Positions 1 to 64,000 of a stretch of 64,000 nucleotides of DNA are shown here, piece by piece. The notes below the pieces were generated by a model. It searched no databases, was not told where the DNA came from, and saw only the letters and a list, made by a program, of their open reading frames with translations. The stretch lies in contig NZ_JALKAL010000002.1 of the NCBI RefSeq assembly GCF_023015765.1, positions 345,778 through 409,777 of the forward strand. The letters run 5' to 3'. The DNA is from Ornithinimicrobium sp. F0845. Lineage in GTDB: Bacteria > Actinomycetota > Actinomycetes > Actinomycetales > Dermatophilaceae. The translations under genes were made by a program, and so were the position numbers. Positions within the stretch are counted from its first letter, which is position 1, and every line of letters begins with the position of its first letter.

Positions 1-187
1 GCTGCTTCCTGTCCTCATGTGCGCACAGGGTATGCGGTGCGCCTGACAGTCCTCGCGTGCGGGTGGGCACCGGGACACTCCTGCGTCCAGGCGACGCGGT
101 GACGCTCCGACCCTTGAGCGCACGAGACCGGGCGAGATGAGATGATGAGCCCAGGAACGGCTTGACCCACGCGAGACGGAGGACCCG

Positions 188-397
188 GTGGCACGACCTG
201 AGCAGACCTTTGCGTGGTGGCAGAAGTTGCTGATCAAGGCCAAGCTCTGGCAGCCGCCACACCTCACGATGCACCACGTGGTGCGCGACATGGAGCGCCC
301 CGTCCCGCCGCCGGTGACCGGTGCCTACGGCAACGAGGTCGTGACCGCGACCCGGCCGCGCCTGGTCCCCCAGCGCGGCGATCAGAAGCAGGGCTGA
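188..397 (+). CDS. small hypothetical protein (69 aa)
   Basis: I do not recognise this protein. The GTG start has a good Shine-Dalgarno sequence (GGAGGA at 178-183), and nearly all third codon positions are G or C, so it is very likely a real gene. The product is basic with a Trp-rich start (FAWWQKLLIKAKLW) followed by a Pro-rich middle (PVPPPV). It has no signal peptide or membrane segment that I can see. It lies just ahead of the lhr promoter on the same strand, but the DNA-damage-type promoter at 492-513 lies between them, so they need not be co-transcribed. Bases 1-187 contain no other gene that I can support; TTGAGC at 114-119 could be a weak -35. Confidence 0.65.
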   Translation: MARPEQTFAWWQKLLIKAKLWQPPHLTMHHVVRDMERPVPPPVTGAYGNEVVTATRPRLVPQRGDQKQG

Positions 398-465
398 GCC
401 CACGGCCGAGTGCCTTTGCGGTCGGCTCTCCACGGTGTTGCTCCCGCACAGCCGGCACAGGTTGT

Positions 466-513
466 CTGAGTGTCGGTCCGTCCTCCCTGAGTGTCAGTCC
501 GGCGTGACAGGCT
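466..513 (+). promoter_or_regulatory. PafBC-type DNA-damage promoter of lhr-nei2
   Basis: The 15-mer CTGAGTGTCRGTCCG occurs twice, at 466-480 and 487-501, exactly 21 bp apart (two helical turns). Each copy contains TGTCRGT, the core of the LexA-independent damage promoter known from mycobacteria (TTGTCRGTG, 8 nt, TANNNT). For the second copy the expected -10 position holds CAGGCT (508-513), 7 nt before ATG 521. That predicts a leaderless lhr mRNA and explains the missing ribosome binding site. No LexA box is visible. The fit is by eye. Confidence 0.6.
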
Positions 514-520
514 GACCGCG

Positions 521-3500
521 ATGAGCGCTTCCCCGACCGCGGACGTGCTGGACCAGTTCTCCCCGGCGACCCGGGAGTGGTTCCGCGCGTCGTTCGCCGC
601 GCCCACGCAGGCCCAGGAGGGCGCCTGGAGCGCGATCAGCCGCGGGCAGCACACGCTCGTCGTGGCGCCCACCGGGTCGGGCAAGACCTTGTCTGCCTTC
701 CTGTGGGCTCTCGACCGGATCTCGGCATCTCCCCGGGATCCCGAGCGAGCCAGGTGCCGGGTCCTCTACATCTCCCCGCTGAAGGCGCTGGCCGTCGACG
801 TCGAGCGCAACCTGCGCTCGCCGCTGGTCGGCATCGGGCATGCCGCGGCCCGGCTGGGTCTCCCCGCGCCCGAGGTCACTGTCGCCGTCCGCTCCGGCGA
901 CACCCCTGCGGCCGACCGGCGGCGCTTCGCCCGCGCCGGTGCCGACGTCCTCATCACCACGCCAGAGTCGCTCTTCCTGCTGATGACCTCTGCCGCCCGT
1001 GCGGCCCTGTCCGGCGTCGAGACCGTGATCGTCGACGAGGTCCACGCCGTCTTCGGCACCAAGCGGGGGGCTCACCTGGCGGTGACCCTGGACCGCCTCG
1101 ATGCGCTGCTGCCCCAGCCGGCGCAGCGGATCGGGCTGTCCGCCACGGTGCGGCCGGTCGAGGAGGTCGCGCGGTTCCTCACCGGCGGGCGGCCGGTGAC
1201 CACGGTCCAACCGCCCTCGACCAAGCAGTGGGACCTGCGCGTCGTCGTGCCCGTGCCGGATATGACCGACCCCGGGGCAACGGCCGGCACCGAACCAGCC
1301 GCCCCCGACCAACCCGCAACCGACCAGGACGCCGCCACCGACCAGCAAGCCGCCACCGACCAGGACGCCGCCCCGGCCCCGGGCACCGGCAGTGTGCCGG
1401 ATCCCTGGGACACGGGTCCGCGCGTCGACCCCACGGCAGGCGGTGACCGTGCCGACGACCTGCCTGACCTTGAGGACATCGACTGGGTGATGCCGGCGCA
1501 GGACCCGACCGAGCGTGCCTCGGTGTGGCCGCACATCGAGCGCCGGGTCGTCGATCTGGTGGCCCGCCAGACCTCGACCCTGGTCTTCGCCAACTCCCGC
1601 CGCCTCGCCGAGCGGCTCACGAGTCGGCTCAACGAGATCTGGGACGAGCAGGACGACTCCCCGCGCGAGGGGGGCAACGGTGGCGCCCCCGGGACCGGCG
1701 ACGGAGACGCGCCACGTCGACCGCCGGCCCAGGTCATGGCACAGTCCGGCAGCTCCGCCGGAGCGCCTCCCGTGCTCGCGCGTGCCCACCACGGGTCGGT
1801 GAGCCGGGAGCAACGGGCCGACATCGAGGACTCCCTCAAGACGGGTCGTCTGCCTGCGGTCGTCGCGACCAGCTCGCTCGAGCTCGGCATCGACATGGGC
1901 GCGGTGGACCTCGTCGTGCAGGTGGAGAGCCCGCCGAGCGTGGCCAGCGGGCTGCAACGGGTCGGCCGCGCCGGTCACCAGGTCGGGGCCGTCTCGCACG
2001 GGGTCCTGTTCCCCAAGCACCGCGGCGACCTGCTGCAGACCGCGGTCGTCGTCGACCGGATGCGCCAGGGGCTGATCGAGGCGCAGCGGGTGCCGGCCAA
2101 CCCGCTCGACGTGCTCGCCCAGCAGGTCGTGGCCATGGTCGCCATGGACGAGTGGGGCGTCGACGACCTGTTCGATCTGGTCCGCCGCAGCGCCCCGTTC
2201 GCCTCGCTCCCGCGCGGGCTGTTCGAGGCGACGCTGGACATGCTGGCCGGTCGCTACCCCAGCGAGGACTTCGTCGACCTGCGCCCGCGAATCGTGTGGG
2301 ACCGCATCGGCAAGACGCTCAGTCCGCGACGCGGCGCCCAGCACCTGGCGGTCATGAGCGGCGGCACCATCCCCGACCGGGGGCTGTATGCCGTGATGCT
2401 GGCCACCGGCGACGGTCCCGGACGCAGGGTGGGCGAGCTCGACGAGGAGATGGTCTACGAGTCCCGCGTCGGTGACGTCTTCACCCTGGGTACGACGTCG
2501 TGGCGGATCGAGGACATCACCCACGACCGGGTGCTCGTGACTCCCGCTCCGGGCCAGCTCGGGCGGCTCCCGTTCTGGAAGGGCGACGCCCTCGGCCGCC
2601 CCGCCGAGCTCGGTGCAGCGGTCGGCTCCTTCGTCCGTGACGTGGTCAGCTCCCCCGACCACGCCCGGTCCCGACTGACCGACCTCGGGCTCGATGAGTA
2701 TGCCGTGGGCAACCTCCTCGACCACGTCACCGGACAGGTCGAGGCGACCGGACAGGTGCCCGACGACCGCACCGTGCTGGTGGAACGATTCCGGGACGAG
2801 ATCGGCGACTGGCGCGTGATCATCCACAGCCCGTTCGGCACCCCGCTCCATGCTCCGTGGGCGCTGTGCATCGGAGCGCGGATGCGAGAGCGCTACGGCG
2901 CCGACGTGCAGGCAATGGCGGCCGACGACGGGATCGTGCTGCGGCTGCCCGAGCTGGCCGACGTCGAGCAGCTCGACCGGGATCTGGCCGACGTGCTCGT
3001 GCTCGACCCCGACGAGGTGCACGACCTGGTCACCGCGGAGATCGGCGGGTCGGCACTGTTCGCCGCCCGGTTCCGGGAGTGCGCCGCCCGTGCCCTGCTG
3101 CTCCCGCGGCGGCGACCCGACCGGCGCCAACCCTTGTGGCAGCAACGGCAGAGGTCGGCGCAACTGCTCGAGGTGGCCGCACAGTTCCCCTCCTTCCCGA
3201 TCGTGCTGGAGGCCGTGCGGGAGTGCGTCCAGGACGTCTACGACGTCGAAGCACTCGTCGGCCTGATGCGCGATGTCGCGGCCCGCCGCGTCCGGGTCGT
3301 GACCGTCGAGACACGCGAGGCCTCGCCCTTTGCCCGCTCCCTGCTGATGGGCTACGTCGCACAGTTCCTCTACGAGGGCGACTCCCCCCTGGCGGAGCGG
3401 CGGGCGGCCGCTCTGTCCCTGGACCCCACGCTCCTGGCCGAGCTCCTCGGCCGCGGCGAGGGCGCAGCCCTGCGGGACCTGCTCGACCCGGAGGTCGTGG

Positions 3501-5425
3501 CGCGGACCGAGGCCGAGCTGCAGCGACTGACCCCCGAGCGTCACGCACGGGACGCCGAGGACGTCCTCGACCTCCTGCGCACCCTGGGTCCGCAGTCGCT
3601 CGAGGAGATCAGACAGCGGACGGTCGAGGAGGCCCGCGACCAGGTCGCGCCCTGGCTGGAGGGCCTTGCGACGCAGCGCCAGGTGATCGCGGCCCGGATC
3701 GCCGGCGACGACCGCTGGGCCGACGCACAGGACGCGGCCCGGCTACGCGACGCCCTCGGTGTCGCCGTGCCCCCGGGTCTGCCTGCCACCTTCCTGGACC
3801 CGGTCCCCGACCCGCTGGGCGACCTGGTCGTGCGCTGGTCACGCACCCACACGCCATACCGCCTCGCCGACCTGGCCCACCGCCTGGGTCTGGGGCGGGC
3901 GGTGCTCGCCGACTCCGTCCGGCGGCTCGTGGCCGACGGGCGACTCGTGGAGGGGGCACTCCGGCCGCTGACCACGAGCTCGGAGCCACCCGATGACCAC
4001 CCCGACCTCTGCGACGCCGACGTGCTCCGGCTGCTGCGGCGGCGGTCCCTGGCCGCCCTGCGCCAAGAGGTCGAGCCGGTCACCCAGGAGACCTACACGC
4101 GGTTCCTGCCGGTCTGGCAGTCCGTGGGCCAGCTGCGCGGTGTGGACGGCGTGCACCGGGTGGTCGAGCAGCTCGCGGGGGCGCGGCTGCCCGCCAGCGG
4201 ACTGGAGTCGCTGGTCCTGCCGGCGAGGGTGCGCGACTATGCCCCCGCGATGCTCGATGAGCTGATGTCGAGCGGTGAGGTGCTCTGGCAGGGGCACGGT
4301 CCGCTGCCCGGCGACGACGGGTGGATCTCACTGCACCTGGCGGACGGCGCGCACCTGACGATGGCCCCGCCCGACGAGAGCGACGCGAACAGCACAGGGG
4401 ACCTGCTTGCCCTGATGGGGCAGGGCGGTGCCTTCTTCTTCCGGGCGCTCGCGGACAATCTCGGACGCACCGACGACGCCCTGCTGCTCGAGGAGCTGTG
4501 GGGCCAGGTCTGGTCGGGCCGGGTCACCGGCGACACCCTCGCTCCGGTCCGGGCCCTGGTCTCCGGCGGCCGTGGGGCCCACCGGAGCAGGCCGTCCGGT
4601 GCGCGGTCGACGCGCTGGTCTCGGGGCACCGCCCTAACCTCTCGCGCCGGTCGTCCTGCCGCCCCCACCCGATCCGGACCTGCCACCGGCGTGGGTCGCT
4701 GGTCGGTCCTGCCCAGCGTCGAGACCGACCCGACCGCCCGGGCCATCGCGACGGCCGAGCAGCTGCTCGACCGCTACGGCGTGCTCACCCGGGGCAGCGT
4801 GGTGGCGGAGTCCGTGCCAGGTGGGTTCGCCGGCGTCTACCGGGTGCTGGCCACCGCCGAGGAGGCAGGGCGGGTGCGTCGGGGCTACTTCGTGGAGCAT
4901 CTGGGCGCCTCGCAGTTCGGCTCCACGGGTGCGGTTGACCGACTGCGCGCCCAGGACGGGGGTGACGGCACCGCCCTGGTGCTGGCCGCGACCGACCCTG
5001 CCAGCCCATTCGGCGCGGCGGTCCCGTGGCCGGAGCGGCCAAGCGCCGAGGTCGTGGGTCCCGCGCTCGCGGCAGCGCGGGGAGACGCACGCACCGAAGA
5101 GTCTCCGCACACCGCCGGGGACAGCCTCACGGCCCGTCACCGGCCGGGGCGCAAGGCCGGCTCGCTCGTGGTGACGGTCGACGGCGAGCTCGTGGTCTAT
5201 CTCGAGCGGGGTGGACGCACGGCGCTGACCTACACCGACGACCCGGAGTCCGCGGCCGCGACAGCGGCCGCCCTGGCGGCCCGGGTGCGCAGCGGCCATC
5301 TCGGCGCCCTGACTGTGGCCAGGATCGACGGCGTCAACGCGCTGGGCTCGCCGCACCCGCTCGCTGCCGCCCTGCAGCAGGCCGGTTTCCACACCGCCCC
5401 GCAGGGTCTGCGGCTGCGCCGGTGA
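521..5425 (+). CDS. lhr: Lhr-type ATP-dependent 3'-5' helicase
   Basis: This is a superfamily 2 DNA/RNA:DNA helicase of the long bacterial Lhr class, acting in DNA repair. Visible motifs are Walker A (APTGSGKT, near residue 55), the DEVH box (VDEVHAVFGTKRGAHLA), motif III (LSATV) and motif VI (QRVGRAGHQ). The long C-terminal half is typical of Lhr-core plus Lhr-CTD. The product is about 1634 aa, longer than the roughly 1500-aa mycobacterial proteins. Part of the excess is a disordered insert between motifs III and IV that contains a three-unit repeat of ATDQDA type (DNA about 1315-1376, 21-bp period). I chose ATG 521 because it sits 7 nt after a PafBC-like -10; a GTG at 491 is the upstream alternative but would lie inside the promoter. 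nei2 follows 24 nt downstream, and the lhr-nei pairing is known from mycobacteria. Confidence 0.93.
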   Translation: MSASPTADVLDQFSPATREWFRASFAAPTQAQEGAWSAISRGQHTLVVAPTGSGKTLSAFLWALDRISASPRDPERARCRVLYISPLKALAVDVERNLRSPLVGIGHAAARLGLPAPEVTVAVRSGDTPAADRRRFARAGADVLITTPESLFLLMTSAARAALSGVETVIVDEVHAVFGTKRGAHLAVTLDRLDALLPQPAQRIGLSATVRPVEEVARFLTGGRPVTTVQPPSTKQWDLRVVVPVPDMTDPGATAGTEPAAPDQPATDQDAATDQQAATDQDAAPAPGTGSVPDPWDTGPRVDPTAGGDRADDLPDLEDIDWVMPAQDPTERASVWPHIERRVVDLVARQTSTLVFANSRRLAERLTSRLNEIWDEQDDSPREGGNGGAPGTGDGDAPRRPPAQVMAQSGSSAGAPPVLARAHHGSVSREQRADIEDSLKTGRLPAVVATSSLELGIDMGAVDLVVQVESPPSVASGLQRVGRAGHQVGAVSHGVLFPKHRGDLLQTAVVVDRMRQGLIEAQRVPANPLDVLAQQVVAMVAMDEWGVDDLFDLVRRSAPFASLPRGLFEATLDMLAGRYPSEDFVDLRPRIVWDRIGKTLSPRRGAQHLAVMSGGTIPDRGLYAVMLATGDGPGRRVGELDEEMVYESRVGDVFTLGTTSWRIEDITHDRVLVTPAPGQLGRLPFWKGDALGRPAELGAAVGSFVRDVVSSPDHARSRLTDLGLDEYAVGNLLDHVTGQVEATGQVPDDRTVLVERFRDEIGDWRVIIHSPFGTPLHAPWALCIGARMRERYGADVQAMAADDGIVLRLPELADVEQLDRDLADVLVLDPDEVHDLVTAEIGGSALFAARFRECAARALLLPRRRPDRRQPLWQQRQRSAQLLEVAAQFPSFPIVLEAVRECVQDVYDVEALVGLMRDVAARRVRVVTVETREASPFARSLLMGYVAQFLYEGDSPLAERRAAALSLDPTLLAELLGRGEGAALRDLLDPEVVARTEAELQRLTPERHARDAEDVLDLLRTLGPQSLEEIRQRTVEEARDQVAPWLEGLATQRQVIAARIAGDDRWADAQDAARLRDALGVAVPPGLPATFLDPVPDPLGDLVVRWSRTHTPYRLADLAHRLGLGRAVLADSVRRLVADGRLVEGALRPLTTSSEPPDDHPDLCDADVLRLLRRRSLAALRQEVEPVTQETYTRFLPVWQSVGQLRGVDGVHRVVEQLAGARLPASGLESLVLPARVRDYAPAMLDELMSSGEVLWQGHGPLPGDDGWISLHLADGAHLTMAPPDESDANSTGDLLALMGQGGAFFFRALADNLGRTDDALLLEELWGQVWSGRVTGDTLAPVRALVSGGRGAHRSRPSGARSTRWSRGTALTSRAGRPAAPTRSGPATGVGRWSVLPSVETDPTARAIATAEQLLDRYGVLTRGSVVAESVPGGFAGVYRVLATAEEAGRVRRGYFVEHLGASQFGSTGAVDRLRAQDGGDGTALVLAATDPASPFGAAVPWPERPSAEVVGPALAAARGDARTEESPHTAGDSLTARHRPGRKAGSLVVTVDGELVVYLERGGRTALTYTDDPESAAATAAALAARVRSGHLGALTVARIDGVNALGSPHPLAAALQQAGFHTAPQGLRLRR

Positions 5426-5449
5426 AACCGGTCGGAGGGAGAGGCCGCT

Positions 5450-6310
5450 GTGCCCGAGGGTGACGCCGTCTGGCGCACCGCCCGGAGACTGCACGAGGCG
5501 CTGGCCGGCCAGGTGCTCGTCGGCTCCGACCTGCGCGTCCCGGCACTGGCCACGAGCGACCTGGCCAGACGGCATACCCTCGAGGTCGTCCCGCGCGGCA
5601 AGCACCTGCTGCACCGGCTCGAGGACGGAGTCACGCTGCACAGCCACCTGCGCATGGACGGGTCCTGGCACGTCCTGCGTCGGACGACGACCGCGGGTGA
5701 CCGTCCCCGCTCGCCGCGCACCGAACGGCACACCGTCCGGGCCCTGGTGTGGACCGAGTCGGTCGTGGCCGTCGGCGACAGCCTGGGGATGCTCGACCTG
5801 GTGGAGACAGCCCACGAGGCACGGGTCGTCGGGCACCTCGGGCCGGACCTGCTCGACCGCGACTTCGACCGCGGTCTGGCGCTGGCCAACCTCATGCGCG
5901 ATCCGATTGTCGAGGTAGGCCACGCGCTGCTCGACCAGCGCAACCTCGCCGGGATCGGCACGATCTACGCCACCGAGCCGCTGTTCGAACACCGGGTCAG
6001 CCCGTGGACGCCGGTCGGCCGCCTCTCGCAGGAGGCACTCGGGGCCGTGGTCGACACGGCACGCCTGTGGATGGTCCGATCGTGCCGGCTCGGCCCGGTG
6101 CCCCCAGCGGCAGGGCGCGGTGCGTCGCTCCGCTCGCTCCCGTCCGACGGCTGGCTGCCCTGGGCCTATCGGATCTTCGGTCGGGAGGGGCGGCCGTGTC
6201 CGCGGTGCGGCACCACCCTGCGCGCCGACTCCATCGGACAACAGCCCCGCGCACGCCAGATCACCCACTGTCCCCGGTGCCAGATCCGTCCGTCACCCGC
6301 CGCCCCGTAG
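5450..6310 (+). CDS. nei2: Fpg/Nei-family DNA glycosylase (Nei2 type)
   Basis: This bifunctional glycosylase/AP lyase removes oxidised bases. The mature N-terminus PEGD carries the catalytic Pro2 and Glu3. An H2TH region lies around LDQRNLAGIGTIYATE, and a C-terminal zinc finger is formed by CPRCG and CPRCQ. The GTG start follows a purine-rich ribosome binding site (CGGAGGGAGAGG), 24 nt after lhr. The two genes therefore look like one operon driven by the damage-type promoter upstream of lhr. A second paralogue of the Nei1 type is at 38286-39119, so this genome segment carries both actinobacterial Nei classes. Confidence 0.92.
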   Translation: MPEGDAVWRTARRLHEALAGQVLVGSDLRVPALATSDLARRHTLEVVPRGKHLLHRLEDGVTLHSHLRMDGSWHVLRRTTTAGDRPRSPRTERHTVRALVWTESVVAVGDSLGMLDLVETAHEARVVGHLGPDLLDRDFDRGLALANLMRDPIVEVGHALLDQRNLAGIGTIYATEPLFEHRVSPWTPVGRLSQEALGAVVDTARLWMVRSCRLGPVPPAAGRGASLRSLPSDGWLPWAYRIFGREGRPCPRCGTTLRADSIGQQPRARQITHCPRCQIRPSPAAP

Positions 6311-6381
6311 GTGATCCTGTCCCCGGCAGCGGAGCCGGCTCACCGGTTGTCCCGCGGCAGGTCGGACCGCAGACTCGAGGG

Positions 6382-6726
6382 ATGGCAGCCTTCGATCGCA
6401 GCACCGTCCGACCGCTCCTCGCCGGAGTCCTGACCGCCAACAGCCTCGGGCACCTGGCCACGGCCGCCGCAGGCAAGGAACACCTCACACCCCTGGCCGG
6501 AAGACACTCCGGGCCGATCGTGAACGCCGTCTGGGGCGGGGCCAACCTGCTCGGCGGACTCGTGCTGGCCCGGGCGGCCGCCTCGCCCGGGCGCCGGTGG
6601 GGTCGGGAGATCAACGCCTTCGCGGCAGGGGCCACAGGTTTCGCCGCGTGGATGTTTCTGAGTGAGCTGGCCTGGCCCGTGAACACCGGCGAGCAGGCCG
6701 CGGCGGTCACCATCGACCCCGAGTGA
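6382..6726 (+). CDS. small integral membrane protein (114 aa)
   Basis: I do not recognise the family. The sequence has about three hydrophobic stretches (LLAGVLTANSLGHLATAA, AVWGGANLLGGLVLARAA, AFAAGATGFAAWMFLSELAW) and no long soluble domain, so it is probably a small cytoplasmic-membrane protein. ATG 6382 was chosen because the upstream extension of this frame overlaps nei2. It ends 14 nt before the convergent VOC gene. Codon use matches its neighbours. The function is unknown. Confidence 0.7.
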   Translation: MAAFDRSTVRPLLAGVLTANSLGHLATAAAGKEHLTPLAGRHSGPIVNAVWGGANLLGGLVLARAAASPGRRWGREINAFAAGATGFAAWMFLSELAWPVNTGEQAAAVTIDPE

Positions 6727-6740
6727 CCCGGGGCCGCGGG

Positions 6741-7127
6741 TCACGACCGGGGCGCCAGCACCTCGACCCGGTTGCCGAACCCGTCGCGGCAGTGGAAGCG
6801 CTCATAGCCCTCGAACGTGAACCGTTCGTCCCAGGACACGTCAAAGCCGTGCTGCGAAATCTGCTGCGCCAGCGCCTCCAGCTCGGTCGTGTCGTCGACG
6901 ACGACGGCCGGGTGAGCCTTGCGCGCGGGCACGAAGGGGTCCTCGACGCCGACGTGGATCTCGACGGTCACCAGATCGCCCTCGTAGGCCCGGAACCAGC
7001 AGCCCCCGCGGCCAGCGAGGTCCGGCGGCTTAGGCACCTCGGTCAGACCGAGCGCGTCGCCGTAGAAGGCGCGGGCTCCGGCCTCCTGACCGCGCGGCAT
7101 CGAGATCTGGACGTGATGCAGTCGCAT
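6741..7127 (-). CDS. VOC-superfamily (glyoxalase/bleomycin-resistance fold) protein
   Basis: This is a single-domain, about 128-aa VOC protein: MRLHHVQISMPRGQ begins the first beta-alpha-beta unit, and the C-terminus carries FHCRDGFGNRVEVLAP. Proteins of this type act as dioxygenases, isomerases or drug-binding proteins, and the substrate cannot be told from sequence. The start is ATG 7127 with a clear ribosome binding site (GAGGAGG). A perfect inverted repeat (7141-7160) lies just upstream, immediately before that ribosome binding site, so the gene is probably controlled by a dimeric regulator, of MarR type by motif style. That regulator is not in the window. Confidence 0.85.
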   Translation of the reverse strand: MRLHHVQISMPRGQEAGARAFYGDALGLTEVPKPPDLAGRGGCWFRAYEGDLVTVEIHVGVEDPFVPARKAHPAVVVDDTTELEALAQQISQHGFDVSWDERFTFEGYERFHCRDGFGNRVEVLAPRS

Positions 7128-7140
7128 GCAACCTCCTCGT

Positions 7141-7160
7141 TTATCTTGATGTCAAGATAA
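7141..7160. promoter_or_regulatory. perfect palindromic operator (MarR-like style)
   Basis: TTATCTTGA-TG-TCAAGATAA is a perfect 9-bp inverted repeat with a 2-bp centre. It lies 13 nt upstream of the VOC gene start. Reading toward that gene, TATTAT just upstream could be the -10, which would place the palindrome over the transcription start. AT-rich palindromes of this form are typical of MarR-family operators, but the regulator assignment is inference. Confidence 0.6.
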
Positions 7161-7174
7161 TACCCGTCTCTTGC

Positions 7175-7297
7175 GCTACCGACCGGCCGGACGCGGACAC
7201 CCTCATCGCAGTCCCCGACGACTGGCCCGCGCAGCAGGTGGTGGACATCGTCGGCGCAACACTGGCGATGAACGGCATCGACGAGATCCCGCACTGA
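7175..7297 (+). pseudogene. possible remnant of a coding region lacking a start
   Basis: One plus-strand frame reads ATDRPDADTLIAVPDDWP and ends ATLAMNGIDEIPH before a TGA at 7295-7297. Codon use is G/C-rich at third positions from about 7175 on. No ATG, GTG or TTG opens this frame upstream; it runs back through the operator and into the VOC gene region. It looks like the 3' end of a gene that lost its beginning. The alternative is chance coding-like sequence. From 7298 to 7397 I see nothing further. Confidence 0.3.
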
Positions 7298-7397
7298 ACC
7301 GCGCCAGCGTGAACTGCTGCGAGCGCCACACCATGGGCCCGGTCGGAGGTGGGACGCCCGGTCAGATGCTGAGGGGTGCTGCGGTGGTGCCCGCTGC

Positions 7398-7748
7398 TCA
7401 GGCCGCGGAGCTGATCAGGCGGCGCTTGGTCGACACGACGGTGTCGGGGTGCCGGATCGGCTTGGCCAGACCCTCGGCCAGCATGGAGGTGAGCTGCTGC
7501 TCGGCCGTCTCGGCCAGGCTCACCCGGTCTGCGACGTCGGTCAGCATCCGGGACATCGGCAGGTCGAGGGCCTTGCAGATGGAGGCCAGCAGCTCGCTGG
7601 AGGCCTCCTTCTCGCCGCGCTCGACCTCACTCAGGTAGCCGAGGGAGACCGAGGCCGAGGCCGAGACCTCACGCAGGGTCCGGCCCTGGTGCTGACGCTC
7701 CTCCCGGAGCACGTCGCCCAACTCGCGTCGCAAGAGAACCATGGCCAA
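7398..7748 (-). CDS. clgR: ClgR-family XRE transcriptional regulator
   Basis: The helix-turn-helix is [33 protein letters not shown]-like (residues about 22-55), matching ClgR, the actinobacterial activator of clp protease and stress genes. The gene sits downstream of cinA and pgsA, as in other actinobacteria. The protein ends in two alanines (RLISSAA); a C-terminal Ala-Ala is the known ClpP degron of Streptomyces ClgR, so conditional proteolysis is likely here too. The ATG at 7748 is preceded by GAGGAGG. Upstream, TATTCT (on the minus strand, 7800-7805) could be the -10. Confidence 0.9.
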
Positions 7749-7828
7749 ACCTCCTCATCCGTCTCCGTCGCTACCTCAACCGTACAACGCCGGGCCGACA
7801 GAATACCTCTCGGAGGCGAACCGCCCCC

Positions 7829-8386
7829 TCACTCCGGTCCCGACAGGGCCTCGATCACCAGCTCCAGGGCGCTCTCCACGGCCTGGCGCCGGACCTGCTC
7901 ACGCGACCCGTGGAAGGTGAACACCCGGACCAGCCGCACAGATTCCCGGGTCACGGCCACGAAGACCTCTCCGACCGGCTTGCCCTCCGTCGGATCCGGC
8001 CCGGCGACCCCCGTGGTCGCCACCCCGACGTCCGCCCCGGCCACCCGGCGCGCCCCGTCGGCCATGTGCAGGGCGGTCTGCTCGGCCACCGTCCCGTGCT
8101 CGGCGATCACGTCGGCGGGCACACCCAGGACGCGGATCTTGAGGTCGCTGGAGTATGACGCGATGCCGCCGAACACGACCGAGCTGGCTCCCGGCACCGA
8201 CGTGAGGGCCGCGCAGACCAGCCCGCCGGTCAGCGACTCGGCGGTGGCGATCGAGGCACCGGCCCTCCGCAGCTCCTCGACGGCCCGTGCCGCACGGGGG
8301 TCCACCCGGGCGGCATCCGGCGCGTCCAGCTCGGTCGGGTCCGGCGCACGACCCACGCACGGGTCCTGGCCACCCTGGGCCGTCAC
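7829..8386 (-). CDS. cinA: CinA C-terminal-domain protein (nicotinamide-nucleotide amidase)
   Basis: The 185-aa product contains only the CinA C-terminal (PncC) domain: IATAESLTGGLV, GGIASYSSDLKIRVLGV and ATTGVAGPDPTEGKPVGEVFVAV. This domain deamidates NMN to nicotinate mononucleotide in the pyridine-nucleotide salvage cycle. The N-terminal molybdopterin-binding-like domain of full CinA is absent, as in most actinobacteria. The GTG start overlaps the pgsA stop (GTGA), implying translational coupling. Confidence 0.9.
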   Translation of the reverse strand: MTAQGGQDPCVGRAPDPTELDAPDAARVDPRAARAVEELRRAGASIATAESLTGGLVCAALTSVPGASSVVFGGIASYSSDLKIRVLGVPADVIAEHGTVAEQTALHMADGARRVAGADVGVATTGVAGPDPTEGKPVGEVFVAVTRESVRLVRVFTFHGSREQVRRQAVESALELVIEALSGPE

Positions 8387-8982
8387 GACCCACCACCGGT
8401 GGCCCGGCGCAGGCGCAACGCCTGGAAGACGTAGTCGATGCCGGTCACGACGGTGACGACGACGGCGGCGTACATGATCCACAGGCCCAGCGAGTGCAAC
8501 AACCCGGTCAGCGGCAGGATCAGCAGCAGCAGACCGATCGCCTGGAGCATCGTCTTGAGCTTGCCGCCCTTGCTCGCGGCGATCACGCCCCGACGGATGA
8601 CCCAGAAGCGCAGCCCGGTGATGCCCAGCTCGCGGACGAGGATGACGACGGTCACCCACCAGGGGAGCTCGCCGAGCGAGGAGAGCCCGATGAGGGCGGA
8701 CCCCATGAGCGCCTTGTCGGCGATCGGGTCGGCGACCTTGCCGAAGTTGGTGACCAGCTCCCTGCGGCGGGCGAGCTCTCCGTCGAGCCAGTCCGTGAGA
8801 CTGGCGACCGCGAAGACCACCGCGGCCCACCACCGGTGCGGCTCGGAGTCGCCGGACTGGGTGAGCAGCAGCCACAGGAACAGCGGGACCATGATGATCC
8901 GCAGCACGGTCAGGCCGTTGGGCACGTTCCATGCGCTGGCGGTGGGGGCGACCGGCGACGCTGCCGGGTCCGGGCTGGTCAC
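8383..8982 (-). CDS. pgsA: CDP-diacylglycerol-glycerol-3-phosphate phosphatidyltransferase
   Basis: This membrane enzyme makes phosphatidylglycerol phosphate (or a related phospholipid) from CDP-diacylglycerol. The CDP-alcohol phosphotransferase signature D-x2-D-G-x2-A-R-x8-G-x3-D-x3-D is complete at DWLDGELARRRELV and GKVADPIAD (residues about 63-90). Several hydrophobic segments flank it. The start is GTG 8982, only 4 nt after the rimO stop, and the 3' end overlaps cinA by 4 nt, so rimO-pgsA-cinA form a tight operon. The paralogue PgsA that makes phosphatidylinositol phosphate cannot be excluded by motif alone, but the gene context favours the pgsA beside cinA. Confidence 0.93.
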   Translation of the reverse strand: MTSPDPAASPVAPTASAWNVPNGLTVLRIIMVPLFLWLLLTQSGDSEPHRWWAAVVFAVASLTDWLDGELARRRELVTNFGKVADPIADKALMGSALIGLSSLGELPWWVTVVILVRELGITGLRFWVIRRGVIAASKGGKLKTMLQAIGLLLLILPLTGLLHSLGLWIMYAAVVVTVVTGIDYVFQALRLRRATGGGS

Positions 8983-8986
8983 GGTG

Positions 8987-10534
8987 TCAGACCTCCACCC
9001 GTGCGATCAGGTCGACACCCTCGGTGCCCACGACCTCGGCCCGGACGATGTCACCGACGCGCGGGGCCCGGCCGGCGGGCCACCCCACCAGCACGGTCGA
9101 GCCGTCGACGTCTGGCCCCTGCTGCTCGGCGCGGCCGGTGACGACGACGTCGGCGTCATCTCCCTCGGGCTCGTCGATCTCCTCGACGAGCACACTGACC
9201 CGCTCCCCCACGCGATCCAGCGCCCGCTGGGCGGTCAGCTGCTCGACCAGCCCGGTCACCAGGGCCACCCGCTCGTTGATGACCTCAGGGGCCAACTTGC
9301 CGTCATAGGTCTCGGCCTCGGTGCCGTCCTCGTCGCTGTAGCCGAAGACCCCGACCACGTCGAGCTCGGCCTCCTCCAGGAAGGAGGTCAGCTCGGCCAG
9401 GTCTTCCTCGGTCTCGCCGGGAAAGCCGACGATGACGTTGGAGCGGATGCCGGCCTGCGGCAGGCGTTGCCGGACCGTCCGGAGCAGGGACAGGAAGGAC
9501 TGCCGGTCGCCGAACCGGCGCATCCGGCGCAGCAGTGGCCCGGAGGCGTGCTGGAAGGAGATGTCGAAGTATGGCGTCACGCCAGGGGTCTGTGCCATCA
9601 CCTCGAGCAGCTCGGGCCGGATCTCGGCCGGTTGCAGGTAGGAGACCCGGACCCGGTCGATGCCCTCGACCGCAGCGAGCTCGGGCAGCAGCTGCTCCAG
9701 GAGCCGGAGGTCGCCCAGGTCCTTGCCGTAGGACGTGGTGTTCTCACTGACCAGGAAGACCTCGCGGACCCCGCGCTCGCCCAGCCAGCGAGCCTCGTCG
9801 AGGATCTCGTGCGGGCGGCGGGAGACGAACGAGCCGCGGAACATCGGGATCGCGCAGAAGGCGCAGCGGCGGTCACAGCCCGAGGCGATCTTCAGTGGTG
9901 CCCACGGTCGACCGTCCAGGCGCGCCCGCACCACGGGTGGTCCGGACGGGGTGGCCAGGGCGTCCGTGCCCTGGGAGTTGGTGCTGATGAAGTCGGTCGG
10001 AGCGATCTGCTGGTGTCCGGGCAGAGCGACACCGGCGCTGCCGTCCTGGCGCGCGGCGGGAGCGATCGGCAGCAGGGTGCGCCGGTCCCGCGGGGTGTGG
10101 GAGACCGGCTTGTGACCATCCAGGATGGCCTGCAGCTGGCTCGACATGTCCCGGTAGGAGTCGAACCCGAGCACGGCGTCGGCCTCGGGCAGCTGGTCGG
10201 CCAGCTGCTCGCCGTAGCGCTCGGCCAGGCACCCCACCGCCACGACGGCCCGGGTGCGGCCGGTCTGCTTGAGATCACCCGCCTCGAGCAGCGCGTCGAT
10301 GGAGTCCTTCTTGGCCTGCGCGACGAAGCCGCAGGTGTTGACGACGGCCACGTCCGCCTCGGCGGCGTCCTCGACGAGGGACCAGCCGCCGGCGGTGAGC
10401 CGACCGGCCAGCTCCTCGGAGTCGACCTCGTTGCGCGAGCAGCCCAGGGTCACCATCGCCACCGTCCGGTGCGGCGAGGCCTGGTGGGGAGACGGGTCGC
10501 CCGTGCCCCGGGTGGCCACGCCGCTCACGCTCAT
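8987..10534 (-). CDS. rimO: ribosomal protein S12 methylthiotransferase RimO
   Basis: This radical-SAM enzyme methylthiolates the conserved aspartate of S12. The N-terminal UPF0004 cysteines are in [18 protein letters not shown] and VGCLAERY. The radical-SAM cluster motif C-x3-C-x2-C is CDRRCAFC, and a TRAM domain closes the protein ([23 protein letters not shown]). The product is about 515 aa. I chose ATG 10534 because TAAGGT (10542-10547 on the complement) lies 7 nt before it, a leaderless-type promoter. The N-terminal extension before AMVTLGC is somewhat longer than usual. Confidence 0.93.
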
Positions 10535-10614
10535 GAACCCAACCTTATGCGAGGGCGGATCCGCGGCTGCTCCACCACGCCTTGCCTGCCGGCATCGGCA
10601 CGCCGCCCGCGGCC

Positions 10615-11637
10615 TCACCAGTGCCCGGTGAGCCGCATCAGCAGCAGGCTGCTCACCGCCACCAGCACCCAGAGGAGCCCACCGAGCGCGAGGGGCCGCC
10701 AGCCCGCCTCGCGCACGGCACGCACCGGCGTGCCCAGTCCGATCGCCGTCAGGGCGACCGTGGTCAGGTAGGCAGCGAGCTGTCGCACCGGGTCGCTCCA
10801 CCCCTCGGGGACCAGCCCCGCGGAGTTGACCGCCGCGGCGACGAGGAAGAGGACCAGGAACGGGGGGATGAGCTGTGTCCATCGCGGGCGCCCGTGCGTC
10901 GAGCCCTCCCGCCGGGCACGCGCGACCGAGTGCCCCACCGCGATCGGGATGATCATGAGGGTCCGGGTGAGCTTGACGACCACGGCGGTCGAGGTCGCCA
11001 CGGCACCGTAGACCGTGGCTGCCGCGACCACCGAGGAGGTGTCGTTGATCGCCGTGCCGGCCCAGAGCCCGAAGCCTTCCTGGGACAGCCCCAACGCGTG
11101 ACCGGCCAGCGGGAAGATGAGCACCGCGAGGGCGTTGTAGGCGAAGATCACGGCGACCGACACGGCCACGGCCACCCCTGTGGCGCCGGTGACCGCGCTG
11201 ACCGTCGCGATCGCCGATGCCCCGCAGATGCCGGTGCCGACGGTGACCAGCGTGCGGATCTGCTCGGGCACGCCCAGCCACCGCCCGATGACTGCCCCCG
11301 CGATGAGCGCCAGGGCCAGGGTGCCGAGCATCACCGGCAGCGTCTCCCACCCGATCCTGGCGACCTGCCCGAGGGAGAGCCGGAGACCGAGCAGCACCAC
11401 CGCGGCCTGCAGCACCTTCTTGGCCGCGAAGGCGGTGCCGGGGGCCAGGGCGGGCCGCTCGCCGAGGGCGGCGCCCGCCACGACGCCGAGGAGTATGCCG
11501 AACACCGGGCCGCCCACGACCGGCACCTGGGCACCGAGCAGGTGGGCGATGAGGCCGAGACCGGCCGCGACCGACAGGCCGGGGACGAGACCTGCCCTCC
11601 TCACCGGTCCACGGAGCCGGCCGGGCGGCCGGGTCAC
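10615..11637 (-). CDS. YeiH/UPF0324-family putative sulfate exporter
   Basis: This polytopic membrane protein of about 10 segments has the family signatures [15 protein letters not shown] and [15 protein letters not shown] (about residues 125 and 190). The family is annotated as putative sulfate/anion export transporters; the substrate is not established by sequence. The length (340 aa) is normal. Its ATG overlaps the stop of the upstream channel gene by 4 nt, so the two are co-translated. Whether the channel and exporter cooperate is unknown. Confidence 0.85.
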
Positions 11638-12338
11638 TTGCGGAACTTGACCAGGGTCAGGCCCAGCAGGCGTGCCACGACCAGCGCGATGTAGTTGAGC
11701 CCGGCCAGCATCTGGAGCATCAGCACCGAGCGCGCCTGGTTGGCCTCCGGCCCCGGGGTGATGTCGGACAGTCCGGTGTTGGTCAGCGTGGTGAAGGAGA
11801 GGAACAGCAGGTCCATCCAGCTCAGCGGACCGTCGTGGCCCGCGTGGAGGTAGGAGTCGGGCCAGATGATCTGCACCACACCGTGGGTGTAGGCGAAGGC
11901 CCAGGCCAGCACCGTGAAGCAGGCCCCGGTGGCAAACAGCTCGTCGCGGCTGACCCAGGCGTCGGCGAACATGTAGCGCAGGAGCGAGACCGCTGTGTAG
12001 AAGTAGAAGATCGCGTGGAAGATGTAGCTGATCAGATGGATCGTGGTGTTGTCGGGGAAGATCGCCTCGAGCACGGTGAGCACGAAGACGGGTGCACCCA
12101 GGGCGATCGCGACCCTCCTGGTGCTGGGGGTCCGGTTGACGGCAGCGACGGCGATCGCCAGGATCACCAGGCCGAAGGCCGACAGCAACGTCCGCCCCAG
12201 TCCCCCGGCGTCGGTGAACGGGAAGAGCAGCACGCCGAGCAGCTGCGCGGCGAGCAGCACGCCGGAGGGGTGCTCACGCAGCGCCGTGAGCCAGCGCTGC
12301 CACCTGGTCTGGCCCGCGGCCCCTGCGTAGGTGAACAC
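11634..12338 (-). CDS. potassium-channel-family membrane protein
   Basis: The protein has five or six hydrophobic segments and a C-terminal pore-loop motif, [15 protein letters not shown], resembling the TxTxxGxGD selectivity filter of K+ channels. The first Gly of the filter is replaced, so ion selectivity is uncertain. A long hydrophobic N-terminal half precedes the pore. The GTG start at 12338 lies 8 nt after TAGAGT (12347-12352 complement), a leaderless-type arrangement. It overlaps the YeiH-like gene by 4 nt. Confidence 0.75.
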
Positions 12339-12349
12339 GAGCGGTGACT

Positions 12350-15256
12350 CTACTCCCGCCCGGTCAGCGCCCAGGCGTCCTCGGAGTCTTCCTCAGCGAG
12401 GTCGTAGTCCGCGTCGTCGTCGTCCTCAGCGAGCGGGTCGGCATACTGCTGGCCCCGTGGCGCGGCGGGTGCCCCACCCTCATCCTGGCCGTCCTCGTCG
12501 TAGCCGGGGTCCTCGGCATACTCCCGCGGGTCGTCCTCCGCAGACTCCTCGACCTGCTCCGGGGGCTCCTGCCCCTGGAGCAGCGCCAGGGTGACCTCGA
12601 GGTCCTCGGGCCTGACGAGGACCTCGCGGGCCTTGCTGCCCTCCGACGGCCCGACGATGCCGCGCGACTCCATCAGGTCCATCAGCCGGCCGGCCTTGGC
12701 GAAGCCGACGCGCAGCTTGCGCTGCAGCATCGAGGTCGAGCCGAACTGCGTCGTGATGACCTGCTCGGCGGCCTGGAGCAGCAGATCGAGGTCGTCGCCG
12801 ATGTCCTCATCGACCTGCTTCTTGGCGGGGGCGGCGGCCACGTCCTCGCGGTAGACGGGCTTGAGCTGTCCGGTGACGTGCTTGACCACGCCCTCGATCT
12901 CGGACTCGGCGACCCAGGCGCCCTGCACGCGCATCGGCTTGGACGCCCCCATCGGCAGGAACAGCGCGTCACCCTGGCCGATGAGCTTCTCGGCACCGGG
13001 CTGGTCCAGCACCACCCGGCTGTCGGTGACCGAGGAGGTGGCGAAGGCCATGCGGGAGGGCACGTTGGCCTTGATCAGGCCGGTGACCACGTCGACAGAG
13101 GGGCGCTGGGTGGCCAGCACCAGGTGGATGCCCGCGGCCCGGGCCAGCTGGGTGATCCGGACGACCGACTCCTCGACGTCCCGGGGGGCGACCATCATCA
13201 GGTCGGCCAGTTCGTCGACGACGACCAGCAGGTAGGGGTAGGGCTGCAGCACCCGCTCCGAGCCGGGCGGCGGAGTGGCCTTGCCAGCGCGGACCGCCTT
13301 GTTGAAGTCGTCGACGTGCTTGAACCCGAAGGCCGACAGGTCGTCGTAGCGGGTGTCCATCTCCTTGACCACCCAGGCCAGCGCCTCGGCGGCCTTCTTC
13401 GGGTTGGTGATGATCGGGGTGATCAGGTGCGGGATGCCCTCGTAGGCCGTGAGCTCGACCCGCTTGGGGTCGACCAGGACCATGCGCACCTCATCGGGGG
13501 TGGCGCGCATCAGGACCGAGGTGATCATCGAGTTGATGAAGCTGGACTTGCCCGAGCCCGTGGCACCGGCCACGAGCATGTGCGGCATCTTCGCCAGGTT
13601 GGCGATGACGTAGCCGCCCTCGACGTCCTTGCCGACGCCCATCACCATGGGGTGGGTGTTGTTGCGGGCCGCGTTCGAGCGGAGCACGTCACCGAGCGAG
13701 ACGTTCTCGCGGTCGGTGTTGGGGATCTCGACACCGACCGCGGACTTGCCGGGGATCGGGGAGAGGATGCGCACGTCGGCGGACGCCACGGCGTAGGCGA
13801 TGTTCTTGGACAGCGCGGTGATCCGCTCGACCTTCACGCCGGGGCCGAGCTCGACCTCGTAGCGGGTCACCGTCGGGCCCCGCATGAAACCGGTGACCTG
13901 GGCGTCGACGCCGAAGTCGTCCAGCACCCCGGTGAGGGAGTCGACCACCTGGTCGTTGGCCGCCGACCGTGACTTGTGCGGTGCACCCTCGGTCAGCAGG
14001 CCGTTGTCCGGAAGGGTGTAGGTGACGTCACCGGCCAGCATCAGCTGCTCCACCCGCTGGGGCAGCGGCGTGGTCGGCGGGGCCTCCAGGGTCTCCTTGT
14101 GCGGGACCGTGCCGGGCTCCGGCCGCTTCTGGCCCGGCCGCAGGATCGGCTGTGTTTCGTTGGGATCGCCGGTCCCCTTCGGAGTTCGGTCCGCGGACCG
14201 GCCCGAGGATCCCTTGTCCGTCGCGCCGGCGTCCGCCTCCTCACGCTGCTTGCGTGCGTAGGCCCGGGCGCGCAGGGACTTGGCCGAACCGGGCTGCACC
14301 TCGGCGGCCTGCTCGAAGGCCTCGTCCCCCTCCCGGTCCCCCGGCACCTCGCCGCGGCGGCGGCGAGCAGGGCGCGGCCCGGTCTGGTCTGCGTCCTCCT
14401 CCTGGTGGGTCTCGAACAGGGCGGCCTCGAAGGCCCGGAGCCGCTGCGGGATCCGGTGCACGGGAGTGGCCGTGATGACGAGCACGCCGAAGAATGCGAG
14501 CAGGCTCAGCAGGGCGATGGTGCCGTAGCTGGTGAGAGCGGCGGTGATGGGGCTGGCCACGATGAAGCCGACGATGCCGCCGGCGTTCTGCAGGGCCTCC
14601 TGGCCCTCGCTGTAGTCGGGTGCCCCGAGCGCCACGTGGGTCAGGCCGGTGGCCGCCAGGCCCAGGGCCAGGGTGCCGACGGCCATCCGGTTGTTGGACG
14701 CGGTGCTCGCCGGGGCCCGCAGCAGTCGGATCGCAAAGAGGAACAGCACGATCGGCAGGGCCAGACCCACCCGCCCGAAGGTGCCGGCCACGACCGCGTG
14801 GATCACGTCGCCGAGGGTGCCCTGCAGGTTCCACCACTCACGGATGGCCACGATCACGGCCAGGGCCAGGAGCAGGAAACCCATGCCGTCGCGCCGGTGG
14901 CCCTGGTCGGTGTCCTCAGTGCTGGAGCCCATGCTGCGTACCGCTCCTCCGGTCATCGTCGCCATCCCCATCCAGGTCCCTCGAGCCATCCGCCAGGGCA
15001 ACGGTGGCTGCCCGCTCCGGGGCTTGCGGGTCGAGTTCCTCGAGGCACTCCCGGCCCTGGATCGGCCGGAGCCACCCGTGCCGGCCCGGCCCCGCCCTGG
15101 GCTGTTCCGCCCAGCGCTGCCACTGCGACCAGAGGCCTTGGACCCCGAGCGGCCGGCCCCGGCGGACCGGGCGGTCGTGGTGCGCGGACGCGATGAGGAC
15201 CGCGCACCGGCGGCCTTGCCACCGGATGAGCGTCGGGTCGTCGCACTAGTCGCCAC
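12350..15256 (-). CDS. ftsK: DNA translocase FtsK/SpoIIIE
   Basis: This septum-associated DNA pump clears chromosomes during division. Order of parts: a Ser/Arg/Gly-rich basic N-terminus (about 100 aa), four or five membrane segments (from MGFLLLALAVIVAIREWW onward), a charged low-complexity linker, the RecA-like motor with Walker A (GATGSGKSS) and Walker B (LVVVDELADLMMV), and the C-terminal gamma winged-helix domain (LLLQAAEQVITTQF to RLMDLMESRGIVGP). It closes with an acidic tail. The GTG at 15256 (VATSATTRRSSG) is chosen because it gives the usual actinobacterial N-terminus; upstream sequence in frame is poor in coding signal. Length is about 968 aa. Confidence 0.93.
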   Translation of the reverse strand: MATSATTRRSSGGKAAGARSSSRPRTTTARSAGAGRSGSKASGRSGSAGRNSPGRGRAGTGGSGRSRAGSASRNSTRKPRSGQPPLPWRMARGTWMGMATMTGGAVRSMGSSTEDTDQGHRRDGMGFLLLALAVIVAIREWWNLQGTLGDVIHAVVAGTFGRVGLALPIVLFLFAIRLLRAPASTASNNRMAVGTLALGLAATGLTHVALGAPDYSEGQEALQNAGGIVGFIVASPITAALTSYGTIALLSLLAFFGVLVITATPVHRIPQRLRAFEAALFETHQEEDADQTGPRPARRRRGEVPGDREGDEAFEQAAEVQPGSAKSLRARAYARKQREEADAGATDKGSSGRSADRTPKGTGDPNETQPILRPGQKRPEPGTVPHKETLEAPPTTPLPQRVEQLMLAGDVTYTLPDNGLLTEGAPHKSRSAANDQVVDSLTGVLDDFGVDAQVTGFMRGPTVTRYEVELGPGVKVERITALSKNIAYAVASADVRILSPIPGKSAVGVEIPNTDRENVSLGDVLRSNAARNNTHPMVMGVGKDVEGGYVIANLAKMPHMLVAGATGSGKSSFINSMITSVLMRATPDEVRMVLVDPKRVELTAYEGIPHLITPIITNPKKAAEALAWVVKEMDTRYDDLSAFGFKHVDDFNKAVRAGKATPPPGSERVLQPYPYLLVVVDELADLMMVAPRDVEESVVRITQLARAAGIHLVLATQRPSVDVVTGLIKANVPSRMAFATSSVTDSRVVLDQPGAEKLIGQGDALFLPMGASKPMRVQGAWVAESEIEGVVKHVTGQLKPVYREDVAAAPAKKQVDEDIGDDLDLLLQAAEQVITTQFGSTSMLQRKLRVGFAKAGRLMDLMESRGIVGPSEGSKAREVLVRPEDLEVTLALLQGQEPPEQVEESAEDDPREYAEDPGYDEDGQDEGGAPAAPRGQQYADPLAEDDDDADYDLAEEDSEDAWALTGRE

Positions 15257-15336
15257 CCTGGCACGGTACTTGACTTTCCCTTGCGTATCACGCGTCACAC
15301 GCGATGAGGAGCAGATCTTCGTGGTGACCGGTGCGT

Positions 15337-16266
15337 TCAGCGCAGACGTGCCCACACCGCCCGGTGATCGCTGCCCGTGAGGTCGGCCACCCCGGCATCC
15401 TGCACCGCGAAGCCGCGCGCCAGCACGTGGTCCAGCTGGATGAACGGGGGCACGGGCGAGCCCATCGGCCAGGTCCGCACCCAGCCCGCACCCGCCTCCC
15501 GGTGCGCGTCGACCATCCCGTCGGACAGTGCGCGGAAAGCGGGGTGCCCCTGGGACGCGTTGAAGTCCCCGGCCAGGACCAGGCGGCCCTCGCGGTGCCC
15601 CTCGACCCACGCCTGGAGCGCGGCCAGGTCGTCCCGCCAGCGGTCGGAGGTCGTCAGGAGAGGAGGGGCGGGGTGGACTGCCACCAGTGTCCAGTCCGCG
15701 TCCCCGCCGGCACCCTGGACCCGGACCGCGACCTGGGTGAACGTGCCCGCGGGCGGGTCCGGCAGCTCGACGTGCGGTTCTGCGGTCAGCACCAGCGTGC
15801 CGCCCGCGTCCTCGCGGACCTGCCCGGAGACGTGCGGGAGCAGGTCGCTCAGCGACCCGTGCGCCACCTGGTCCCCGGTGCGAGCCGTGGCCTCGAGGAG
15901 GACGAGGGCGTCGACGTCATACTGCCTGACGAGGGCGACGATCTCGGCCATGCTGCCCTGGCCGTACTCCAGGTTGGCCGCGAGCACGACCGTGTCGGCG
16001 GCCGACGGGGGCGGGACCTGCCGCGGCCACAGCCAGGGGAGCGCCCACGCGGCACCGATGACCACGATGGCACCCGAGACCACGGCCAGCACGGGACGTC
16101 TGCCCAGGAGGCTGAGCGCGAGGAGCAGGGTCAGGCTCCCCACCGCCAGCGGCAGGACCGACTGCACCGCCGGGACCGGACCGGTCAGGTCGAGGAAGCG
16201 CAGGATGATGAGCGCCACGACACTCCCGCACCAGGCCCAGCCGACGACCCCCGCCCACGCGCGCAC
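15337..16266 (-). CDS. endonuclease/exonuclease/phosphatase-family membrane protein
   Basis: The N-terminal third has three or so membrane segments; the rest is an EEP-fold domain with ANLEYGQ, LLEAT, VAVHPAPP, GDFNASQGHPAF and the terminal GSDHRAVW, which supply the metal-binding and catalytic Asn, Asp and His residues. Such membrane-anchored EEP proteins are common in actinobacteria and act on phosphodiesters outside the cell; the substrate is unknown. The GTG at 16266 follows TAGGCT by 6 nt (leaderless type). It is divergent from the satD gene. Confidence 0.85.
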   Translation of the reverse strand: MRAWAGVVGWAWCGSVVALIILRFLDLTGPVPAVQSVLPLAVGSLTLLLALSLLGRRPVLAVVSGAIVVIGAAWALPWLWPRQVPPPSAADTVVLAANLEYGQGSMAEIVALVRQYDVDALVLLEATARTGDQVAHGSLSDLLPHVSGQVREDAGGTLVLTAEPHVELPDPPAGTFTQVAVRVQGAGGDADWTLVAVHPAPPLLTTSDRWRDDLAALQAWVEGHREGRLVLAGDFNASQGHPAFRALSDGMVDAHREAGAGWVRTWPMGSPVPPFIQLDHVLARGFAVQDAGVADLTGSDHRAVWARLR

Positions 16267-16312
16267 GCCGCCAGCCTAGTCGTCTACGTCATCAGTTGAT
16301 CTGGCCTAGTAG

Positions 16313-16358
16313 CAAGATAATGGATTGCTTTTTGTCCATATCAAGAGAATGGCTTGCT
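16313..16358 (+). promoter_or_regulatory. tandem operator-like repeats upstream of satD
   Basis: The 17-mer CAAGAKAATGGMTTGCT occurs at 16313-16329 and 16342-16358, a 29-bp period. Each copy is an imperfect inverted repeat (CAA...TTG). The second ends about 17 bp before a -10-like TAGACT (16376-16381) that lies 6 nt before the satD ATG, so the repeats cover the -35 region. The SatD product carries a helix-turn-helix, so autoregulation is the simplest reading; that is inference. Confidence 0.5.
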
Positions 16359-16387
16359 CCCTTGCGCATCTCCCCTAGACTTGACCC

Positions 16388-17077
16388 ATGACCCACCCGG
16401 CGGGCGACCGACCGCTCGCGGCACTGCTCGGCGACGTGATCGGCTCCCGCACGGCCGAGGACCGCAAGGCACTGCACGACGCACTCACCACCGCCCTGAC
16501 GACCGTGAGCGCCGAGGTCACCTCGGTGGATGACCTTCAGGTCACCGCGGGAGACGAGTTCCAGGGCACCTTCGCGACAGTGGGTGAGGCGTTGTATGCC
16601 GCGCTCCTGCTCCGGCTGCGCCTCGATCCCGACATCGACATCCGGGTCGGCGTCGGCTGGGGAGGGGTGACCGTGCTGGATGCCGACAACGGCACGCAGG
16701 ACGGCCCGGCGTGGTGGGCCGCCCGGGCCGCGATCGAGTGGGTTGAGCAGAAGCAGTCGACGACGGGGTTCGAGAGCGTGCGCACGGCCTACCGCCCGGC
16801 CCAGGCGACCCCCGACGCCCCCTCGCCTGATGCCTCCGGCCCGACCCCCGGCCCGTCGGCCGAGGCTGTCAACGCCGCGCTGCTCTGTCAGGACCACCTG
16901 CTTGGCTTGTTGGATACGCGGTCGAGGCACATCCTGGAGGGGCTCATGCACGGACGGACGCAGGCGAAGCTGGCGGAGGAGCTGGGGCTGACCCGGCAGG
17001 CGGTGAACCAGCGCCGCAAGCACGACGGGCTCGCCATCGCCGTCACCTCGGCGGAGAGCCTCCGGAAGGTCACGTGA
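16388..17077 (+). CDS. SatD-family protein with C-terminal helix-turn-helix
   Basis: Residues 1-140 match the SatD-like N-terminal pattern (ALLGDVIGSRTAEDR, VTAGDEFQGTF, IRVGVGWGGV). The C-terminus is a sigma-region-4-like HTH (LAEELGLTRQAVNQRRKHDG). A Pro/Ser-rich linker (about residues 138-158) joins the two. The SatD name comes from the streptococcal sat operon; its biochemical role is not known. The gene overlaps the next membrane protein by 4 nt, and this SatD/membrane pairing appears to be the functional unit. Paired 17-bp repeats upstream suggest self-control. The ATG is 6 nt after TAGACT, giving a leaderless transcript. Confidence 0.8.
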   Translation: MTHPAGDRPLAALLGDVIGSRTAEDRKALHDALTTALTTVSAEVTSVDDLQVTAGDEFQGTFATVGEALYAALLLRLRLDPDIDIRVGVGWGGVTVLDADNGTQDGPAWWAARAAIEWVEQKQSTTGFESVRTAYRPAQATPDAPSPDASGPTPGPSAEAVNAALLCQDHLLGLLDTRSRHILEGLMHGRTQAKLAEELGLTRQAVNQRRKHDGLAIAVTSAESLRKVT

Positions 17078-17934
17078 GCGCCCTCGCGCTCCTGCTCATC
17101 GCCGTCGGCCTGGCCGACCTGCTCTCCGCCCGTGACTGGGCCGACACCGGGCTCGGGCAGCGCGTGGGCACGACCCTGGGACTAGCCTCGATCGCTGCCC
17201 TGGCCATCCTGGCCGACCTGGACACCTGGGGTGACCTGCTCCTGCTGGCCATCGCCGGCGCCACCACCGGGACCTGGGTCGTGCTGACCCGACGTGCAGT
17301 CGAGACCGATCGTGGGGAGGGACTGGCGCTGGGTGCCCTCTCGCTCGGCGTCGCGCTGACGCTCCTGCTCAGCGGGTGGTCCTCGGAGGCTGGTGGGGCG
17401 CTCTCCCGGTGGCTGGACTGGACCGGTCTGGGCCCGCTCACGACGGCCGACCCGACCCGGTTCCTGCTCCTGGCCGGGCTCGTGCTGATCCAGCTGTCGA
17501 CCGGCAACATCGTGGTCCGGCTGGTGCTCGCCCACACCGGCGCGCTGAACCCGCTGGGCGAGCCACAGCCCTCCGACCGGCTCCGCGGGGGGCGACTCCT
17601 CGGGCCGATGGAGCGGGTGTTCATCCTCGGTCTGGGGCTCGCCGGTCAGGTGACGGCCGCCAGCATCGTCATCGCCGCCAAGGGCCTGATCCGTTGGCCC
17701 GAGCTGCAGCGCGCGAGTCGTGACAGCGAGCGCTGGGAGGCCGCGCACAGCGACACCACGGGCCGGGAGACGACGGGCAGCGACACCGCGGGCCGGGAGA
17801 CGACGGGCAGCGCGCAGGATCCCGCCACGCAGCGGGCGGCACGCATCGACCAGGTGACCGAGTACTTCCTCATCGGCAGTTTCGTGAGCTGGCTGATCGC
17901 GCTCGCCGCGCTGGCCGTGTCCCGCCTCGCCTGA
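17074..17934 (+). CDS. integral membrane protein paired with SatD
   Basis: I recognise this only as the membrane partner commonly found after satD. It has about seven hydrophobic segments, starting at once with ALALLLIAVGLADLL and ending in a terminal helix (FLIGSFVSWLIALAALAVSRLA). A cytosolic or periplasmic insert near residues 225-255 contains two near-identical 10-aa units (DTTGRETTGS, DTAGRETTGS), encoded by a 30-bp tandem DNA repeat. The GTG start overlaps the satD stop (GTGA). The function is unknown. Confidence 0.75.
   Translation: MSALALLLIAVGLADLLSARDWADTGLGQRVGTTLGLASIAALAILADLDTWGDLLLLAIAGATTGTWVVLTRRAVETDRGEGLALGALSLGVALTLLLSGWSSEAGGALSRWLDWTGLGPLTTADPTRFLLLAGLVLIQLSTGNIVVRLVLAHTGALNPLGEPQPSDRLRGGRLLGPMERVFILGLGLAGQVTAASIVIAAKGLIRWPELQRASRDSERWEAAHSDTTGRETTGSDTAGRETTGSAQDPATQRAARIDQVTEYFLIGSFVSWLIALAALAVSRLA
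17752..17811 (+). repeat. 30-bp tandem duplication inside a gene
   Basis: There are two adjacent 30-bp units, 17752-17781 and 17782-17811, differing at one base. They encode the repeated decapeptide D-T-[TA]-G-R-E-T-T-G-S in the SatD-linked membrane protein. The 30-bp length keeps the frame, so copy number could vary between strains. Confidence 0.85.
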
Positions 17935-18010
17935 GCAGGGAGACAGGACCGGCCCCACGGCATACCGGAACCAGGCCGGTGGTGCGGGGGTCGGACCGGG
18001 CGAGATCAGA

Positions 18011-19696
18011 TCAGGCGTCGATGACGATCGGGATGATCATCGGGCGGCGGCGTAGCTTGCTACCGACGAACGACCCGACGGTGCGGCGGATGACCTGCTG
18101 GAGCTGGTGGGTGTCGGTCACCCCGTTCTGGCGGGCCTCCTCCAGGGCCGTCTCGAGGCGCGGCCGGACCTTGTCGAAGACCGCGGCGTCCTCGGCGAAC
18201 CCGCGGGTCTGGATCTCCGGGCCGGCGGCGACCTTGCCCGTGGAGGCGTCGCGCACCACGATGATCGTCACGAAGCCCTCGTCGCGCAGGATCCGGCGGT
18301 CCTTCAGCAGACCCTCCGTGGTGCCGCCGACCGAGGAGCCGTCGACGTAGATGTAGCCGACGTCCACGGCCCCGGCGATGCGCGCTCGCCCGTCGACCAG
18401 GTCGACCACGACGCCGTCCTCGGCGAGGATCACGTTCTCGGCAGGCACCCCCGTCGCCACCGCCAGGTCACCGTTGGCCACCAGGTGACGCCACTCGCCG
18501 TGCACCGGCATGACGTTCTTGGGGCGGACGATGTTGTAGCAGTAGAGCAGCTCCCCCGCACTCGCGTGCCCGGACACGTGGACCAGTGCGTTGCCCTTGT
18601 GCACGACATTGGCGCCGAGCCGGGTCAGGCCGTTGATCACCCGGTAGACGGCGTTCTCGTTGCCGGGGATCAGGGAGGAGGCCATCAGGACGGTGTCCCC
18701 GCCGCCGACCTCGATCTTGTGGTCCCGGTTGGCCATCCGGGACAGGGCCGCCATCGGCTCACCCTGCGACCCGGTGCAGATCAGGACCTGCTGGTGATCG
18801 GGCAGCTGGGCCAGCCGCCCCAGGTCGACCAGCACCCCGTCCGGCACGCGCAGATAGCCCAGCTCGGCGGCGATGCCCATGTTGCGCAGCATCGAGCGGC
18901 CCACCATCGCCACCTTGCGACCGGCCTCCTCGGCGGCGTCGAGGACCTGCTGCACCCGGTGCACGTGGGAGGAGAAGCAGGCCACGATGATGCGGCGCTC
19001 GGCGTGGTTGAAGACCCGCTGGATCGCCGGGGTGATGTTGCGCTCCGGGGTGGTGAAGCCCGGCACGTCCGCGTTCGTGGAGTCGGTAAGGAACAGGTCG
19101 ACTCCCTCCTCGCCGAGCCTTGCGAAGGCGCGCAGGTCGGTGATCCGGTTGTCCAGCGGGACCTGGTCCATCTTGAAGTCACCGGTGTGCAGCAGGTTGC
19201 CGCCGGAGGTGCGCACGAAGACCGCGAGCGCGTCGGGGATGGAGTGGTTGACGGCGATGAACTCGCAGTCGAACGGACCGAGGACCTCCCGGTCCCCCTC
19301 GCGCACGCCCAGGGTGTAGGGCGTGATCCGGTGTTCCTTGAGCTTGGCCTCGACGAGCGCGAGGGTGAGTTGTGAGCCGACCAGCGGGATGTCCTGCCGG
19401 CGCCGCAGCAGGAAGGGCACGGCACCGATGTGGTCCTCGTGGCCGTGGGTCAGCACGATGGCGACGATGTCGTCCCAGCGGTCCTCGAGATACTCGAAGT
19501 CGGGGAGGATCAGGTCGACACCCGGGTGCTCGTCCTCGGGGAAGAGCACGCCGCAGTCGATGATCAGCAGCTTGCCGGCGTGCTCCACCACCGCCATGTT
19601 GCGGCCGATCTCACCGAGTCCGCCGAGGGCGACGACTCGCACGCCGTTCGCGGGCAGCGGTCCGGGAGAGGCGAGGTCAGGATGCGGGTGGCTCAT
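18011..19696 (-). CDS. rnj: ribonuclease J
   Basis: This metallo-beta-lactamase/beta-CASP ribonuclease acts in 5'-3' exonucleolytic and endonucleolytic RNA decay and rRNA maturation. The zinc-binding motif is THGHEDHIG (near residue 83). Other motifs are [15 protein letters not shown] and the beta-CASP region with CTGSQGEP and [11 protein letters not shown]. It ends in the usual RNase J C-terminal domain. Length is 561 aa, normal. ATG 19696 lies 6 nt after TAACCT (19703-19708 complement). A stable 17-bp hairpin 64 nt upstream would fall in a longer leader if a distal promoter is also used. Confidence 0.94.
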
Positions 19697-19760
19697 GCGG
19701 CAAGGTTACGGCCCCACGGTTTGGGCCGCTTGGCCCGCCTCGCACTCCCCCCGTGGAGGT

Positions 19761-19805
19761 GATCGCGCCGCCACCCGCTCGGGGGGTCCGGGTAGCGGCG
19801 CGATC
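19761..19805. other. long hairpin between rnj and thyA
   Basis: Arms 19761-19777 and 19789-19805 pair over 17 positions with one mismatch (core GATCGCGCCGC / GCGGCGCGATC), with an 11-nt loop. There is no T-run on either side, so it is not a classic intrinsic terminator. A smaller hairpin GGGCC-GCTT-GGCCC lies nearer to rnj. If transcription toward rnj starts near TATGGT (complement of about 19839-19844), both hairpins would be in the RNase J leader. Confidence 0.7.
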
Positions 19806-19852
19806 GGTGACTACTCTGGCCCAGACCGATTGAAGAAACCATACCGGTGGGC

Positions 19853-19868
19853 TGTGATTTGGGTCACC
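19853..19868. promoter_or_regulatory. CRP/GlxR-like palindrome
   Basis: TGTGATTTGGGTCACC matches the cAMP-receptor consensus TGTGA-N6-TCACA at 9 of 10 fixed positions. TTGAAG (19830-19835) with a 17-bp spacer to TGTGAT (19853-19858) would form a rightward promoter whose -10 the site overlaps. It is 91 bp upstream of thyA. Confidence 0.4.
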
Positions 19869-19958
19869 CCGTCGGTCACCTGCCCGTTCGTCCGCCCTTT
19901 GCTCTGGCCCGCATGGCGCTCCTCGCCCCTGACGGTGTCCGCAACTAGAGTTCGGCTC

Positions 19959-20771
19959 ATGCGCCAGTACCTCGACCTCCTGCACCGCGTCCGCACCGAC
20001 GGCGTCCGCAAGGAGGATCGCACCGGCACGGGCACGCTGTCGGTGTTCGGGCACCAGATGCGCTTCGACCTGTCCGCGGGCTTCCCGGTGCTGACCACCA
20101 AGAAGCTTCATCTCCGGTCCATCACGGGCGAGCTGCTGTGGTTCCTGCGTGGCGACACCAACGTCAGGTGGCTCCACGAGCGCAAGATCAGCATCTGGGA
20201 CGAGTGGGCCGACGAGAACGGCGACCTCGGGCCGGTCTACGGTCACCAGTGGCGCTCCTGGCCCACGCCGAGCGGTGAGACGGTGGACCAGATCGCCCGG
20301 GTCATCGAGTCGATCCGCACCAACCCCGACTCGCGCCGGCACATCGTCTCGGCGTGGAACGTCGCCGATGTCGACGAGATGGCGCTCCCGCCGTGCCACA
20401 CCATGTTCCAGTTCTATGTCGCACCCGGCGTGGACGGTGGCCGGGGCCGGCTCTCCTGCCAGCTCTACCAGCGCAGCGCCGACATCTTCCTCGGCGTGCC
20501 GTTCAACATCGCCAGCTATGCCCTGCTGACCCACATGGTCGCCCAGGTCACCGACCTCGAGGTCGGCGAGTTCGTGCACACCCTCGGCGACGCTCATCTC
20601 TACGCCAACCACCTCGAGCAGGCCGACGAGCAGCTGACCCGCGAGCCGGGGCCGCTGCCGACGCTCTGGCTCAACCCCGACATCCGGGGGATCGACGAGT
20701 TCGAGCTCGAGGACATCGAGGTGTGCGACTACGTCGCGGCACCCACCATCAAGGCACCGATCGCGGTCTGA
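19959..20771 (+). CDS. thyA: thymidylate synthase
   Basis: ThyA makes dTMP from dUMP using 5,10-methylenetetrahydrofolate and releases dihydrofolate. Key features are the active-site Cys in [13 protein letters not shown] (about residue 148), [10 protein letters not shown] for phosphate binding and [19 protein letters not shown]. The length of 270 aa is typical. The ATG is 7 nt after TAGAGT (19946-19951), so a leaderless transcript is likely. The next gene begins 26 nt downstream and carries the dihydrofolate reductase needed to recycle the product, so the pair is a thymidylate-cycle operon. Confidence 0.96.
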
Positions 20772-20797
20772 TCGCCCCTGAGCTGCGGTCCACACCG

Positions 20798-21775
20798 ATG
20801 ACCCGCTTCTCCGTCGTCCCGGCGGCCTACCTCGTACTGACCCGCCAGGGACCCTCCGGCCCCGAGGTGCTGCTGCAACTGCGTGGTGCCACCGGCTACA
20901 TGGAGGGCTGGTGGGCCTGTGCGGCCGCCGGTCACGTGGAGGCGGGCGAGCCCGCCGACCGGGCAGTATGCCGCGAGGCCGCCGAGGAGATCGGCCTCAC
21001 CATCGAGCCGGGACAGGTCTCCCTGGCCGCCGTGCTGCAGCGCGGTTGCGTGCTCGGCGGCCCGGTCGAGCAGCGGATCGACCTCTTCTTCACCGCCTCC
21101 GACGTCACGGGAGATCCCACCATCACCGAGCCAGACAAGGCGCTGGACCTGCGCTGGTGGCCGCTGGCCGACCTGCCGCAGCGCGTCGTCCCGCACGAGC
21201 GCCAGGTGCTCGAGCACCTCCGCAACCAGGGCGGCGACCTGGGTGACCCGGCCACCGGGGACACGGCATACTCCCCCGCACGCCGGCCCAGCCTCCTCAC
21301 CCGGGGCTTCGACCAGACGCTCACCCTGGTCGCTGCCGTCGGCCGCAACGGCGTGATCGGCGACGGCGCCTCGATGCCGTGGCACCTGCCGGAGGACCTC
21401 GCGTTCTTCAAGCGCACCACCATCGGCGGAGTCTTGGTGATGGGTCGCGGCACCTGGGACTCGATCGGGCGAGCGCTCCCGGGCCGGCGCACCATCGTGG
21501 TCACCCGCGACCGGACCTGGACGGCGCCCGGCGCGGAGGTCGCGCACTCGCTGCCGGAGGCTCTGCTGATGGCCGGCGACACGGAGGTTTTCATCGCCGG
21601 TGGCGGCCAAGTCTACGAACAGACCATCGGGGCGGCCTCTCGGTTGGTCATCACCCATGTCGAGCAGGAGCCCCAGGGCTCGGTCACCTTCCCCGCCATC
21701 GACCCGGCCCTGTGGGGCGAGGACAGCCGCGACGTGCAGGACGGCTTTACCTGGGTGGAGTATCTCCGCCGCTGA
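20798..21775 (+). CDS. Nudix hydrolase-dihydrofolate reductase fusion
   Basis: Two enzyme domains lie in one 325-aa protein. Residues about 1-145 are a Nudix hydrolase with a complete Nudix box (GHVEAGEPADRAVCREAAEEIGL pattern, GX5EX7REUXEEXGU). Residues about 165-325 are dihydrofolate reductase: LVAAVGRNGVIGDG, MPWHLPEDLAFFK (substrate-binding Trp and acidic residue), MGRGTWDSIGR, GGGQVYEQ and the C-terminal strand FTWVEYLRR. A short Ala/Pro/Arg linker joins them. The gene follows thyA, so DHFR would regenerate tetrahydrofolate. The Nudix substrate is not evident; dihydroneopterin triphosphate or a dNTP would fit the context. The frame is continuous, so this is not an annotation artefact. 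Confidence 0.9.
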   Translation: MTRFSVVPAAYLVLTRQGPSGPEVLLQLRGATGYMEGWWACAAAGHVEAGEPADRAVCREAAEEIGLTIEPGQVSLAAVLQRGCVLGGPVEQRIDLFFTASDVTGDPTITEPDKALDLRWWPLADLPQRVVPHERQVLEHLRNQGGDLGDPATGDTAYSPARRPSLLTRGFDQTLTLVAAVGRNGVIGDGASMPWHLPEDLAFFKRTTIGGVLVMGRGTWDSIGRALPGRRTIVVTRDRTWTAPGAEVAHSLPEALLMAGDTEVFIAGGGQVYEQTIGAASRLVITHVEQEPQGSVTFPAIDPALWGEDSRDVQDGFTWVEYLRR

Positions 21776-21847
21776 CCACGGTGAGCCGGGCCACCGGGGA
21801 CAGCCGCTGAGACCGTACGGACAGGCGCGGCGGTCACCCCCTGCGCT

Positions 21848-22957
21848 TCAGGCGTCGTAGTCGAGCACGACCTCGTCGGTGACCGGATGCGACTGGCAGG
21901 TCAGCACAATGCCGGCGTCGACCTCCTCCGGCTCCAGGGCGTAGTTGCGGTCCATCCGGACCTCGCCCTCCACCACCCGCGCCCGACAGGTGCCGCAGAC
22001 GCCGTTGGTGCAGCTGAACGGGGCGTCCGGACGCTCGCGGAGGGTTGCCGCGAGGATCGACTCGGCCTGGCTCTTGACCGGCACGTTCGTCGTGCGGCCG
22101 TCCAGCGTCACGGTGACCATGGCCAGCGGCTTCGCGTCCGGCGGGGGCGGCGGCGCGACGGGCGCCGCACCCTCGACGTGGAAGATCTCGTGGTGCACGT
22201 GGTGGCCGTCGACGCCGTGGTCCGCGAGCGCCTCCTGGGCCGTCTCCACCAGGCCGAGCGGGCCGCACAGGTACCACTCGTCGACGTCGTCGACCGGGAC
22301 GAACGCCTCGAAGAACCTCTCGAGCCGGTCCCTGTCCAGCCTGCCGCTGAACAGCTCGACGTCCTGGGCCTCGCGGGAGAGCACGTGGAACAGGGTGAAC
22401 CGGTCGGGGAACCGGTTCTTCAGGTCCATCAGCTCCTCCAGGAACATGATCGTGTCGGTGCGACGGTTGGCGAAGATCAGCGTGGCCCGGGACTCCGGCT
22501 CCTCCTCCAGCGCCGTGGTGAGCAGCGAGATCACGGGGGTGATGCCGGAGCCGCCGGCGATCGCGACGTGGTGGCGGGCCGCGGACGGGTCGGTCGCGCA
22601 GGTGAACCCGCCGATCGGGGTCATCACCTGGAGCTGCTCACCGGTCTCGGCGTTCTCGTGCAACCAGGTGGACATCAGGCCTCCTGGCACGACTGCTGTG
22701 GCGACGCGCAGCTCACCCGTGGCCAGTGCTCGACGCCGGGACACACAGATGGAGTAGGAGCGCCGGATGTCCTCCCCGCCGACGGTGGCGCGCAGCGTCA
22801 GGTGCTGGCCGGGCTCGAAGGAGTACTCATCACGCAGGGTGGGCGGCACCGTGAAGCTGATCGCGATGGCCTCGTCGGTGAGCTGCTCGACCGTGCTGAT
22901 GGTGAGGGTGTGGAAGACGGCACGGTGCCGCACGGGCTTGGTCGTGGTCAGGTGCAT
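21848..22957 (-). CDS. paaE: phenylacetyl-CoA epoxidase reductase subunit PaaE
   Basis: This oxidoreductase passes electrons from NADPH to the PaaABC(D) epoxidase. The N-terminal two thirds is a ferredoxin-NADP reductase-like FAD/NAD module (RRSYSICVS for FAD, GGSGITPVISLL for NAD). The C-terminal third is a plant-type 2Fe-2S ferredoxin with C-x4-C-x2-C (CTNGVCGTC) and a distal Cys (LTCQSHP). Its ATG overlaps the paaD stop by 4 nt. It is the last gene of the operon. Confidence 0.95.
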   Translation of the reverse strand: MHLTTTKPVRHRAVFHTLTISTVEQLTDEAIAISFTVPPTLRDEYSFEPGQHLTLRATVGGEDIRRSYSICVSRRRALATGELRVATAVVPGGLMSTWLHENAETGEQLQVMTPIGGFTCATDPSAARHHVAIAGGSGITPVISLLTTALEEEPESRATLIFANRRTDTIMFLEELMDLKNRFPDRFTLFHVLSREAQDVELFSGRLDRDRLERFFEAFVPVDDVDEWYLCGPLGLVETAQEALADHGVDGHHVHHEIFHVEGAAPVAPPPPPDAKPLAMVTVTLDGRTTNVPVKSQAESILAATLRERPDAPFSCTNGVCGTCRARVVEGEVRMDRNYALEPEEVDAGIVLTCQSHPVTDEVVLDYDA

Positions 22958-23475
22958 CAGATGGCCTTGAACTCCTCGAACGGCTCACGGCAGGAGCGGC
23001 AGCGCCGCAGCGCCTTGCACGCCGTCGACCCGAAACGGGAGAGCTCCTCGGTGTCGTCCGACCCGCACGAGGGGCAGCTCACCTGCCGCACGGAGAGCCC
23101 CACCGGCACCGGCCCCGCCTCGCGCACCGGGCCGGCACCGCTCGGCGGGGCGATCCCGAAGCGGCGCAGGGACTCCCGCCCGCGCTCGCTCATCCAGTCG
23201 GTGGTCCAGGCCGGCGACAGCGTGGTGACCACCTCGGCCCGCAGCCCGTGCTGCCGCACGGTCCAGTCGATCTGGTCGGTGATCGCCTGCACCGCAGGAC
23301 AGCCGGAGTAGGTCGGGGTGATGGTCACGCGGACCACCTCACCCTCGACCTCGATCGAGCGCACGATGCCGAGGTCGTCGATCGAGATGACCGGGATCTC
23401 CGGGTCGGGGATGTCGCGGATGGTCTGTGCCAGCTCGGCAGCCTGCACCGCGGTCAGCGCCGTCATCACGCTCAC
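22957..23475 (-). CDS. paaD: phenylacetate degradation protein PaaD
   Basis: This MIP18/DUF59-like protein is needed for maturation of the epoxidase: DPEIPVISIDDLGIVR and TPTYSGCPAVQAI are diagnostic. The C-terminus holds four cysteines in two pairs (CPSCGSDD, CRSC) typical of PaaD. GTG 23475 overlaps the paaC stop (GTGA); an internal ATG at 23466 is an alternative start. Product 172 aa. Confidence 0.94.
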   Translation of the reverse strand: MSVMTALTAVQAAELAQTIRDIPDPEIPVISIDDLGIVRSIEVEGEVVRVTITPTYSGCPAVQAITDQIDWTVRQHGLRAEVVTTLSPAWTTDWMSERGRESLRRFGIAPPSGAGPVREAGPVPVGLSVRQVSCPSCGSDDTEELSRFGSTACKALRRCRSCREPFEEFKAI

Positions 23476-24266
23476 CACGTCGCCCCGGGGTGGCTGCGGT
23501 GGATGTGTTGCATCTCGGCCAGCAGGTAGCCCATCGCCTCGGAGTGGACCCCCTCGCGACCGCCGCGGGACCGCCAACGGGGCTCGTCCGGCATACTCAG
23601 CGTCGCCTGGGCGACCACCGCCCGGACGTGCGCCGCCGTGCCCTCGACCAGGGCCGACGGCAGGATGCCGACACCCGCCTCGGCCGCGGCGACGCTCGCC
23701 CGGTCATCGTCCCCCAGCTCCGCGACGTAGGGCGCCACGGCCGCCAGCCCCGCCTGCATCCGGTCGTGGGATACCTCGGTGCCGTCGCCCAGCCGCACCA
23801 CCCACTGGCCGGCATGGTCGCGGTGGTAGGCAACCTCCTTGATGGCCTTGGCAGCGACCGCGGCGAGCACCTGGTCGGTGGAGTCGAGCAGCGCGGAGTA
23901 GAGCTCGTGCTGGTAGGAGGCGAACCACAGCATCCGGGCCATCTCGTGGCCGAAGTCCCCGCGCGGCTGCTCGACCAGGTGGACGTTGCGGAACTCGCGC
24001 TCGTCACGCAGGTAGGCCAGGTCGTCCTCGTCGCGGCCCGCGCCCTCGAGCTCGCCGGCGCGGGTCAGCAGGGACCGTGCCTGACCGAGCAGATCCAGCC
24101 CCACGTTGCCCAGCGCCATGTCCTCCTCGATCTGGGGCGCGCGGGTGAGCCACTCCCCCAGCCGATGGGCATAGATCAGGGCGTCGTCGGCCAGCCCCAG
24201 GAGGTATGCCGTGTAGTCGCCGGTCGGCGCGTTCGATGGGACCTCGGTCGTGGTGGGGTCGCTCAC
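23472..24266 (-). CDS. paaC: 1,2-phenylacetyl-CoA epoxidase subunit PaaC
   Basis: This is the structural ferritin-like subunit that pairs with PaaA. Typical stretches are YLLGLADDALIYAHRLGEWL, EEDMALGNVGLDLLGQAR and AIKEVAYHRDHAGQWVVRLGDGT. Length 264 aa is normal. The GTG start overlaps the paaB stop by 4 nt and its end overlaps paaD, so stoichiometry is likely set by translational coupling. Confidence 0.95.
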   Translation of the reverse strand: MSDPTTTEVPSNAPTGDYTAYLLGLADDALIYAHRLGEWLTRAPQIEEDMALGNVGLDLLGQARSLLTRAGELEGAGRDEDDLAYLRDEREFRNVHLVEQPRGDFGHEMARMLWFASYQHELYSALLDSTDQVLAAVAAKAIKEVAYHRDHAGQWVVRLGDGTEVSHDRMQAGLAAVAPYVAELGDDDRASVAAAEAGVGILPSALVEGTAAHVRAVVAQATLSMPDEPRWRSRGGREGVHSEAMGYLLAEMQHIHRSHPGATW

Positions 24267-24571
24267 AGGTACTCCACGTCCTCGGGCACCTCGTAGAACG
24301 AGGCGTGCCGGTAGACCTTGTCCCCCGCCGGGTCGAAGAAGCTGTCGCGCTCGTCCGGGCTGCTCGCCGTGATGTCCTCGGACCGGATCACCCAGATGGA
24401 CACGCCCTCCTGGCGGCGGGTGTAGAGGTCGCGCGCGTTGCGTAGCGCCAGGGTGGCGTCAGGGGCGTGCAGCGACCCGGAGTGCACGTGGGACAGACCG
24501 CGCTTGGCGCGGACGAAGACCTCCCACAGCGGCCAGTTGTCGCGCGAGGTCGAGGGGCCGGCGTCGGTCAT
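24263..24571 (-). CDS. paaB: 1,2-phenylacetyl-CoA epoxidase subunit PaaB
   Basis: This small bridging subunit has the family pattern [26 protein letters not shown], then [21 protein letters not shown], at 102 aa. ATG 24571 overlaps the paaA stop (ATGA). The longer open frame upstream is the antisense-frame continuation inside paaA and is not used. Confidence 0.95.
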
Positions 24572-25581
24572 GCGACCTCCTGCACGGTGTTGTTGTGGGG
24601 GGCGTGCTTGGCGGCGTAGGCGTTGGCGGCCTCGCGCACCCACGCGCCCTCCTCGTGGGCGCGGCGGCGGTGGGTGATCCGCTGCTCGTTGCACGGCCCG
24701 TCGCCCTTGAGCACCCGCCAGAACTCGTCCCAGTCGATCTCACCGAAGTCCCAGTGGCCGCGCTCCTCGTTCCACCGCAGGTCGGGGTCGGGCAGGGTGA
24801 GCCCGAGCTTCTGCGCCTGCGGCACGGTCATGTCGACGAACTTCTGGCGCAGGTCGTCGTTGCTGAACCGCTTGATGCCCCAGGCCATGTTCTGCGCGGT
24901 GTGGCCACCCTGGGCCGCCTCGCCGGTGTCGGGCGGGCCGAACATCATCAGCGAGGGCCACCACCACCGGTTGGCCGCGTCCTGCGCCATCGCCTGCTGC
25001 TCCGGTGTGCCCTGGCTCAGCGTCCACAGGATCTCGAAGCCCTGACGCTGGTGGAAGGACTCCTCCTTGCACACACGGATCATCGCGCGGGCGTAGGGGC
25101 CGTAGGAGCAGCGGCACAGCGGCACCTGGTTCATGATCGCGGCACCGTCGACGAGCCAGCCGATCGCGCCGGCATCGGCCCAGGTCAGCGTCGGGTAGTT
25201 GAAGATCGAGGAGTACTTCTGCTGACCGTTGTGCAGCTTGTCGAGCAGCTCCTCGCGGTCCACCCCGAGCGTCTCGGCCGCGGAGTAGAGGTAAAGACCG
25301 TGGCCGGCCTCGTCCTGCACCTTGGCCATCAGGATCGCCTTGCGGCGCAGGCTCGGCGCGCGGGTGATCCAGTTGCCCTCCGGCTGCATCCCGATGATCT
25401 CGGAGTGCGCGTGCTGGGCGATCTGCCGGATCAGCGTCTTGCGGTAGCCCTCGGGCATGGCGTCGCGCGGCTCGATCCGCTTGTCCGCGTCGATCAGCCC
25501 GTCGAAGTACTCCTGGACCGCGTCGGCGTAGTCGGCCGTCTCCGCCGCGTTCAGTGGCTCACCGAAGTCGTTGCCATACAT
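24568..25581 (-). CDS. paaA: 1,2-phenylacetyl-CoA epoxidase catalytic subunit PaaA
   Basis: This di-iron oxygenase subunit forms ring-1,2-epoxyphenylacetyl-CoA. Ferritin-like iron-ligand helices are visible at [35 protein letters not shown] and [15 protein letters not shown] chose the ATG at 25581 ([10 protein letters not shown]) over a GTG further up because coding begins there and CATACT lies 6 nt upstream, giving a leaderless layout. The GTATGCCG octamer overlaps that -10. No ring-hydrolase, thiolase or phenylacetate-CoA ligase genes are in the window, and no paa regulator is adjacent. Confidence 0.95.
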
Positions 25582-25842
25582 GCTTCCAGTATGCCGCAAG
25601 ACCGGGGACTTTGTGACAGTCGCCTCGTCGTTCGGCGGGCAGAGTGTCATATCGGTGCCCGGCCTGCGCCTGAGCTGCGGGGCCGAGGGTCACGCCTACG
25701 TCCCCGGGTTGACGTGCCCGTCGCGGATATGGGCAGAACTACCCATTTCGCCGGGCCACCCGCGGCTCTAGCGTCGAAGTGTGCCGCACCCGGACTCCGG
25801 CACGCCACATCGCACGACAGGCACTGAGACAGAGGGACTGAC

Positions 25843-27168
25843 ATGGACGACACCAGCAACACAGGAAAGGCCGCCGGCACCGCGGGCGGCTCGGACAAGG
25901 ACGAGTTCCGCGCTCCCGCGCGCAACAAGTCCGTGCACACCGCCCTGATCTCGGGCAACACCTTCCGCGCCAAGGCCGTGCAGTACACCGTGATCGATGG
26001 CGACGCGATCTTCGAGGGCGACATCCTGCTCGGCACCCACGAGGAGGTTCAGCACAGCAGCGCCCAGCTGGCCGCCGAGGCCCGCGGCGACCTCGGGACG
26101 GCGGGTGTGCTGATCAGCGGTGACCAGTTCCGCTGGCCGAACTGCGTCGTGCCCTACGACATCGACGCCGACCTGCCCGACCAGCAGCGGGTCACCGACG
26201 CCATCAACCACTGGCAGCGCAACACCCGCTTCACCTTCGTGCTGCGCACCACGGCCAACGCGGGCGACTACCCGGACTGGGTGCGCTTCCAGCCCGGCGG
26301 CGGGTGCTCGGCGCACGTCGGGCGTCGCGGCGGCATGCAGAACGTCAACCTGGCAGCCGGGTGCACCCTCGGCAACACGATCCACGAGATCGGGCACGCC
26401 GTCGGCTTCTGGCACGAGCAGTCCCGCGAGGACCGCGACGCGTTCGTGACGATCAACTGGGCGAACATCCAGGCCGGCACGGAGCACAACTTCAACCAGC
26501 ACATCTCCGACGGTGAGGACGTCGGTGCCTACGACTACGGCTCGATCATGCACTACCCGCGCAACGCGTTCGGCCGGAGCGGCGCCGAGACCATCACGCC
26601 GACAGACCCCACAGCGGTGATCGGTCAGCGCAACGGCCTGAGCGCCGGCGACATCGCCGCGGCCAACTCGATGTGCCCGGACCCCGGCACCGGGGTCGAG
26701 ACCGTCAAGGAGCAGATCGAGACCATCAAGGAGCAGTCCCCGGAGACCATCAAGGAGCAGTCGCCGGAGACGATCAAGGAGCGCTACCCCGAGACCGTGA
26801 AGGAGCACTTCCCGGAGACCATCAAGGAGCGCTACCCCGAAACGGTCAAGGAACAGTCGCCGGAGACCATCAAGGAGCGCTACCCCGAGACCATCAAGGA
26901 ACGCATCCCCGAGACGATCAAGGAGCGCATCGAGACCATCGTCGAGGGCATCGGCCTCCCCGGCCCCGGGCCTGTCGTCCAACCCGGCCTCCAGCCGCGG
27001 GCGGGCGACCAGGTGCCGTTCGCCGTGGCCACGCCCCACGCGGGAGCAGCTGGCGCCCAGCCCGGCTGGTCGGGCGAGGAGGACCTGGCCGCCCGCGTCG
27101 CCCAGCTCGAGGCCATCGTCAGCGAGCTGGTGGCCGCCCACGACGCGGGTGCGCAGGGCATGTCGTGA
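25843..27168 (+). CDS. astacin-like (M12A) metalloprotease with repetitive ETIKE tail
   Basis: The zinc protease signature HExxHxxGxxH is complete (HEIGHAVGFWHEQSRED, near residue 181), with the Met-turn SIMHY about 55 residues later. No signal peptide is visible, unusual for astacins. Residues about 286-367 are 11 consecutive units of the form E-T-[IV]-K-E-x-x-P, followed by a Gly/Pro linker and a short coiled coil (LAARVAQLEAIVSELVAAH). The GTG of the next gene, an ATP-grasp peptide ligase, overlaps this stop codon, so the pair is translationally coupled. Dense Thr, Lys and Glu in a repeated tail next to such a ligase resembles multi-core graspetide precursors; this is my inference. The ATG has a moderate ribosome binding site. 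Confidence 0.85.
   Translation: MDDTSNTGKAAGTAGGSDKDEFRAPARNKSVHTALISGNTFRAKAVQYTVIDGDAIFEGDILLGTHEEVQHSSAQLAAEARGDLGTAGVLISGDQFRWPNCVVPYDIDADLPDQQRVTDAINHWQRNTRFTFVLRTTANAGDYPDWVRFQPGGGCSAHVGRRGGMQNVNLAAGCTLGNTIHEIGHAVGFWHEQSREDRDAFVTINWANIQAGTEHNFNQHISDGEDVGAYDYGSIMHYPRNAFGRSGAETITPTDPTAVIGQRNGLSAGDIAAANSMCPDPGTGVETVKEQIETIKEQSPETIKEQSPETIKERYPETVKEHFPETIKERYPETVKEQSPETIKERYPETIKERIPETIKERIETIVEGIGLPGPGPVVQPGLQPRAGDQVPFAVATPHAGAAGAQPGWSGEEDLAARVAQLEAIVSELVAAHDAGAQGMS
26695..26945 (+). repeat. 24-bp coding repeats (ETIKERYP units)
   Basis: About 10-11 imperfect 24-bp units encode ETVKEQI, ETIKEQSP (x2), ETIKERYP, ETVKEHFP, ETIKERYP, ETVKEQSP, ETIKERYP, ETIKERIP, ETIKERI and ETIVEGI. Thr, Glu and mostly Lys are kept in every unit while the last positions (QS, RY, HF, RI) vary. 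Synonymous codons differ between units (ATC/GTC/GTG, AAG), so the array is not a recent duplication and looks maintained by selection. Confidence 0.9.
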
Positions 27169-28166
27169 TCGTCGTCATCTCCCACCCCGCGGACCTGCAC
27201 GCGCAGCGCGTCACCGACGCGCTGCGTGCGCGGGGTCGGGAGAACTTCCTGCTCGACCTGGCCGACCTGCCCGCCTCGGCGACCCTGAGCATCGACCCGG
27301 CGGGGCCGGGGAAGGTGACCCTCCGTCATACGAGCGGGGTGGTCGACCTGTCCTCGGCCACCGCCGTCTGGTGGCGCCGGCCCCAGCACGTGGTGCTCGA
27401 CGCCATCGGCGACGCGGACGCGCGCGGGTTCGCCTACGGCGAGTGGCACGAGGCGATCCACGGTGCCTACCAGCTGATGCCGTGCCCGTGGATGAACCCG
27501 CTGCACGCCGACGAGATCGCCTCGCACAAGGCGCTGCAGCTCACCGTCGCACCCCAGGTGGGGCTCCGGGTGCCCGAGACGCTGATGACCTCCGACGCGG
27601 ACGCGGCACGGGAGTTCATCGCGCGGCAGGAGGCGCAGGGGCGCCGAGCCGTCTACAAGATCTTCGCCGCCACCCACCAGGTCTGGCGGGAGACCCGGCT
27701 GGTGGGTGCGGCCGACCTGGCGCACCTGCCGAGCCTGCACCTGGCACCGGTGATCTTCCAGGAGTATGTGCCGGCCGTCGCGGACATCAGGGTCACCCTC
27801 GTCGGGGAGCGGGTCTTCGCGATGTCGATCTCCGGCGGACCCGAGGTCGACTTCCGGCTGGGCCTCGGGCAGGCACGGACCGGCCCGTTCGACCTGCCCG
27901 AGCCGGTGGTCGCGGCTCTGCGGGCGCTGATGACGCGCTTCGGCCTGGTCTACGGCGCGGTCGACCTGCGGCTCACCGCCGAGGGCGAGCTGGTCTTCCT
28001 CGAGGTCAACCCGGCCGGGGAGTTCCTCTTCGTGGAGTCGGGCGCGGGTCATCCGGTGACCGACGCCGTGGCGGACTGGCTCAGCGACCCGGTGACGGCA
28101 GCTCTCGGCACGCGGGCGGGCGAGGGCCTCGCCGCACGCGTCCCGGCGGCTGGCTCCGTCGGCTGA
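27165..28166 (+). CDS. ATP-grasp ligase of the MvdD/graspetide-maturase type
   Basis: This 333-aa ATP-grasp enzyme forms amide or ester bonds through an acyl phosphate. Visible features are an N-terminal Rossmann-like start (IVVISHPADLHAQRV), AVWWRRP, the ATP-binding Lys in AVYKIFAA (about residue 162), the hinge FQEYVPAVADIRVTLVG, and the metal-binding end LVFLEVNPAGEFLFVE. The NPxGxxLxxE-like ending and the WWRRP block are typical of microviridin/graspetide ligases rather than RimK or glutathione synthetase. GTG 27165 overlaps the upstream metalloprotease stop (GTGA). The most economical reading is that it modifies the repetitive tail of that protein; substrate and bond type are unproven. 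Confidence 0.85.
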   Translation: MIVVISHPADLHAQRVTDALRARGRENFLLDLADLPASATLSIDPAGPGKVTLRHTSGVVDLSSATAVWWRRPQHVVLDAIGDADARGFAYGEWHEAIHGAYQLMPCPWMNPLHADEIASHKALQLTVAPQVGLRVPETLMTSDADAAREFIARQEAQGRRAVYKIFAATHQVWRETRLVGAADLAHLPSLHLAPVIFQEYVPAVADIRVTLVGERVFAMSISGGPEVDFRLGLGQARTGPFDLPEPVVAALRALMTRFGLVYGAVDLRLTAEGELVFLEVNPAGEFLFVESGAGHPVTDAVADWLSDPVTAALGTRAGEGLAARVPAAGSVG

Positions 28167-28175
28167 CCGGGCCGG

Positions 28176-28532
28176 TCAGACCGGCACGACCTCGACCAGC
28201 ACCGTCTCCGACTGCAGCGGGTAGGCCTGGACCGTGATCCAGTCGCCGGCGGTGACGTGCTCATGGTCACCGGTCGCCACCCGCGCCCAGACGGTCAGCC
28301 CGCGCGGGTCGACATCGTCGGGCACGGTGAGGTCGACCGAGGCGATGACCTGGCGACCCGGGACGTCCCCTTGTGTCGCAGGCGCTGTCCCCGAGCCGGT
28401 CACCGTCCTCGCCGTGGAGACGGTTGTGGAGGCCACATCCAGCAGCGAGGTGTCCCGGATCTCCACGACGACGGGGGTGCCGGCCGGGGGCTCGTCCGGA
28501 CCGGCGGCGGCGACCAGCACGTTCACGTCCAT
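28176..28532 (-). CDS. hypothetical beta-rich protein (YbaY/YscW-like)
   Basis: The 118-aa product reads as a beta-sandwich: VVVEIRDTSLLDVASTTV, QVIASVDLTVPDDVDPRGLTVWARV, and the terminal LVEVVPV. The pattern resembles YbaY/YscW-type domains, but I am not certain. There is no signal peptide from this start. It is convergent with the ATP-grasp gene (9-nt gap), so it is not in that operon, though proximity to the accessory pair may matter. ATG 28532 is preferred over upstream in-frame starts, which overlap the GNAT promoter. Confidence 0.6.
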   Translation of the reverse strand: MDVNVLVAAAGPDEPPAGTPVVVEIRDTSLLDVASTTVSTARTVTGSGTAPATQGDVPGRQVIASVDLTVPDDVDPRGLTVWARVATGDHEHVTAGDWITVQAYPLQSETVLVEVVPV

Positions 28533-28614
28533 GACCCGACGATAAACCTGTGGGCCGGGCCGTGGAGGCCGGGCGGGCACGGCTCCCCGGTTGGCCATGT
28601 TGGACACTGGGGTG

Positions 28615-29178
28615 GTGACCACACACCACCACGAGCCCGGACCCCTCGCCGACGCCAGTGTCCGCACCGGACGCGTCAGCGACGCGCCGGCGGTGGGTCT
28701 CGTGCAGGCGACCGTCTGGCGCGACGCCTTTGCGGACGCCGTCCCGCCCGAGGTCCTCGAGACCTTCGAGGGACCTGCCTTCGCCTCGGTCTGGCGGCGG
28801 TCGCTGCAGGACCCGCCGACCCCGTTGCACCGGCTGCTGGTCGCGTGCGCAGGGCCTCAGGTCGTCGGCTTCGCCGCGATCGGCCCGGCCGAGGTCACCG
28901 ACGAGTCCGTGACGGCCACCGACGGCGAGCTCTTCGTGCTCGCGGTGCACCCCGACGCGCGCCGCGACGGACACGGGTCGCGACTGCTCAACGCCGCCGC
29001 AGACACGCTCCGGGCGGGAGACCGCTCCGGGCTGCTCACCTGGCTCCCGGCAGGCGACGAGGACTCGCGGGCCTTCACCGACGCCGCCGGCCTGGCACCG
29101 GACGGCGCCTGGCGCGAGCGCGTGGTCGGCCCGGGGGGCGAGACGGTCCGCGAGATCCGCGTGCGGGCCGACCTGTGA
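28615..29178 (+). CDS. GNAT-family N-acetyltransferase
   Basis: The acetyl-CoA binding region is LFVLAVHPDARRDGHGSRLLNAA (motif A, R/Q-x2-G-x-G/A). An N-terminal segment reads VRTGRVSDAPAVGLVQATVWRDAF. The acceptor is unknown. GTG 28615 is chosen because GACACT (28603-28608) lies 6 nt before it; ATG 28591 is an alternative. The stop overlaps the azlC start (GTGA), so the acetyltransferase and the AzlCD exporter form one operon, suggesting a shared theme of amino-acid detoxification or export. Confidence 0.85.
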   Translation: MTTHHHEPGPLADASVRTGRVSDAPAVGLVQATVWRDAFADAVPPEVLETFEGPAFASVWRRSLQDPPTPLHRLLVACAGPQVVGFAAIGPAEVTDESVTATDGELFVLAVHPDARRDGHGSRLLNAAADTLRAGDRSGLLTWLPAGDEDSRAFTDAAGLAPDGAWRERVVGPGGETVREIRVRADL

Positions 29179-29921
29179 CGGGAGAGCCGACGCACCACAC
29201 CGACCCGGACCCTGCGCGCCACGCGGCGGGCCGCATCCCCGGGGACACGGCCGTCATCCGCAAGTCCCTCGGGGTGGCCGTCGCCACCGGTCTCTACGGG
29301 GTGACCGCGGGCGCGCTCGCCGTGGCCGCAGGACTGTCCGTGCTCCAGGCCATGGCGCTGTCCCTGCTGCTGTTCAGCGGCGGCTCCCAGTTCGCCTTCT
29401 TCGGTGTGATCGGCGCCGGCGGGAGCCCCGTCGCCGCCGTGGCCAGCTCGACGCTGCTCGGCGTCCGCAACGGCTTCTACGGGCTGCAGGTCTCCCAGCT
29501 CCTTGACGTGCACCGATGGGCCCGACCGGTGGCCGCGCACTTCACGATCGACGAGAGCACCGCGGTGGCGATCACCCAGGTCAAGCCGCGACAGCAGCGG
29601 ATCGGCTTCTGGCTGACCGGGATCGGGATCTTCGTGATCTGGAACCTGATGACCCTCCTCGGCGCCGTCGCGGGCGAGGCCATGGGCGACCCCAGGACCT
29701 ACGGCCTGGACGCCGCCGCTGCGGCGGCGTTCGTCGGCCTCCTGTGGCCCCGGCTGCGAGGCCGCGACCCGCTCGCCGTGGCCGCCCTGGCCGTCATCAT
29801 CACGGTCGTGACGGCCCCGCTCGTGCCGGCGGGAGTCCCCGTGCTGGCCGCGGTCCTGGCGGCCCTCCTCGTGGGGCTGCCCCGCCGTCGCACGAGCCCG
29901 GAGGAGGTGGCCGCCCCGTGA
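29175..29921 (+). CDS. azlC: AzlC-family branched-chain amino acid permease
   Basis: AzlC is the large subunit of the AzlCD (LIV-E) exporter of branched-chain amino acids. Diagnostic stretches are GVTAGALAVAAGLSVLQAMALSLLLFSGGSQFAFFG and LLGVRNGFYGLQVS, followed by further membrane helices (IGIFVIWNLMTLLGAVAGEAMGD). Length 248 aa. Both ends overlap their neighbours by 4 nt (GNAT before, azlD after). Confidence 0.9.
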   Translation: MTGEPTHHTDPDPARHAAGRIPGDTAVIRKSLGVAVATGLYGVTAGALAVAAGLSVLQAMALSLLLFSGGSQFAFFGVIGAGGSPVAAVASSTLLGVRNGFYGLQVSQLLDVHRWARPVAAHFTIDESTAVAITQVKPRQQRIGFWLTGIGIFVIWNLMTLLGAVAGEAMGDPRTYGLDAAAAAAFVGLLWPRLRGRDPLAVAALAVIITVVTAPLVPAGVPVLAAVLAALLVGLPRRRTSPEEVAAP

Positions 29922-30226
29922 CCATGTGGCTCGCCGTCCTCGCGGCGTGCGCCCTGGCCTACGCGCTCAAGCTCGCGGGATACCTGGTGCCCCAGCACGT
30001 CCTCGACATCCCGTGGGTGCACCGGGTGACACCGCTGCTGCCGGTCGCCCTGCTCTCGGCCCTCATCGTGACCCAGGCGGTACTCACGGACGAGGGGCGC
30101 CTCGTCGTGGACGCTCGCGCCGCGGGGGTCGGCGTGGCCGTCCTGCTGCTCATCCTGCGCGCACCCTTCCTCGTCGTCGTCGCGGCGGCCGCGGTGACGG
30201 CGGCCCTGGTCCGCGCCCTGGTCTGA
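29918..30226 (+). CDS. azlD: AzlD-family transport subunit
   Basis: This is the small, about 100-aa partner of AzlC, with three or four hydrophobic helices (WLAVLAACALAYALKLAGYLVP, VTPLLPVALLSALIVTQAVL, VGVAVLLLILRAPFLVVVAAAAV). The GTG start overlaps the azlC stop (GTGA). AzlCD pairs export leucine analogues and other branched-chain amino acids in Bacillus and Corynebacterium (BrnFE). Confidence 0.88.
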   Translation: MTMWLAVLAACALAYALKLAGYLVPQHVLDIPWVHRVTPLLPVALLSALIVTQAVLTDEGRLVVDARAAGVGVAVLLLILRAPFLVVVAAAAVTAALVRALV

Positions 30227-30272
30227 GCCGCCTCCGCGGCAGACGGGCCAGCCCGTGCGAGGATCGGTGCCC

Positions 30273-31436
30273 GTGGGACGCATCGTCGGCATCGACCTGG
30301 CCCGGTGCCTGGCGCTGCTCGGCATGATCACCGCGCACCTCGTGCAGGGCAGCGACGGTCCCGGCGGCGTCGGGACCGTCTTCCAGGTAGTGGCCGGACG
30401 CTCGGCCGCACTCTTCGCGGTGCTGGCCGGTGTCTCCATCGCCCTCACGACCCGCGCCAGGCCCGACCGGACGACCGCCGACAGCCGACGGGGTCTGGCG
30501 GCACGCGCCATACTCATCGCGCTGATGGGGCTGTTCCTGGGCGTGCTCGACTCGGGACTGGCCGTCATCCTCACCTTCTACGGCGCCCTGTTCCTCCTGG
30601 CCATCCCGGTCATCACCTGGTCGGCCCGGCGGCTGACCATCCTCGCCCTCTGCTGGGGCCTACTCTCCCCCGTGGTCAGTCTCGCGGTGCGGCCTCACCT
30701 GCCCGGTCCAGGGTTCGTGGTGCCGCAACCAGGTGACCTCACCGACCCCGTCATGCTGCTGACCGAGCTCACGATCACCGGCTACTACCCCGTCCTGACG
30801 TGGGGCACCTACCTCTTCGCCGGGATGGCGATCGGTCGGCTCGACCTGCGTTCTGCCACGGTCCGCCGGTGGCTGGTCGTCCTCGGCGCCTGGCTGGCAG
30901 TGCTCGCCCTGGCGATGGCCCGCCTGATGACCAGCAGTGACGCGGCGAGGGAGGAGCTGGTGAGCACCTACGACCGGTTCGGCGGCGTGGAGAGCTGGGC
31001 CGAACTGGACCACAGCCTGCGCATCGGCCTCTACGGCACCACGCCGACCGGCTCGTGGTCGTGGTTGTGGGTGTGGTCGCCACACAGCGGATCGATCGTC
31101 GACCTGGCGCACACGGTCGGCACCTCGATGGTGGTGATCGGCCTGTCACTGATCGCGGTGCAGGTCGCGGGCCGCGGCGAGCGGTGGGTCCGCGTGGCCG
31201 CGGGCGCCGGTGCGATGACCTTGACCCTGTATGCCGTGCACGTCGCCGTCGTCGCCGCCGGGCGCAGCGACGCGCTGTCGGCGGAGGCCCCGTGGGTCCT
31301 GGACGTGCGACTGCACCTCATCGGCGTCCTCGTCGTCGGTGCCGCGTTCGCGCTGGCCCGGACGCGGGGGCCACTCGAACGGCTCGTGTCCGAGGTGAGT
31401 GGAGCCGTGCGCGACTCTCCGGGCGTCCGTCGCTAG
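30273..31436 (+). CDS. heparan-alpha-glucosaminide acetyltransferase-like membrane protein
   Basis: This polytopic protein of about ten helices begins GRIVGIDLARCLALLGMITAHL, the pattern of the DUF1624/HGSNAT and DUF418-type membrane acyltransferases. Mid-protein it has TYLFAGMAIGRLDL and near the end LTLYAVHVAVVAAG. These families acetylate surface or lysosomal sugars in known cases; the substrate here is unknown. GTG 30273 is preferred because GAGGAT lies 8 nt upstream and the coding pattern starts there. It overlaps the 3' end of the convergent gene by 4 nt. Confidence 0.75.
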   Translation: MGRIVGIDLARCLALLGMITAHLVQGSDGPGGVGTVFQVVAGRSAALFAVLAGVSIALTTRARPDRTTADSRRGLAARAILIALMGLFLGVLDSGLAVILTFYGALFLLAIPVITWSARRLTILALCWGLLSPVVSLAVRPHLPGPGFVVPQPGDLTDPVMLLTELTITGYYPVLTWGTYLFAGMAIGRLDLRSATVRRWLVVLGAWLAVLALAMARLMTSSDAAREELVSTYDRFGGVESWAELDHSLRIGLYGTTPTGSWSWLWVWSPHSGSIVDLAHTVGTSMVVIGLSLIAVQVAGRGERWVRVAAGAGAMTLTLYAVHVAVVAAGRSDALSAEAPWVLDVRLHLIGVLVVGAAFALARTRGPLERLVSEVSGAVRDSPGVRR

Positions 31437-32146
31437 GGCTGGTCCTCCGTGTCCTCGCAGTCCAGGTCGATCGGCCGATCAAACGGGTCGATGGCGTCGG
31501 ACAGCGCCTGGGCAGACTGCTGGCGGGCCGCGGCCTCCTCGTCGTGATGCGCCTGCAGGTGCTCCTGGACCGCCTGGGTCAGGGCCTCGGTCCCGCACGC
31601 GGTCAGGTCGAACCGATAGCGGGTCGTCCCGTTGTAGGTGCGCATCCTCCGCCGATGGTCCTGCTCGTGCGGCCCGAGCACCTCGCGCAGGAAGGTCCTG
31701 ACCCGACGCTGCTGGCACTCCGAGAGGCCGCCGGGCATGTCCGGCATGGTGATCTGCACATCCACCCGGTAGCGGATCCTCAGGGTCCCGGTCGCGCGCA
31801 GACACGGAGTCTCGTCAGGGCAGTCGCAGTCCTTGGCCCGGCGCACCCGCCGCCCGACCACGTCACTCGTGCCACCGTCATAGGTGCCGTTGGTCTCCCC
31901 GTGCAGGACGATGCTGCCTGCGTGCCCGTTGGCGGCCTGCGACGGTGCGACCCGGGCGGTCCCCGGGGTGCGGTTCCCGCCCCAGGTGGCTATCAGGGCC
32001 GAGACGGCCCGGTTGCCGGCGAGCCGTTGCAGAGCCTGGACCCGGGTCGCGAGCGTCCCGGCCGTGGTGTCCCCGAGACCCTCCGGCGGCCGGGTCCTGA
32101 CACGCCCTCGCCCCAGGGAGGGAGCGCGCGCGAGGGTCGTCACCAC
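31433..32146 (-). CDS. HExxH metalloprotease-like protein with eCIS-cargo-type motif
   Basis: The N-terminal part contains VQALQRLAGNRAVSALI, the LQR-x-AGNRAV motif seen in proteins delivered by, or encoded beside, extracellular contractile injection systems. The C-terminal domain has HEQDH, an HExxH zinc site, within GPHEQDHRRRMRTYNG, resembling DUF922-type putative proteases, plus Cys pairs (CDCPDETPC). No injection-system structural gene is in the window. The start is uncertain: GTG 32146 or 32143 is chosen because codons upstream lose G/C bias at third positions, and a leaderless-looking ATG at 32383 would add 79 poorly coding residues. Confidence 0.6.
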   Translation of the reverse strand: MVTTLARAPSLGRGRVRTRPPEGLGDTTAGTLATRVQALQRLAGNRAVSALIATWGGNRTPGTARVAPSQAANGHAGSIVLHGETNGTYDGGTSDVVGRRVRRAKDCDCPDETPCLRATGTLRIRYRVDVQITMPDMPGGLSECQQRRVRTFLREVLGPHEQDHRRRMRTYNGTTRYRFDLTACGTEALTQAVQEHLQAHHDEEAAARQQSAQALSDAIDPFDRPIDLDCEDTEDQP

Positions 32147-32478
32147 GGGGCAACCCCGGCAACCCACACGTCCCTGCCGTGACGTCCGCGCATGACCTCC
32201 TCCACCGCTCGGCGGACTTCCACCCTCGCAGGCGGCAGCAGCTCCTGGAGGGCACGAATGTGCGGCCGCCCGGGCAGATGACGTTGCACGGAAGGGCATG
32301 CCTACGGTGCCCGTCCAGGCATGAGGTGAGCCGCTCAGCCGGGCGCGCTCCCCGAGCCGGGCGGCTGACGTCTTCTCCTTCATGACGACTTGGGATAGTG
32401 TGGGTGAACAGAAGGTAAACGAAAGGTAACGTCCATGGTTAGGGTGCATCACATCCCCCGAAGAGGTCAGCACCGCTC
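32147..32478. other. 332-bp non-coding stretch
   Basis: This stretch holds the PHO-box-like repeats (32403-32435) and a rightward promoter for the 38-aa ORF. Between 32147 and 32395 I see no convincing gene: the minus-strand open frame is rich in A/T third positions. On the minus strand TATCCC (32394-32399 complement) could serve as a -10 toward the metalloprotease-like gene. Confidence 0.5.
32403..32445 (+). promoter_or_regulatory. PHO-box-like triple 11-bp repeat with -10
   Basis: Three direct repeats begin GGTGA (32403), GGTAA (32414) and GGTAA (32425), exactly 11 bp apart. On the complement they read TTACC, TTACC, TCACC, like the GTTCACC units of actinobacterial PhoP boxes. TAGGGT at 32440-32445 is a -10, so the repeats cover the -35 zone as an activator site would. 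An 11-bp direct-repeat period is the hallmark of OmpR/PhoB-family regulators. Confidence 0.5.
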
Positions 32479-32595
32479 GTGACATGGGTTCCCGTGACGG
32501 ACGTCAACGGCCGCACCCACCTGGAGATGCGGTGGCACGTCGGCGGGGCGAGCCTCCCCAACACGGCTCGCCGCACCCCGCGCAGCGCCGCCTGA
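32479..32595 (+). CDS. 38-aa small protein
   Basis: This short frame (TWVPVTDVNGRTHLEMRWHV near the start) has G or C at almost every third position, a purine-rich stretch upstream (GAAGAGG), an 11-bp-repeat promoter in front and a strong intrinsic-terminator hairpin 13 nt after its stop. That combination argues for a genuine single-gene unit. The start is GTG 32479. The product is basic at its C-terminus (ARRTPRSAA) and has no membrane segment. The function is unknown; phosphate-starvation control is suggested only by the promoter. Confidence 0.55.
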   Translation: MTWVPVTDVNGRTHLEMRWHVGGASLPNTARRTPRSAA

Positions 32596-32608
32596 CCTCC
32601 CCCACTCA

Positions 32609-32641
32609 CCTCAGGCCGCCCCACCCTGGGGCGGCCTGAGG
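32609..32641 (+). terminator. strong intrinsic-type hairpin
   Basis: A perfect 15-bp stem (32609-32623 with 32627-32641; core GGCCGCCCCA / TGGGGCGGCC) has a 3-nt loop and is followed by TTGTCGTT. It ends the unit of the 38-aa ORF and insulates the DUF2975 promoter downstream. Confidence 0.8.
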
Positions 32642-32664
32642 TTGTCGTTGGCACATTGTTGCCG

Positions 32665-32717
32665 TTGACACATCGATATTCGATAGGTATGTTTATCGAT
32701 AACATCGTTTGTCGATA
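32665..32717 (+). promoter_or_regulatory. strong promoter with TCGATA operator array
   Basis: A consensus -35 TTGACA (32665-32670), a 17-bp spacer and -10 TATGTT (32688-32693) precede the DUF2975 gene. TCGATA occurs four times: 32673, 32680 (both in the spacer), 32696 and 32712. The third is inside the perfect palindrome TTATCGATAA (32693-32702). The XRE protein encoded in the same operon is the obvious candidate repressor. Confidence 0.7.
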
Positions 32718-32730
32718 AGGGGAGTCTCAA

Positions 32731-33339
32731 ATGTCCACACGCCTGCGTCGGATCTCCGGGTGGGACCGGCCAAGTCAACTGATCCTCGAGGGCCTGCTGC
32801 TGGCGGTCATGGTGGTCGCTGCAGGACTCACCGCGTTCGGCCTCGTCGACCTGGTGTCCGACCGTGAGGTCGTGGTGGCCGTCAGCCTCGACGAGCAGTC
32901 AGTGGCGTCGGCGCCGGGAGCCAGCCTGGTCACGACGCACGGCGAGCTCACCCTCACCGAGGCCACCACCGGCCAGCTCCTCCTGGTGGCTGCCCCGCTG
33001 GTGCTCGGCGCTGCGGTGGTGATCGGCGCGGCCTACTTCCTCCTCCAGGTCGTCCGATCCCTGCGGACCGGCACGCCCTTCCACCGTCGCAACGCACGAC
33101 GGCTCTTGGCTGCGGCGCTGATCGTGCTGTTCGGGGGTGCCGTGACGGGCATGACCGACGCCCTGGCCACCATGGCGCTGGCGATGAACGGTCAGGAGAT
33201 TCTCGGGGAGGGCAGTCCCCTCGTCCCCCGCGGGATATTCCCACTCGCCTTCATCGGCATCGGGCTGCTGCTGTTGTGCCTGGCCGAGTTCTTCCGCCGG
33301 GGCGCCCTCCTGGCCGAGGACGTCGAGGGGCTGGTCTGA
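32731..33339 (+). CDS. DUF2975 membrane protein
   Basis: This is a four-helix membrane protein: helices near residues 14-36 (LILEGLLLAVMVVAAGLTAFGLV), 78-102, 125-150 and 170-190 (LAFIGIGLLLLCLAEFFRRG). The terminal EFFRRGALLAEDVEGLV is typical of DUF2975. The family is almost always paired with a small YozG-like XRE protein, as here. Role unknown. There is a good ribosome binding site (AAGGGGAG). Its TGA overlaps the next ATG by one nucleotide. Confidence 0.87.
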   Translation: MSTRLRRISGWDRPSQLILEGLLLAVMVVAAGLTAFGLVDLVSDREVVVAVSLDEQSVASAPGASLVTTHGELTLTEATTGQLLLVAAPLVLGAAVVIGAAYFLLQVVRSLRTGTPFHRRNARRLLAAALIVLFGGAVTGMTDALATMALAMNGQEILGEGSPLVPRGIFPLAFIGIGLLLLCLAEFFRRGALLAEDVEGLV

Positions 33340-33578
33340 TGCCTCCGGCCGACATCGAGAACGCCGACGGCCACCGGATCGTCTCGCACCTGGATGAGCT
33401 CCTCGCCGACCGGGGGATGACGCTGACCGAGCTGGCCGAGCGGGTGGGCGTGACGATCGTGAATCTGTCGGTCCTGAAGAACAACCGCGCCAAGGCGGTG
33501 CGCTTCTCGACGCTCACGGCGATCTGCGACGTGCTCGAGTGCGAGCCGGGTGACGTGCTTGGGCTGCGGCCCCACTGA
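33339..33578 (+). CDS. YozG-like XRE/HTH_26 transcriptional regulator
   Basis: This 79-aa one-domain helix-turn-helix protein (GMTLTELAERVGVTIVNLSVLKNNRAKAVRFSTL, ending VLECEPGDVLGL) is the usual partner of DUF2975. It is translationally coupled to the membrane gene (TGATG). It probably binds the TCGATA array upstream of the operon and represses both genes; that is inferred from layout. Confidence 0.88.
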   Translation: MPPADIENADGHRIVSHLDELLADRGMTLTELAERVGVTIVNLSVLKNNRAKAVRFSTLTAICDVLECEPGDVLGLRPH

Positions 33579-33690
33579 CTGCGGGCGCACCGCCGGGCCG
33601 GTGACTCGTGGGTCAACCCAGAGCCCTCCAGCGACCCTCGGCTTCCCCACGAGACCCAGGACCTGCGGAGGGGGTCGGCGACTGGCACGA

Positions 33691-33732
33691 ACACCAGTGG
33701 CCGGGACCCCGAGGGGACCCGGCCACTGGTGT
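33691..33732. terminator. bidirectional hairpin between XRE gene and pnp
   Basis: A perfect 15-bp stem (33691-33705 with 33718-33732; ACACCAGTGGCCGGG and its complement) is capped by a further CCCC/GGGG. It stands between convergent transcription units and has no T-run. A second small hairpin GACCCT-GCG-AGGGTC (33750-33764) lies nearer to pnp. Confidence 0.75.
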
Positions 33733-33778
33733 GTGCGGGGAGGCGGTCAGACCCTGCGAGGGTCAGCCCGCCAGCGGA

Positions 33779-36274
33779 TCACTCCTCGGAGTTGCCCGCG
33801 TCGTTGCCACCGGAGTCGTTGCCGCCGCGACCACGGCCACCGCGACGGCGGCGGTTGCGACGCGGCCGGTCCCGACCCTCGGAGTCATCCTCGCCAGCCT
33901 CAGCGGCACCGCCGTCGGCGGGAGCCTCAGCGCCCTCGGGGGCGGCCGGCACGTGCGCCGGAGCCTCCGGGGTGGTCACGGCCTCGTCGATGGCAGGAGC
34001 CTCGGCGGCAACGGTGTCGCCGCCGTCGCCTGCCGCGTCGTCACCGTTGTCGGCGACGACCGCAGCCAGGGAGAGCTTGCCGCGCGGGTCGATCTCCTTG
34101 AGCTCGACCTGGACCTTCTGGCCGACACCCAGCACGTCCTCGACAGCGTCGATGCGCTTGCCGCCGACGAGCTTGCGGATCTCGGAGATGTGCAGCAGCC
34201 CGTCCTTGCCCGGGAGCAGGGAGATGAACGCACCGAAGGTCGTCGTCTTCACGACCGTGCCCAGGAAGCGCTCACCGATCTCCGGCATCTGCGGGTTGGC
34301 GATCGCGTTGACCGCCGCGCGGGCCGCCTCGGCCGACGGGCCGTCGGTCGCACCGATGTAGACGGTGCCGTCGTCCTCGATCGAGATGTCGGCTCCGGTG
34401 TCCTCCTGGATCTGGTTGATCATCTTGCCCTTCGGGCCGATGACCTCACCGATCTTGTCCACCGGGACCTTGACCGCGATGACGCGAGGAGCGTAGGGGC
34501 TCATCTCGTCGGGAGCGTCGATCGCCTCGTTCATCACGTCCAGGATGTGCAGCCGGGCATCGTGGGCCTGCGTCAGCGCACCGGCCAGCACCGAGGCGGG
34601 AATGCCGTCCAGCTTGGTGTCCAGCTGGATCGCGGTGACGAACTCGCGGGTGCCGGCGACCTTGAAGTCCATGTCACCGAAGGCGTCCTCGGCCCCGAGG
34701 ATGTCGGTCAGCGCGGCATACTGCGTCTCACCATCCACGTCCACCGAGACCAGACCCATCGCGATGCCCGCGACCGGCGCACGCAGCGGCACACCCGCGT
34801 TGAGCAGCGACATGGTGGACGCGCAGACCGAGCCCATCGAGGTCGAGCCGTTGGAGCCCAGCGCCTCGGAGACCTGGCGGATCGCGTAGGGGAACTCCTC
34901 GCGGGTCGGCAGCACCGGCATGAGCGCACGCTCGGCGAGCGCACCGTGGCCGATCTCGCGACGCTTCGGGGAGCCCACGCGACCGGTCTCACCGGTGCTG
35001 TAGGGCGGGAAGTTGTAGTTGTGCATGTAGCGCTTGCGGGTCACCGGCGAGAGGGTGTCCAGCTGCTGCTCCATGCGCAGCATGTTGAGCGTGGTGACGC
35101 CCATGATCTGGGTCTCGCCACGCTCGAAGATTGCCGAGCCGTGGGCGCGCGGGATGACCTCGACCTCGGCGCTCAGCGCGCGGATGTCGGCCAGGCCACG
35201 GCCGTCGATGCGGACCTTGTCCTTGATGATCCGCTCGCGGATCAGCTTCTTCTGCACGGCGCGGTAGGCCGCGTCGAGCTCCTTGTCGCGGCCCGCGAAC
35301 GGGGCGTCCGCCTCGACGTCGGAGTCACCGGCAGCGTCCCAGTGCAGACCGAGCAGCGCACCCTTCATCGCCGTCTTGATCTCGGAGATGCGGTCCTCGC
35401 GCTCCTGCTTGCCGGCGATCTGCAGCGCGGAGGTCAGGTCGGTGAGGACCTCTCCCTCGACGGCGGCGTAGGCATCGTCCTCAAAGTCGAGGAAGCGCGG
35501 AAACTCCTGCACCTCCTTGGCCGCGTTGGCGGCCAGCTCGGACTGCGCCTGGCACAGCGTGGCGATGAAGCCCTTGGCGGCCTCCAGGCCCTGGGCGACG
35601 ATCTCCTCGGTCGGAGCGGTCTTGTTCAGGGTCTTGACCAGGTCCCAGGTGGCCTCGGTGGACTCGGCCTCGACCATCATGATCGCGACGTCGTCGCCCA
35701 CGACACGACCGGCGACAACCATGTCGAAGGTCGAGCGCGCGGCGTCGCTGAAGTTGGGGAAGGCGACCCACTGGTCGTCGATCAGGGAGACACGGACACC
35801 ACCGATCGGGCCGCCGAACGGCAGGCCCGAGATCTGGGTGGACAGCGACGCGGCGTTGATCGCCAGGACGTCGTACTGGTGGTCCGGGTTCAGGGACAGC
35901 ACGGTGATGACGACCTGGACCTCGTTGCGCAGGCCCTTGGCGAAGGTCGGGCGCAGCGGCCGGTCGATGAGCCGGCAGGTCAGGATGGCGTCGGTCGAGG
36001 GGCGGCCCTCGCGGCGGAAGAAGCTGCCCGGGATCTTGCCCGCGGCATACATCCTCTCCTCGACGTCCACGGTGAGGGGGAAGAAGTCGAAGTGATCCTT
36101 CGGGTGCTTGCTGGCCGTGGTGGTGGACAGCAGCATGGTGTCGTCATCGAGGTATGCGGTGACGGATCCGCCGGCCTGCTTGGCCAGACGCCCGGTCTCG
36201 AACCGGACGGTGCGGGTGCCGAACGAGCCGTTGTCGATAACGGCCTCGGCGAAGGTGATCTCTGGACCCTCCAT
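33779..36274 (-). CDS. pnp: polyribonucleotide nucleotidyltransferase (PNPase/GPSI)
   Basis: This phosphorolytic 3'-5' exoribonuclease takes part in RNA decay. It has two RNase PH-like domains ([15 protein letters not shown]..., and [25 protein letters not shown] for the second), a KH domain ([21 protein letters not shown]) and an S1 domain ([28 protein letters not shown]). The C-terminus is a long acidic-then-Arg/Gly-rich tail ([14 protein letters not shown]), which may bind RNA or partners. ATG 36274 is chosen because GGAGGA lies 4-5 nt upstream. Length 831 aa. It follows rpsO, the common gene order. Confidence 0.95.
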
Positions 36275-36409
36275 CGGGTCCTCCTTTTCTCTCATCCAGC
36301 AGCACGGGGCATCGTCGTTGTGCCCGGCTGTTTCGTGCGCGGCGGGAGCGGTGCCCCCACCGGCGGTGGGACGGACCCACCTGACGGGACGTGCCCGTCA
36401 TACGCAAAA

Positions 36410-36438
36410 GAGCGGCTCCCGGGGTCCGGGAGCCGCTC
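36410..36438 (-). terminator. intrinsic terminator after rpsO
   Basis: A perfect 13-bp stem (36410-36422 with 36426-36438; GAGCGGCTCCCGG and its complement) with a 3-nt loop is followed on the minus strand by TTTT. It sits 12 nt after the rpsO stop, so rpsO transcription is at least partly terminated before pnp. Confidence 0.85.
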
Positions 36439-36450
36439 CCCTGCGAAACT

Positions 36451-36720
36451 TCAGCGGCGCAGGCCGAGGCGCTTGATCAGCGCGCGGTAGCGCTCGACGT
36501 CGGTGTCCTCGAGGTAGCGCAGCAGGCGCTTGCGACGGCCGACGAGCAGCAGCAGGCCACGACGGCTGTGGTGGTCGTGCTTGTGCTGCCGCGAGTGCTC
36601 GGTGAGGTCCTTGATGCGCTGCGTGAGCATCGCGACCTGCACCTCGGGGGACCCGGTGTCACCCTCGACGGTGGCGTACTCCTCCATGATCTGCTTCTTC
36701 ACAGCAGTGTCCAGCCCCAT
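36451..36720 (-). CDS. rpsO: 30S ribosomal protein S15
   Basis: The 89-aa S15 has the full family pattern: [44 protein letters not shown], and [11 protein letters not shown] at the end. It binds 16S rRNA in the platform. The ATG has a good Shine-Dalgarno (AAGGAG, 7-nt spacing). The 150 bp upstream hold its promoter region and no other gene that I can see. Confidence 0.97.
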
Positions 36721-36872
36721 GGGCGACTCCTTTTGATCGTTGCGCGGCGCACCTGGGCTTGTCCACCAGGGCTCTCTGGATCCGCGGCCGGTCTGACGGC
36801 AACGACAAGAGTATCAGCGCGCCGACCTCCGGCGTTAATCGCCGAGTGCTGCGGTCGGGGCGGGCGCCCCGC

Positions 36873-37190
36873 TCAGTCCATGCCCAGGACGATCAGCAGC
36901 GCAGCTTCGACGGCACGAAGCTCGGCGGCGTCCAGCCTGCCGGCATACTCCCCCAAACGGACCTCCGGGTCGATCACCGTGAGTTGCTCGACCAGAACCC
37001 GCGTGCGCCGGCCGTCGATCTCGATCTCGGGCCGGAAGCTGGCCTCGCGCCTGCCGGTGGACGTGGGAGCAATGAGCCACGTCGACAGTGGAAGGTCGTC
37101 AGACTGCAACACGACTGCGAAGCGCTCGCCAGCCTGCTCGTGGCCTCGGGGTCCCTTCGGCGCTCGGAGCCTGTAGAGGTCACCACGCAC
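36873..37190 (-). CDS. MazF/PemK-type toxin
   Basis: This 105-aa endoribonuclease toxin has RGDLYRL, GERFAVVLQSDDL, LSTWLIAPTSTGRREASFRPEI and RVLVEQLTVIDPEVRLGEYAGRL, the MazF core. GTG 37190 lies within the antitoxin gene, an 11-nt overlap that couples their translation. The longer upstream open frame is antitoxin sequence in another frame and is not used. Confidence 0.88.
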   Translation of the reverse strand: MRGDLYRLRAPKGPRGHEQAGERFAVVLQSDDLPLSTWLIAPTSTGRREASFRPEIEIDGRRTRVLVEQLTVIDPEVRLGEYAGRLDAAELRAVEAALLIVLGMD

Positions 37191-37410
37191 GGATGGCGTC
37201 CATCTCCTCTGCCAGCTGACGCGAGGCCGCCACGTCCTCAGGATCGTTGCGTAGCGACTCCGCCTCGGCACGGAGCCGTGCCCGGCGCTGGGCCCGGGCG
37301 GCCTCGAGGATCGCGGTCCGGGCGACCTCGGACCGCGACCTGCCCTCGCTGGTCAGTGACGTCAGCGCGCGTTCCACGTCCGGGTCCGTGCGAATTGTCA
37401 GCGTACTCAT
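37180..37410 (-). CDS. ribbon-helix-helix antitoxin of the MazF pair
   Basis: This 76-aa protein has a ribbon-helix-helix N-terminus (STLTIRTDPDVERALTSLTSEGRSRSEVARTAILEA) and a charged C-terminal half that should wrap the toxin. It is first in the operon. TACACT (37418-37423 complement) lies 7 nt before the ATG, so the mRNA is probably leaderless and the antitoxin should autoregulate at this promoter. Confidence 0.87.
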   Translation of the reverse strand: MSTLTIRTDPDVERALTSLTSEGRSRSEVARTAILEAARAQRRARLRAEAESLRNDPEDVAASRQLAEEMDAIRAW

Positions 37411-37496
37411 ACCACGAAGTGTATTACAAGCTGTCGTGCTGACGACTGAGATCTCCCCGCCGGGCACCTCGGCACGACATGCGACAGACTCCAGGT

Positions 37497-38219
37497 ATGA
37501 CGCTCGCCGAGTTCCCCGATGACTGGCAGTCCGCGCTGTGCGTGGTCGCTCACCCCGACGACCTGGAGTACGGCACCGCCGCGGCCGTGGCCGGGTGGAC
37601 CGCCTCCGGGAAGTCGGTCAGCTATCTGCTGGCCACGCGCGGTGAGGCCGGGATCGACGGCATGCCACCCGAGGAGGCGGCGCCGGCCCGCGCCCAGGAG
37701 GAGCGGGACGGCGCGGCCGAGGTCGGCGTCGACCGGGTCGACTTCCTCGACTTCACCGACGGCGTCGTGGAGTACGGCCTGCCCCTCCGCAAGGCCATCG
37801 CGACCCACATCCGTCGCGTCCGCCCCGAGTTGCTGGTGACGGCCACGTTCGAGGAGTTCTTCCCCGGCGGGTTCGTGAACCAGGCCGACCACCGCGCCGT
37901 CGGTCTGGCGGCCCTGGACGCGGTGGCCGACGCGGGCAACCGCTGGATCTTCCGTGAGCTCCTCGATGAGGGGCTCGAACCGTGGGCGGGGATCCGCTAC
38001 GTGGCAATCGCGGCCTCGACCCAGCCGACGCACTTCATCGACGTCACGGCGACCTTCGAGGCGGGCGTGGCCTCCCTCGAGGCGCACCATCTCTACAACG
38101 AGGGTCTTGGCCCGGACTTCCCCCCGCCCCGCGAGCTGCTGAACCAGATCCTGGGGATGGAGCACCTCCGGGACTACGGCGAGAAGGTCTGGGCCGCACA
38201 GGTGATCGACCGTCGCTGA
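37497..38219 (+). CDS. PIG-L/LmbE-family deacetylase
   Basis: This is a zinc-dependent N-acetylglucosaminyl-type deacetylase fold. The metal motif is AHPDDLEYG (about residue 22), with a distal NQADHRAVGLAALDAV supplying the third ligand. Members act in mycothiol synthesis or turnover (MshB, Mca) and on other amides; this 240-aa protein is shorter than MshB, so I do not assign one of those names. ATG 37497 lies 6 nt after CAGACT. It ends beside a repetitive element. Confidence 0.87.
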   Translation: MTLAEFPDDWQSALCVVAHPDDLEYGTAAAVAGWTASGKSVSYLLATRGEAGIDGMPPEEAAPARAQEERDGAAEVGVDRVDFLDFTDGVVEYGLPLRKAIATHIRRVRPELLVTATFEEFFPGGFVNQADHRAVGLAALDAVADAGNRWIFRELLDEGLEPWAGIRYVAIAASTQPTHFIDVTATFEAGVASLEAHHLYNEGLGPDFPPPRELLNQILGMEHLRDYGEKVWAAQVIDRR

Positions 38220-38221
38220 CC

Positions 38222-38275
38222 CATTCTTGGGAAGATAGGTACGCCCTGCGCGCATTCTTGGGAACGTTGTGCACG
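38222..38275. repeat. paired dispersed element, copy A
   Basis: CATTCTTGGGAA occurs at 38222-38233 and 38253-38264 (31-bp period), the second extended by CGTTGTGCACG. The same unit in inverted orientation, again as a tandem pair with 32-bp period, is at 50366-50421. Both sites are intergenic. It looks like a small interspersed repeat family. Confidence 0.6.
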
Positions 38276-38285
38276 CCGGAGCCGA

Positions 38286-39119
38286 TCACGTGCGGCGCTG
38301 GCAGTTGCCGCACCAGAACATGTTCCGACCGGCCACGACGCTGTGCCGCACCCGTGACCCGCACCGCAGGCACGGCTCACCCGTGCGCTGATAGACCGAG
38401 AAGTCACGCGGCACGTCCAGGGTCCGGGGCGCCTCGCCCGCAGCCACCGCGTCCGCAACGTCCTGCAGCACCTCGTCGCGCGTGATGATCCGCCCGGTGC
38501 GCACGCCCCACGGCATGAGCGCCGAGAGGTCCTCCCAGATGGTCTGCCACGTCGCCCGCTTGACCCGCACGCCAGGCGTGGACGGCTTGATCCGGTGCCG
38601 CCACAGCACCTCGCAGCGATAGATGTTGCCCACGCCGGCCAGCACGGTCTGGTCCATGAGCAGCTCGGCGATAGACCGGCGGGAGGCATGGATCTTGGCC
38701 CACGCCCGGTCCGGGTCCGACTCGGGCCGCAGCGGGTCCGGCCCCTGGCGCTCCACCAGTGCGGCGGCCTCCTCGGGGGTCAGCACCTCGCATGCCATCG
38801 GGCCACGGAGATCGGCGACGGTCCGCTCGTCCAGCAGCCGCAGCCGCACGACGCCGGTGACGGGCGGGTCCGGCTGACCCTCCACCGAGGACAGGACGAA
38901 CGTGCCGATCAGCCCCAGGTGGACATAGAGGATCCGCTCCCCCTCGAAGTGCAGGAACAGCAGCTTGCCCCACGCGGACCCGCGCTCCACCACCCGGCCG
39001 TCCAGCAGCGCGGCACCCTCGGCAAAGCGCCCCTGGGGGCTGGTCACCGACGGCGACCCCCCGGCATACGCCTCCTGCAGGTCACCGGCCAGCCGGTGCA
39101 GTGTGTGTCCCTCGGGCAT
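38286..39119 (-). CDS. nei1: Fpg/Nei-family DNA glycosylase (Nei1 type)
   Basis: The start PEGHTLHRLAGDL marks the actinobacterial Nei1 class with catalytic Pro2 and Glu3. An H2TH region is at LLMDQTVLAGVGNIYRCEVLWRH. The zinc finger is CLRCGSRVRHSVVAGRNMFWCGNC. The enzyme removes oxidised pyrimidines and related lesions and nicks the strand. Length 277 aa. It converges with the PIG-L gene and is unlinked to the damage promoter that serves nei2. GACGAT 6 nt before the ATG is a weak -10. Confidence 0.93.
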   Translation of the reverse strand: MPEGHTLHRLAGDLQEAYAGGSPSVTSPQGRFAEGAALLDGRVVERGSAWGKLLFLHFEGERILYVHLGLIGTFVLSSVEGQPDPPVTGVVRLRLLDERTVADLRGPMACEVLTPEEAAALVERQGPDPLRPESDPDRAWAKIHASRRSIAELLMDQTVLAGVGNIYRCEVLWRHRIKPSTPGVRVKRATWQTIWEDLSALMPWGVRTGRIITRDEVLQDVADAVAAGEAPRTLDVPRDFSVYQRTGEPCLRCGSRVRHSVVAGRNMFWCGNCQRRT

Positions 39120-39184
39120 GACGACATCGTCACAGATGGCGTGGGCTGCGCGATCGGCGGTGCCCCTGAGGGATACTGCCGCCC

Positions 39185-41068
39185 ATGACGACCACGGAGG
39201 CGACGCACGCCGACGCCCCGACGGCCGAGCAGACGCCGTGGCTCCTGCGCGACCCGATCCGCACCGGGTTCCTGGCGATCCTGCTGCTGATGGTCGCCGT
39301 CCGTTACAACATCCTGCGCGACAGCTTCTTCATCACCGACGACTTCATGCTGCAGAGCCGGGCGATGGAGCACCCGCTCGGCTGGGACTACCTCACCCGG
39401 GTGCACACCGGCCACTTCGAGCCCGTCGGCTTCGGCTTCATGTGGGTCCTCACCCACCTGGCGCCGTGGAACTGGAGCGCCGCCGTGCTCTGCATGCTGG
39501 TCGCCCAGGTGCTCGTCGCTGTTCTCGTATGGCGAATGCTCACCGAGCTCTTCACCCGGCGGGCGCTGATCCTGGTCCCGTTCGCGTTCTACTGCCTGAC
39601 GCCCCTGACCATGCCCGCCTTCACCTGGCTGTCGGCGGCGATCATCTGGCTGCCGCTGACCGCGGCGCTGGCCGGCGCGGTCGCCAACCACGTCGTCTAC
39701 CTGCGGTCGGGGAGGTGGGAGGACGCGGTCTGGGCGATCTTCTGGTACTGCTTCGGCCTGGCCAGCTTCGAGAAGATCGTCATCTACCTGCCGTTCATCG
39801 CGGTGCTGTCGCTGGCCGTCTCGCCCACCGTGCGGCTGACCGTGCGCGACATCTGGTCGCTGGCGCGCAGGACCTGGCTGGTCTGGGCCGGCTACGCGCT
39901 GGCCAGCGTCGTCTACCTGATCATCTACCTGGACGGGTCCTCCCGTGCCGAGGCGACGGCCGACCTCGTCGTCCCCACCGCCGAGCAGGTCACCGACTTC
40001 GTCTACCTCAGTGTCTTCCGGACGATGATCCCCGGCGCGCTGGGCGGTCCGTGGGACTGGCAGCCGGTCAGCTACGCCGGCGCGATGGTCGACTCACCCC
40101 GGTTCTTCGACTGGGCCTGCTGGATCATCGCCGCGGCCATCGTGGTGGTCTCACTCCTGACCAGGCGTCGGATCGGCAGGGCGTGGATGGCGCTCCTGGT
40201 CTATCTCGGGGGCTCGATCGCGGCCCTGGCGCTGGGCCGGGTCGCGATGAGCGGCTCGATGGCCGCGCTGGAGACCCGCTACCTCGCGGACACCGTGGTG
40301 CCCCTGGTGATCGTGATCGGCATGTGCCTGATGGCCCTGGACGAGGAGAAGGACGCCTGGCTGCCGCAGGGGCGGGTGTGGCTGGCTGCGATCCCCCGGC
40401 AGACCCGGCTCTGGGCCAGCGGCGTGGCCTGCGCGATCTGGCTCGCCCTGGCGCTGCACAGCGCCAACGGCTACGCCATCTTCAGCGCCGCCAACCCCTA
40501 CCAGAGCTTCGTCGAGACGACCGAGGAGTCGGTGCGCGATCTGCCCGAGGGCACGCAGGTCTTCGACACCCAGCTCCCGGTCAGCATCCTCGGTCCGATC
40601 TTCGGGGAGTACAACCTGGTCAGCCGGTTCATCGCGCCGATCGCCCCGCCCGAGCTGCGCCAGGACATGGCGACGCGCGAGGCCTTCACGAACCCGGTGA
40701 TCCTGGGCACCGACGGCACCTTCGTCCCGATGGGCATCGAGGGCTTCGCCTCTCCCCCACCCCTGGAAGGACTCTGCGGCTGGCAACCGGTCGACGGTCG
40801 GATCGCGGTCCCGCTGACCGACACGGCCTTCCCCTGGGACTGGGCCGTGCGGATCGGCTACCTCTCCGGCGGTGAGACCACCGGCACCCTGCGCCTGGGC
40901 AACGCCGCCCAGGAGGTCGAGTTCCACAAGGGCCTCGGCGAGGTGGTCGTGCACCTGGTCGGCGGCGGCTCGGAGATCGTCGTCGACGGCCTCGACCCTG
41001 GCGTCAACGTCTGCATCGGCGACGCCCAGGTCGGCAACCCTGTGCCCAAGCCGGCCGCGACGGAGTAG
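39185..41068 (+). CDS. polytopic membrane protein (GT-C glycosyltransferase-like)
   Basis: This 627-aa protein has about 10-11 membrane helices in the first 440 residues and a soluble C-terminal beta-rich domain (about 450-627). The first extracellular loop after helix 1 has ITDDFMLQSRAMEHPLGWDYL, an acidic pair in the place where GT-C glycosyltransferases carry their catalytic Asp. That suggests, but does not prove, a polyprenyl-phosphate-sugar-dependent transferase. The ATG lies 7 nt after GATACT (39172-39177), a leaderless layout. No cell-wall glycan genes are adjacent. Confidence 0.65.
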   Translation: MTTTEATHADAPTAEQTPWLLRDPIRTGFLAILLLMVAVRYNILRDSFFITDDFMLQSRAMEHPLGWDYLTRVHTGHFEPVGFGFMWVLTHLAPWNWSAAVLCMLVAQVLVAVLVWRMLTELFTRRALILVPFAFYCLTPLTMPAFTWLSAAIIWLPLTAALAGAVANHVVYLRSGRWEDAVWAIFWYCFGLASFEKIVIYLPFIAVLSLAVSPTVRLTVRDIWSLARRTWLVWAGYALASVVYLIIYLDGSSRAEATADLVVPTAEQVTDFVYLSVFRTMIPGALGGPWDWQPVSYAGAMVDSPRFFDWACWIIAAAIVVVSLLTRRRIGRAWMALLVYLGGSIAALALGRVAMSGSMAALETRYLADTVVPLVIVIGMCLMALDEEKDAWLPQGRVWLAAIPRQTRLWASGVACAIWLALALHSANGYAIFSAANPYQSFVETTEESVRDLPEGTQVFDTQLPVSILGPIFGEYNLVSRFIAPIAPPELRQDMATREAFTNPVILGTDGTFVPMGIEGFASPPPLEGLCGWQPVDGRIAVPLTDTAFPWDWAVRIGYLSGGETTGTLRLGNAAQEVEFHKGLGEVVVHLVGGGSEIVVDGLDPGVNVCIGDAQVGNPVPKPAATE

Positions 41069-41161
41069 GGAAGCGCGGTCGACCCACGCGGCACGACCGA
41101 CTCCACAGCTCCACGCCGTGATCCTCTTGACAGTGCGCCCGGCCGGGATGAACAGTGAACC

Positions 41162-41548
41162 GTGGCCCAGAGAGTCTTCCCCATCATCAACTGTGCCGAC
41201 CTGCCGCGGACGCGACAGTGGTACGAGCGCGTCCTGTCCGGTGTCGTCGAGTACCAGTTCCCCGAGTCCGGGGAGCCGCAGTACCTCACGCTCCGCATCG
41301 GCGACGGACAGGTCGCACTCGGCAACGGCACCGCGCCGGCCCTGTACGGCGAGACTCCCCTGCCCGCGAGCGGTCACGCCGTCGACATCTGTGTCTACGT
41401 GCCCGACCTCGACGCGGTGACGTCGGAAGCGGACGCCGACGTGGTCATCCCTCCGGCCGACATGCCCTGGGGAGAACGCGTCAGCTATCTCCGGGACCCC
41501 GAGGGCACGATGCTGCTCGTGATCCAGGAGACGGACAGCAGCTCCTGA
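41162..41548 (+). CDS. VOC-superfamily protein
   Basis: This 128-aa glyoxalase-fold protein reads VFPIINCADLPRTRQWYERVLSGVVEYQ at the first beta-alpha unit and YLRDPEGTMLLVIQE at the last strand. The metal-binding His of classic members is not obvious in the first strand, so binding rather than catalysis is possible. The start is GTG 41162. It converges with ppc. It is unrelated in detail to the VOC protein at 6741-7127. Confidence 0.82.
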   Translation: MAQRVFPIINCADLPRTRQWYERVLSGVVEYQFPESGEPQYLTLRIGDGQVALGNGTAPALYGETPLPASGHAVDICVYVPDLDAVTSEADADVVIPPADMPWGERVSYLRDPEGTMLLVIQETDSSS

Positions 41549-41566
41549 CCACGGGGGACACGTCGG

Positions 41567-44314
41567 TCAGCCGGTGTTGCGTAGTCCGGCCGCGACGCCG
41601 TTGACGGTGATCAGCAGCGCCCGCTGCAGCTGGTCCTCCTCCTCGCTGCCCGCCTCGGGCTCGCGCAGCCGCCGCAGCAGCTCGACCTGCAGGTAGGAGA
41701 TCGGGTCGAGGTACTGGTCCCGCACCGCCAGCGACCGCTTGAGCACCGGCTGGTCGTCGAGCAGGTCCTCCTCCCCCGTCAGCGCCCGCAGTTCGGTCAC
41801 CGTCAGCTCGAACTCCTCCCGGATCGCGTCGAAGAGGTGGCGCAGCTCCTGCGGGACGAGCGTCTCGACATACAGCGCGGCGATGTCCAGGTCGGTCTTG
41901 GCGATGGTCATCTCGACGTTGGAGACCACGGCACGGAAGAAGTGCCAGTGCTCCATCATCTCCCGCAGCGTCTCCCCGTGCCCCGCCTCCCGCGCGGCCC
42001 GCAGACCCGACCCCACGCCATACCACCCGGGGATGATCTGCCGGGTCTGCGTCCAGCCGAAGACCCACGGGATCGCCCGCAGGCCGTCCAGTCCCTTGCC
42101 CGCATCGGGTCGCTTGCTGGGCCGGGACCCGATGTTCAGCGCCCCGAGCTGGTCGACGGGAGTGGCCGCCACGAAGTATGCCGGGAGGTCGGGGTGGTCG
42201 GTCAGCCGCCGGTAGGTCTGGTAGGCCGCCTCGGAGGCGTGGTCCATCACCGCACCCCATCGCTGCAGCTGGTCGGCGGTCGAGCGGGCGTCCCGGTGCA
42301 GGGCCGACGCGCGCAGCACCGCGGCCACGGAGAGCTCGAGGTTCTCCTTGGCCAGGGCCGGCAGAGAGTACTTGTCCGAGATGACCTCGCCCTGCTCGGT
42401 GAACTTGATCTCGCCCTCGAGCACCCCGCGGGGCTGGGCCAGGATCGCCTCGTAGGTCGGGCCGCCGCCCCGGCCGACCGACCCGCCGCGTCCGTGGAAC
42501 AGCCGCAACCGGACATCGTGTTTGGCGGCCACGTCCCGCAGCGCACGCTGCGCCTGGTGGATGCTCCACTGGCTGGTCAGCACGCCGGCCTGCTTGTTGG
42601 AGTCGGAGTAGCCGAGCATCACCTCCTGCACGTCACCGCGCAGCCGGACCAGTTGCCGGTAGGCCGGGGCGCTGAGCAGGGCGTCGACCAGGCCGGCGGC
42701 GCCGCGGAGCTCGTCGACGGTCTCCAACAGCGGCGCGAAGCCGATGTGCGCGAAGGCGTCCTGCCCCTCGGAGGCGCCGTGCACGTCCAGCAGGCCGGCC
42801 TCCCTGGCCAGCACGGCCGCCGCGAGGATGTCGTCCGGTCCCTGGGTCATCGAGACGATGTAGGTCTCGATGACCTCCGGGCCGTAGGTCGCGACGGCGG
42901 TGCGGATCTCGTCGAAGACGGCCAGGGTCTTCGGTCGCGGCGCTGCCGGCGTGAGGAGGGGACGCGGGGAGGCCAGCTCAGCGGCGAGAATGGCCAGGCG
43001 CTCACCCTGGCCCAGCTCGGCATACGGCTTGTACAGCCCGCCCACCGCGTCCAGCATCTCCCCCACGGCCGCGTGGTGGTGCTCGGCGTGCTCCCGGACG
43101 TCGAGGGTCGCCAGGTGCAGACCGGTGCCGGCCAGGGTCTGGCTCACCCGGGCCAGGGCGCCGTCGGCCACGAGCCCGCCGCCGTGCTGCCGCAGGGAGT
43201 CCGCGACCAGGTCGAGGTCGTCGAGCAGCTCGCTGGTGCGGGCGTAGTCGCGGCCCGGCTCGTGCGGCGTCCCTCCGAGCACACGCCGCTGCGTGTTGAG
43301 CAGCTTGGCCTTGATGCAGGTGAGCTTGAGCCGGTAGGGCTCGGCCGCGTTGAGCTCCTTGACCCGCGGGTCCAGACCGGGCAGGTTGTCCAGGTCCTTG
43401 GCCAGGGAGGCCTCCAGCTCCGGCTCGACGTCCACGATCACCGTCGAGCTGGACAGCCGCGAGACGAGCACGTCGACCATGCCCAGCGCCAGCTTGATCG
43501 CGTGCTGGTGCTGGAGCCGGAGCACCTCGGCCGTGGTCTGCGGCGTGACATAGGGGTTGCCGTCCCGGTCCCCGCCGATCCAGGACCCGAAGCGCACGGG
43601 TGGCCGGCGGCGGTCGACCGGGACCTCGTGCTGGGCGAGGAGGTCGCCGAGGTCGCCGAGCAGGTCGGGGACGGTCTCGGCGAGCACCTCGTCCAGGTAG
43701 TACATCGCGTTGCGCGCCTCGTCCATCGGCGTCGGCCGGTTCTGCCGCAGCTCGTCGGTCTGCCAGATCAGGTCGACCAGCTCGGCCAGCCGCCGGTCCT
43801 GTCGGCGCCGCGCGACGGTCTCCGGCTCGGTCGTGGCGGCCAGTTCGTCGCTGAGCCGGCGGATCTTGGTGAGCACCGAGCGACGGCTCGCCTCGGTCGG
43901 GTGCGCGGTGAACACGGGTCGGACGTCGAGCTCCCCCATGGTGTCTCGGAGCAACTCGGCGCCACCGGCCGCCGCGATGTCGGCGACCGCCGTCTCCAGC
44001 CAGCCCTCCCCCTCGGGGCGGTCCGTCAGCGAGCGCACCCGGTGCACCTGCTCGGCGGCGTTGGCCAGATGGAAGTATGCGGCGAACGCGCGCACCAGAT
44101 CCGTCGCCACGTCCAGGGGCAGGCTGCCGAGCAGGTCCCGGACCTCGGCCGCCGCCCCGGGATCGCCGGCCTGGCCGGCCTTGGTCTGCAGCCGCACCTG
44201 CTCCACGCGGTCCAGCAGCTCCTGCCCGTGGTGTCGCACCAGCGACTGGCCGAGCAGGGTGGAGACACGGCGCACGTCCGCGCGCAGTTCAGGGCTGATC
44301 GGGTCCTGGCTCAC
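41567..44314 (-). CDS. ppc: phosphoenolpyruvate carboxylase
   Basis: This 915-aa anaplerotic enzyme forms oxaloacetate from PEP and bicarbonate. The catalytic motifs [15 protein letters not shown] (His near 139), [13 protein letters not shown] and [14 protein letters not shown] are intact, and the protein ends in the invariant NTG. Length is typical. The GTG at 44314 lies 6 nt after TAGGCT (44321-44326 complement). Monocistronic as far as I can see. Confidence 0.97.
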
Positions 44315-44415
44315 ACGCCGAGCCTAACGACCCGAGGTTTCAGGCCGAATAAGCGCACGACCATGAGAGATCTTTCATGAGAATGCCTCTCACTTTGGCC
44401 TGCCACGATGCTGCC

Positions 44416-45069
44416 ATGAGGAACTCACAGCGACTGACCATGACCACCGCTCTGGCCCTCACCATGACCCTCGGTCTGGTGGCTTGCGGCGAGAGCGAGC
44501 CCGACACCGAGACCCCCGGGGACGCACCCTCGGCCAGCGCGCCGGCAGAGACCGGCGCCGAGGACACGACCACGGATGACGCGGCCGGCGACACCAGCGC
44601 CGACGACGCGTCCGGCGCCACCGACGATGCCGCGGACGCGACGGGTGGCACCACCGGTGACCTGACCGCCACGGGGCTCGCCGCGATCGACACGGCCGAG
44701 GCAGAGACCGGCGGCACGGCATACGAGATCGACGACCTGGACGACGACGGCACCTGGGAGGTCGATGTGCGCGTCGACGACCACTCCGTCGAGGTCAAGG
44801 TCAGCGCGGACGGCGCCGAGGTCCTCCAGACCGAGCAGGACGACCTGGACGATGACGACCGCGCGGCGCTCGAGGCAGCGACGATCACCCTGCAGGACGC
44901 CATTGAGCTGGCCGTCTCCGAGGTCGGCGGCGTGCTCGACGACGCCGAGCTCGAGGGCGAGGGCAACGGCAACCCCCACCACTGGGAGGTGAGCGTCGAC
45001 ACCGACGAGCGTGACGACATCGAGGTGCTGATCAGCGTGACCGGCGAGGTCCTCGGCACCGACGGCTGA
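44416..45069 (+). CDS. PepSY-domain lipoprotein
   Basis: This is a secreted lipoprotein: signal peptide with lipobox LVAC (Cys near residue 24), then a very acidic low-complexity linker rich in Asp, Thr, Ala and Glu, then two PepSY-like modules (AYEIDDLDDDGTWEVDVRVDDHSVEVKVS and HHWEVSVDTDERDDIEVLISVTGEVL). PepSY domains often inhibit peptidases or sense peptides at the cell surface. The ATG at 44416 is chosen over 44377 because the signal peptide begins there. CATGAGA occurs twice in the upstream 50 bp (14-bp period), a possible operator. A strong hairpin follows the gene. Confidence 0.85.
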   Translation: MRNSQRLTMTTALALTMTLGLVACGESEPDTETPGDAPSASAPAETGAEDTTTDDAAGDTSADDASGATDDAADATGGTTGDLTATGLAAIDTAEAETGGTAYEIDDLDDDGTWEVDVRVDDHSVEVKVSADGAEVLQTEQDDLDDDDRAALEAATITLQDAIELAVSEVGGVLDDAELEGEGNGNPHHWEVSVDTDERDDIEVLISVTGEVLGTDG

Positions 45070-45116
45070 GCCGGCGCCCCACCAGCGACCGCGCGAGCCG
45101 CTCCAGCGCGAGGGCG

Positions 45117-45164
45117 CTATGTCCGGCAGTTCCAGGGTTCTGACCCTGCCACTGCCGGACATAG
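45117..45164. terminator. bidirectional terminator-like double hairpin
   Basis: The outer stem CTATGTCCGGCAGT / ACTGCCGGACATAG is a perfect 14 bp, and an inner stem CAGGGT / ACCCTG lies within it. It stands between the ends of the PepSY lipoprotein gene and the convergent DUF3830 gene. Confidence 0.85.
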
Positions 45165-45179
45165 TGCACCGTGGCGGGT

Positions 45180-45686
45180 TCAGTCCTCGTGGGAGCGCGC
45201 GAAGGTCAGCGTCTCGCCCCGGGCCCCGCCCATCCACACGTCCTGGCAGGCGGCGGCCATCTCCGCCAGCCCTTCAGTGATCTCGCCGAAGACGTTGCCC
45301 GGCACCCACCCCTGGTCGCCGTTGATCAGCAGGTTGTTGCGGCCATAGAAGATCGCGAGGTCGATGATGCCGGTGGCGGCCCGGTGCTCCTCCTCGGTCT
45401 CATAGCCGTAGGCCGGGTTGCCCAGGTCGTCCCCGGAGAAGGTGAACCAGCAGACATCACCGGGGATCGGGGTGATGGTGGTGTTCTCCCGGCCCGGGTC
45501 GCGCTCGGCGAACGGCTCGTAGAGCCCGTAGATCTCGTTGCGCGCGTACTTGCCGTGGAAGACCGGCGCCGACAGCGGCAGCGCGTCCCAGACCGCCGAC
45601 GCGGTCCGCGGAGCGGCCTCGTCCAGCAGCCGCGCCGTGCAGCTCACGCCGCGCTGCTCGAGGGTGATGGTGATGTAGCGGGCCAT
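45180..45686 (-). CDS. DUF3830-family protein
   Basis: This 168-aa cyclophilin-like-fold protein has the family stretches LLDEAAPRTASAVWDALPL, VFHGKYARNEIYGLYEPF, ENTTITPIPGDVCWF and GIIDLAIFYGRNNLL. The function is not known; members sit beside amidases and Asp/Glu-racemase-like genes in catabolic clusters, as here. It is the last gene of the leftward arm (dehydrogenase-amidase-DUF3830). A clear ribosome binding site (GGAGG) precedes the ATG; the 92-bp gap to the amidase has a GTATGCCG octamer touching the amidase stop. Confidence 0.85.
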   Translation of the reverse strand: MARYITITLEQRGVSCTARLLDEAAPRTASAVWDALPLSAPVFHGKYARNEIYGLYEPFAERDPGRENTTITPIPGDVCWFTFSGDDLGNPAYGYETEEEHRAATGIIDLAIFYGRNNLLINGDQGWVPGNVFGEITEGLAEMAAACQDVWMGGARGETLTFARSHED

Positions 45687-45778
45687 GGGAACCTCCGTGA
45701 GTGGGTGTGGCTACGTGCGAGGCTGGGGGCGGGTGGGGGGCGCCGGGGCGGTGAGCGCCGGCATCCGGCGGTATGCCG

Positions 45779-47212
45779 TCACGCCAGCAGGGTGGGCACC
45801 TCGCGGTGCCAGTGGGTCGCCCGTTCGTAGGCCCGACCGGCCCGCAGCGTCAGGGCGTCGGCGTGCCGTGGCCCGACGATCTGCAGCCCGATGGGTCTGC
45901 GGTCGGACGTGAGACCGCAGGGCAGCGACAGCGCGGGCTGCTGGGTCATGTTGAACGGGTAGGTGTAGGGCGTCCACGAGGTCCACAGCGTCGAGGGCCA
46001 GCCGTCCGGGGCGTCCTGACCCACCGGGAACGCCACGATCGGCATGGTCGGGGTCAGCAACAGGTCGAACTCCTCGTGGAAGGCGCCCATGCGCACGCCC
46101 AGGTCCATGCGCACCGCGGTCGCGTCCAGGTAGTCCGAGGCCGACACGTCGGTCCCCAGCTCGAGGATGGCCTGCCGCAGGCGGGGGTCGATCTGCTCGA
46201 GGGCGCCCTCACCGTAGTGCTCGACGACCTTGGCCGCACCGGTGAACCACAGCACGTGGAAGGCGTCCACACAGTCGGTGATCCCGGGGTCGACGTGCTC
46301 GACGTGGGCGCCCAGCTCGGCGAAGAGCTGCACGGCGGCACCGACCGCCGCCTCGACCTCCGGGTCGTTCGTGCCGTAGCCCAGCGTCGGCGAGTACGCG
46401 ATGCGCAGCCCCGCGACGCCGTCCTCGATGCCGGCCAGGTAGGAGCCGGTCGGGCGGTCCAGTGCCGCCCAGTCCCGGGAGTCCGGCTGGGCGATGACGT
46501 CGAGCAGGAGCGCGGCATCGCGCACCGTGCGGGCCATCGGGCCCGCGTGGGAGAGCGTGCCGTAGGGACTGGGCGGGAAGAGCGGGATCCGCCCGAAGGT
46601 CGGCTTCAGGGCGACGGTGCCGGTGAACGAGGCGGGGATCCGGACCGACCCACCGCCGTCGGTGCCGACCGACCAGGCGCCCATGCCCAGCCCGACCGCC
46701 GTGGCGGCCCCGCCGCTGGAGCCCCCGCCGGTCAGCCCGGCGCCCCACGGGTTGCCCGTGGCCCCCTCGCGGATCGAGTCGGTGACACCCTTCCAGCCGA
46801 ACTCCGGCGTGGTGTTCTTGCCCAGCAGGACGGCACCGGCCTCGCGCAGCCGCGCGACGCAGGGCGCGTCGGCGTGCCAGGGACCGTCCTGGTCGGTGAG
46901 GGTGCTGCCGCGCAGCGTCGGCCACCCCCGGGTCGGCAGCAGGTCCTTGATGGTCGTGGGCACGCCGTCGCTCGCGCTCTGCGGCGTGCCCTGCGCCCAC
47001 CGCCGGGTCGACTCCCGCGCCGCAGCCAAGGCACCGTGCTCGTCGACCAGGACCATCGCGTTGACCGCGTCGTTGTGGGTCGCGATCGCGGCGAGCGCCG
47101 CACGGGTCGCGTCCTCCGGGGTGAAGTCACCGGCTCGGTACCCGGTGACCAGCTCCTCGGCCGAGGCCAGGGACAGGTCCCGACCCTCCGGCATACTGAC
47201 CGCTCCGTTCAC
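45779..47212 (-). CDS. amidase-signature hydrolase
   Basis: This amidase-signature enzyme has the Ser-cisSer-Lys triad: Lys in TTIKDLLPTRG, cis-Ser in GGGSSGGAATA, and nucleophile Ser in GTDGGGSVRIPAS. Length 477 aa is typical. The substrate is an unknown amide. GTG 47212 overlaps the dehydrogenase stop (GTGA); ATG 47197 is a later alternative. It belongs to the GntR-linked catabolic island. Confidence 0.9.
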   Translation of the reverse strand: MNGAVSMPEGRDLSLASAEELVTGYRAGDFTPEDATRAALAAIATHNDAVNAMVLVDEHGALAAARESTRRWAQGTPQSASDGVPTTIKDLLPTRGWPTLRGSTLTDQDGPWHADAPCVARLREAGAVLLGKNTTPEFGWKGVTDSIREGATGNPWGAGLTGGGSSGGAATAVGLGMGAWSVGTDGGGSVRIPASFTGTVALKPTFGRIPLFPPSPYGTLSHAGPMARTVRDAALLLDVIAQPDSRDWAALDRPTGSYLAGIEDGVAGLRIAYSPTLGYGTNDPEVEAAVGAAVQLFAELGAHVEHVDPGITDCVDAFHVLWFTGAAKVVEHYGEGALEQIDPRLRQAILELGTDVSASDYLDATAVRMDLGVRMGAFHEEFDLLLTPTMPIVAFPVGQDAPDGWPSTLWTSWTPYTYPFNMTQQPALSLPCGLTSDRRPIGLQIVGPRHADALTLRAGRAYERATHWHREVPTLLA

Positions 47213-48192
47213 GAGGCACCTCCTGGCACGTAGCCCAACTGCTTGTCCACGACGTTCTCCAGCGGCTCGCCGGCCAGCCAGCGCTCGGCGTTGGCGACGA
47301 ACTGGCGGGCTAGCGTGTCGCGCCAGCCGACGACGTCCCCGGACATGTGCGCGCTGATCACGCAGCCCGGCGCGTCCCACAGCGGGGAGTCCTGGGGCAG
47401 CGGCTCGGTCTCGAAGACGTCCAGCGACGCCCCCGCGATGAGGCCTCCGGCGAGCGCGGCGGCCAGGTCGGACTCGACGACGCTCGCGCCGCGGCCGATG
47501 TTGACCAGGTGCGCGGTCGGCCGCATCGCGCGCAGGACTGCGGCGTCGACGAGGCCGGTGGTGGCGGGGGTCAGCGGTGCGGCGTTGACCAGGTGGTCGC
47601 ACCAGCCCACCTCGGCCGCCAGGGCGCCGCTGGCCACGACGGTCCCGAAGTCCGGGTCCCCCTCGCGGGCGGTGCGGCCGGCGCCCCGGACCTCCATCCC
47701 GACCGCGCGCAGCAGGCGGGCGATCTCGCGCCCGATGGCACCGGTCCCGACGACCAGGGCGCGCGAGCCGACCAGGGTGTGTGTCTCGCGGTGCCGCCAG
47801 AGCCGCTGCTGCTGCAGGCGGTGGCTCTCGTGGACGAGCTTGGCGTGGGCCAGGATGCTGGCCAGGACGAACTCGGCGATGGGGCGGTCGAAGGTGCCAC
47901 GCGCGTTGGTGACCGTCACGTCCGAGTCGCGCAGCTCGTCGAAGAGAAGGCTGTCCACCCCGGCGGCCGCGACGTGGATCCACTCCAGGTCCTCGCAGTG
48001 CTCCCAGGCGCTGCGGACGGCGGTAGAGAAGAAGTCCCAGAGGAAGAGCCCCCGTGCCCCGCGCACCGCCCCGGCGAGGCCGTCGGCGTCGGTGAACCGG
48101 AGGTCGACCCGGCCCTCGAGGGGCTCCAGGTGGGGCGGACGGTCGTTGGCGTGCTCCCCCAGGACGACGATGAGCGGACGGGACCCTGACAC
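47209..48192 (-). CDS. D-2-hydroxyacid dehydrogenase
   Basis: This is an NAD(P)-dependent D-isomer-specific 2-hydroxyacid dehydrogenase: ALVVGTGAIGREIARLLRAVGMEV (Rossmann GxGxxG), LVNIGRGASVVESDLAAAL (catalytic Arg region), ASLDVFETEPLPQDSPLW (Glu) and SAHMSGD (catalytic His). It is first in the leftward arm. The GTG lies 6 nt after TACATT (48199-48204 complement), and an ATTGTCAACAAT palindrome is 18 bp further up, so this promoter is probably GntR-controlled. Confidence 0.9.
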   Translation of the reverse strand: MSGSRPLIVVLGEHANDRPPHLEPLEGRVDLRFTDADGLAGAVRGARGLFLWDFFSTAVRSAWEHCEDLEWIHVAAAGVDSLLFDELRDSDVTVTNARGTFDRPIAEFVLASILAHAKLVHESHRLQQQRLWRHRETHTLVGSRALVVGTGAIGREIARLLRAVGMEVRGAGRTAREGDPDFGTVVASGALAAEVGWCDHLVNAAPLTPATTGLVDAAVLRAMRPTAHLVNIGRGASVVESDLAAALAGGLIAGASLDVFETEPLPQDSPLWDAPGCVISAHMSGDVVGWRDTLARQFVANAERWLAGEPLENVVDKQLGYVPGGAS

Positions 48193-48221
48193 GCGGCCAA
48201 TGTAGCCGAAAAGCGTGTCCG

Positions 48222-48233
48222 ATTGTCAACAAT
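48222..48233. promoter_or_regulatory. GntR-type palindrome, copy 1
   Basis: ATTGTCAACAAT sits between the divergent dehydrogenase and maleate-isomerase-like genes. The same palindrome (ATTGTCGACAAT) is at 56362-56373 in the other divergent region of the island. A FadR-subfamily GntR regulator is encoded at 57134-57844. Confidence 0.65.
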
Positions 48234-48258
48234 GTGCACTAGCGTGCACCATGTGGAC

Positions 48259-49068
48259 ATGAGCACGATGGCAGGTGGCCCCGGAGAGGGCCTGGAGGCG
48301 GCGCCAGTGGGCACCGTCGGCGTGGGGGTGATCGTCCCCTACGACTTCGCCCTGGACCGGGAGCTGTGGCGCTGGGTCCCGGACAACGTGACCCTGCGCC
48401 TGACCCGGACCCCCCATGCCCCGCTGCCGGTCTCGCTCGAGCAGGCCACCGTCGTGGGCGACCCCGAGGTCGTAGCCCGGTGCACCCAGGACCTGCTCGC
48501 GGTGCAGCCGGACGTCGTGGCCTACGCCTGCACGTCCGGCAGCTTCATCAACCTGCACGCCGGCGAGCGCGCCCTGGTCGCCGCCATGGAGGTGGCCGGC
48601 GCCTCGCAGGCCGTGACCACGAGCGGATCGCTGGTCCGGGCCCTGCAGCAGCTGGGCGTCTCACGCGTCGCCCTGGCCACGCCCTATGACGCCGCCATCA
48701 GCCAGGGCCTGAGCGCCTTCCTGGAGGAGGCCGGGGTCACGGTCACCGCGATGCGTCACCTGGGGCTCGTCGGGCGGATCTGGACGGTGCCCTACGAGGT
48801 GACCGCGGACATCGCGCGGCGCTGCTTCACGCCCGACTGCGACGCGGTCTTCATCTCCTGCACCAACCTGCCGACCTACGACATCATCGCCGACCTGGAG
48901 GCGGAGCTGGGCGTCCCCGTCCTGACCGCCAACCAGGTGACGTTGTGGGCCGCGCTGCACTCCGTCGGGATCGCGGCCGTGGGTCCCGGTCAGCGGCTGC
49001 TCGAGCCACCGTCCCACGGGGCCGGGGTGAGCAGCCCGGGACCGTCACTGCTGGGGGGCCGAGCGTGA
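48259..49068 (+). CDS. maleate isomerase / Asp-Glu racemase-like protein
   Basis: This 269-aa protein has the two conserved cysteine blocks of the maleate cis-trans isomerase/arylmalonate decarboxylase superfamily: AYACTSGSF and FISCTNLPTYD. EutA of hydroxyectoine catabolism belongs to the same group. The substrate is unknown. ATG 48259 is chosen; a TTG at 48223 would lie in the operator. It overlaps the M24 gene (GTGA) and so begins the rightward arm. A diverged paralogue is at 56401-57129. Confidence 0.87.
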   Translation: MSTMAGGPGEGLEAAPVGTVGVGVIVPYDFALDRELWRWVPDNVTLRLTRTPHAPLPVSLEQATVVGDPEVVARCTQDLLAVQPDVVAYACTSGSFINLHAGERALVAAMEVAGASQAVTTSGSLVRALQQLGVSRVALATPYDAAISQGLSAFLEEAGVTVTAMRHLGLVGRIWTVPYEVTADIARRCFTPDCDAVFISCTNLPTYDIIADLEAELGVPVLTANQVTLWAALHSVGIAAVGPGQRLLEPPSHGAGVSSPGPSLLGGRA

Positions 49069-50306
49069 CCACGACGAGCAGACGCCCGCCGGCCCGGCGC
49101 AACCCGACGGTCCCGCCGGAGATCATCCGCCCCTTCACGCTGCGCGAGTTCAAGGACCGCCTGCAGCGGGTGCAGGCGGTGATGGCCGAGCGGGACTACG
49201 AGGCGCTGGTGGTGGCCGACCCGGCCAACCTCTACTACCTGACCGGCTACAACGCGTGGTCCTTCTACACGCCGCAGGTCCTCGTCGTCCCGGTGCAGGG
49301 GGTGCCGCACCTGTTCGCGCGGGCGATGGACGCCCAGGGGGCTCACTACACGGCAGCGTTGGGGCCGCACCACATCCACGGCTATCCCGAACAGCTGGTC
49401 CACCGTCCCGACGCGCACCCGATGGAGTGGGTGACCAAGGAGGCCATCGGTGTCGGGGTGCTGCCGTCGGGGCCAGGTGTGCGCATCGCCGCCGAGCTCG
49501 ACTCGCACTTCTTCTCCGCACGCGGCTACCTGGCCCTGCGCGACGGGCTGGGCGGAGCGGAGATCGTCGACAGCCAGGAGCTGGTCAACTGGGTCCGGCT
49601 GGTCAAGTCCCCGGCCGAGCAGGAGTGCCTGCAGTATGCCGGGCAGATCGCCGAGCACGTCATGCTCACCGCCCTCGGGGCGATCGAGCCGGGTCGTCGG
49701 CAGTGCGACATCGTCGCCGACATCCAGCACGCCCAGACCGCGGGCCTGGACCGGCTGGGCGGCGACTACCCGGCCATCGTGCCGATGCTGCCCACCGGAG
49801 CGACCGCGGGGACCCCACACCTGACCTGGAGCGACCGGGTGATGCGCTACGGCGAGGCCGCCACGATCGAGCTCGCCGGGGTGCACCAGCGCTACCACGC
49901 GCCGCTGGCGCGCACGGTGAGCCTGGGCAAGCCCCCGCAGTACCTGGCCGACTGCGCCTCCGCCGTGAGCGAGGGCTGGCTGGCGCTGGCTGAGGAGCTG
50001 CGCCCGGGTCGCACCAGCCACGACGTGCACAGCGCCTTCACCCGGGCCATCGCCAAGCACGGCCTGACCAAGGAGTCGCGGATCGGCTACTCGATCGGCA
50101 TCGGCTATCCCCCGGACTGGGGCGAGCGGACGGTCAGCCTGCGCGAGGGGTCCGAGACCGTGCTCCAGGCCGGCATGGCCTTCCACGTCATCCTCGGCAT
50201 GTGGATGGGAGGCTGGGGCTATGAGACCTCAGAGCCGGTCCTGATCACCGAGCAGGGCGTGCACCGACTGACCAGCGTCCCCGGAGGGCTGACCATCAAG
50301 ACCTGA
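49065..50306 (+). CDS. M24-family hydrolase, ectoine-hydrolase-like (DoeA/EutD)
   Basis: This 413-aa creatinase/aminopeptidase-fold protein has PANLYYLTGYNAWSFYTPQ in the N-domain. The pita-bread domain has RIGYSIGIGYPPDWGERTVSL and FHVILGMWMGGWGYETSEPVLI. These two blocks closely recall ectoine hydrolase DoeA/EutD, which opens the ectoine ring to N-acetyl-diaminobutyrate. The canonical DWG of DoeA (MWMDDWG) is GGWG here, so activity may differ. The start overlaps the isomerase gene. Ectoine assignment is inference from motif resemblance and neighbours. Confidence 0.8.
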   Translation: MTTTSRRPPARRNPTVPPEIIRPFTLREFKDRLQRVQAVMAERDYEALVVADPANLYYLTGYNAWSFYTPQVLVVPVQGVPHLFARAMDAQGAHYTAALGPHHIHGYPEQLVHRPDAHPMEWVTKEAIGVGVLPSGPGVRIAAELDSHFFSARGYLALRDGLGGAEIVDSQELVNWVRLVKSPAEQECLQYAGQIAEHVMLTALGAIEPGRRQCDIVADIQHAQTAGLDRLGGDYPAIVPMLPTGATAGTPHLTWSDRVMRYGEAATIELAGVHQRYHAPLARTVSLGKPPQYLADCASAVSEGWLALAEELRPGRTSHDVHSAFTRAIAKHGLTKESRIGYSIGIGYPPDWGERTVSLREGSETVLQAGMAFHVILGMWMGGWGYETSEPVLITEQGVHRLTSVPGGLTIKT

Positions 50307-50365
50307 CACACACCACGAGCTCCCTGGCGTGGCCCGAGCCTGCCCCGGGAGTGGCCAGAGCGCGG

Positions 50366-50421
50366 GCAGAACTTCCCCAAGAATGCGTGGAGCCCGTGCA
50401 GAACCTCCCCAAGAATTGGGG
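50366..50421. repeat. paired dispersed element, copy B
   Basis: GCAGAACTTCCCCAAGAATG (from 50366) and GCAGAACCTCCCCAAGAATT (from 50398) form a tandem pair, 32-bp period, matching in inverted orientation the pair at 38222-38275. The second copy ends in CCCCAA-GAA-TTGGGG (50407-50421), a perfect small hairpin. It lies between the M24 and aminotransferase genes. Confidence 0.6.
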
Positions 50422-50442
50422 TGAGAACGGACGGAAGGCGAC

Positions 50443-51660
50443 ATGACTACCCAGCCCCAGACCCTGCCCCTCGCGGAGCGGGCCACCGGCCTCGTCGGAT
50501 CGGTGATCGACTCCAGCACCTCGCTGCTCGCGAGCCAGACCCACGACATCGTCCGGTTCGCGATGGGCAGTCCGGCCGCCGAGGCCATCCCGACGCAGGT
50601 GCTGGCCGAGATCGGCACCGAGGCCATCGGACCGACGGCGGCCGACGCCTTCGACTACGCCGCAACCGAGGGCGACCCGGCGCTGCGCGAGGCGCTCCTG
50701 GGCATCCTGGACGGCACCGGGGACGCCACGACCGCCGACCGGCTGACCATCACCTCGGGCGGGATGCAGGGTCTGGACCTGGCCTGCAAGCTCTTCGTCG
50801 ATCCCGGTGACCTGGTCGTCGTGGAGTCGCCGACCTACACCAACGGCAGCGCCACGGCACTGTCCTACCAGGCCGAGCTCCTCGAGATCCCGGTGGATCA
50901 CGAGGGCATGAGCATCGACGCCCTGCAGGAGGGTGTCGAGCGCGCAGGGCGCGCCCCGAAGGCCATCTACACCGTCCCCACCTTCCAGAACCCCTCCGGG
51001 GCCTCGATGACACTGGAGCGCCGGCACCGTCTGCTCGACCTGGCGCGCGGCTGGGGCAGCGTGGTCATCGACGACGACCCCTACGGGATGCTGCGCTTCG
51101 CTGGCCAGCCGCTGCCCTCGCTGCGGGAGCTCGGTGCCGGTGACCCGCTGGTCTTCTCGGTGCGGACCTTCTCCAAGATCGTCGCCCCCGGGCTGCGGGT
51201 CGGCTGGGTCGACGCCGCGCCCGAGCTCCAGCAACTCTTGATCAACGCCAAGCAGGCGATGGACACGTGCACCAACCTGCCGGCCCAGCGACTGGTCGCC
51301 GGGTTCCTGGCCGGCGGGCACCTCACCGAGCACCTGGAGGTGCAGCGGGCGGAGTACCGGCGTCGCAAGGTGGCCATGCAGGAGGCGCTCACCGAGCACT
51401 TCGGGGACATCGCGCACTGGACCGATCCCGAGGGCGGCTTCTTCCTGTGGGTCAGCTTCGACCGGCCGGTCGTCACCGAGGACCTCTTCCCGGTGGCCCT
51501 GGCCGAGGGCGTGGCCTACATCCCCGGCAACGCCTTCTCCCCCAGCCAGGCCTTCCCGCACGACCTGCGCCTGTGCTTCGCCTCGACGCCACCGGACCGG
51601 ATCCGCGAGGGAGTCGCCCGGCTCCGCCGCGCCGTGGACCGCCTCGCCGCGACCACGTGA
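50443..51660 (+). CDS. PLP-dependent class I aminotransferase
   Basis: This is a fold-type I aminotransferase of the 2-aminoadipate/LysN-like group: ITSGGMQGLDLACKLFVDPGD, YTVPTFQNPSGASMTLERR, DDDPYGMLRF, and the PLP Lys in FSKIVAPGLRVGWV. Length 405 aa. There is no N-terminal DNA-binding domain, so it is an enzyme and not a MocR regulator. It begins the second half of the rightward arm and overlaps the M20 gene by 4 nt. In an ectoine-type route it would deaminate diaminobutyrate or a related acid. Confidence 0.9.
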   Translation: MTTQPQTLPLAERATGLVGSVIDSSTSLLASQTHDIVRFAMGSPAAEAIPTQVLAEIGTEAIGPTAADAFDYAATEGDPALREALLGILDGTGDATTADRLTITSGGMQGLDLACKLFVDPGDLVVVESPTYTNGSATALSYQAELLEIPVDHEGMSIDALQEGVERAGRAPKAIYTVPTFQNPSGASMTLERRHRLLDLARGWGSVVIDDDPYGMLRFAGQPLPSLRELGAGDPLVFSVRTFSKIVAPGLRVGWVDAAPELQQLLINAKQAMDTCTNLPAQRLVAGFLAGGHLTEHLEVQRAEYRRRKVAMQEALTEHFGDIAHWTDPEGGFFLWVSFDRPVVTEDLFPVALAEGVAYIPGNAFSPSQAFPHDLRLCFASTPPDRIREGVARLRRAVDRLAATT

Positions 51661-52841
51661 CCACCACGGAGACCGAGCGCCGCGTGCTCGAGCTCATCGA
51701 CGCGGCAGCGGTCGTCACGCTGACGCAGGATCTCGTCCGGGCACGGGGCCACAACCCCCCGGGTGAGGAGGCCGCGACCGCCGAGGTGCTCGGCGCCGCC
51801 TGCCGGGACCGCGGCCTGGACGTGACCGTCGACGACGTGGCGCCCGGCCGTCCCAACGTCTCGGCCACCCTGCCGGGCGGGACAGGACCCGGCCTCCTGC
51901 TGCTCGGTCACACCGACGTGGTCCCGCCCGGTGACGGGTGGACTGCCGACCCCTTCGAGGGTGGCCTGCGCGACGGACGCGTCTACGGCCGCGGCACAGC
52001 GGACATGAAGGGCGGTCTGGCCGCCTGCGTCGTGGCGATGGATGCGCTGCGCCGCGCCGGGGTGACGCTCTCCGGGCCGGTCGAGCTGGCGGCGCTGGTC
52101 GACGAGGAGGAGACCGGACTCGGCATCCGCCACTACATGCGTCAGGACCGGAGCCGGTTCCTCGGGTGCGTCGTGGCGGAGCCGACCGACCTGCAGACGA
52201 TCATCGCCGCCCGCGGCGACTCCTACGTCGAGATCTCGGTGCACGGGGTGGCCGCCCACTCCGGGCGTCCCGACGACGGCCGCAACGCCATCTACGGCGC
52301 CGCCCGCGTCATCGAGGAGGTGCGCCGCTGGCACGGCGAGCTGGCCGCGGACGCCCACCCGCTCGTCGGCCCGTCGACCTGGAGCGTCGGGCTGATCGAC
52401 GGCGGGCAGGGCACCTCGACGGTGCCGGCGCACGCGCACCTCAGTGCCGACCGGCGCCTGCTGCCCGGTGAGGACGCCGACGCGGTGCTCGCGGCCGTCC
52501 GCGCGCGGATCGAGTGCCTCGACCTCGCCGCGGACGACCTTAGCGTCGACGTGAGCATGCCGATGTCGATGCCCGGTTTCGAGACACCCGCCGACCACCC
52601 GTTCGTCGTGCTGACCGACGCGGCGCTGCAGCAGTCCGGCGGACCGGGCAGAGAGCTGGCCGGGTGGACGGCCGCCTGCGACGGTGGATTCGTCGCCCGG
52701 GACGCGGGCGTGCCCACCCTCGTCCTGGGGCCCGGCTCGGTCAACGACCAGGCGCACCGGCCGGACGAGTCGGTCTCGGTCGAGGAGCTGCTCGTCGCCT
52801 CCCGCACCTACGCCCTGGTGGCCCTGCGCATGCTCGGTTGA
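51657..52841 (+). CDS. M20-family (ArgE/DapE) deacylase
   Basis: This 394-aa metallopeptidase-fold deacylase has the metal site LLLGHTDVVPPGDGW, GRGTADMKGGLAA, and DEEETGLGIRH. It has a dimerisation domain in the middle (GVAAHSGRPDDGRNAIYGAAR) and the distal His near GSVNDQAHRPDESV. It would remove an acyl group from an amino acid, which fits a step after an M24 ring opening. GTG 51657 overlaps the aminotransferase stop (GTGA). Confidence 0.9.
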   Translation: MTTTETERRVLELIDAAAVVTLTQDLVRARGHNPPGEEAATAEVLGAACRDRGLDVTVDDVAPGRPNVSATLPGGTGPGLLLLGHTDVVPPGDGWTADPFEGGLRDGRVYGRGTADMKGGLAACVVAMDALRRAGVTLSGPVELAALVDEEETGLGIRHYMRQDRSRFLGCVVAEPTDLQTIIAARGDSYVEISVHGVAAHSGRPDDGRNAIYGAARVIEEVRRWHGELAADAHPLVGPSTWSVGLIDGGQGTSTVPAHAHLSADRRLLPGEDADAVLAAVRARIECLDLAADDLSVDVSMPMSMPGFETPADHPFVVLTDAALQQSGGPGRELAGWTAACDGGFVARDAGVPTLVLGPGSVNDQAHRPDESVSVEELLVASRTYALVALRMLG

Positions 52842-52865
52842 TCTGGCGACGCTAGGTTCGGGCCC

Positions 52866-53400
52866 ATGACCGCGACGGGTGTCGGCCGGGAGCAGGCGGT
52901 GGAGGCCCTGAGACGTGCCGTGGGCCGCAGCCGCACCGCGCGCGTCCGGTTCTTCGCCGGGTCGCTGCTCCTCGTGGCTGTGCTCCACGTCGGGTGGATC
53001 GTCCTCGACGGCCTCACTCCCGCCCGGCTGGTCGGGGCGGCCGTCTGGCTGGCACTCTTCGGGGCGACCTTTCTCTGGTGGTCCACCCCGCACAGCGAGT
53101 ACGCCCGACGCCCACGACCCGGCACTCCTGGAACGGACCCTGGCCGGGCACAGCCTCAGCGCCGGCGAGGTGGTCAGGGTCGGGTCCGGGCACCGGCTGA
53201 CCGTCCGCACCGAGGAGTTCGGCGAGCTGGTCTGGACCACCACACCCGAGGTGGCCGCGGTGCGGGAGGGCGACCATGTGTGGCTCAGCACGCCCGCCCG
53301 GCGGGGGCAGAACATCATCGCGATCGCCTCGCGTCCCGGGTCAGCGCCGGTCGTGCTCTGGCCGCTGGGCGCGGCGTGGACCCCGGGACGCTGGGACTGA
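52866..53400 (+). pseudogene. frameshifted small membrane protein gene
   Basis: Reading from ATG 52866 gives a protein with two membrane helices (FFAGSLLLVAVLHVGWIVLDGL, LVGAAVWLALFGATFLWW) up to about base 53105. There the coding signal moves by one base: the continuation is HDPALLERTLAGHSLSAGEV to WPLGAAWTPGRWD, ending at 53400 in the next frame. The switch is near a CCC in TACGCCCGACGCC. The intact product would be about 177 aa. It could be a mutation, a sequencing error or, less likely, programmed slippage. TAGGTT lies 7 nt before the ATG, so it has its own promoter. Confidence 0.65.
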
Positions 53401-53436
53401 GAACACCCCGACCCGTCCCGCTGCCGGGCCCGCCGG

Positions 53437-56343
53437 CTACAGCCCCTCGGCCAGCAGCTCGGCGAGGTGCCGGGCGCGGCGCGGGGTGCCCTGGGCGATC
53501 TGGGTGCGGCAGCTGAAGCCGTCGGCGAGGATCTGCGTGTCCGGCCCCGCCTCCCGGACGGCCGGCAGGATCGTGCGCTCCCCCACGGCCTGGGACAGCT
53601 CATAGTGCCCCTGCTCGAAGCCGAAGTTGCCGGCCAGTCCGCAGCACCCCTGCTCCGGCTCCACGACGGCGACGCCGGCCGCCCGCATCAGGGCCCGCTC
53701 GGCGTCGAACCCCATCACGGCATGCTGGTGGCAGTGCACCTGCACCAGTGCCTCGCCGCCGATCTGCGGCGGCACCCAGTCCGGGGCCCGCTCGGCCAGC
53801 ACCTCGGCCAGGGTCCGCACCGCTGACGGCAGCCGGTCCACCAGGGGGTGGCCGTGCAGCAGGTGCGCGGCGTCGTGCCGCAGCATCGCGGTGCAGCTCG
53901 GCTCCAGCCCCACGACCGGAGTGCCCGCCCCGACCTCCGGCGCGATCACCTCCAGCGAGCGGCGCAGCACCCGCCGGGCCGTCGGCAGCTGCCCCGTCGA
54001 GGCCCAGGTGAGCCCGCAGCACACCGGCCCCTCGGGCAGCACGACCTCGAAGCCCGCCACCTCCAGCACGGCCATCGCGGAGGTCCCCACCCCGGGGGTC
54101 AGGTAGTTGGTGAATGTGTCCGGCCAGAGCAGCACGCGGCCGCGTGAGCTGGCCTCCACGCCCCGGACCTTGCCGGTGCCGGTGGCAGTATGCCGTGCGC
54201 CCAGCTGGCGGCGCAGGCTGCGGGGGGCGAACTGGGGGAGGTCGCGCTCGGGTGCGATGCCGCCGATGCGCTTGATCACCGGGGCGAGCCGGGAGCCCAG
54301 CACCGCGTTGGCCACCGTCGGCAGGGCGGTCGCGGCGCGGGCCGACAGCGGCAACCACCCCATCGACCAGTGCGAGCGCGGCCGGGCCCAGGGCCGGCGT
54401 CGGTAGTGCTGGTAGGTGAACTCGGTCTTGTAGGTCGCCATGTCGACGTTGACCGGGCAGTCGGTGAGGCAGCCCTTGCAGGACAGGCACAGGTCGAGCG
54501 CGTCGCGGACCTCCTCCGAGCGCCACCCATCGGTGATCACGTCGCCCTCGAGCATCTCCCACAGCAGGTGGGCGCGACCGCGCGTCGAGTCCTTCTCCTC
54601 GCCCGTCGCGCGATAGCTCGGGCACATGACTCCGCCGGTGGACTGCAGGCACTTGCCGACGCCGACGCAGCGCCGCTGGGCACCGACGAAGCCGTCGCCG
54701 TCCTGCGGGAAGGCGGTCAGCGTCAGGACGGTGCGACCGGCCGCCGCGCCGGCGTGGCGCAGGTCGCGGTCCACCGGGAGCGGGTCGACGATCACGTGGG
54801 GGTTGAGGGCCCCGCCTGGGTCCCAGGCCCGCTTGACCTGCGTGAACAGGGCATGTGCCTCGGGACCGTACATGCGTCGGACCAGCTCGGAGCGGGCCCT
54901 CCCGTCGCCGTGCTCCCCGGAGACAGAGCCACCGAGCGAGACGACCAGGTCGGTGGCCTGCTCGACGAACGCGCGGTACGCCGCGATGCCCTCGGTCGAG
55001 ACGAGGTCGAAGTCGATCCGGATGTGCATGCAGCCCTCGCCGAAGTGGCCGTAGGAGGAGCCGGAGTAGCCGAAGCGGGCCAGTAGGACGTCGAGCTCGC
55101 GCAGGTAGGTCCCCAGCTGGGCGGGCGGCACCGCCGCGTCCTCCCAGCCACCCCAGGCCTCCGCTCCGTCGGCACGGCGGGTCGCCAGGCCGGTGCCGTC
55201 GCGACGACACCGCCACAGGACGGCCTGGGCGGCAGGGTCCACGACGACCGAGGCGGTGGCCCCGAGGCCGGCGTCACGCACCAGCACCCCGACCTCCTCG
55301 GCCGAGCGGCTGGCTGTCTGCAGGTCCTCGCCGCCGATCTCGACCAGCAGCCACACCCGCCCCTCCGGCAGACCCGCGCCCACCGCCGCCCGGCGCACCT
55401 CCTCAGGGAGCCGGTCGACCAGCGTCGCGTTGATCGACTCCATCGTCAGCGGGCCGTAGGGACGCAGGTGCGGGACGCTGTCCGCGGCCGAGGCGCTGTC
55501 CGGGAACCCCAGCGCGAGCAGGACCCGCGCCGCGGGTGGCCGCACCAGGGCGACGGTGGCGCGCAGCGTCGTGGCCAGTGTGCCCTCGCTCCCGGACAGC
55601 AGGCGCGCCAGGTCGATCCCCTGGTCGGGCAGCAGCCGCTGCAGGGCGTAGCCCGAGATCTGCCGGGTGAAGGTGCCGAACTGCCGCTCGATCAGCCGCT
55701 GGTGCTCCCGGCCGAGCGCGCCCAGGGCGCGGTGCAGGTCGCCGGCGACTCCCGGCATACTGCCGATCTCGGTGTCGCGGGACTCCGGTGACCAGCCGGG
55801 CGCAGGCGTGCTCAGCTCCAGGCGATCGCCCGCGCCGGTGACCACCTCCAGCGCCCGCACGTTGTCGGCGGTGGTGCCCCAGGCCAGGGAGTGGGCGCCG
55901 CAGGCGTTGTTGGCGATCATCCCGCCGAGCGTGGCGCGGCTGGCCGAGGACGGGTCGGCCCCGAAGGTCAGGCCGTGCGGCGCGGCGGCCGCCATGAGGT
56001 CGGTGAGCACCACCCCGGGCTGGACCAGCGCGGTCCCGCTGGCCGGATCGAGGTCCAGGATGGCGTTCAGGTGCCGGGCGACGTCCACCACGACGGTCCC
56101 GATGGCATTGCCCGCCATGGAGGTGCCGGCCCCGCGCAGGGTCACCGGCGCACCGGCCTCTCGGCACAGGGCGAGGGTCGCCTCCAGGTCGTCCTCGGTG
56201 CGGGGCCGCACCACCGCATCGGGCACGACCCGGTAGTTCGAGGCGTCCGCGGCGTAGAGGGCCCGTGCCTGGGGGCCGGTGAGGACCTCCCCCTCCAGCC
56301 CGGCACGGAGCCCGGCCACCAGCGCGGAATCGGGTTCCGGCAT
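53437..56343 (-). CDS. FAD-linked oxidase fused to Fe-S/CCG domains (GlcD-GlcF type)
   Basis: This 968-aa multidomain dehydrogenase comprises a PCMH-type FAD domain (VVPDAVVRPRTEDDLEATLAL, GAGTSMAGNAIG), an FAD-oxidase C domain (GSVSGEHGDGRARSEL), a 4Fe-4S dicluster region (CVGVGKCLQ...CPSYRATGEE and CLSCKGCLTDCPVNVDMATYK), and a Cys-rich CCG region (GPVCCGLTW, EPEQGCCGLAGNFGFE). Such fusions oxidise D-2-hydroxy acids (glycolate, D-lactate, D-2-hydroxyglutarate) and feed electrons to the quinone pool or a flavoprotein. With the D-2-hydroxyacid dehydrogenase in the same island a hydroxy-acid intermediate is likely. The ATG lies 7 nt after TAGACT (56351-56356 complement) next to the GntR palindrome. 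Confidence 0.92.
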   Translation of the reverse strand: MPEPDSALVAGLRAGLEGEVLTGPQARALYAADASNYRVVPDAVVRPRTEDDLEATLALCREAGAPVTLRGAGTSMAGNAIGTVVVDVARHLNAILDLDPASGTALVQPGVVLTDLMAAAAPHGLTFGADPSSASRATLGGMIANNACGAHSLAWGTTADNVRALEVVTGAGDRLELSTPAPGWSPESRDTEIGSMPGVAGDLHRALGALGREHQRLIERQFGTFTRQISGYALQRLLPDQGIDLARLLSGSEGTLATTLRATVALVRPPAARVLLALGFPDSASAADSVPHLRPYGPLTMESINATLVDRLPEEVRRAAVGAGLPEGRVWLLVEIGGEDLQTASRSAEEVGVLVRDAGLGATASVVVDPAAQAVLWRCRRDGTGLATRRADGAEAWGGWEDAAVPPAQLGTYLRELDVLLARFGYSGSSYGHFGEGCMHIRIDFDLVSTEGIAAYRAFVEQATDLVVSLGGSVSGEHGDGRARSELVRRMYGPEAHALFTQVKRAWDPGGALNPHVIVDPLPVDRDLRHAGAAAGRTVLTLTAFPQDGDGFVGAQRRCVGVGKCLQSTGGVMCPSYRATGEEKDSTRGRAHLLWEMLEGDVITDGWRSEEVRDALDLCLSCKGCLTDCPVNVDMATYKTEFTYQHYRRRPWARPRSHWSMGWLPLSARAATALPTVANAVLGSRLAPVIKRIGGIAPERDLPQFAPRSLRRQLGARHTATGTGKVRGVEASSRGRVLLWPDTFTNYLTPGVGTSAMAVLEVAGFEVVLPEGPVCCGLTWASTGQLPTARRVLRRSLEVIAPEVGAGTPVVGLEPSCTAMLRHDAAHLLHGHPLVDRLPSAVRTLAEVLAERAPDWVPPQIGGEALVQVHCHQHAVMGFDAERALMRAAGVAVVEPEQGCCGLAGNFGFEQGHYELSQAVGERTILPAVREAGPDTQILADGFSCRTQIAQGTPRRARHLAELLAEGL

Positions 56344-56361
56344 GGGCGAGAGTCTAATAGT

Positions 56362-56373
56362 ATTGTCGACAAT
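56362..56373. promoter_or_regulatory. GntR-type palindrome, copy 2
   Basis: ATTGTCGACAAT is a perfect 12-bp palindrome between the divergent FAD-oxidase and second isomerase genes. It lies just upstream of the leftward -10 TAGACT, between -10 and -35, a repressor position. It also precedes the operon that encodes the GntR protein itself. Confidence 0.7.
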
Positions 56374-56400
56374 CGCACGACTGCTCGCGAAGGAGGGGAC

Positions 56401-57129
56401 ATGCCCACGATCGGCCTGCTCTATCCGGGCCACAGCGCGGAGGATGACTACCCCGCGCTGGAGGTCCGCCTCGACTCCGACCTGCGGCTGCCGCTGGTGC
56501 ACACCTCGGTGGGCGAGGACGCGCACCGGGTCGACGCCCTGCTCGATCTCGGCGGGGCAGCACGGCTGGCCGAGGGCGCCCGGGCGCTGGTCGAGGCGCA
56601 CTCCCCCGACTCCGTGATGTGGGCCTGCACCTCGGGGTCCTTCGTCTTCGGCTGGGACGGGGCCCACGAGCAGGTCGCACAGCTGCAGGAGGTCACCGGC
56701 CTGCCGACCTCGTCGACGTCGCTGGCGTTCGTGGCGGCCTGCCGCGCACTGGGTCTGACCAGGGTCAGCGTGGCCGCGTCCTACCCGCAGGACGTCGCCG
56801 AGCACTTCGTCGCCTTCCTCGGGGCCGGCGGCATCGAGGTGACCGCGATGGGCAGCCACGGCATCGTCACCGCCGCCGAGGTGGGCACGCTGGGTGAGCC
56901 GGAGGTGGAGGCCATCGTGCGCGGGGCCGACCTCAGCGGGGGCGCACAGGCCGTGCTGGTGCCGGACACGGCGATGCACACCCTGCAGTGGATATCATCC
57001 CTGGAGCGGGCGGCCGGAGTGCCGGTCCTGACCGCCAACCAGGTGACGATCTGGCAGGGGCTGAACCTCCTCGGTGAGGTCCCCGAGATCCAGGACCTGG
57101 GCACCCTCTTCACCAGGAGCGGAGACTGA
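56401..57129 (+). CDS. maleate isomerase-like protein lacking the second Cys
   Basis: This 242-aa homologue of the protein at 48259-49068 shares WACTSGSFVFGWDG and PVLTANQVTIWQGL. The block that normally holds the second active-site Cys reads VLVPDTAMHTLQ here, with no Cys. Loss of one of two cysteines should abolish racemase/isomerase chemistry, so it may be a decarboxylase-like or non-catalytic paralogue. The ATG has a strong ribosome binding site (AAGGAGGGG). It is followed after 4 nt by the GntR gene. Confidence 0.85.
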   Translation: MPTIGLLYPGHSAEDDYPALEVRLDSDLRLPLVHTSVGEDAHRVDALLDLGGAARLAEGARALVEAHSPDSVMWACTSGSFVFGWDGAHEQVAQLQEVTGLPTSSTSLAFVAACRALGLTRVSVAASYPQDVAEHFVAFLGAGGIEVTAMGSHGIVTAAEVGTLGEPEVEAIVRGADLSGGAQAVLVPDTAMHTLQWISSLERAAGVPVLTANQVTIWQGLNLLGEVPEIQDLGTLFTRSGD

Positions 57130-57133
57130 TCCG

Positions 57134-57844
57134 ATGGCCACGAAGGCAGCAGAGCGTCGGCTCGCGCCCCGGCATGACACCGCCCGTGGCGCCATGGAGC
57201 CGCTGGTGCAGGAGTCGACCCCCAGCATGATCGCCGGGCGGGTGCGCGAGGCCATCGCCTCGGGCCTGATCCCACCCGGGTCCCAGCTGGGCGAGGCCAA
57301 CCTGGCCCGTGAGCTCGGGGTCAGCCGGGGCCCGCTGCGCGAGGGCCTGCAGCGGCTGACCGCGGAGGGCCTGCTGATCTCGATCCGCAACCGTGGACTG
57401 TTCGTCATCGAGATGACCCCCGAGAGGGTGCGGGACATGTACCTCGCGCGGCAGGCCGTCGAGCGGGCCGCCGCCGAGCAGATCCACCAGCGCGACCCGG
57501 TCTCTGCCGGCGCGGCGCTGGCCAAGGTCATCGACGTCATGGCCTCGGCCCGCGACCAGCACGCCGAGAGCGCCGCGGACGTGTCCTTCCACGAGCTGCT
57601 CGTGTCACTGGCGGCCAGCCCGCGGCTGTCCCGGATGCACGAGATCCTGATCACCGAGACCCGGATGTGCATCCACGCGCTGTCCGACCTGTACCTCCCC
57701 GGTGAGGCGGTGCGCGTCGAGGAGCACCGGGCCATCGCCCAGTCGTTCACCGGCAGCGATCCGGCCCTGACCGACGAGCTCCTGGTGGCGCACATGTCCG
57801 ACGCGGTGCGGCGCCTCACCGACGGGCGGCTCGAGCCCGCCTGA
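57134..57844 (+). CDS. GntR-family (FadR/FCD) transcriptional regulator
   Basis: This 236-aa regulator has an N-terminal winged helix (IAGRVREAIASGLIPPGSQLGEANLARELGVSRGPLREGLQRLTAEGLL, residues about 33-80) and a C-terminal FCD effector domain (MYLARQAVERAAAEQI, VSFHELLVSLAASPRL, EEHRAIAQSF). It ends the rightward unit. The two ATTGTCRACAAT palindromes in the island are the obvious targets, and the effector is probably a catabolic intermediate of the pathway. Confidence 0.9.
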   Translation: MATKAAERRLAPRHDTARGAMEPLVQESTPSMIAGRVREAIASGLIPPGSQLGEANLARELGVSRGPLREGLQRLTAEGLLISIRNRGLFVIEMTPERVRDMYLARQAVERAAAEQIHQRDPVSAGAALAKVIDVMASARDQHAESAADVSFHELLVSLAASPRLSRMHEILITETRMCIHALSDLYLPGEAVRVEEHRAIAQSFTGSDPALTDELLVAHMSDAVRRLTDGRLEPA

Positions 57845-57880
57845 CCCGTCACCCGTCGGGTCGACGGTGCTGAGACGGGC

Positions 57881-58792
57881 TCAGCTCTCAGCGCGACCTG
57901 TGCGCCAGTAGCCCATAAACGACACGGACCCGCGGTCGACGCCGAGCTCGCCGACCAGGTGACGGCGCAGCGTCCTGATGACGCCGGCCTCGCCGGCGAA
58001 CCAGGCGTAGAGCTCCCCGGTGGTCGACTCCCCCGGCACCTCCCAGAGGATCTCCTCGTCCACGTCGACGTCCTCGAGCTCGACGGCCGCGGGCGCGACC
58101 CCGCGGGTCTGCGCGGTCAGGGAGCTCGCAGCACCCTGCACCGCCGGCACGAGCAGGGCGCCGTGCGGTTGGGTGCCGCGCGCCAGCCAGGTGACGGTGA
58201 CCCCGGCCGGGGCCACCAGGTCAAGCCGGTCCGCCTCGTCGGGCACCTCCAGGAAGGCCGCGCCGGTGGAGGATGCCGGGAGCTGGCTCAGGATGACCGC
58301 GATGGCCGGCGCCGCGGTCTCGTCGCCGGCGAGCAGCACCGGACGGTCGGCGGCGGGAAGTCGGAACTCCACCCCGCCGTGCGGCCCGTCCGCGACCGCG
58401 TTGGGGCCCATGAGCACGGCGGCGTCGCCGACCTGCACGCGGTTGGCCCAGCGCGAGGCCGGTCCGGCGTCGCCGTGCAGCACCACGTCCACGTCGACCT
58501 CGCTCACCTCGGGACGCACCGCCCGCGTGGTGTAGGTCCGGATCGGGTTGCGGTGCTCCTCCGGGAGTCCGCGCCACTGCTGGAACCAGTCCTCGCCGCG
58601 CGGCAGGTGGGCGTGGCCGCCCTCGGGCGACGGCAGCACCAGCTTCATCCGGGCGTCCAGGCCCAGGTCGGCATACTCGTGCAGGTCCTCCCCGGTGAAG
58701 GTCACGCGCAGGAAACTGGGGCTCAGCTGCTCCAGTCGCGCCACGGTGACGTCGAAGAAGCGCCAGGTGGCGACGGCGGTGGCCACGGTCAT
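57881..58792 (-). CDS. siderophore-interacting protein (ViuB/FAD-binding 9)
   Basis: This NAD(P)H-flavin ferric-siderophore reductase releases iron in the cytosol. It has [15 protein letters not shown], the FAD motif [27 protein letters not shown], and [18 protein letters not shown]-like and [14 protein letters not shown] at the end. Length 303 aa. It is the last gene of the iron operon, 14 nt after the permease, with a clear ribosome binding site (AGGAGGA). Confidence 0.92.
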
Positions 58793-58806
58793 AGGTGGGT
58801 TCCTCC

Positions 58807-60996
58807 TCAGGTGTCGCTGCCGCGGCTGCGCCACAGCAGGTAGATGAAGTACGGCGTGCCCAGCAGCGCGGTGCCCACGCCCGCCGGGATCTGGATGGGG
58901 GCCAGCGCGAACCGGCCGATGGTGTCGGCACCGGAGACGAGGATCGCCCCGAGCAGGATCGCGACCGGGATGACCCTGGTGTGCCGGGCACCGACCAGCG
59001 CGCGGGCCGCGTGCGGAGCCACCAGGCCGACGAAGGCGACCACGCCGACCGCGCATACCGCGGCAGCGGTCAGCAGCGCGGCCGCCCCGAGCAGCACCAC
59101 CCGGGACCGGTCCAGGGCGATGCCCAGGATGCGCGGGGTGTCCTCGTCGAGGGACACCACGTCCAGGTCGCGGCGCAGGGTCACCGCGAGGGGGGTGATG
59201 AGCAGCAGGGCGATCGTCACCGGCACCAGGTGGTCCACGGTCCGTCCGTAGGTGGACCCGGCCAGCCAGGTGAGCGCCAGGTTCACGTCCCAGGGCGCGA
59301 CGACCACGATGACCAGCGTGATGAGGGCGAAGAGACCGGTCTGCACCCCGACCCCGATGAGCACCAGGCGGGTGGAGCTGAGACCGCCACGGTGGGCCAG
59401 CAGGAAGACCAGCGCGGTGACCGCGATGGCCCCGGCGAACGCGGCCCCCGACATCGCCCAGACGCCCACGCCCGGCACGAGCAGGATCATGACCACGGCA
59501 CCCAGGCCGGCACCGGCGGTGACCCCCAGCAACCCCGGCTCGGCGAGCGGGTTACGGCATACTGCCTGGACGATCGTGCCCGCCAGCGCGAGTGCGGCGC
59601 CGGCCAGCAACGCGGCCAGCACGCGGGGCATCCGGCGGCCCATCTCCAGGGTGACCTCCCGGCCGGAGACCCCGTTCAGCCAGTTCGCGACGTCCCCCAT
59701 CAGGATCAGCCGGTCGCCGAGCAGCACGGCCAGGACCGTGGCGCCGACCAGGACCAGGGACGCCACGGCGAGGACGGAGACGACGACGCGCCGGGTCCGG
59801 GGGCGGCCCAGGTGCTCGCTCGTGGTCGACAGGGCCGGGCCGGTGTCGGGCAGGCGGCGGGCGAACCACACGAGCAGGGCGGCGCCGAGCACCGAGGTGA
59901 CCACGCCCGTCGGCACCGCGGCCGTCATCGTGGGCGGGACCAGGCTGCGCAGCAGGACGTCCGCGCCGAGGGTGACGACCACGCCCATCAGGCCGGCGAA
60001 CGGGAGCAGCACGACGTGCTTGCCGAGCCCGGGGACCCTGCGGGCCAGGAGCCGCGCGAGCAGGGGTGCGGCGAGGCCGACGAAGCCGATGGGACCGGCG
60101 ACAGCGACCGCGACCGCGGCCAGCAGGACCGCCACCAGGACCGCCGTGACGCGGCTGCTGCGCACCGACACCCCGAGGACCGCGGCGGCGTCGTCACCGA
60201 GTGCCAGCAGGTCCATGCGGCGTGCCATGAGCACCGCCGCCAGCATGCCGAGCAGCACCACCGGCAGGGCCAGGGCGACGGTGCGGTTGCCGGACTGGGT
60301 GATCGAGCCGGCGCCCCAGGCGAACAGCCCCATCGACTCCTGCTCGTTGAGGATCAGCAACAGGGTGACCACGGAGTTCAGCGCCATGGAGATAGCGGCA
60401 CCGGCCAGGATCAGCCGGCTCGGCCCGGCGGCGCCACCCCGGGCCAGGGCGAGCACGAGCGCCGCTGCCACCAGCCCGCCGACGAAGGTCAGGCCGATCT
60501 GACCGTAGAACGGCGCGGCGATCCCGAGCACCGCCACCAGGACCACGGTGAGGTAGGCGCCGGCGTTGACGGCGAGGGTGTCCGGTGAGGCCAGCGGGTT
60601 CCGGGCGATCGACTGCAGCAGGGTCCCGGAGAAGCCGAGGGCCACACCCACCAGGACGCCGGCCAGCAGGCGCGGCACCCGGGAGGCGATCAGGACGGCC
60701 GCGGTCTGGTCCATCCCCTCCCCGCCCGTCGCCCAGTGCCACAGCTCGGCGGCGCCGACCGGGGAGGTCCCCTGGGTCAGGTGGACGGCCGCGATCAGCA
60801 GGCCGAGCAGGGTGACGGCCAGGAAGGCGCCGGCGATGCTCGCCGGAGCTGACCGGGTGCCTGGGGCGCCGCCCCCCTCTGCGCGGCGCCCCAGGGACCG
60901 GCCCGCCCGGCGTGCGGGCCTCTCCGGGGTGCGCGCACCGCCCCGACCTGCCTCCAGGACGGGGTCGGCGCTCGCGCGGGTGTGCGTGTCGGTCAC
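58807..60996 (-). CDS. fused FecCD-type iron-siderophore ABC permease
   Basis: Two complete FecCD/BtuC-like permeases lie in one 729-aa chain, with about 18-20 helices in all. Each half has the coupling and signature stretches ([36 protein letters not shown] in the first; [37 protein letters not shown] in the second; and [28 protein letters not shown]). The fused design is that of FhuB, so no second permease gene is needed. GTG 60996 is 1 nt from the binding-protein stop. Confidence 0.94.
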
Positions 60997-60997
60997 C

Positions 60998-61996
60998 TCA
61001 CTGCGTCAGCGCGTCGACGGCCGCGTCGATGAAGGCCGCGCCGGACTCCGGGCCACCGAACATCCAGATACCGTCCGGGAGACGGTGCACGGTGCCGGAG
61101 GTGACAAACGGGAGCTGCTCCCAGATCGCGTTGCCCTCCACGCCCGCGGTGAACGGGTCGTCCTCGCCCGATGCGTCGTTCGCGACGTACATGAACTGCA
61201 CGTCCTCCAGCGCGGTGAGTCCCTCGATGTCGGTCTGCGCCAGGCCATAGTCCGGGTCGCCGCCCTCCGGCCAGGCGTTGACCATGCCGAGCTCCTCGCC
61301 GATGGCGCCGAAGTAGGAGCCTGGGGTGTACATCCGGACGGACACCACGCCGTTGACGATCCAGCCGTCGGCCATGGTGAACTCCGCACCGTCCAGGCCC
61401 GCCTCGGCGATCGCGGCCCGCCCCTCGGCCAGCTTCTCGTCGAAGGTGTTGAGCGCCTCCTCGGCCTCGGCCTCCCGGCCCGTGGCGGCGCCCAGCAGCT
61501 CGACCGTCTCACGCATGTAGCCCAGCGGGTCCTCGGCGTCCGAGCCCCGCACGGTCAGCACCGGCGCGATGTCCTCGAGCTGGGCGATGACGTTCTCCGG
61601 GATGTCCGTGGTCGTGACGATGAGGTCGGGGTCCAGGGCGGTGATGTCGCTCATGCTGGGCTCACCACGGGTGCCGACGTCGGTGGTGGCCTCGGGGTCC
61701 AGCGGCACCACGGTCGCCCAGGTGTTGTAGCCCTCGACGTCGGCCTGCCCGACCGGCACGATCCCCAGGGTCAGCAAGTTCTCGGTCAGGCCCCACTCGA
61801 GTGACACCACATCCTCGACGCGACCATCGAGCGTGTGCTCCCCGCGCTCGTCGGTCAGGGTCACCGGCCCTCCGCCCCCCGCGTCCTGGGTGTCGCCGTC
61901 GTCGGTCGCGGCGTCCTCGGTGGTGCCGCAGGCGGTGAGGGTGAGTGCCGCAGCGACGGCAAGGCTCGCGACGTGGACTGGGCGGGGCAGATGCAT
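60998..61996 (-). CDS. iron-siderophore ABC transporter substrate-binding lipoprotein
   Basis: The signal peptide has lipobox LTAC (Cys about residue 23). The mature protein is a FecB/FepB-type periplasmic-binding fold (LEWGLTENLLTLGIVPVGQADVEGY, DPDLIVTTT, DIAPVLTV). Length 332 aa. The ATG has a ribosome binding site (AGGAAGG). The 89 bp between it and the ATPase gene carry a GTATGCCG octamer and no clear promoter, so it is probably in the ATPase operon. The siderophore is not identifiable. Confidence 0.92.
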   Translation of the reverse strand: MHLPRPVHVASLAVAAALTLTACGTTEDAATDDGDTQDAGGGGPVTLTDERGEHTLDGRVEDVVSLEWGLTENLLTLGIVPVGQADVEGYNTWATVVPLDPEATTDVGTRGEPSMSDITALDPDLIVTTTDIPENVIAQLEDIAPVLTVRGSDAEDPLGYMRETVELLGAATGREAEAEEALNTFDEKLAEGRAAIAEAGLDGAEFTMADGWIVNGVVSVRMYTPGSYFGAIGEELGMVNAWPEGGDPDYGLAQTDIEGLTALEDVQFMYVANDASGEDDPFTAGVEGNAIWEQLPFVTSGTVHRLPDGIWMFGGPESGAAFIDAAVDALTQ

Positions 61997-62085
61997 GCTG
62001 GGGTGCCTTCCTGAGTATGCCGTCCACCGGGCTCGGTGGACGTGCTGCGGTGCGTTCCGTGGTGGGACGCGTGGTGGGTCGGGCG

Positions 62086-62967
62086 TCAGCCGGCGGCCAG
62101 AGCGCCGACGGGATCGACGGTCGCGACCTGGGCGCCCTGCGCCGACGACGCGGCCGGGCTCGCGTGCCGGCTACGCGGCTCGCAGACGGGGCGCCCGTTC
62201 AGCGGGTGCAGGTGGACGTCGACGTGGAGGCCGTAGACCTCGCTGAGCAGCTGGGAGGTGAGCACGTCACCGGGCTCACCGCTCGCGCGGACCTCGCCGT
62301 GGTGCAGCAGCACGACGGTGTCGGCCACCAGCGCGGCCTGGTTGAGGTCGTGCAGGACGACGCCGACGGCGACACCGTGCTCGGTGGCCAGGTCACGCAC
62401 CAGGTCGAGCAGCTCCACCTGATAGCGCAGGTCGAGGTGGTTGGTCGGCTCGTCCAGGAGCAGGACGCCGGTGTCCTGGGCCAGACAGGTGGCCAGCCAG
62501 ACCCGCTGCAGCTCACCGCCGGACAGCTCGTCGACCCCACGCTCGGACATCTCGTCGACTCCGGTGAGGGCCATGGCCCGCTCGACCGCGGCGTTGCCGT
62601 CGGGGTCGTTGGCGCGGAACCGCCCGCGGTAGGGGTGTCGCCCGAACCCGACGACGTCCCGGACCGTGACGCCGCCCGGGGTGGGCCGGCTCTGCGAGAG
62701 CATCGTGACACGCCGCGCGAAGTCCTTGGCGTGGAGCGCCTGGATGTCTGCCACATCGGACAGGGACACCGTGCCCCCGTCCGGGCGGTGCAGCCGGGCG
62801 AGCGAGCGCAGCACCGTCGACTTGCCTGACCCGTTGGGGCCGATCAACGCGGTCACGTGACCGTGCCGCAGCCGTAGGTCGGCGCCGTGGACCACCTCGT
62901 GGCCGCTGTAGGACAGCCGCAGGCCAGCACCAGCCAGGGCGTGAGGGACGGTGTCGCCGGAAATCAT
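62086..62967 (-). CDS. iron-siderophore ABC transporter ATPase
   Basis: This is an ABC ATPase of the FecE/FepC class: Walker A GPNGSGKST, Q-loop SQSRPTPGG, signature LSGGELQRV, Walker B VLLLDEPTNHLDL and the switch His in LHDLNQA. Length 293 aa, with a short Ala/Ser-rich tail. It is first in the operon ATPase-binding protein-permease-reductase. The ATG lies 6 nt after TAGCCT, and an IdeR box covers that -10 and the transcription start. Confidence 0.94.
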   Translation of the reverse strand: MISGDTVPHALAGAGLRLSYSGHEVVHGADLRLRHGHVTALIGPNGSGKSTVLRSLARLHRPDGGTVSLSDVADIQALHAKDFARRVTMLSQSRPTPGGVTVRDVVGFGRHPYRGRFRANDPDGNAAVERAMALTGVDEMSERGVDELSGGELQRVWLATCLAQDTGVLLLDEPTNHLDLRYQVELLDLVRDLATEHGVAVGVVLHDLNQAALVADTVVLLHHGEVRASGEPGDVLTSQLLSEVYGLHVDVHLHPLNGRPVCEPRSRHASPAASSAQGAQVATVDPVGALAAG

Positions 62968-62985
62968 TAGGTAAGGCTAACCGAA
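62967..62985. promoter_or_regulatory. DtxR/IdeR iron box
   Basis: TTAGGTAAGGCTAACCGAA matches the consensus TTAGGTTAGGCTAACCTAA at 17 of 19 positions. It abuts the start codon of the ATPase gene and covers the -10 TAGCCT (complement of 62974-62979), so iron-loaded repressor would block the whole uptake operon. Confidence 0.88.
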
Positions 62986-63127
62986 CCTAGATACGTCCCG
63001 CCACCTTGCCGTTAATAGCCCACCAATTTTCGTAGTGGTTTCGCTGCTCGACCCCGCATTCTTGCAGGGCTTTTGCAGGCGGCCCCACCTGCATGACCGC
63101 TACCAAAATGCGGGCGGCAGCAGCAAA

Positions 63128-63146
63128 ACCCCTGAGAAAATGGGGT
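63128..63146 (-). terminator. weak intrinsic terminator after the aldehyde dehydrogenase gene
   Basis: On the minus strand ACCCC, a 9-nt loop and GGGGT are followed by TTT. The stem is only 5 bp and overlaps the stop codon by one base, so efficiency is uncertain. The 160 bp from here to the IdeR box hold no gene that I can support. Confidence 0.35.
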
Positions 63147-64000
63147 CAGGCGAGGGCGATGCCGATGTACTTGGTCTCCAGGAACTCCTCGATGCCGGTG
63201 TCGCCGCCCTCGCGGCCCAGGCCGGACTCCTTGACTCCCCCGAACGGCGCCGCCGGGTTGGAGACCACGCCCTGGTTGAGGCCGACCATGCCGGTCTCCA
63301 GCGCCTCGGCCACCCGCAGCGAGCGGCGCAGGTCGTTGGTGAAGACATAGGCGACCAGACCGTATGGCGTGTCGTTGGCGGCGGCGATGACCTCCTCCTC
63401 GGTGGAGAACGGCGTGATCGCCGCGACCGGTCCGAAGATCTCCTCGCTTCCCATCCGTGCCTCCCGCGAGACGTCGGTGAGCACCGTGGGGGTGAAGAAG
63501 TAGCCCTCGCCCTCCGGGGCGGACCCGCCGGTGACCACCCGCGCCCCGCGGTCCACTGCGTCGGCGACCAGCTCGGTGACCTTGTCCTGGGCCGCCTGGT
63601 CGATGAGCGGGCCGACCCGGACGCCGTCCTCGGTGCCGCGACCCACCGGCATACCGCCCATCTGCTCGGCCAGCTTCTGGCCGAACTCCTCGGCGACCGA
63701 CTCGTGGACGTAGATCCGGTTGGCCGCGGTGCAGGCCTCACCCATGTTGCGCATCTTGGCGGCGAGCGCACCGGAGACCGCCTCGTCCAGGTCGGCGTCC
63801 TCGAAGACGATGAAGGGTGCGTTGCCGCCCAGCTCCATCGAGGTGCGCAGCACCTTGTCCGCGCACTGCTCCAGCAGGATCTTGCCCACCTTGGTCGAGC
63901 CGGTGAAGGAGAGCTTGCGGGCGCGGCCGGAGCGGATCAGCGGCTCCATCACCTCGCCGGAGCGCTGGGCGGTCACGATGTTGACCACGCCCTCGGGAAG
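63146..64000 (-). CDS. gabD: succinate-semialdehyde dehydrogenase-type aldehyde dehydrogenase (partial)
   Basis: This is the C-terminal part of an NAD(P)-dependent aldehyde dehydrogenase; the 5' end lies beyond the window. It has SFTGSTKVGKILLEQCADKV, the catalytic Glu in MELGGNAPFIVFEDADL, the catalytic Cys in MGEACTAANRIYVH, and the end motif PFGGVKESGLGREGGDTGIEEFLETKY, all of the SSADH/GabD class. In an ectoine- or GABA-type route it would supply succinate, but the iron operon separates it from the catabolic island. The symbol gabD is by resemblance. Confidence 0.88.
   Translation of the reverse strand, partial: LPEGVVNIVTAQRSGEVMEPLIRSGRARKLSFTGSTKVGKILLEQCADKVLRTSMELGGNAPFIVFEDADLDEAVSGALAAKMRNMGEACTAANRIYVHESVAEEFGQKLAEQMGGMPVGRGTEDGVRVGPLIDQAAQDKVTELVADAVDRGARVVTGGSAPEGEGYFFTPTVLTDVSREARMGSEEIFGPVAAITPFSTEEEVIAAANDTPYGLVAYVFTNDLRRSLRVAEALETGMVGLNQGVVSNPAAPFGGVKESGLGREGGDTGIEEFLETKYIGIALA

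Follow-up and report, generated by a model that had tools for sequence, protein, structure and literature searches.

Repeat-tailed proteases and other enzymes as proposed protein-sized substrates of adjacent graspetide-type ATP-grasp ligases

An astacin protease of Ornithinimicrobium sp. F0845 that ends in a long repeat tail is probably itself a protein-sized graspetide precursor, with the ATP-grasp ligase encoded directly behind it as its modifying enzyme, so that the two genes would form a self-contained modification pair. The genes lie in a 64,000-nucleotide stretch of contig NZ_JALKAL010000002.1 (here, the window). An original prediction had described the tail as a multi-core substrate of the adjacent ligase and the protease as a possible protein-sized precursor, a suggestion to which comparison with other genomes lends strong support. 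The idea also appears to hold more widely: it is well supported by these comparisons that tail, C-terminal "follower" motif, and ligase travel as a unit on many enzymes.

The tailed protease (M12A; 441 amino acids [aa]) is encoded at positions 25843 to 27168 on the plus strand of the window. Its Astacin domain (residues 97 to 277; 26131 to 26673, plus strand) matched Pfam PF01400 at 163.3 bits. The zinc motif HEIGHAVGFWH (residues 181 to 191) and the SIMHY turn (residues 234 to 238) give it both the HExxHxxGxxH signature and the Met-turn of astacins, as anticipated for a complete protease. Across 25 aligned tailed astacins, H181, E182, H185, H191, M236, H237, and Y238 were invariant. The predicted lack of a signal peptide agreed with a simple hydropathy test, which found no hydrophobic N-terminal stretch. 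The protease also scored 316 against the LegP profile (NCBIfam NF045530; cut-off, 300). LegP is, by its family name, a translocated Dot/Icm effector, and the link of the window protease to it consists of this score.

Behind the catalytic domain lies the tail (residues 286 to 368; 26698 to 26946, plus strand), the proposed multi-core substrate. It is a tandem array of 11 units of ET[IV]KExxP that start at residues 286, 293, 301, and so on to 364, with a spacing of 7 to 8, and Tandem Repeats Finder scored the array at up to 285. The unit count was as predicted, but ET[IV]KE is complete in 10 of the 11, the last unit being ETIVE, without Lys. Synonymous codon variation within the repeat, another predicted feature, was present but modest. 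Thr was encoded by ACC (8 units) or ACG (3 units), the first Glu by GAG (10) or GAA (1), and the second Glu by GAG (9) or GAA (2), with Lys as AAG throughout. The follower motif, PFAVATPHAG (residues 392 to 401; 27016 to 27045, plus strand), is the proposed recognition element for the ligase. The C-terminal segment past it (residues 402 to 441; 27046 to 27165, plus strand) is probably helical, as judged by eye.

The ligase gene (333 aa; 27165 to 28166, plus strand) begins with GTG, and the GTGA at 27165 is common to the protease stop and the ligase start. This overlap had been pointed out previously, together with the WWRRP and VNPAGEFLFVE blocks, both of which we found in the ligase. The protein contains the MvdD pre-ATP-grasp domain PF21068 (35.7 bits; Pfam cut-off, 27). 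Its best-scoring named subfamily was TIGR04187 at 215.7 bits, under the cut-off of 350; TIGR04184 (166.6 of 475 bits) and TIGR04185 (161.2 of 425 bits) were also under their cut-offs. A ligase profile (A1) matched the solved graspetide ligases 5ig9 (E = 6.8e-64) and 5ig8 (E = 4.1e-62), and these two as well as 9bou, 7m4s, and 7mgv all matched at E = 1.6e-50 or better, with alignments spanning nearly the full length of the window ligase. Residues K122, K165, D267, E280, and N282, which we take to be of catalytic type, were invariant in all 39 aligned homologues. At the level of profiles and conserved residues, the window ATP-grasp protein is thus confirmed as a graspetide synthetase of the MvdC/MvdD kind. 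The window's own genome had one match to the ligase query.

In 97 related genomes, the astacin query matched in 8 and the ligase query in 12, at 13 places. The original prediction had proposed counting how often an ATP-grasp gene stands beside repeat-tailed M12A proteases. A tailed astacin adjoined a ligase in six of the eight astacin-positive genomes (G000, G008, G023, G091, G050, and G047), and the two remaining astacins (L020 and L021) were without such a tail, their C-terminal repeats being of another kind and their examined flanks free of a ligase. Six related tails had 5 to 10 ETxKE units each, with three variable residues between units; since the counting pattern demands E, T, and the last E, the Lys count alone is independent. 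Within the window's genus, tailed enzyme and ligase occurred as a pair in 4 of 31 genomes. In one genome of this genus (G010), the ligase lies behind an M43-type protease with the tail TLKFRDDPGSLKFRDDP and the motif PFVLSTGHH. Seven of the 13 ligase places (L001 to L007) followed a tailed enzyme, and no tailed neighbor was found in these relatives at the other six (L008 to L013), all of them weaker matches. Two of the latter, L008 and L013, sit on long branches within the tail-linked set of the ligase tree, so that this set is not a clean clade.

A single scan for the ligase profile in genome contigs yielded 194 relatives, the best 80 of which were kept as loci and came from eight phyla. In 77 of these best 80 loci, the large open reading frame (ORF) just upstream of the ligase contained a PF motif by pattern search. 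As for the exceptions, L054 has TF, and L025 and L099 run into contig ends. We aligned 80 upstream proteins, of which 75 came from the kept loci and the others from the window, L004, L005, L018, and L019; L025, L058, and L099 (contig ends) and L034 and L067 were kept loci outside the alignment. The Phe of the motif (F393 in the window) was the sole invariant column, preceded by Pro in 79 proteins and by Thr in one. Outside the alignment, L034 encodes a tailed astacin, the L058 fragment has a visible tail and motif, and L067 has an unknown domain and a motif partly N-terminal of the repeats. Two proteins (L087 and L095) have the motif and no evident repeat tail. In two others (L070 and L082), it precedes the repeats in the manner of a leader, whereas the window motif is C-terminal of the tail. 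Gaps between the two genes, measured in 75 loci up to the start of the match, comprised 19 overlaps, 25 gaps of 0 to 20 bases, 21 of 21 to 60 bases, and 10 of 61 to 150 bases. A Burkholderia stagnalis plasmid provided one more M43-type case beyond the 80-locus set. The counts rest on searches other than our phylum-wide astacin search (four candidates scored per genome), because the latter matched in 2 of 396 genomes, one of them the window's own.

The enzymes in front of the tails were diverse. With clusters named from Pfam totals and motifs, the 80 aligned proteins comprised 31 astacin, 26 trypsin-like, 13 M43, 4 unknown, 2 tyrosinase, 2 S8, 1 M10, and 1 tail-only front ends (Pfam tallies: Astacin, 31; Trypsin_2, 25; M43, 13; Trypsin, 11; M10, 4; Tyrosinase, 2; S8, 2). 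On a quick ligase tree (93 rows), made with no bootstrapping and showing several long branches, there are at least ten switches of enzyme class between the seven classes present. Tails of the PK..K[DE] type are shared by one group with an SH-aLRT value of 100, which brings together an astacin (L005) and three M43 proteins (L101, L071, and L097). Tail and motif behave as a portable module, riding on unrelated enzymes together with the ligase. The tailed enzymes also look cytosolic, because 79 of the 80 lack a hydrophobic N terminus in the simple hydropathy test; the one exception, L070, probably has a wrong start. Enzyme families of these kinds are usually secreted.

Similarity between followers tracked similarity between ligases across enzyme classes (rho = 0.51; 1219 of the 1711 pairs among 59 proteins). 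Within-class shuffles gave a mean rho of 0.07 and a maximum of 0.34, none of 1000 being as high as the observed value. The relation between tail and ligase was weaker in different-class pairs (rho = 0.33; 0 of 1000 shuffles as high). Over all pairs, rho was 0.54 for ligase and follower and 0.19 for enzyme and follower. Linked descent can contribute to a correlation between follower and ligase. We propose that the C-terminal follower may serve as a natural recognition element for the ligase. According to the available part of PMC13003496, a leader placed C-terminal of the core still guides its ligase; this fuscimiditide construct was engineered to the core-first order that our proteins would have naturally.

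None of nine tail-less astacins (L020, L021, L102, and L113 to L118) had a ligase in the flanks, which covered 1.5 to 2.5 kb or reached the contig end. Plasmid records with astacins numbered 17, of which six were examined; the others were one from Legionella and the rest from Sinorhizobium and Thermus. A DNA pattern for the motif matched three times across 295 genomes from a single genus (inferred to be Streptomyces), and the reversed pattern did not match. All three matches were tailed astacins with an adjoining ligase: L104 and L105 are identical to the already surveyed L044 and L100, and L103 is new. A TLKFxDD pattern had 38 matches in 13 of 18 genomes of surveyed loci, compared with 2 for the reversed control. 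By coordinates compared by hand, 37 of the 38 fell at known loci, and all 30 stretches examined include the ligase. The 38th match, in a protein that is an S-adenosylhomocysteinase by eye, has no ligase nearby and looks like chance. Tails without a neighboring ATP-grasp gene, which the original prediction had named as evidence against itself, were thus not encountered in the places tested (3 of 3 motif matches and 37 of 38 TLKFxDD matches).

We also considered the surroundings of the pair. A convergent gene (28176 to 28667, minus strand) encodes a weakly YscW-like companion, its match to PF09619 (E = 0.0062; 17.3 bits) being under the cut-off of 22.6, and a gene resembling it by eye was present in seven surveyed astacin-type loci. 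Among neighbor families found in at least four loci, a single set of four loci adjoins the pair on the same strand. A search for a separate small precursor near the window operon found no ORF of 30 to 160 aa with a PF-type motif. Such a precursor was rejected for the wider set as well, where four small motif-bearing ORFs in 80 loci looked chance-like by eye. A phage or defense origin was also set aside: PADLOC had no match for the two proteins or the convergent neighbor. In viral contigs, the motif pattern matched once, at L106, where a 61-aa frame has neither a tail nor an enzyme domain, and the ligase had two distant matches in phage records (29.1% and 24.7% identity).

Tail statistics were calculated on 59 nonredundant tails out of 75, with L070, L082, L087, L095, and L075 set aside. 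Lys accounted for 7.3% of tail residues versus 1.5% in the enzyme parts and Pro for 11.3% versus 5.4%, with Arg at 4.8% versus 5.4%. Lys or Thr was commoner four to five residues before an Asp or Glu than after it in 55 of the 59 tails, with no tail opposite and four ties (P = 5.6e-17, an optimistic value since these offsets were picked after viewing the offset profile). Counted in tails for each residue type, before versus after the acid at these offsets, the bias was 46 to 5 for Lys alone, absent for Thr alone (22 to 22), and 27 to 14 for Ser, while Arg showed the reverse of Lys (6 to 26) and Asn/Gln stood at 13 to 32. An origin of the Lys-acid spacing in helix salt bridges is disfavored, since the spacing runs in one direction, Pro is abundant, and Arg does not follow Lys. 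The repeat units of L005 are without Thr, and those of other tails are largely without Lys, some using Thr-Asp instead; TLKFRDD is present in many surveyed tails. The original prediction had staked itself on conservation of Thr, Lys, and Glu among homologues. These residues are not each kept, but the order of Lys or Thr followed by Asp or Glu is. As far as the available parts of these papers go, a nucleophile ahead of the acid agrees with the rule in PMC12291112, and Lys ahead of the acid agrees with the KxxxD of corallotide (PMC13097080).

In the window tail, Lys precedes Glu by five residues or one, and Thr precedes Glu by three, spacings that several link patterns fit. The likeliest link would be from Lys to the Glu at +5 (K-ERYP-E), and a link from Thr to the Glu at +3 is possible. 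In the mechanism that we propose, the ligase would bind the C-terminal follower (PFAVATPHAG and the segment behind it), activate Glu carboxylates of the ETIKE tail with ATP, and join them to N-terminally placed side chains, mainly Lys and perhaps Thr. The product would be a cytosolic protease, otherwise intact, that bears a series of small macrolactam or macrolactone rings. We infer both that the cross-links form in the tail and which residues they use, and the tail would be retained on the protease, either as a rigid or protease-resistant structure or in a regulatory role. Set beside known graspetide precursors, the tails have the nucleophile at short spacing before the acid; the window protein has no N-terminal leader motif, and at 441 aa it is no small peptide.

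Other fates for the tail have to be weighed. The protease could cut its own cross-linked tail and free a classical small graspetide, acting as a built-in maturation enzyme, which is compatible with the invariant catalytic residues of the tailed astacins and with the prevalence of proteases, from five families, which make up 73 of the 80 front ends. The module also sits on two tyrosinases and four copies of an unknown small domain, which would be unable to cut in cis, and among clusters found in at least four loci, no recurring transporter family stands beside the pair. Because these nonproteolytic front ends carry the tail, self-processing, as raised in the original prediction, finds no support as a general rule, and we rate it as possible but not favored. 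Somewhat doubtful, too, is the idea that the cross-linked tail keeps its own protease inhibited or locked as a zymogen. Serine proteases are inhibited by known graspetides of the microviridin and plesiocin kinds (available parts of PMC13097080 and PMC8939145). Tailed proteases that appear to lack signal peptides might profit from intracellular control, but a module that is also found on metalloproteases and tyrosinases is a poor fit to one type of inhibitor, and we consider this function unlikely.

It is quite improbable that the tail serves as no more than a stalk (charged, flexible, or helical) and that some other substrate is the target of the ligase. K/E-rich repeats are common as spacers, but in these tails Lys is not swapped for Arg, the Lys-to-acid order runs one way, Pro is abundant, and Thr-Asp replaces Lys in some cases. 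A stalk would also leave aside the covariation of follower and ligase, the missing ligase in the examined flanks of all nine tail-less astacins, and the lack of another precursor candidate near the window operon. There is very little chance that the ligase, like RimK, appends amino acids to the protein instead of linking side chains; the related ATP-grasp family TIGR00768 does score 32.8 bits, but the graspetide ligase match is far stronger at 215.7 bits, the solved structures matched are microviridin-type ligases, and the MvdD pre-ATP-grasp domain is present. A protein-sized precursor that is cross-linked in its tail remains our preferred reading.

Among known systems, the microviridin pathway (MdnA/MvdE, with MdnB/MdnC corresponding to MvdC/MvdD) has, by profile, the same ligase family and fold as the window ligase. 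A microviridin precursor on a Nostoc plasmid has the leader motif PFFARFL and the repeated core TLKFPSD, close to the TLKFRDD seen here. In microviridins, two ligases act on a small precursor whose leader is N-terminal, whereas our loci have one ligase, a protein-sized substrate, and a motif that usually follows the core. Corallotide (graspetide group 15, CorA/CorB) is similar in its large repetitive substrate. As described in the available part of PMC13097080, its TIGR04187 ligase forms isopeptide bonds between Lys and Asp within KxxxD repeats, a spacing also found in many of our tails. In contrast to our proteins, the corallotide precursor has, by the same account, no enzyme domain, the system includes an extra hydroxylase, and the group is confined to Corallococcus.

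In branches 7 and 8 of Makarova et al. (2022), the ligases have peptidases from several unrelated families as neighbors, and, according to the available part of PMC8939145, precursors could not be predicted for these branches. Branch 7, often accompanied by a YscW homologue, is likely the ligase group of the window, where a peptidase gene adjoins the ligase, no small motif-bearing ORF lies near the operon, and a convergent neighbor is weakly YscW-like (below the cut-off). Makarova et al. proposed that the peptidases cut other proteins, whereas here the peptidases themselves carry the proposed substrate. A similar difference in interpretation applies to graspetide group 32, which, compared by description, has diverse neighboring proteases as in our loci. 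The available part of PMC13097080 views these as perhaps maturation or resistance enzymes, and we propose the proteases of our own loci as precursors. That 2026 survey, by the same part, used loci with software-called precursors, and its supplements may already flag some of our tails. Our literature search found no description that pairs a graspetide with an astacin or tyrosinase, or an ATP-grasp protein with an astacin.

If the proteases are the precursors, they would supply the substrate for the peptidase-linked ligases left without one in PMC8939145, as far as its available part shows. More broadly, we see an even chance that in at least eight phyla graspetide chemistry modifies whole proteins, that the mature form is an intact stapled protease or oxidase and not a released peptide, and that the peptidase-linked ATP-grasp branches have their missing substrates in these tails. 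With the proteases as precursors, the follower would be a natural C-terminal recognition element, the tailed enzymes would make up a protein-sized class of graspetides, and the tails would offer modular tags for cross-linking proteins.

Directly behind the ligase gene, a small convergent gene on the minus strand (window positions 28176-28667) encodes a weakly YscW-like protein, which could act on the protease as its inhibitor or its chaperone. By eye, a similar gene is present at seven astacin-type loci (L022, L023, L024, L027, L028, L029, and L030). Another small protein is common to seven loci with an M43-type protease front end (L062, L069, L071, L077, L092, L097, and L101). It is 107 amino acids long in L077 and bears a weak likeness to lipocalins (E = 0.039), and its gene does not adjoin the protease-ligase pair; this protein is perhaps a cognate protease inhibitor. 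At L113, a Pararhizobium plasmid locus, a tail-less astacin is adjoined by a gene for a YbaY-family lipoprotein, and no ligase was found in its flanks (1.5 to 2.5 kb, or up to the contig end).

At five loci (L067, L070, L082, L087, and L095), the enzyme is replaced by a small N-terminal domain, for which a Pfam scan of the L070 and L067 proteins returned no match. The PF motif, the proposed ligase recognition element, precedes the repeats in L070 and L082, and a repeat tail is not evident in L087 and L095. More distant ligases on plasmids of Sinorhizobium and Croceicoccus have precursor-like repeats upstream (e.g., LEITTKTDVQMESDD); these repeats are at positions 2276-2485 of L110 and 1960-2484 of L111. 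In L011 and L012, an ORF judged by eye to be truncated and ATP-grasp-like immediately precedes the full ligase, the same arrangement that Makarova et al. 2022 (PMC8939145) describe for branch 8, whose ligases lie beside peptidases. Separate from the tailed-protease/ligase finding, the window carries a tandem repeat at 17735-17812 (2.6 copies of a 30-base unit).

The NCBIfam model LegP, named for a Dot/Icm effector, matched the window protease (25843-27168) with 316 bits against a cutoff of 300, and at an E value of 0.001 or better it matched 31 of 80 tailed proteins. The LegP name is probably too broad when applied to this actinobacterial astacin.
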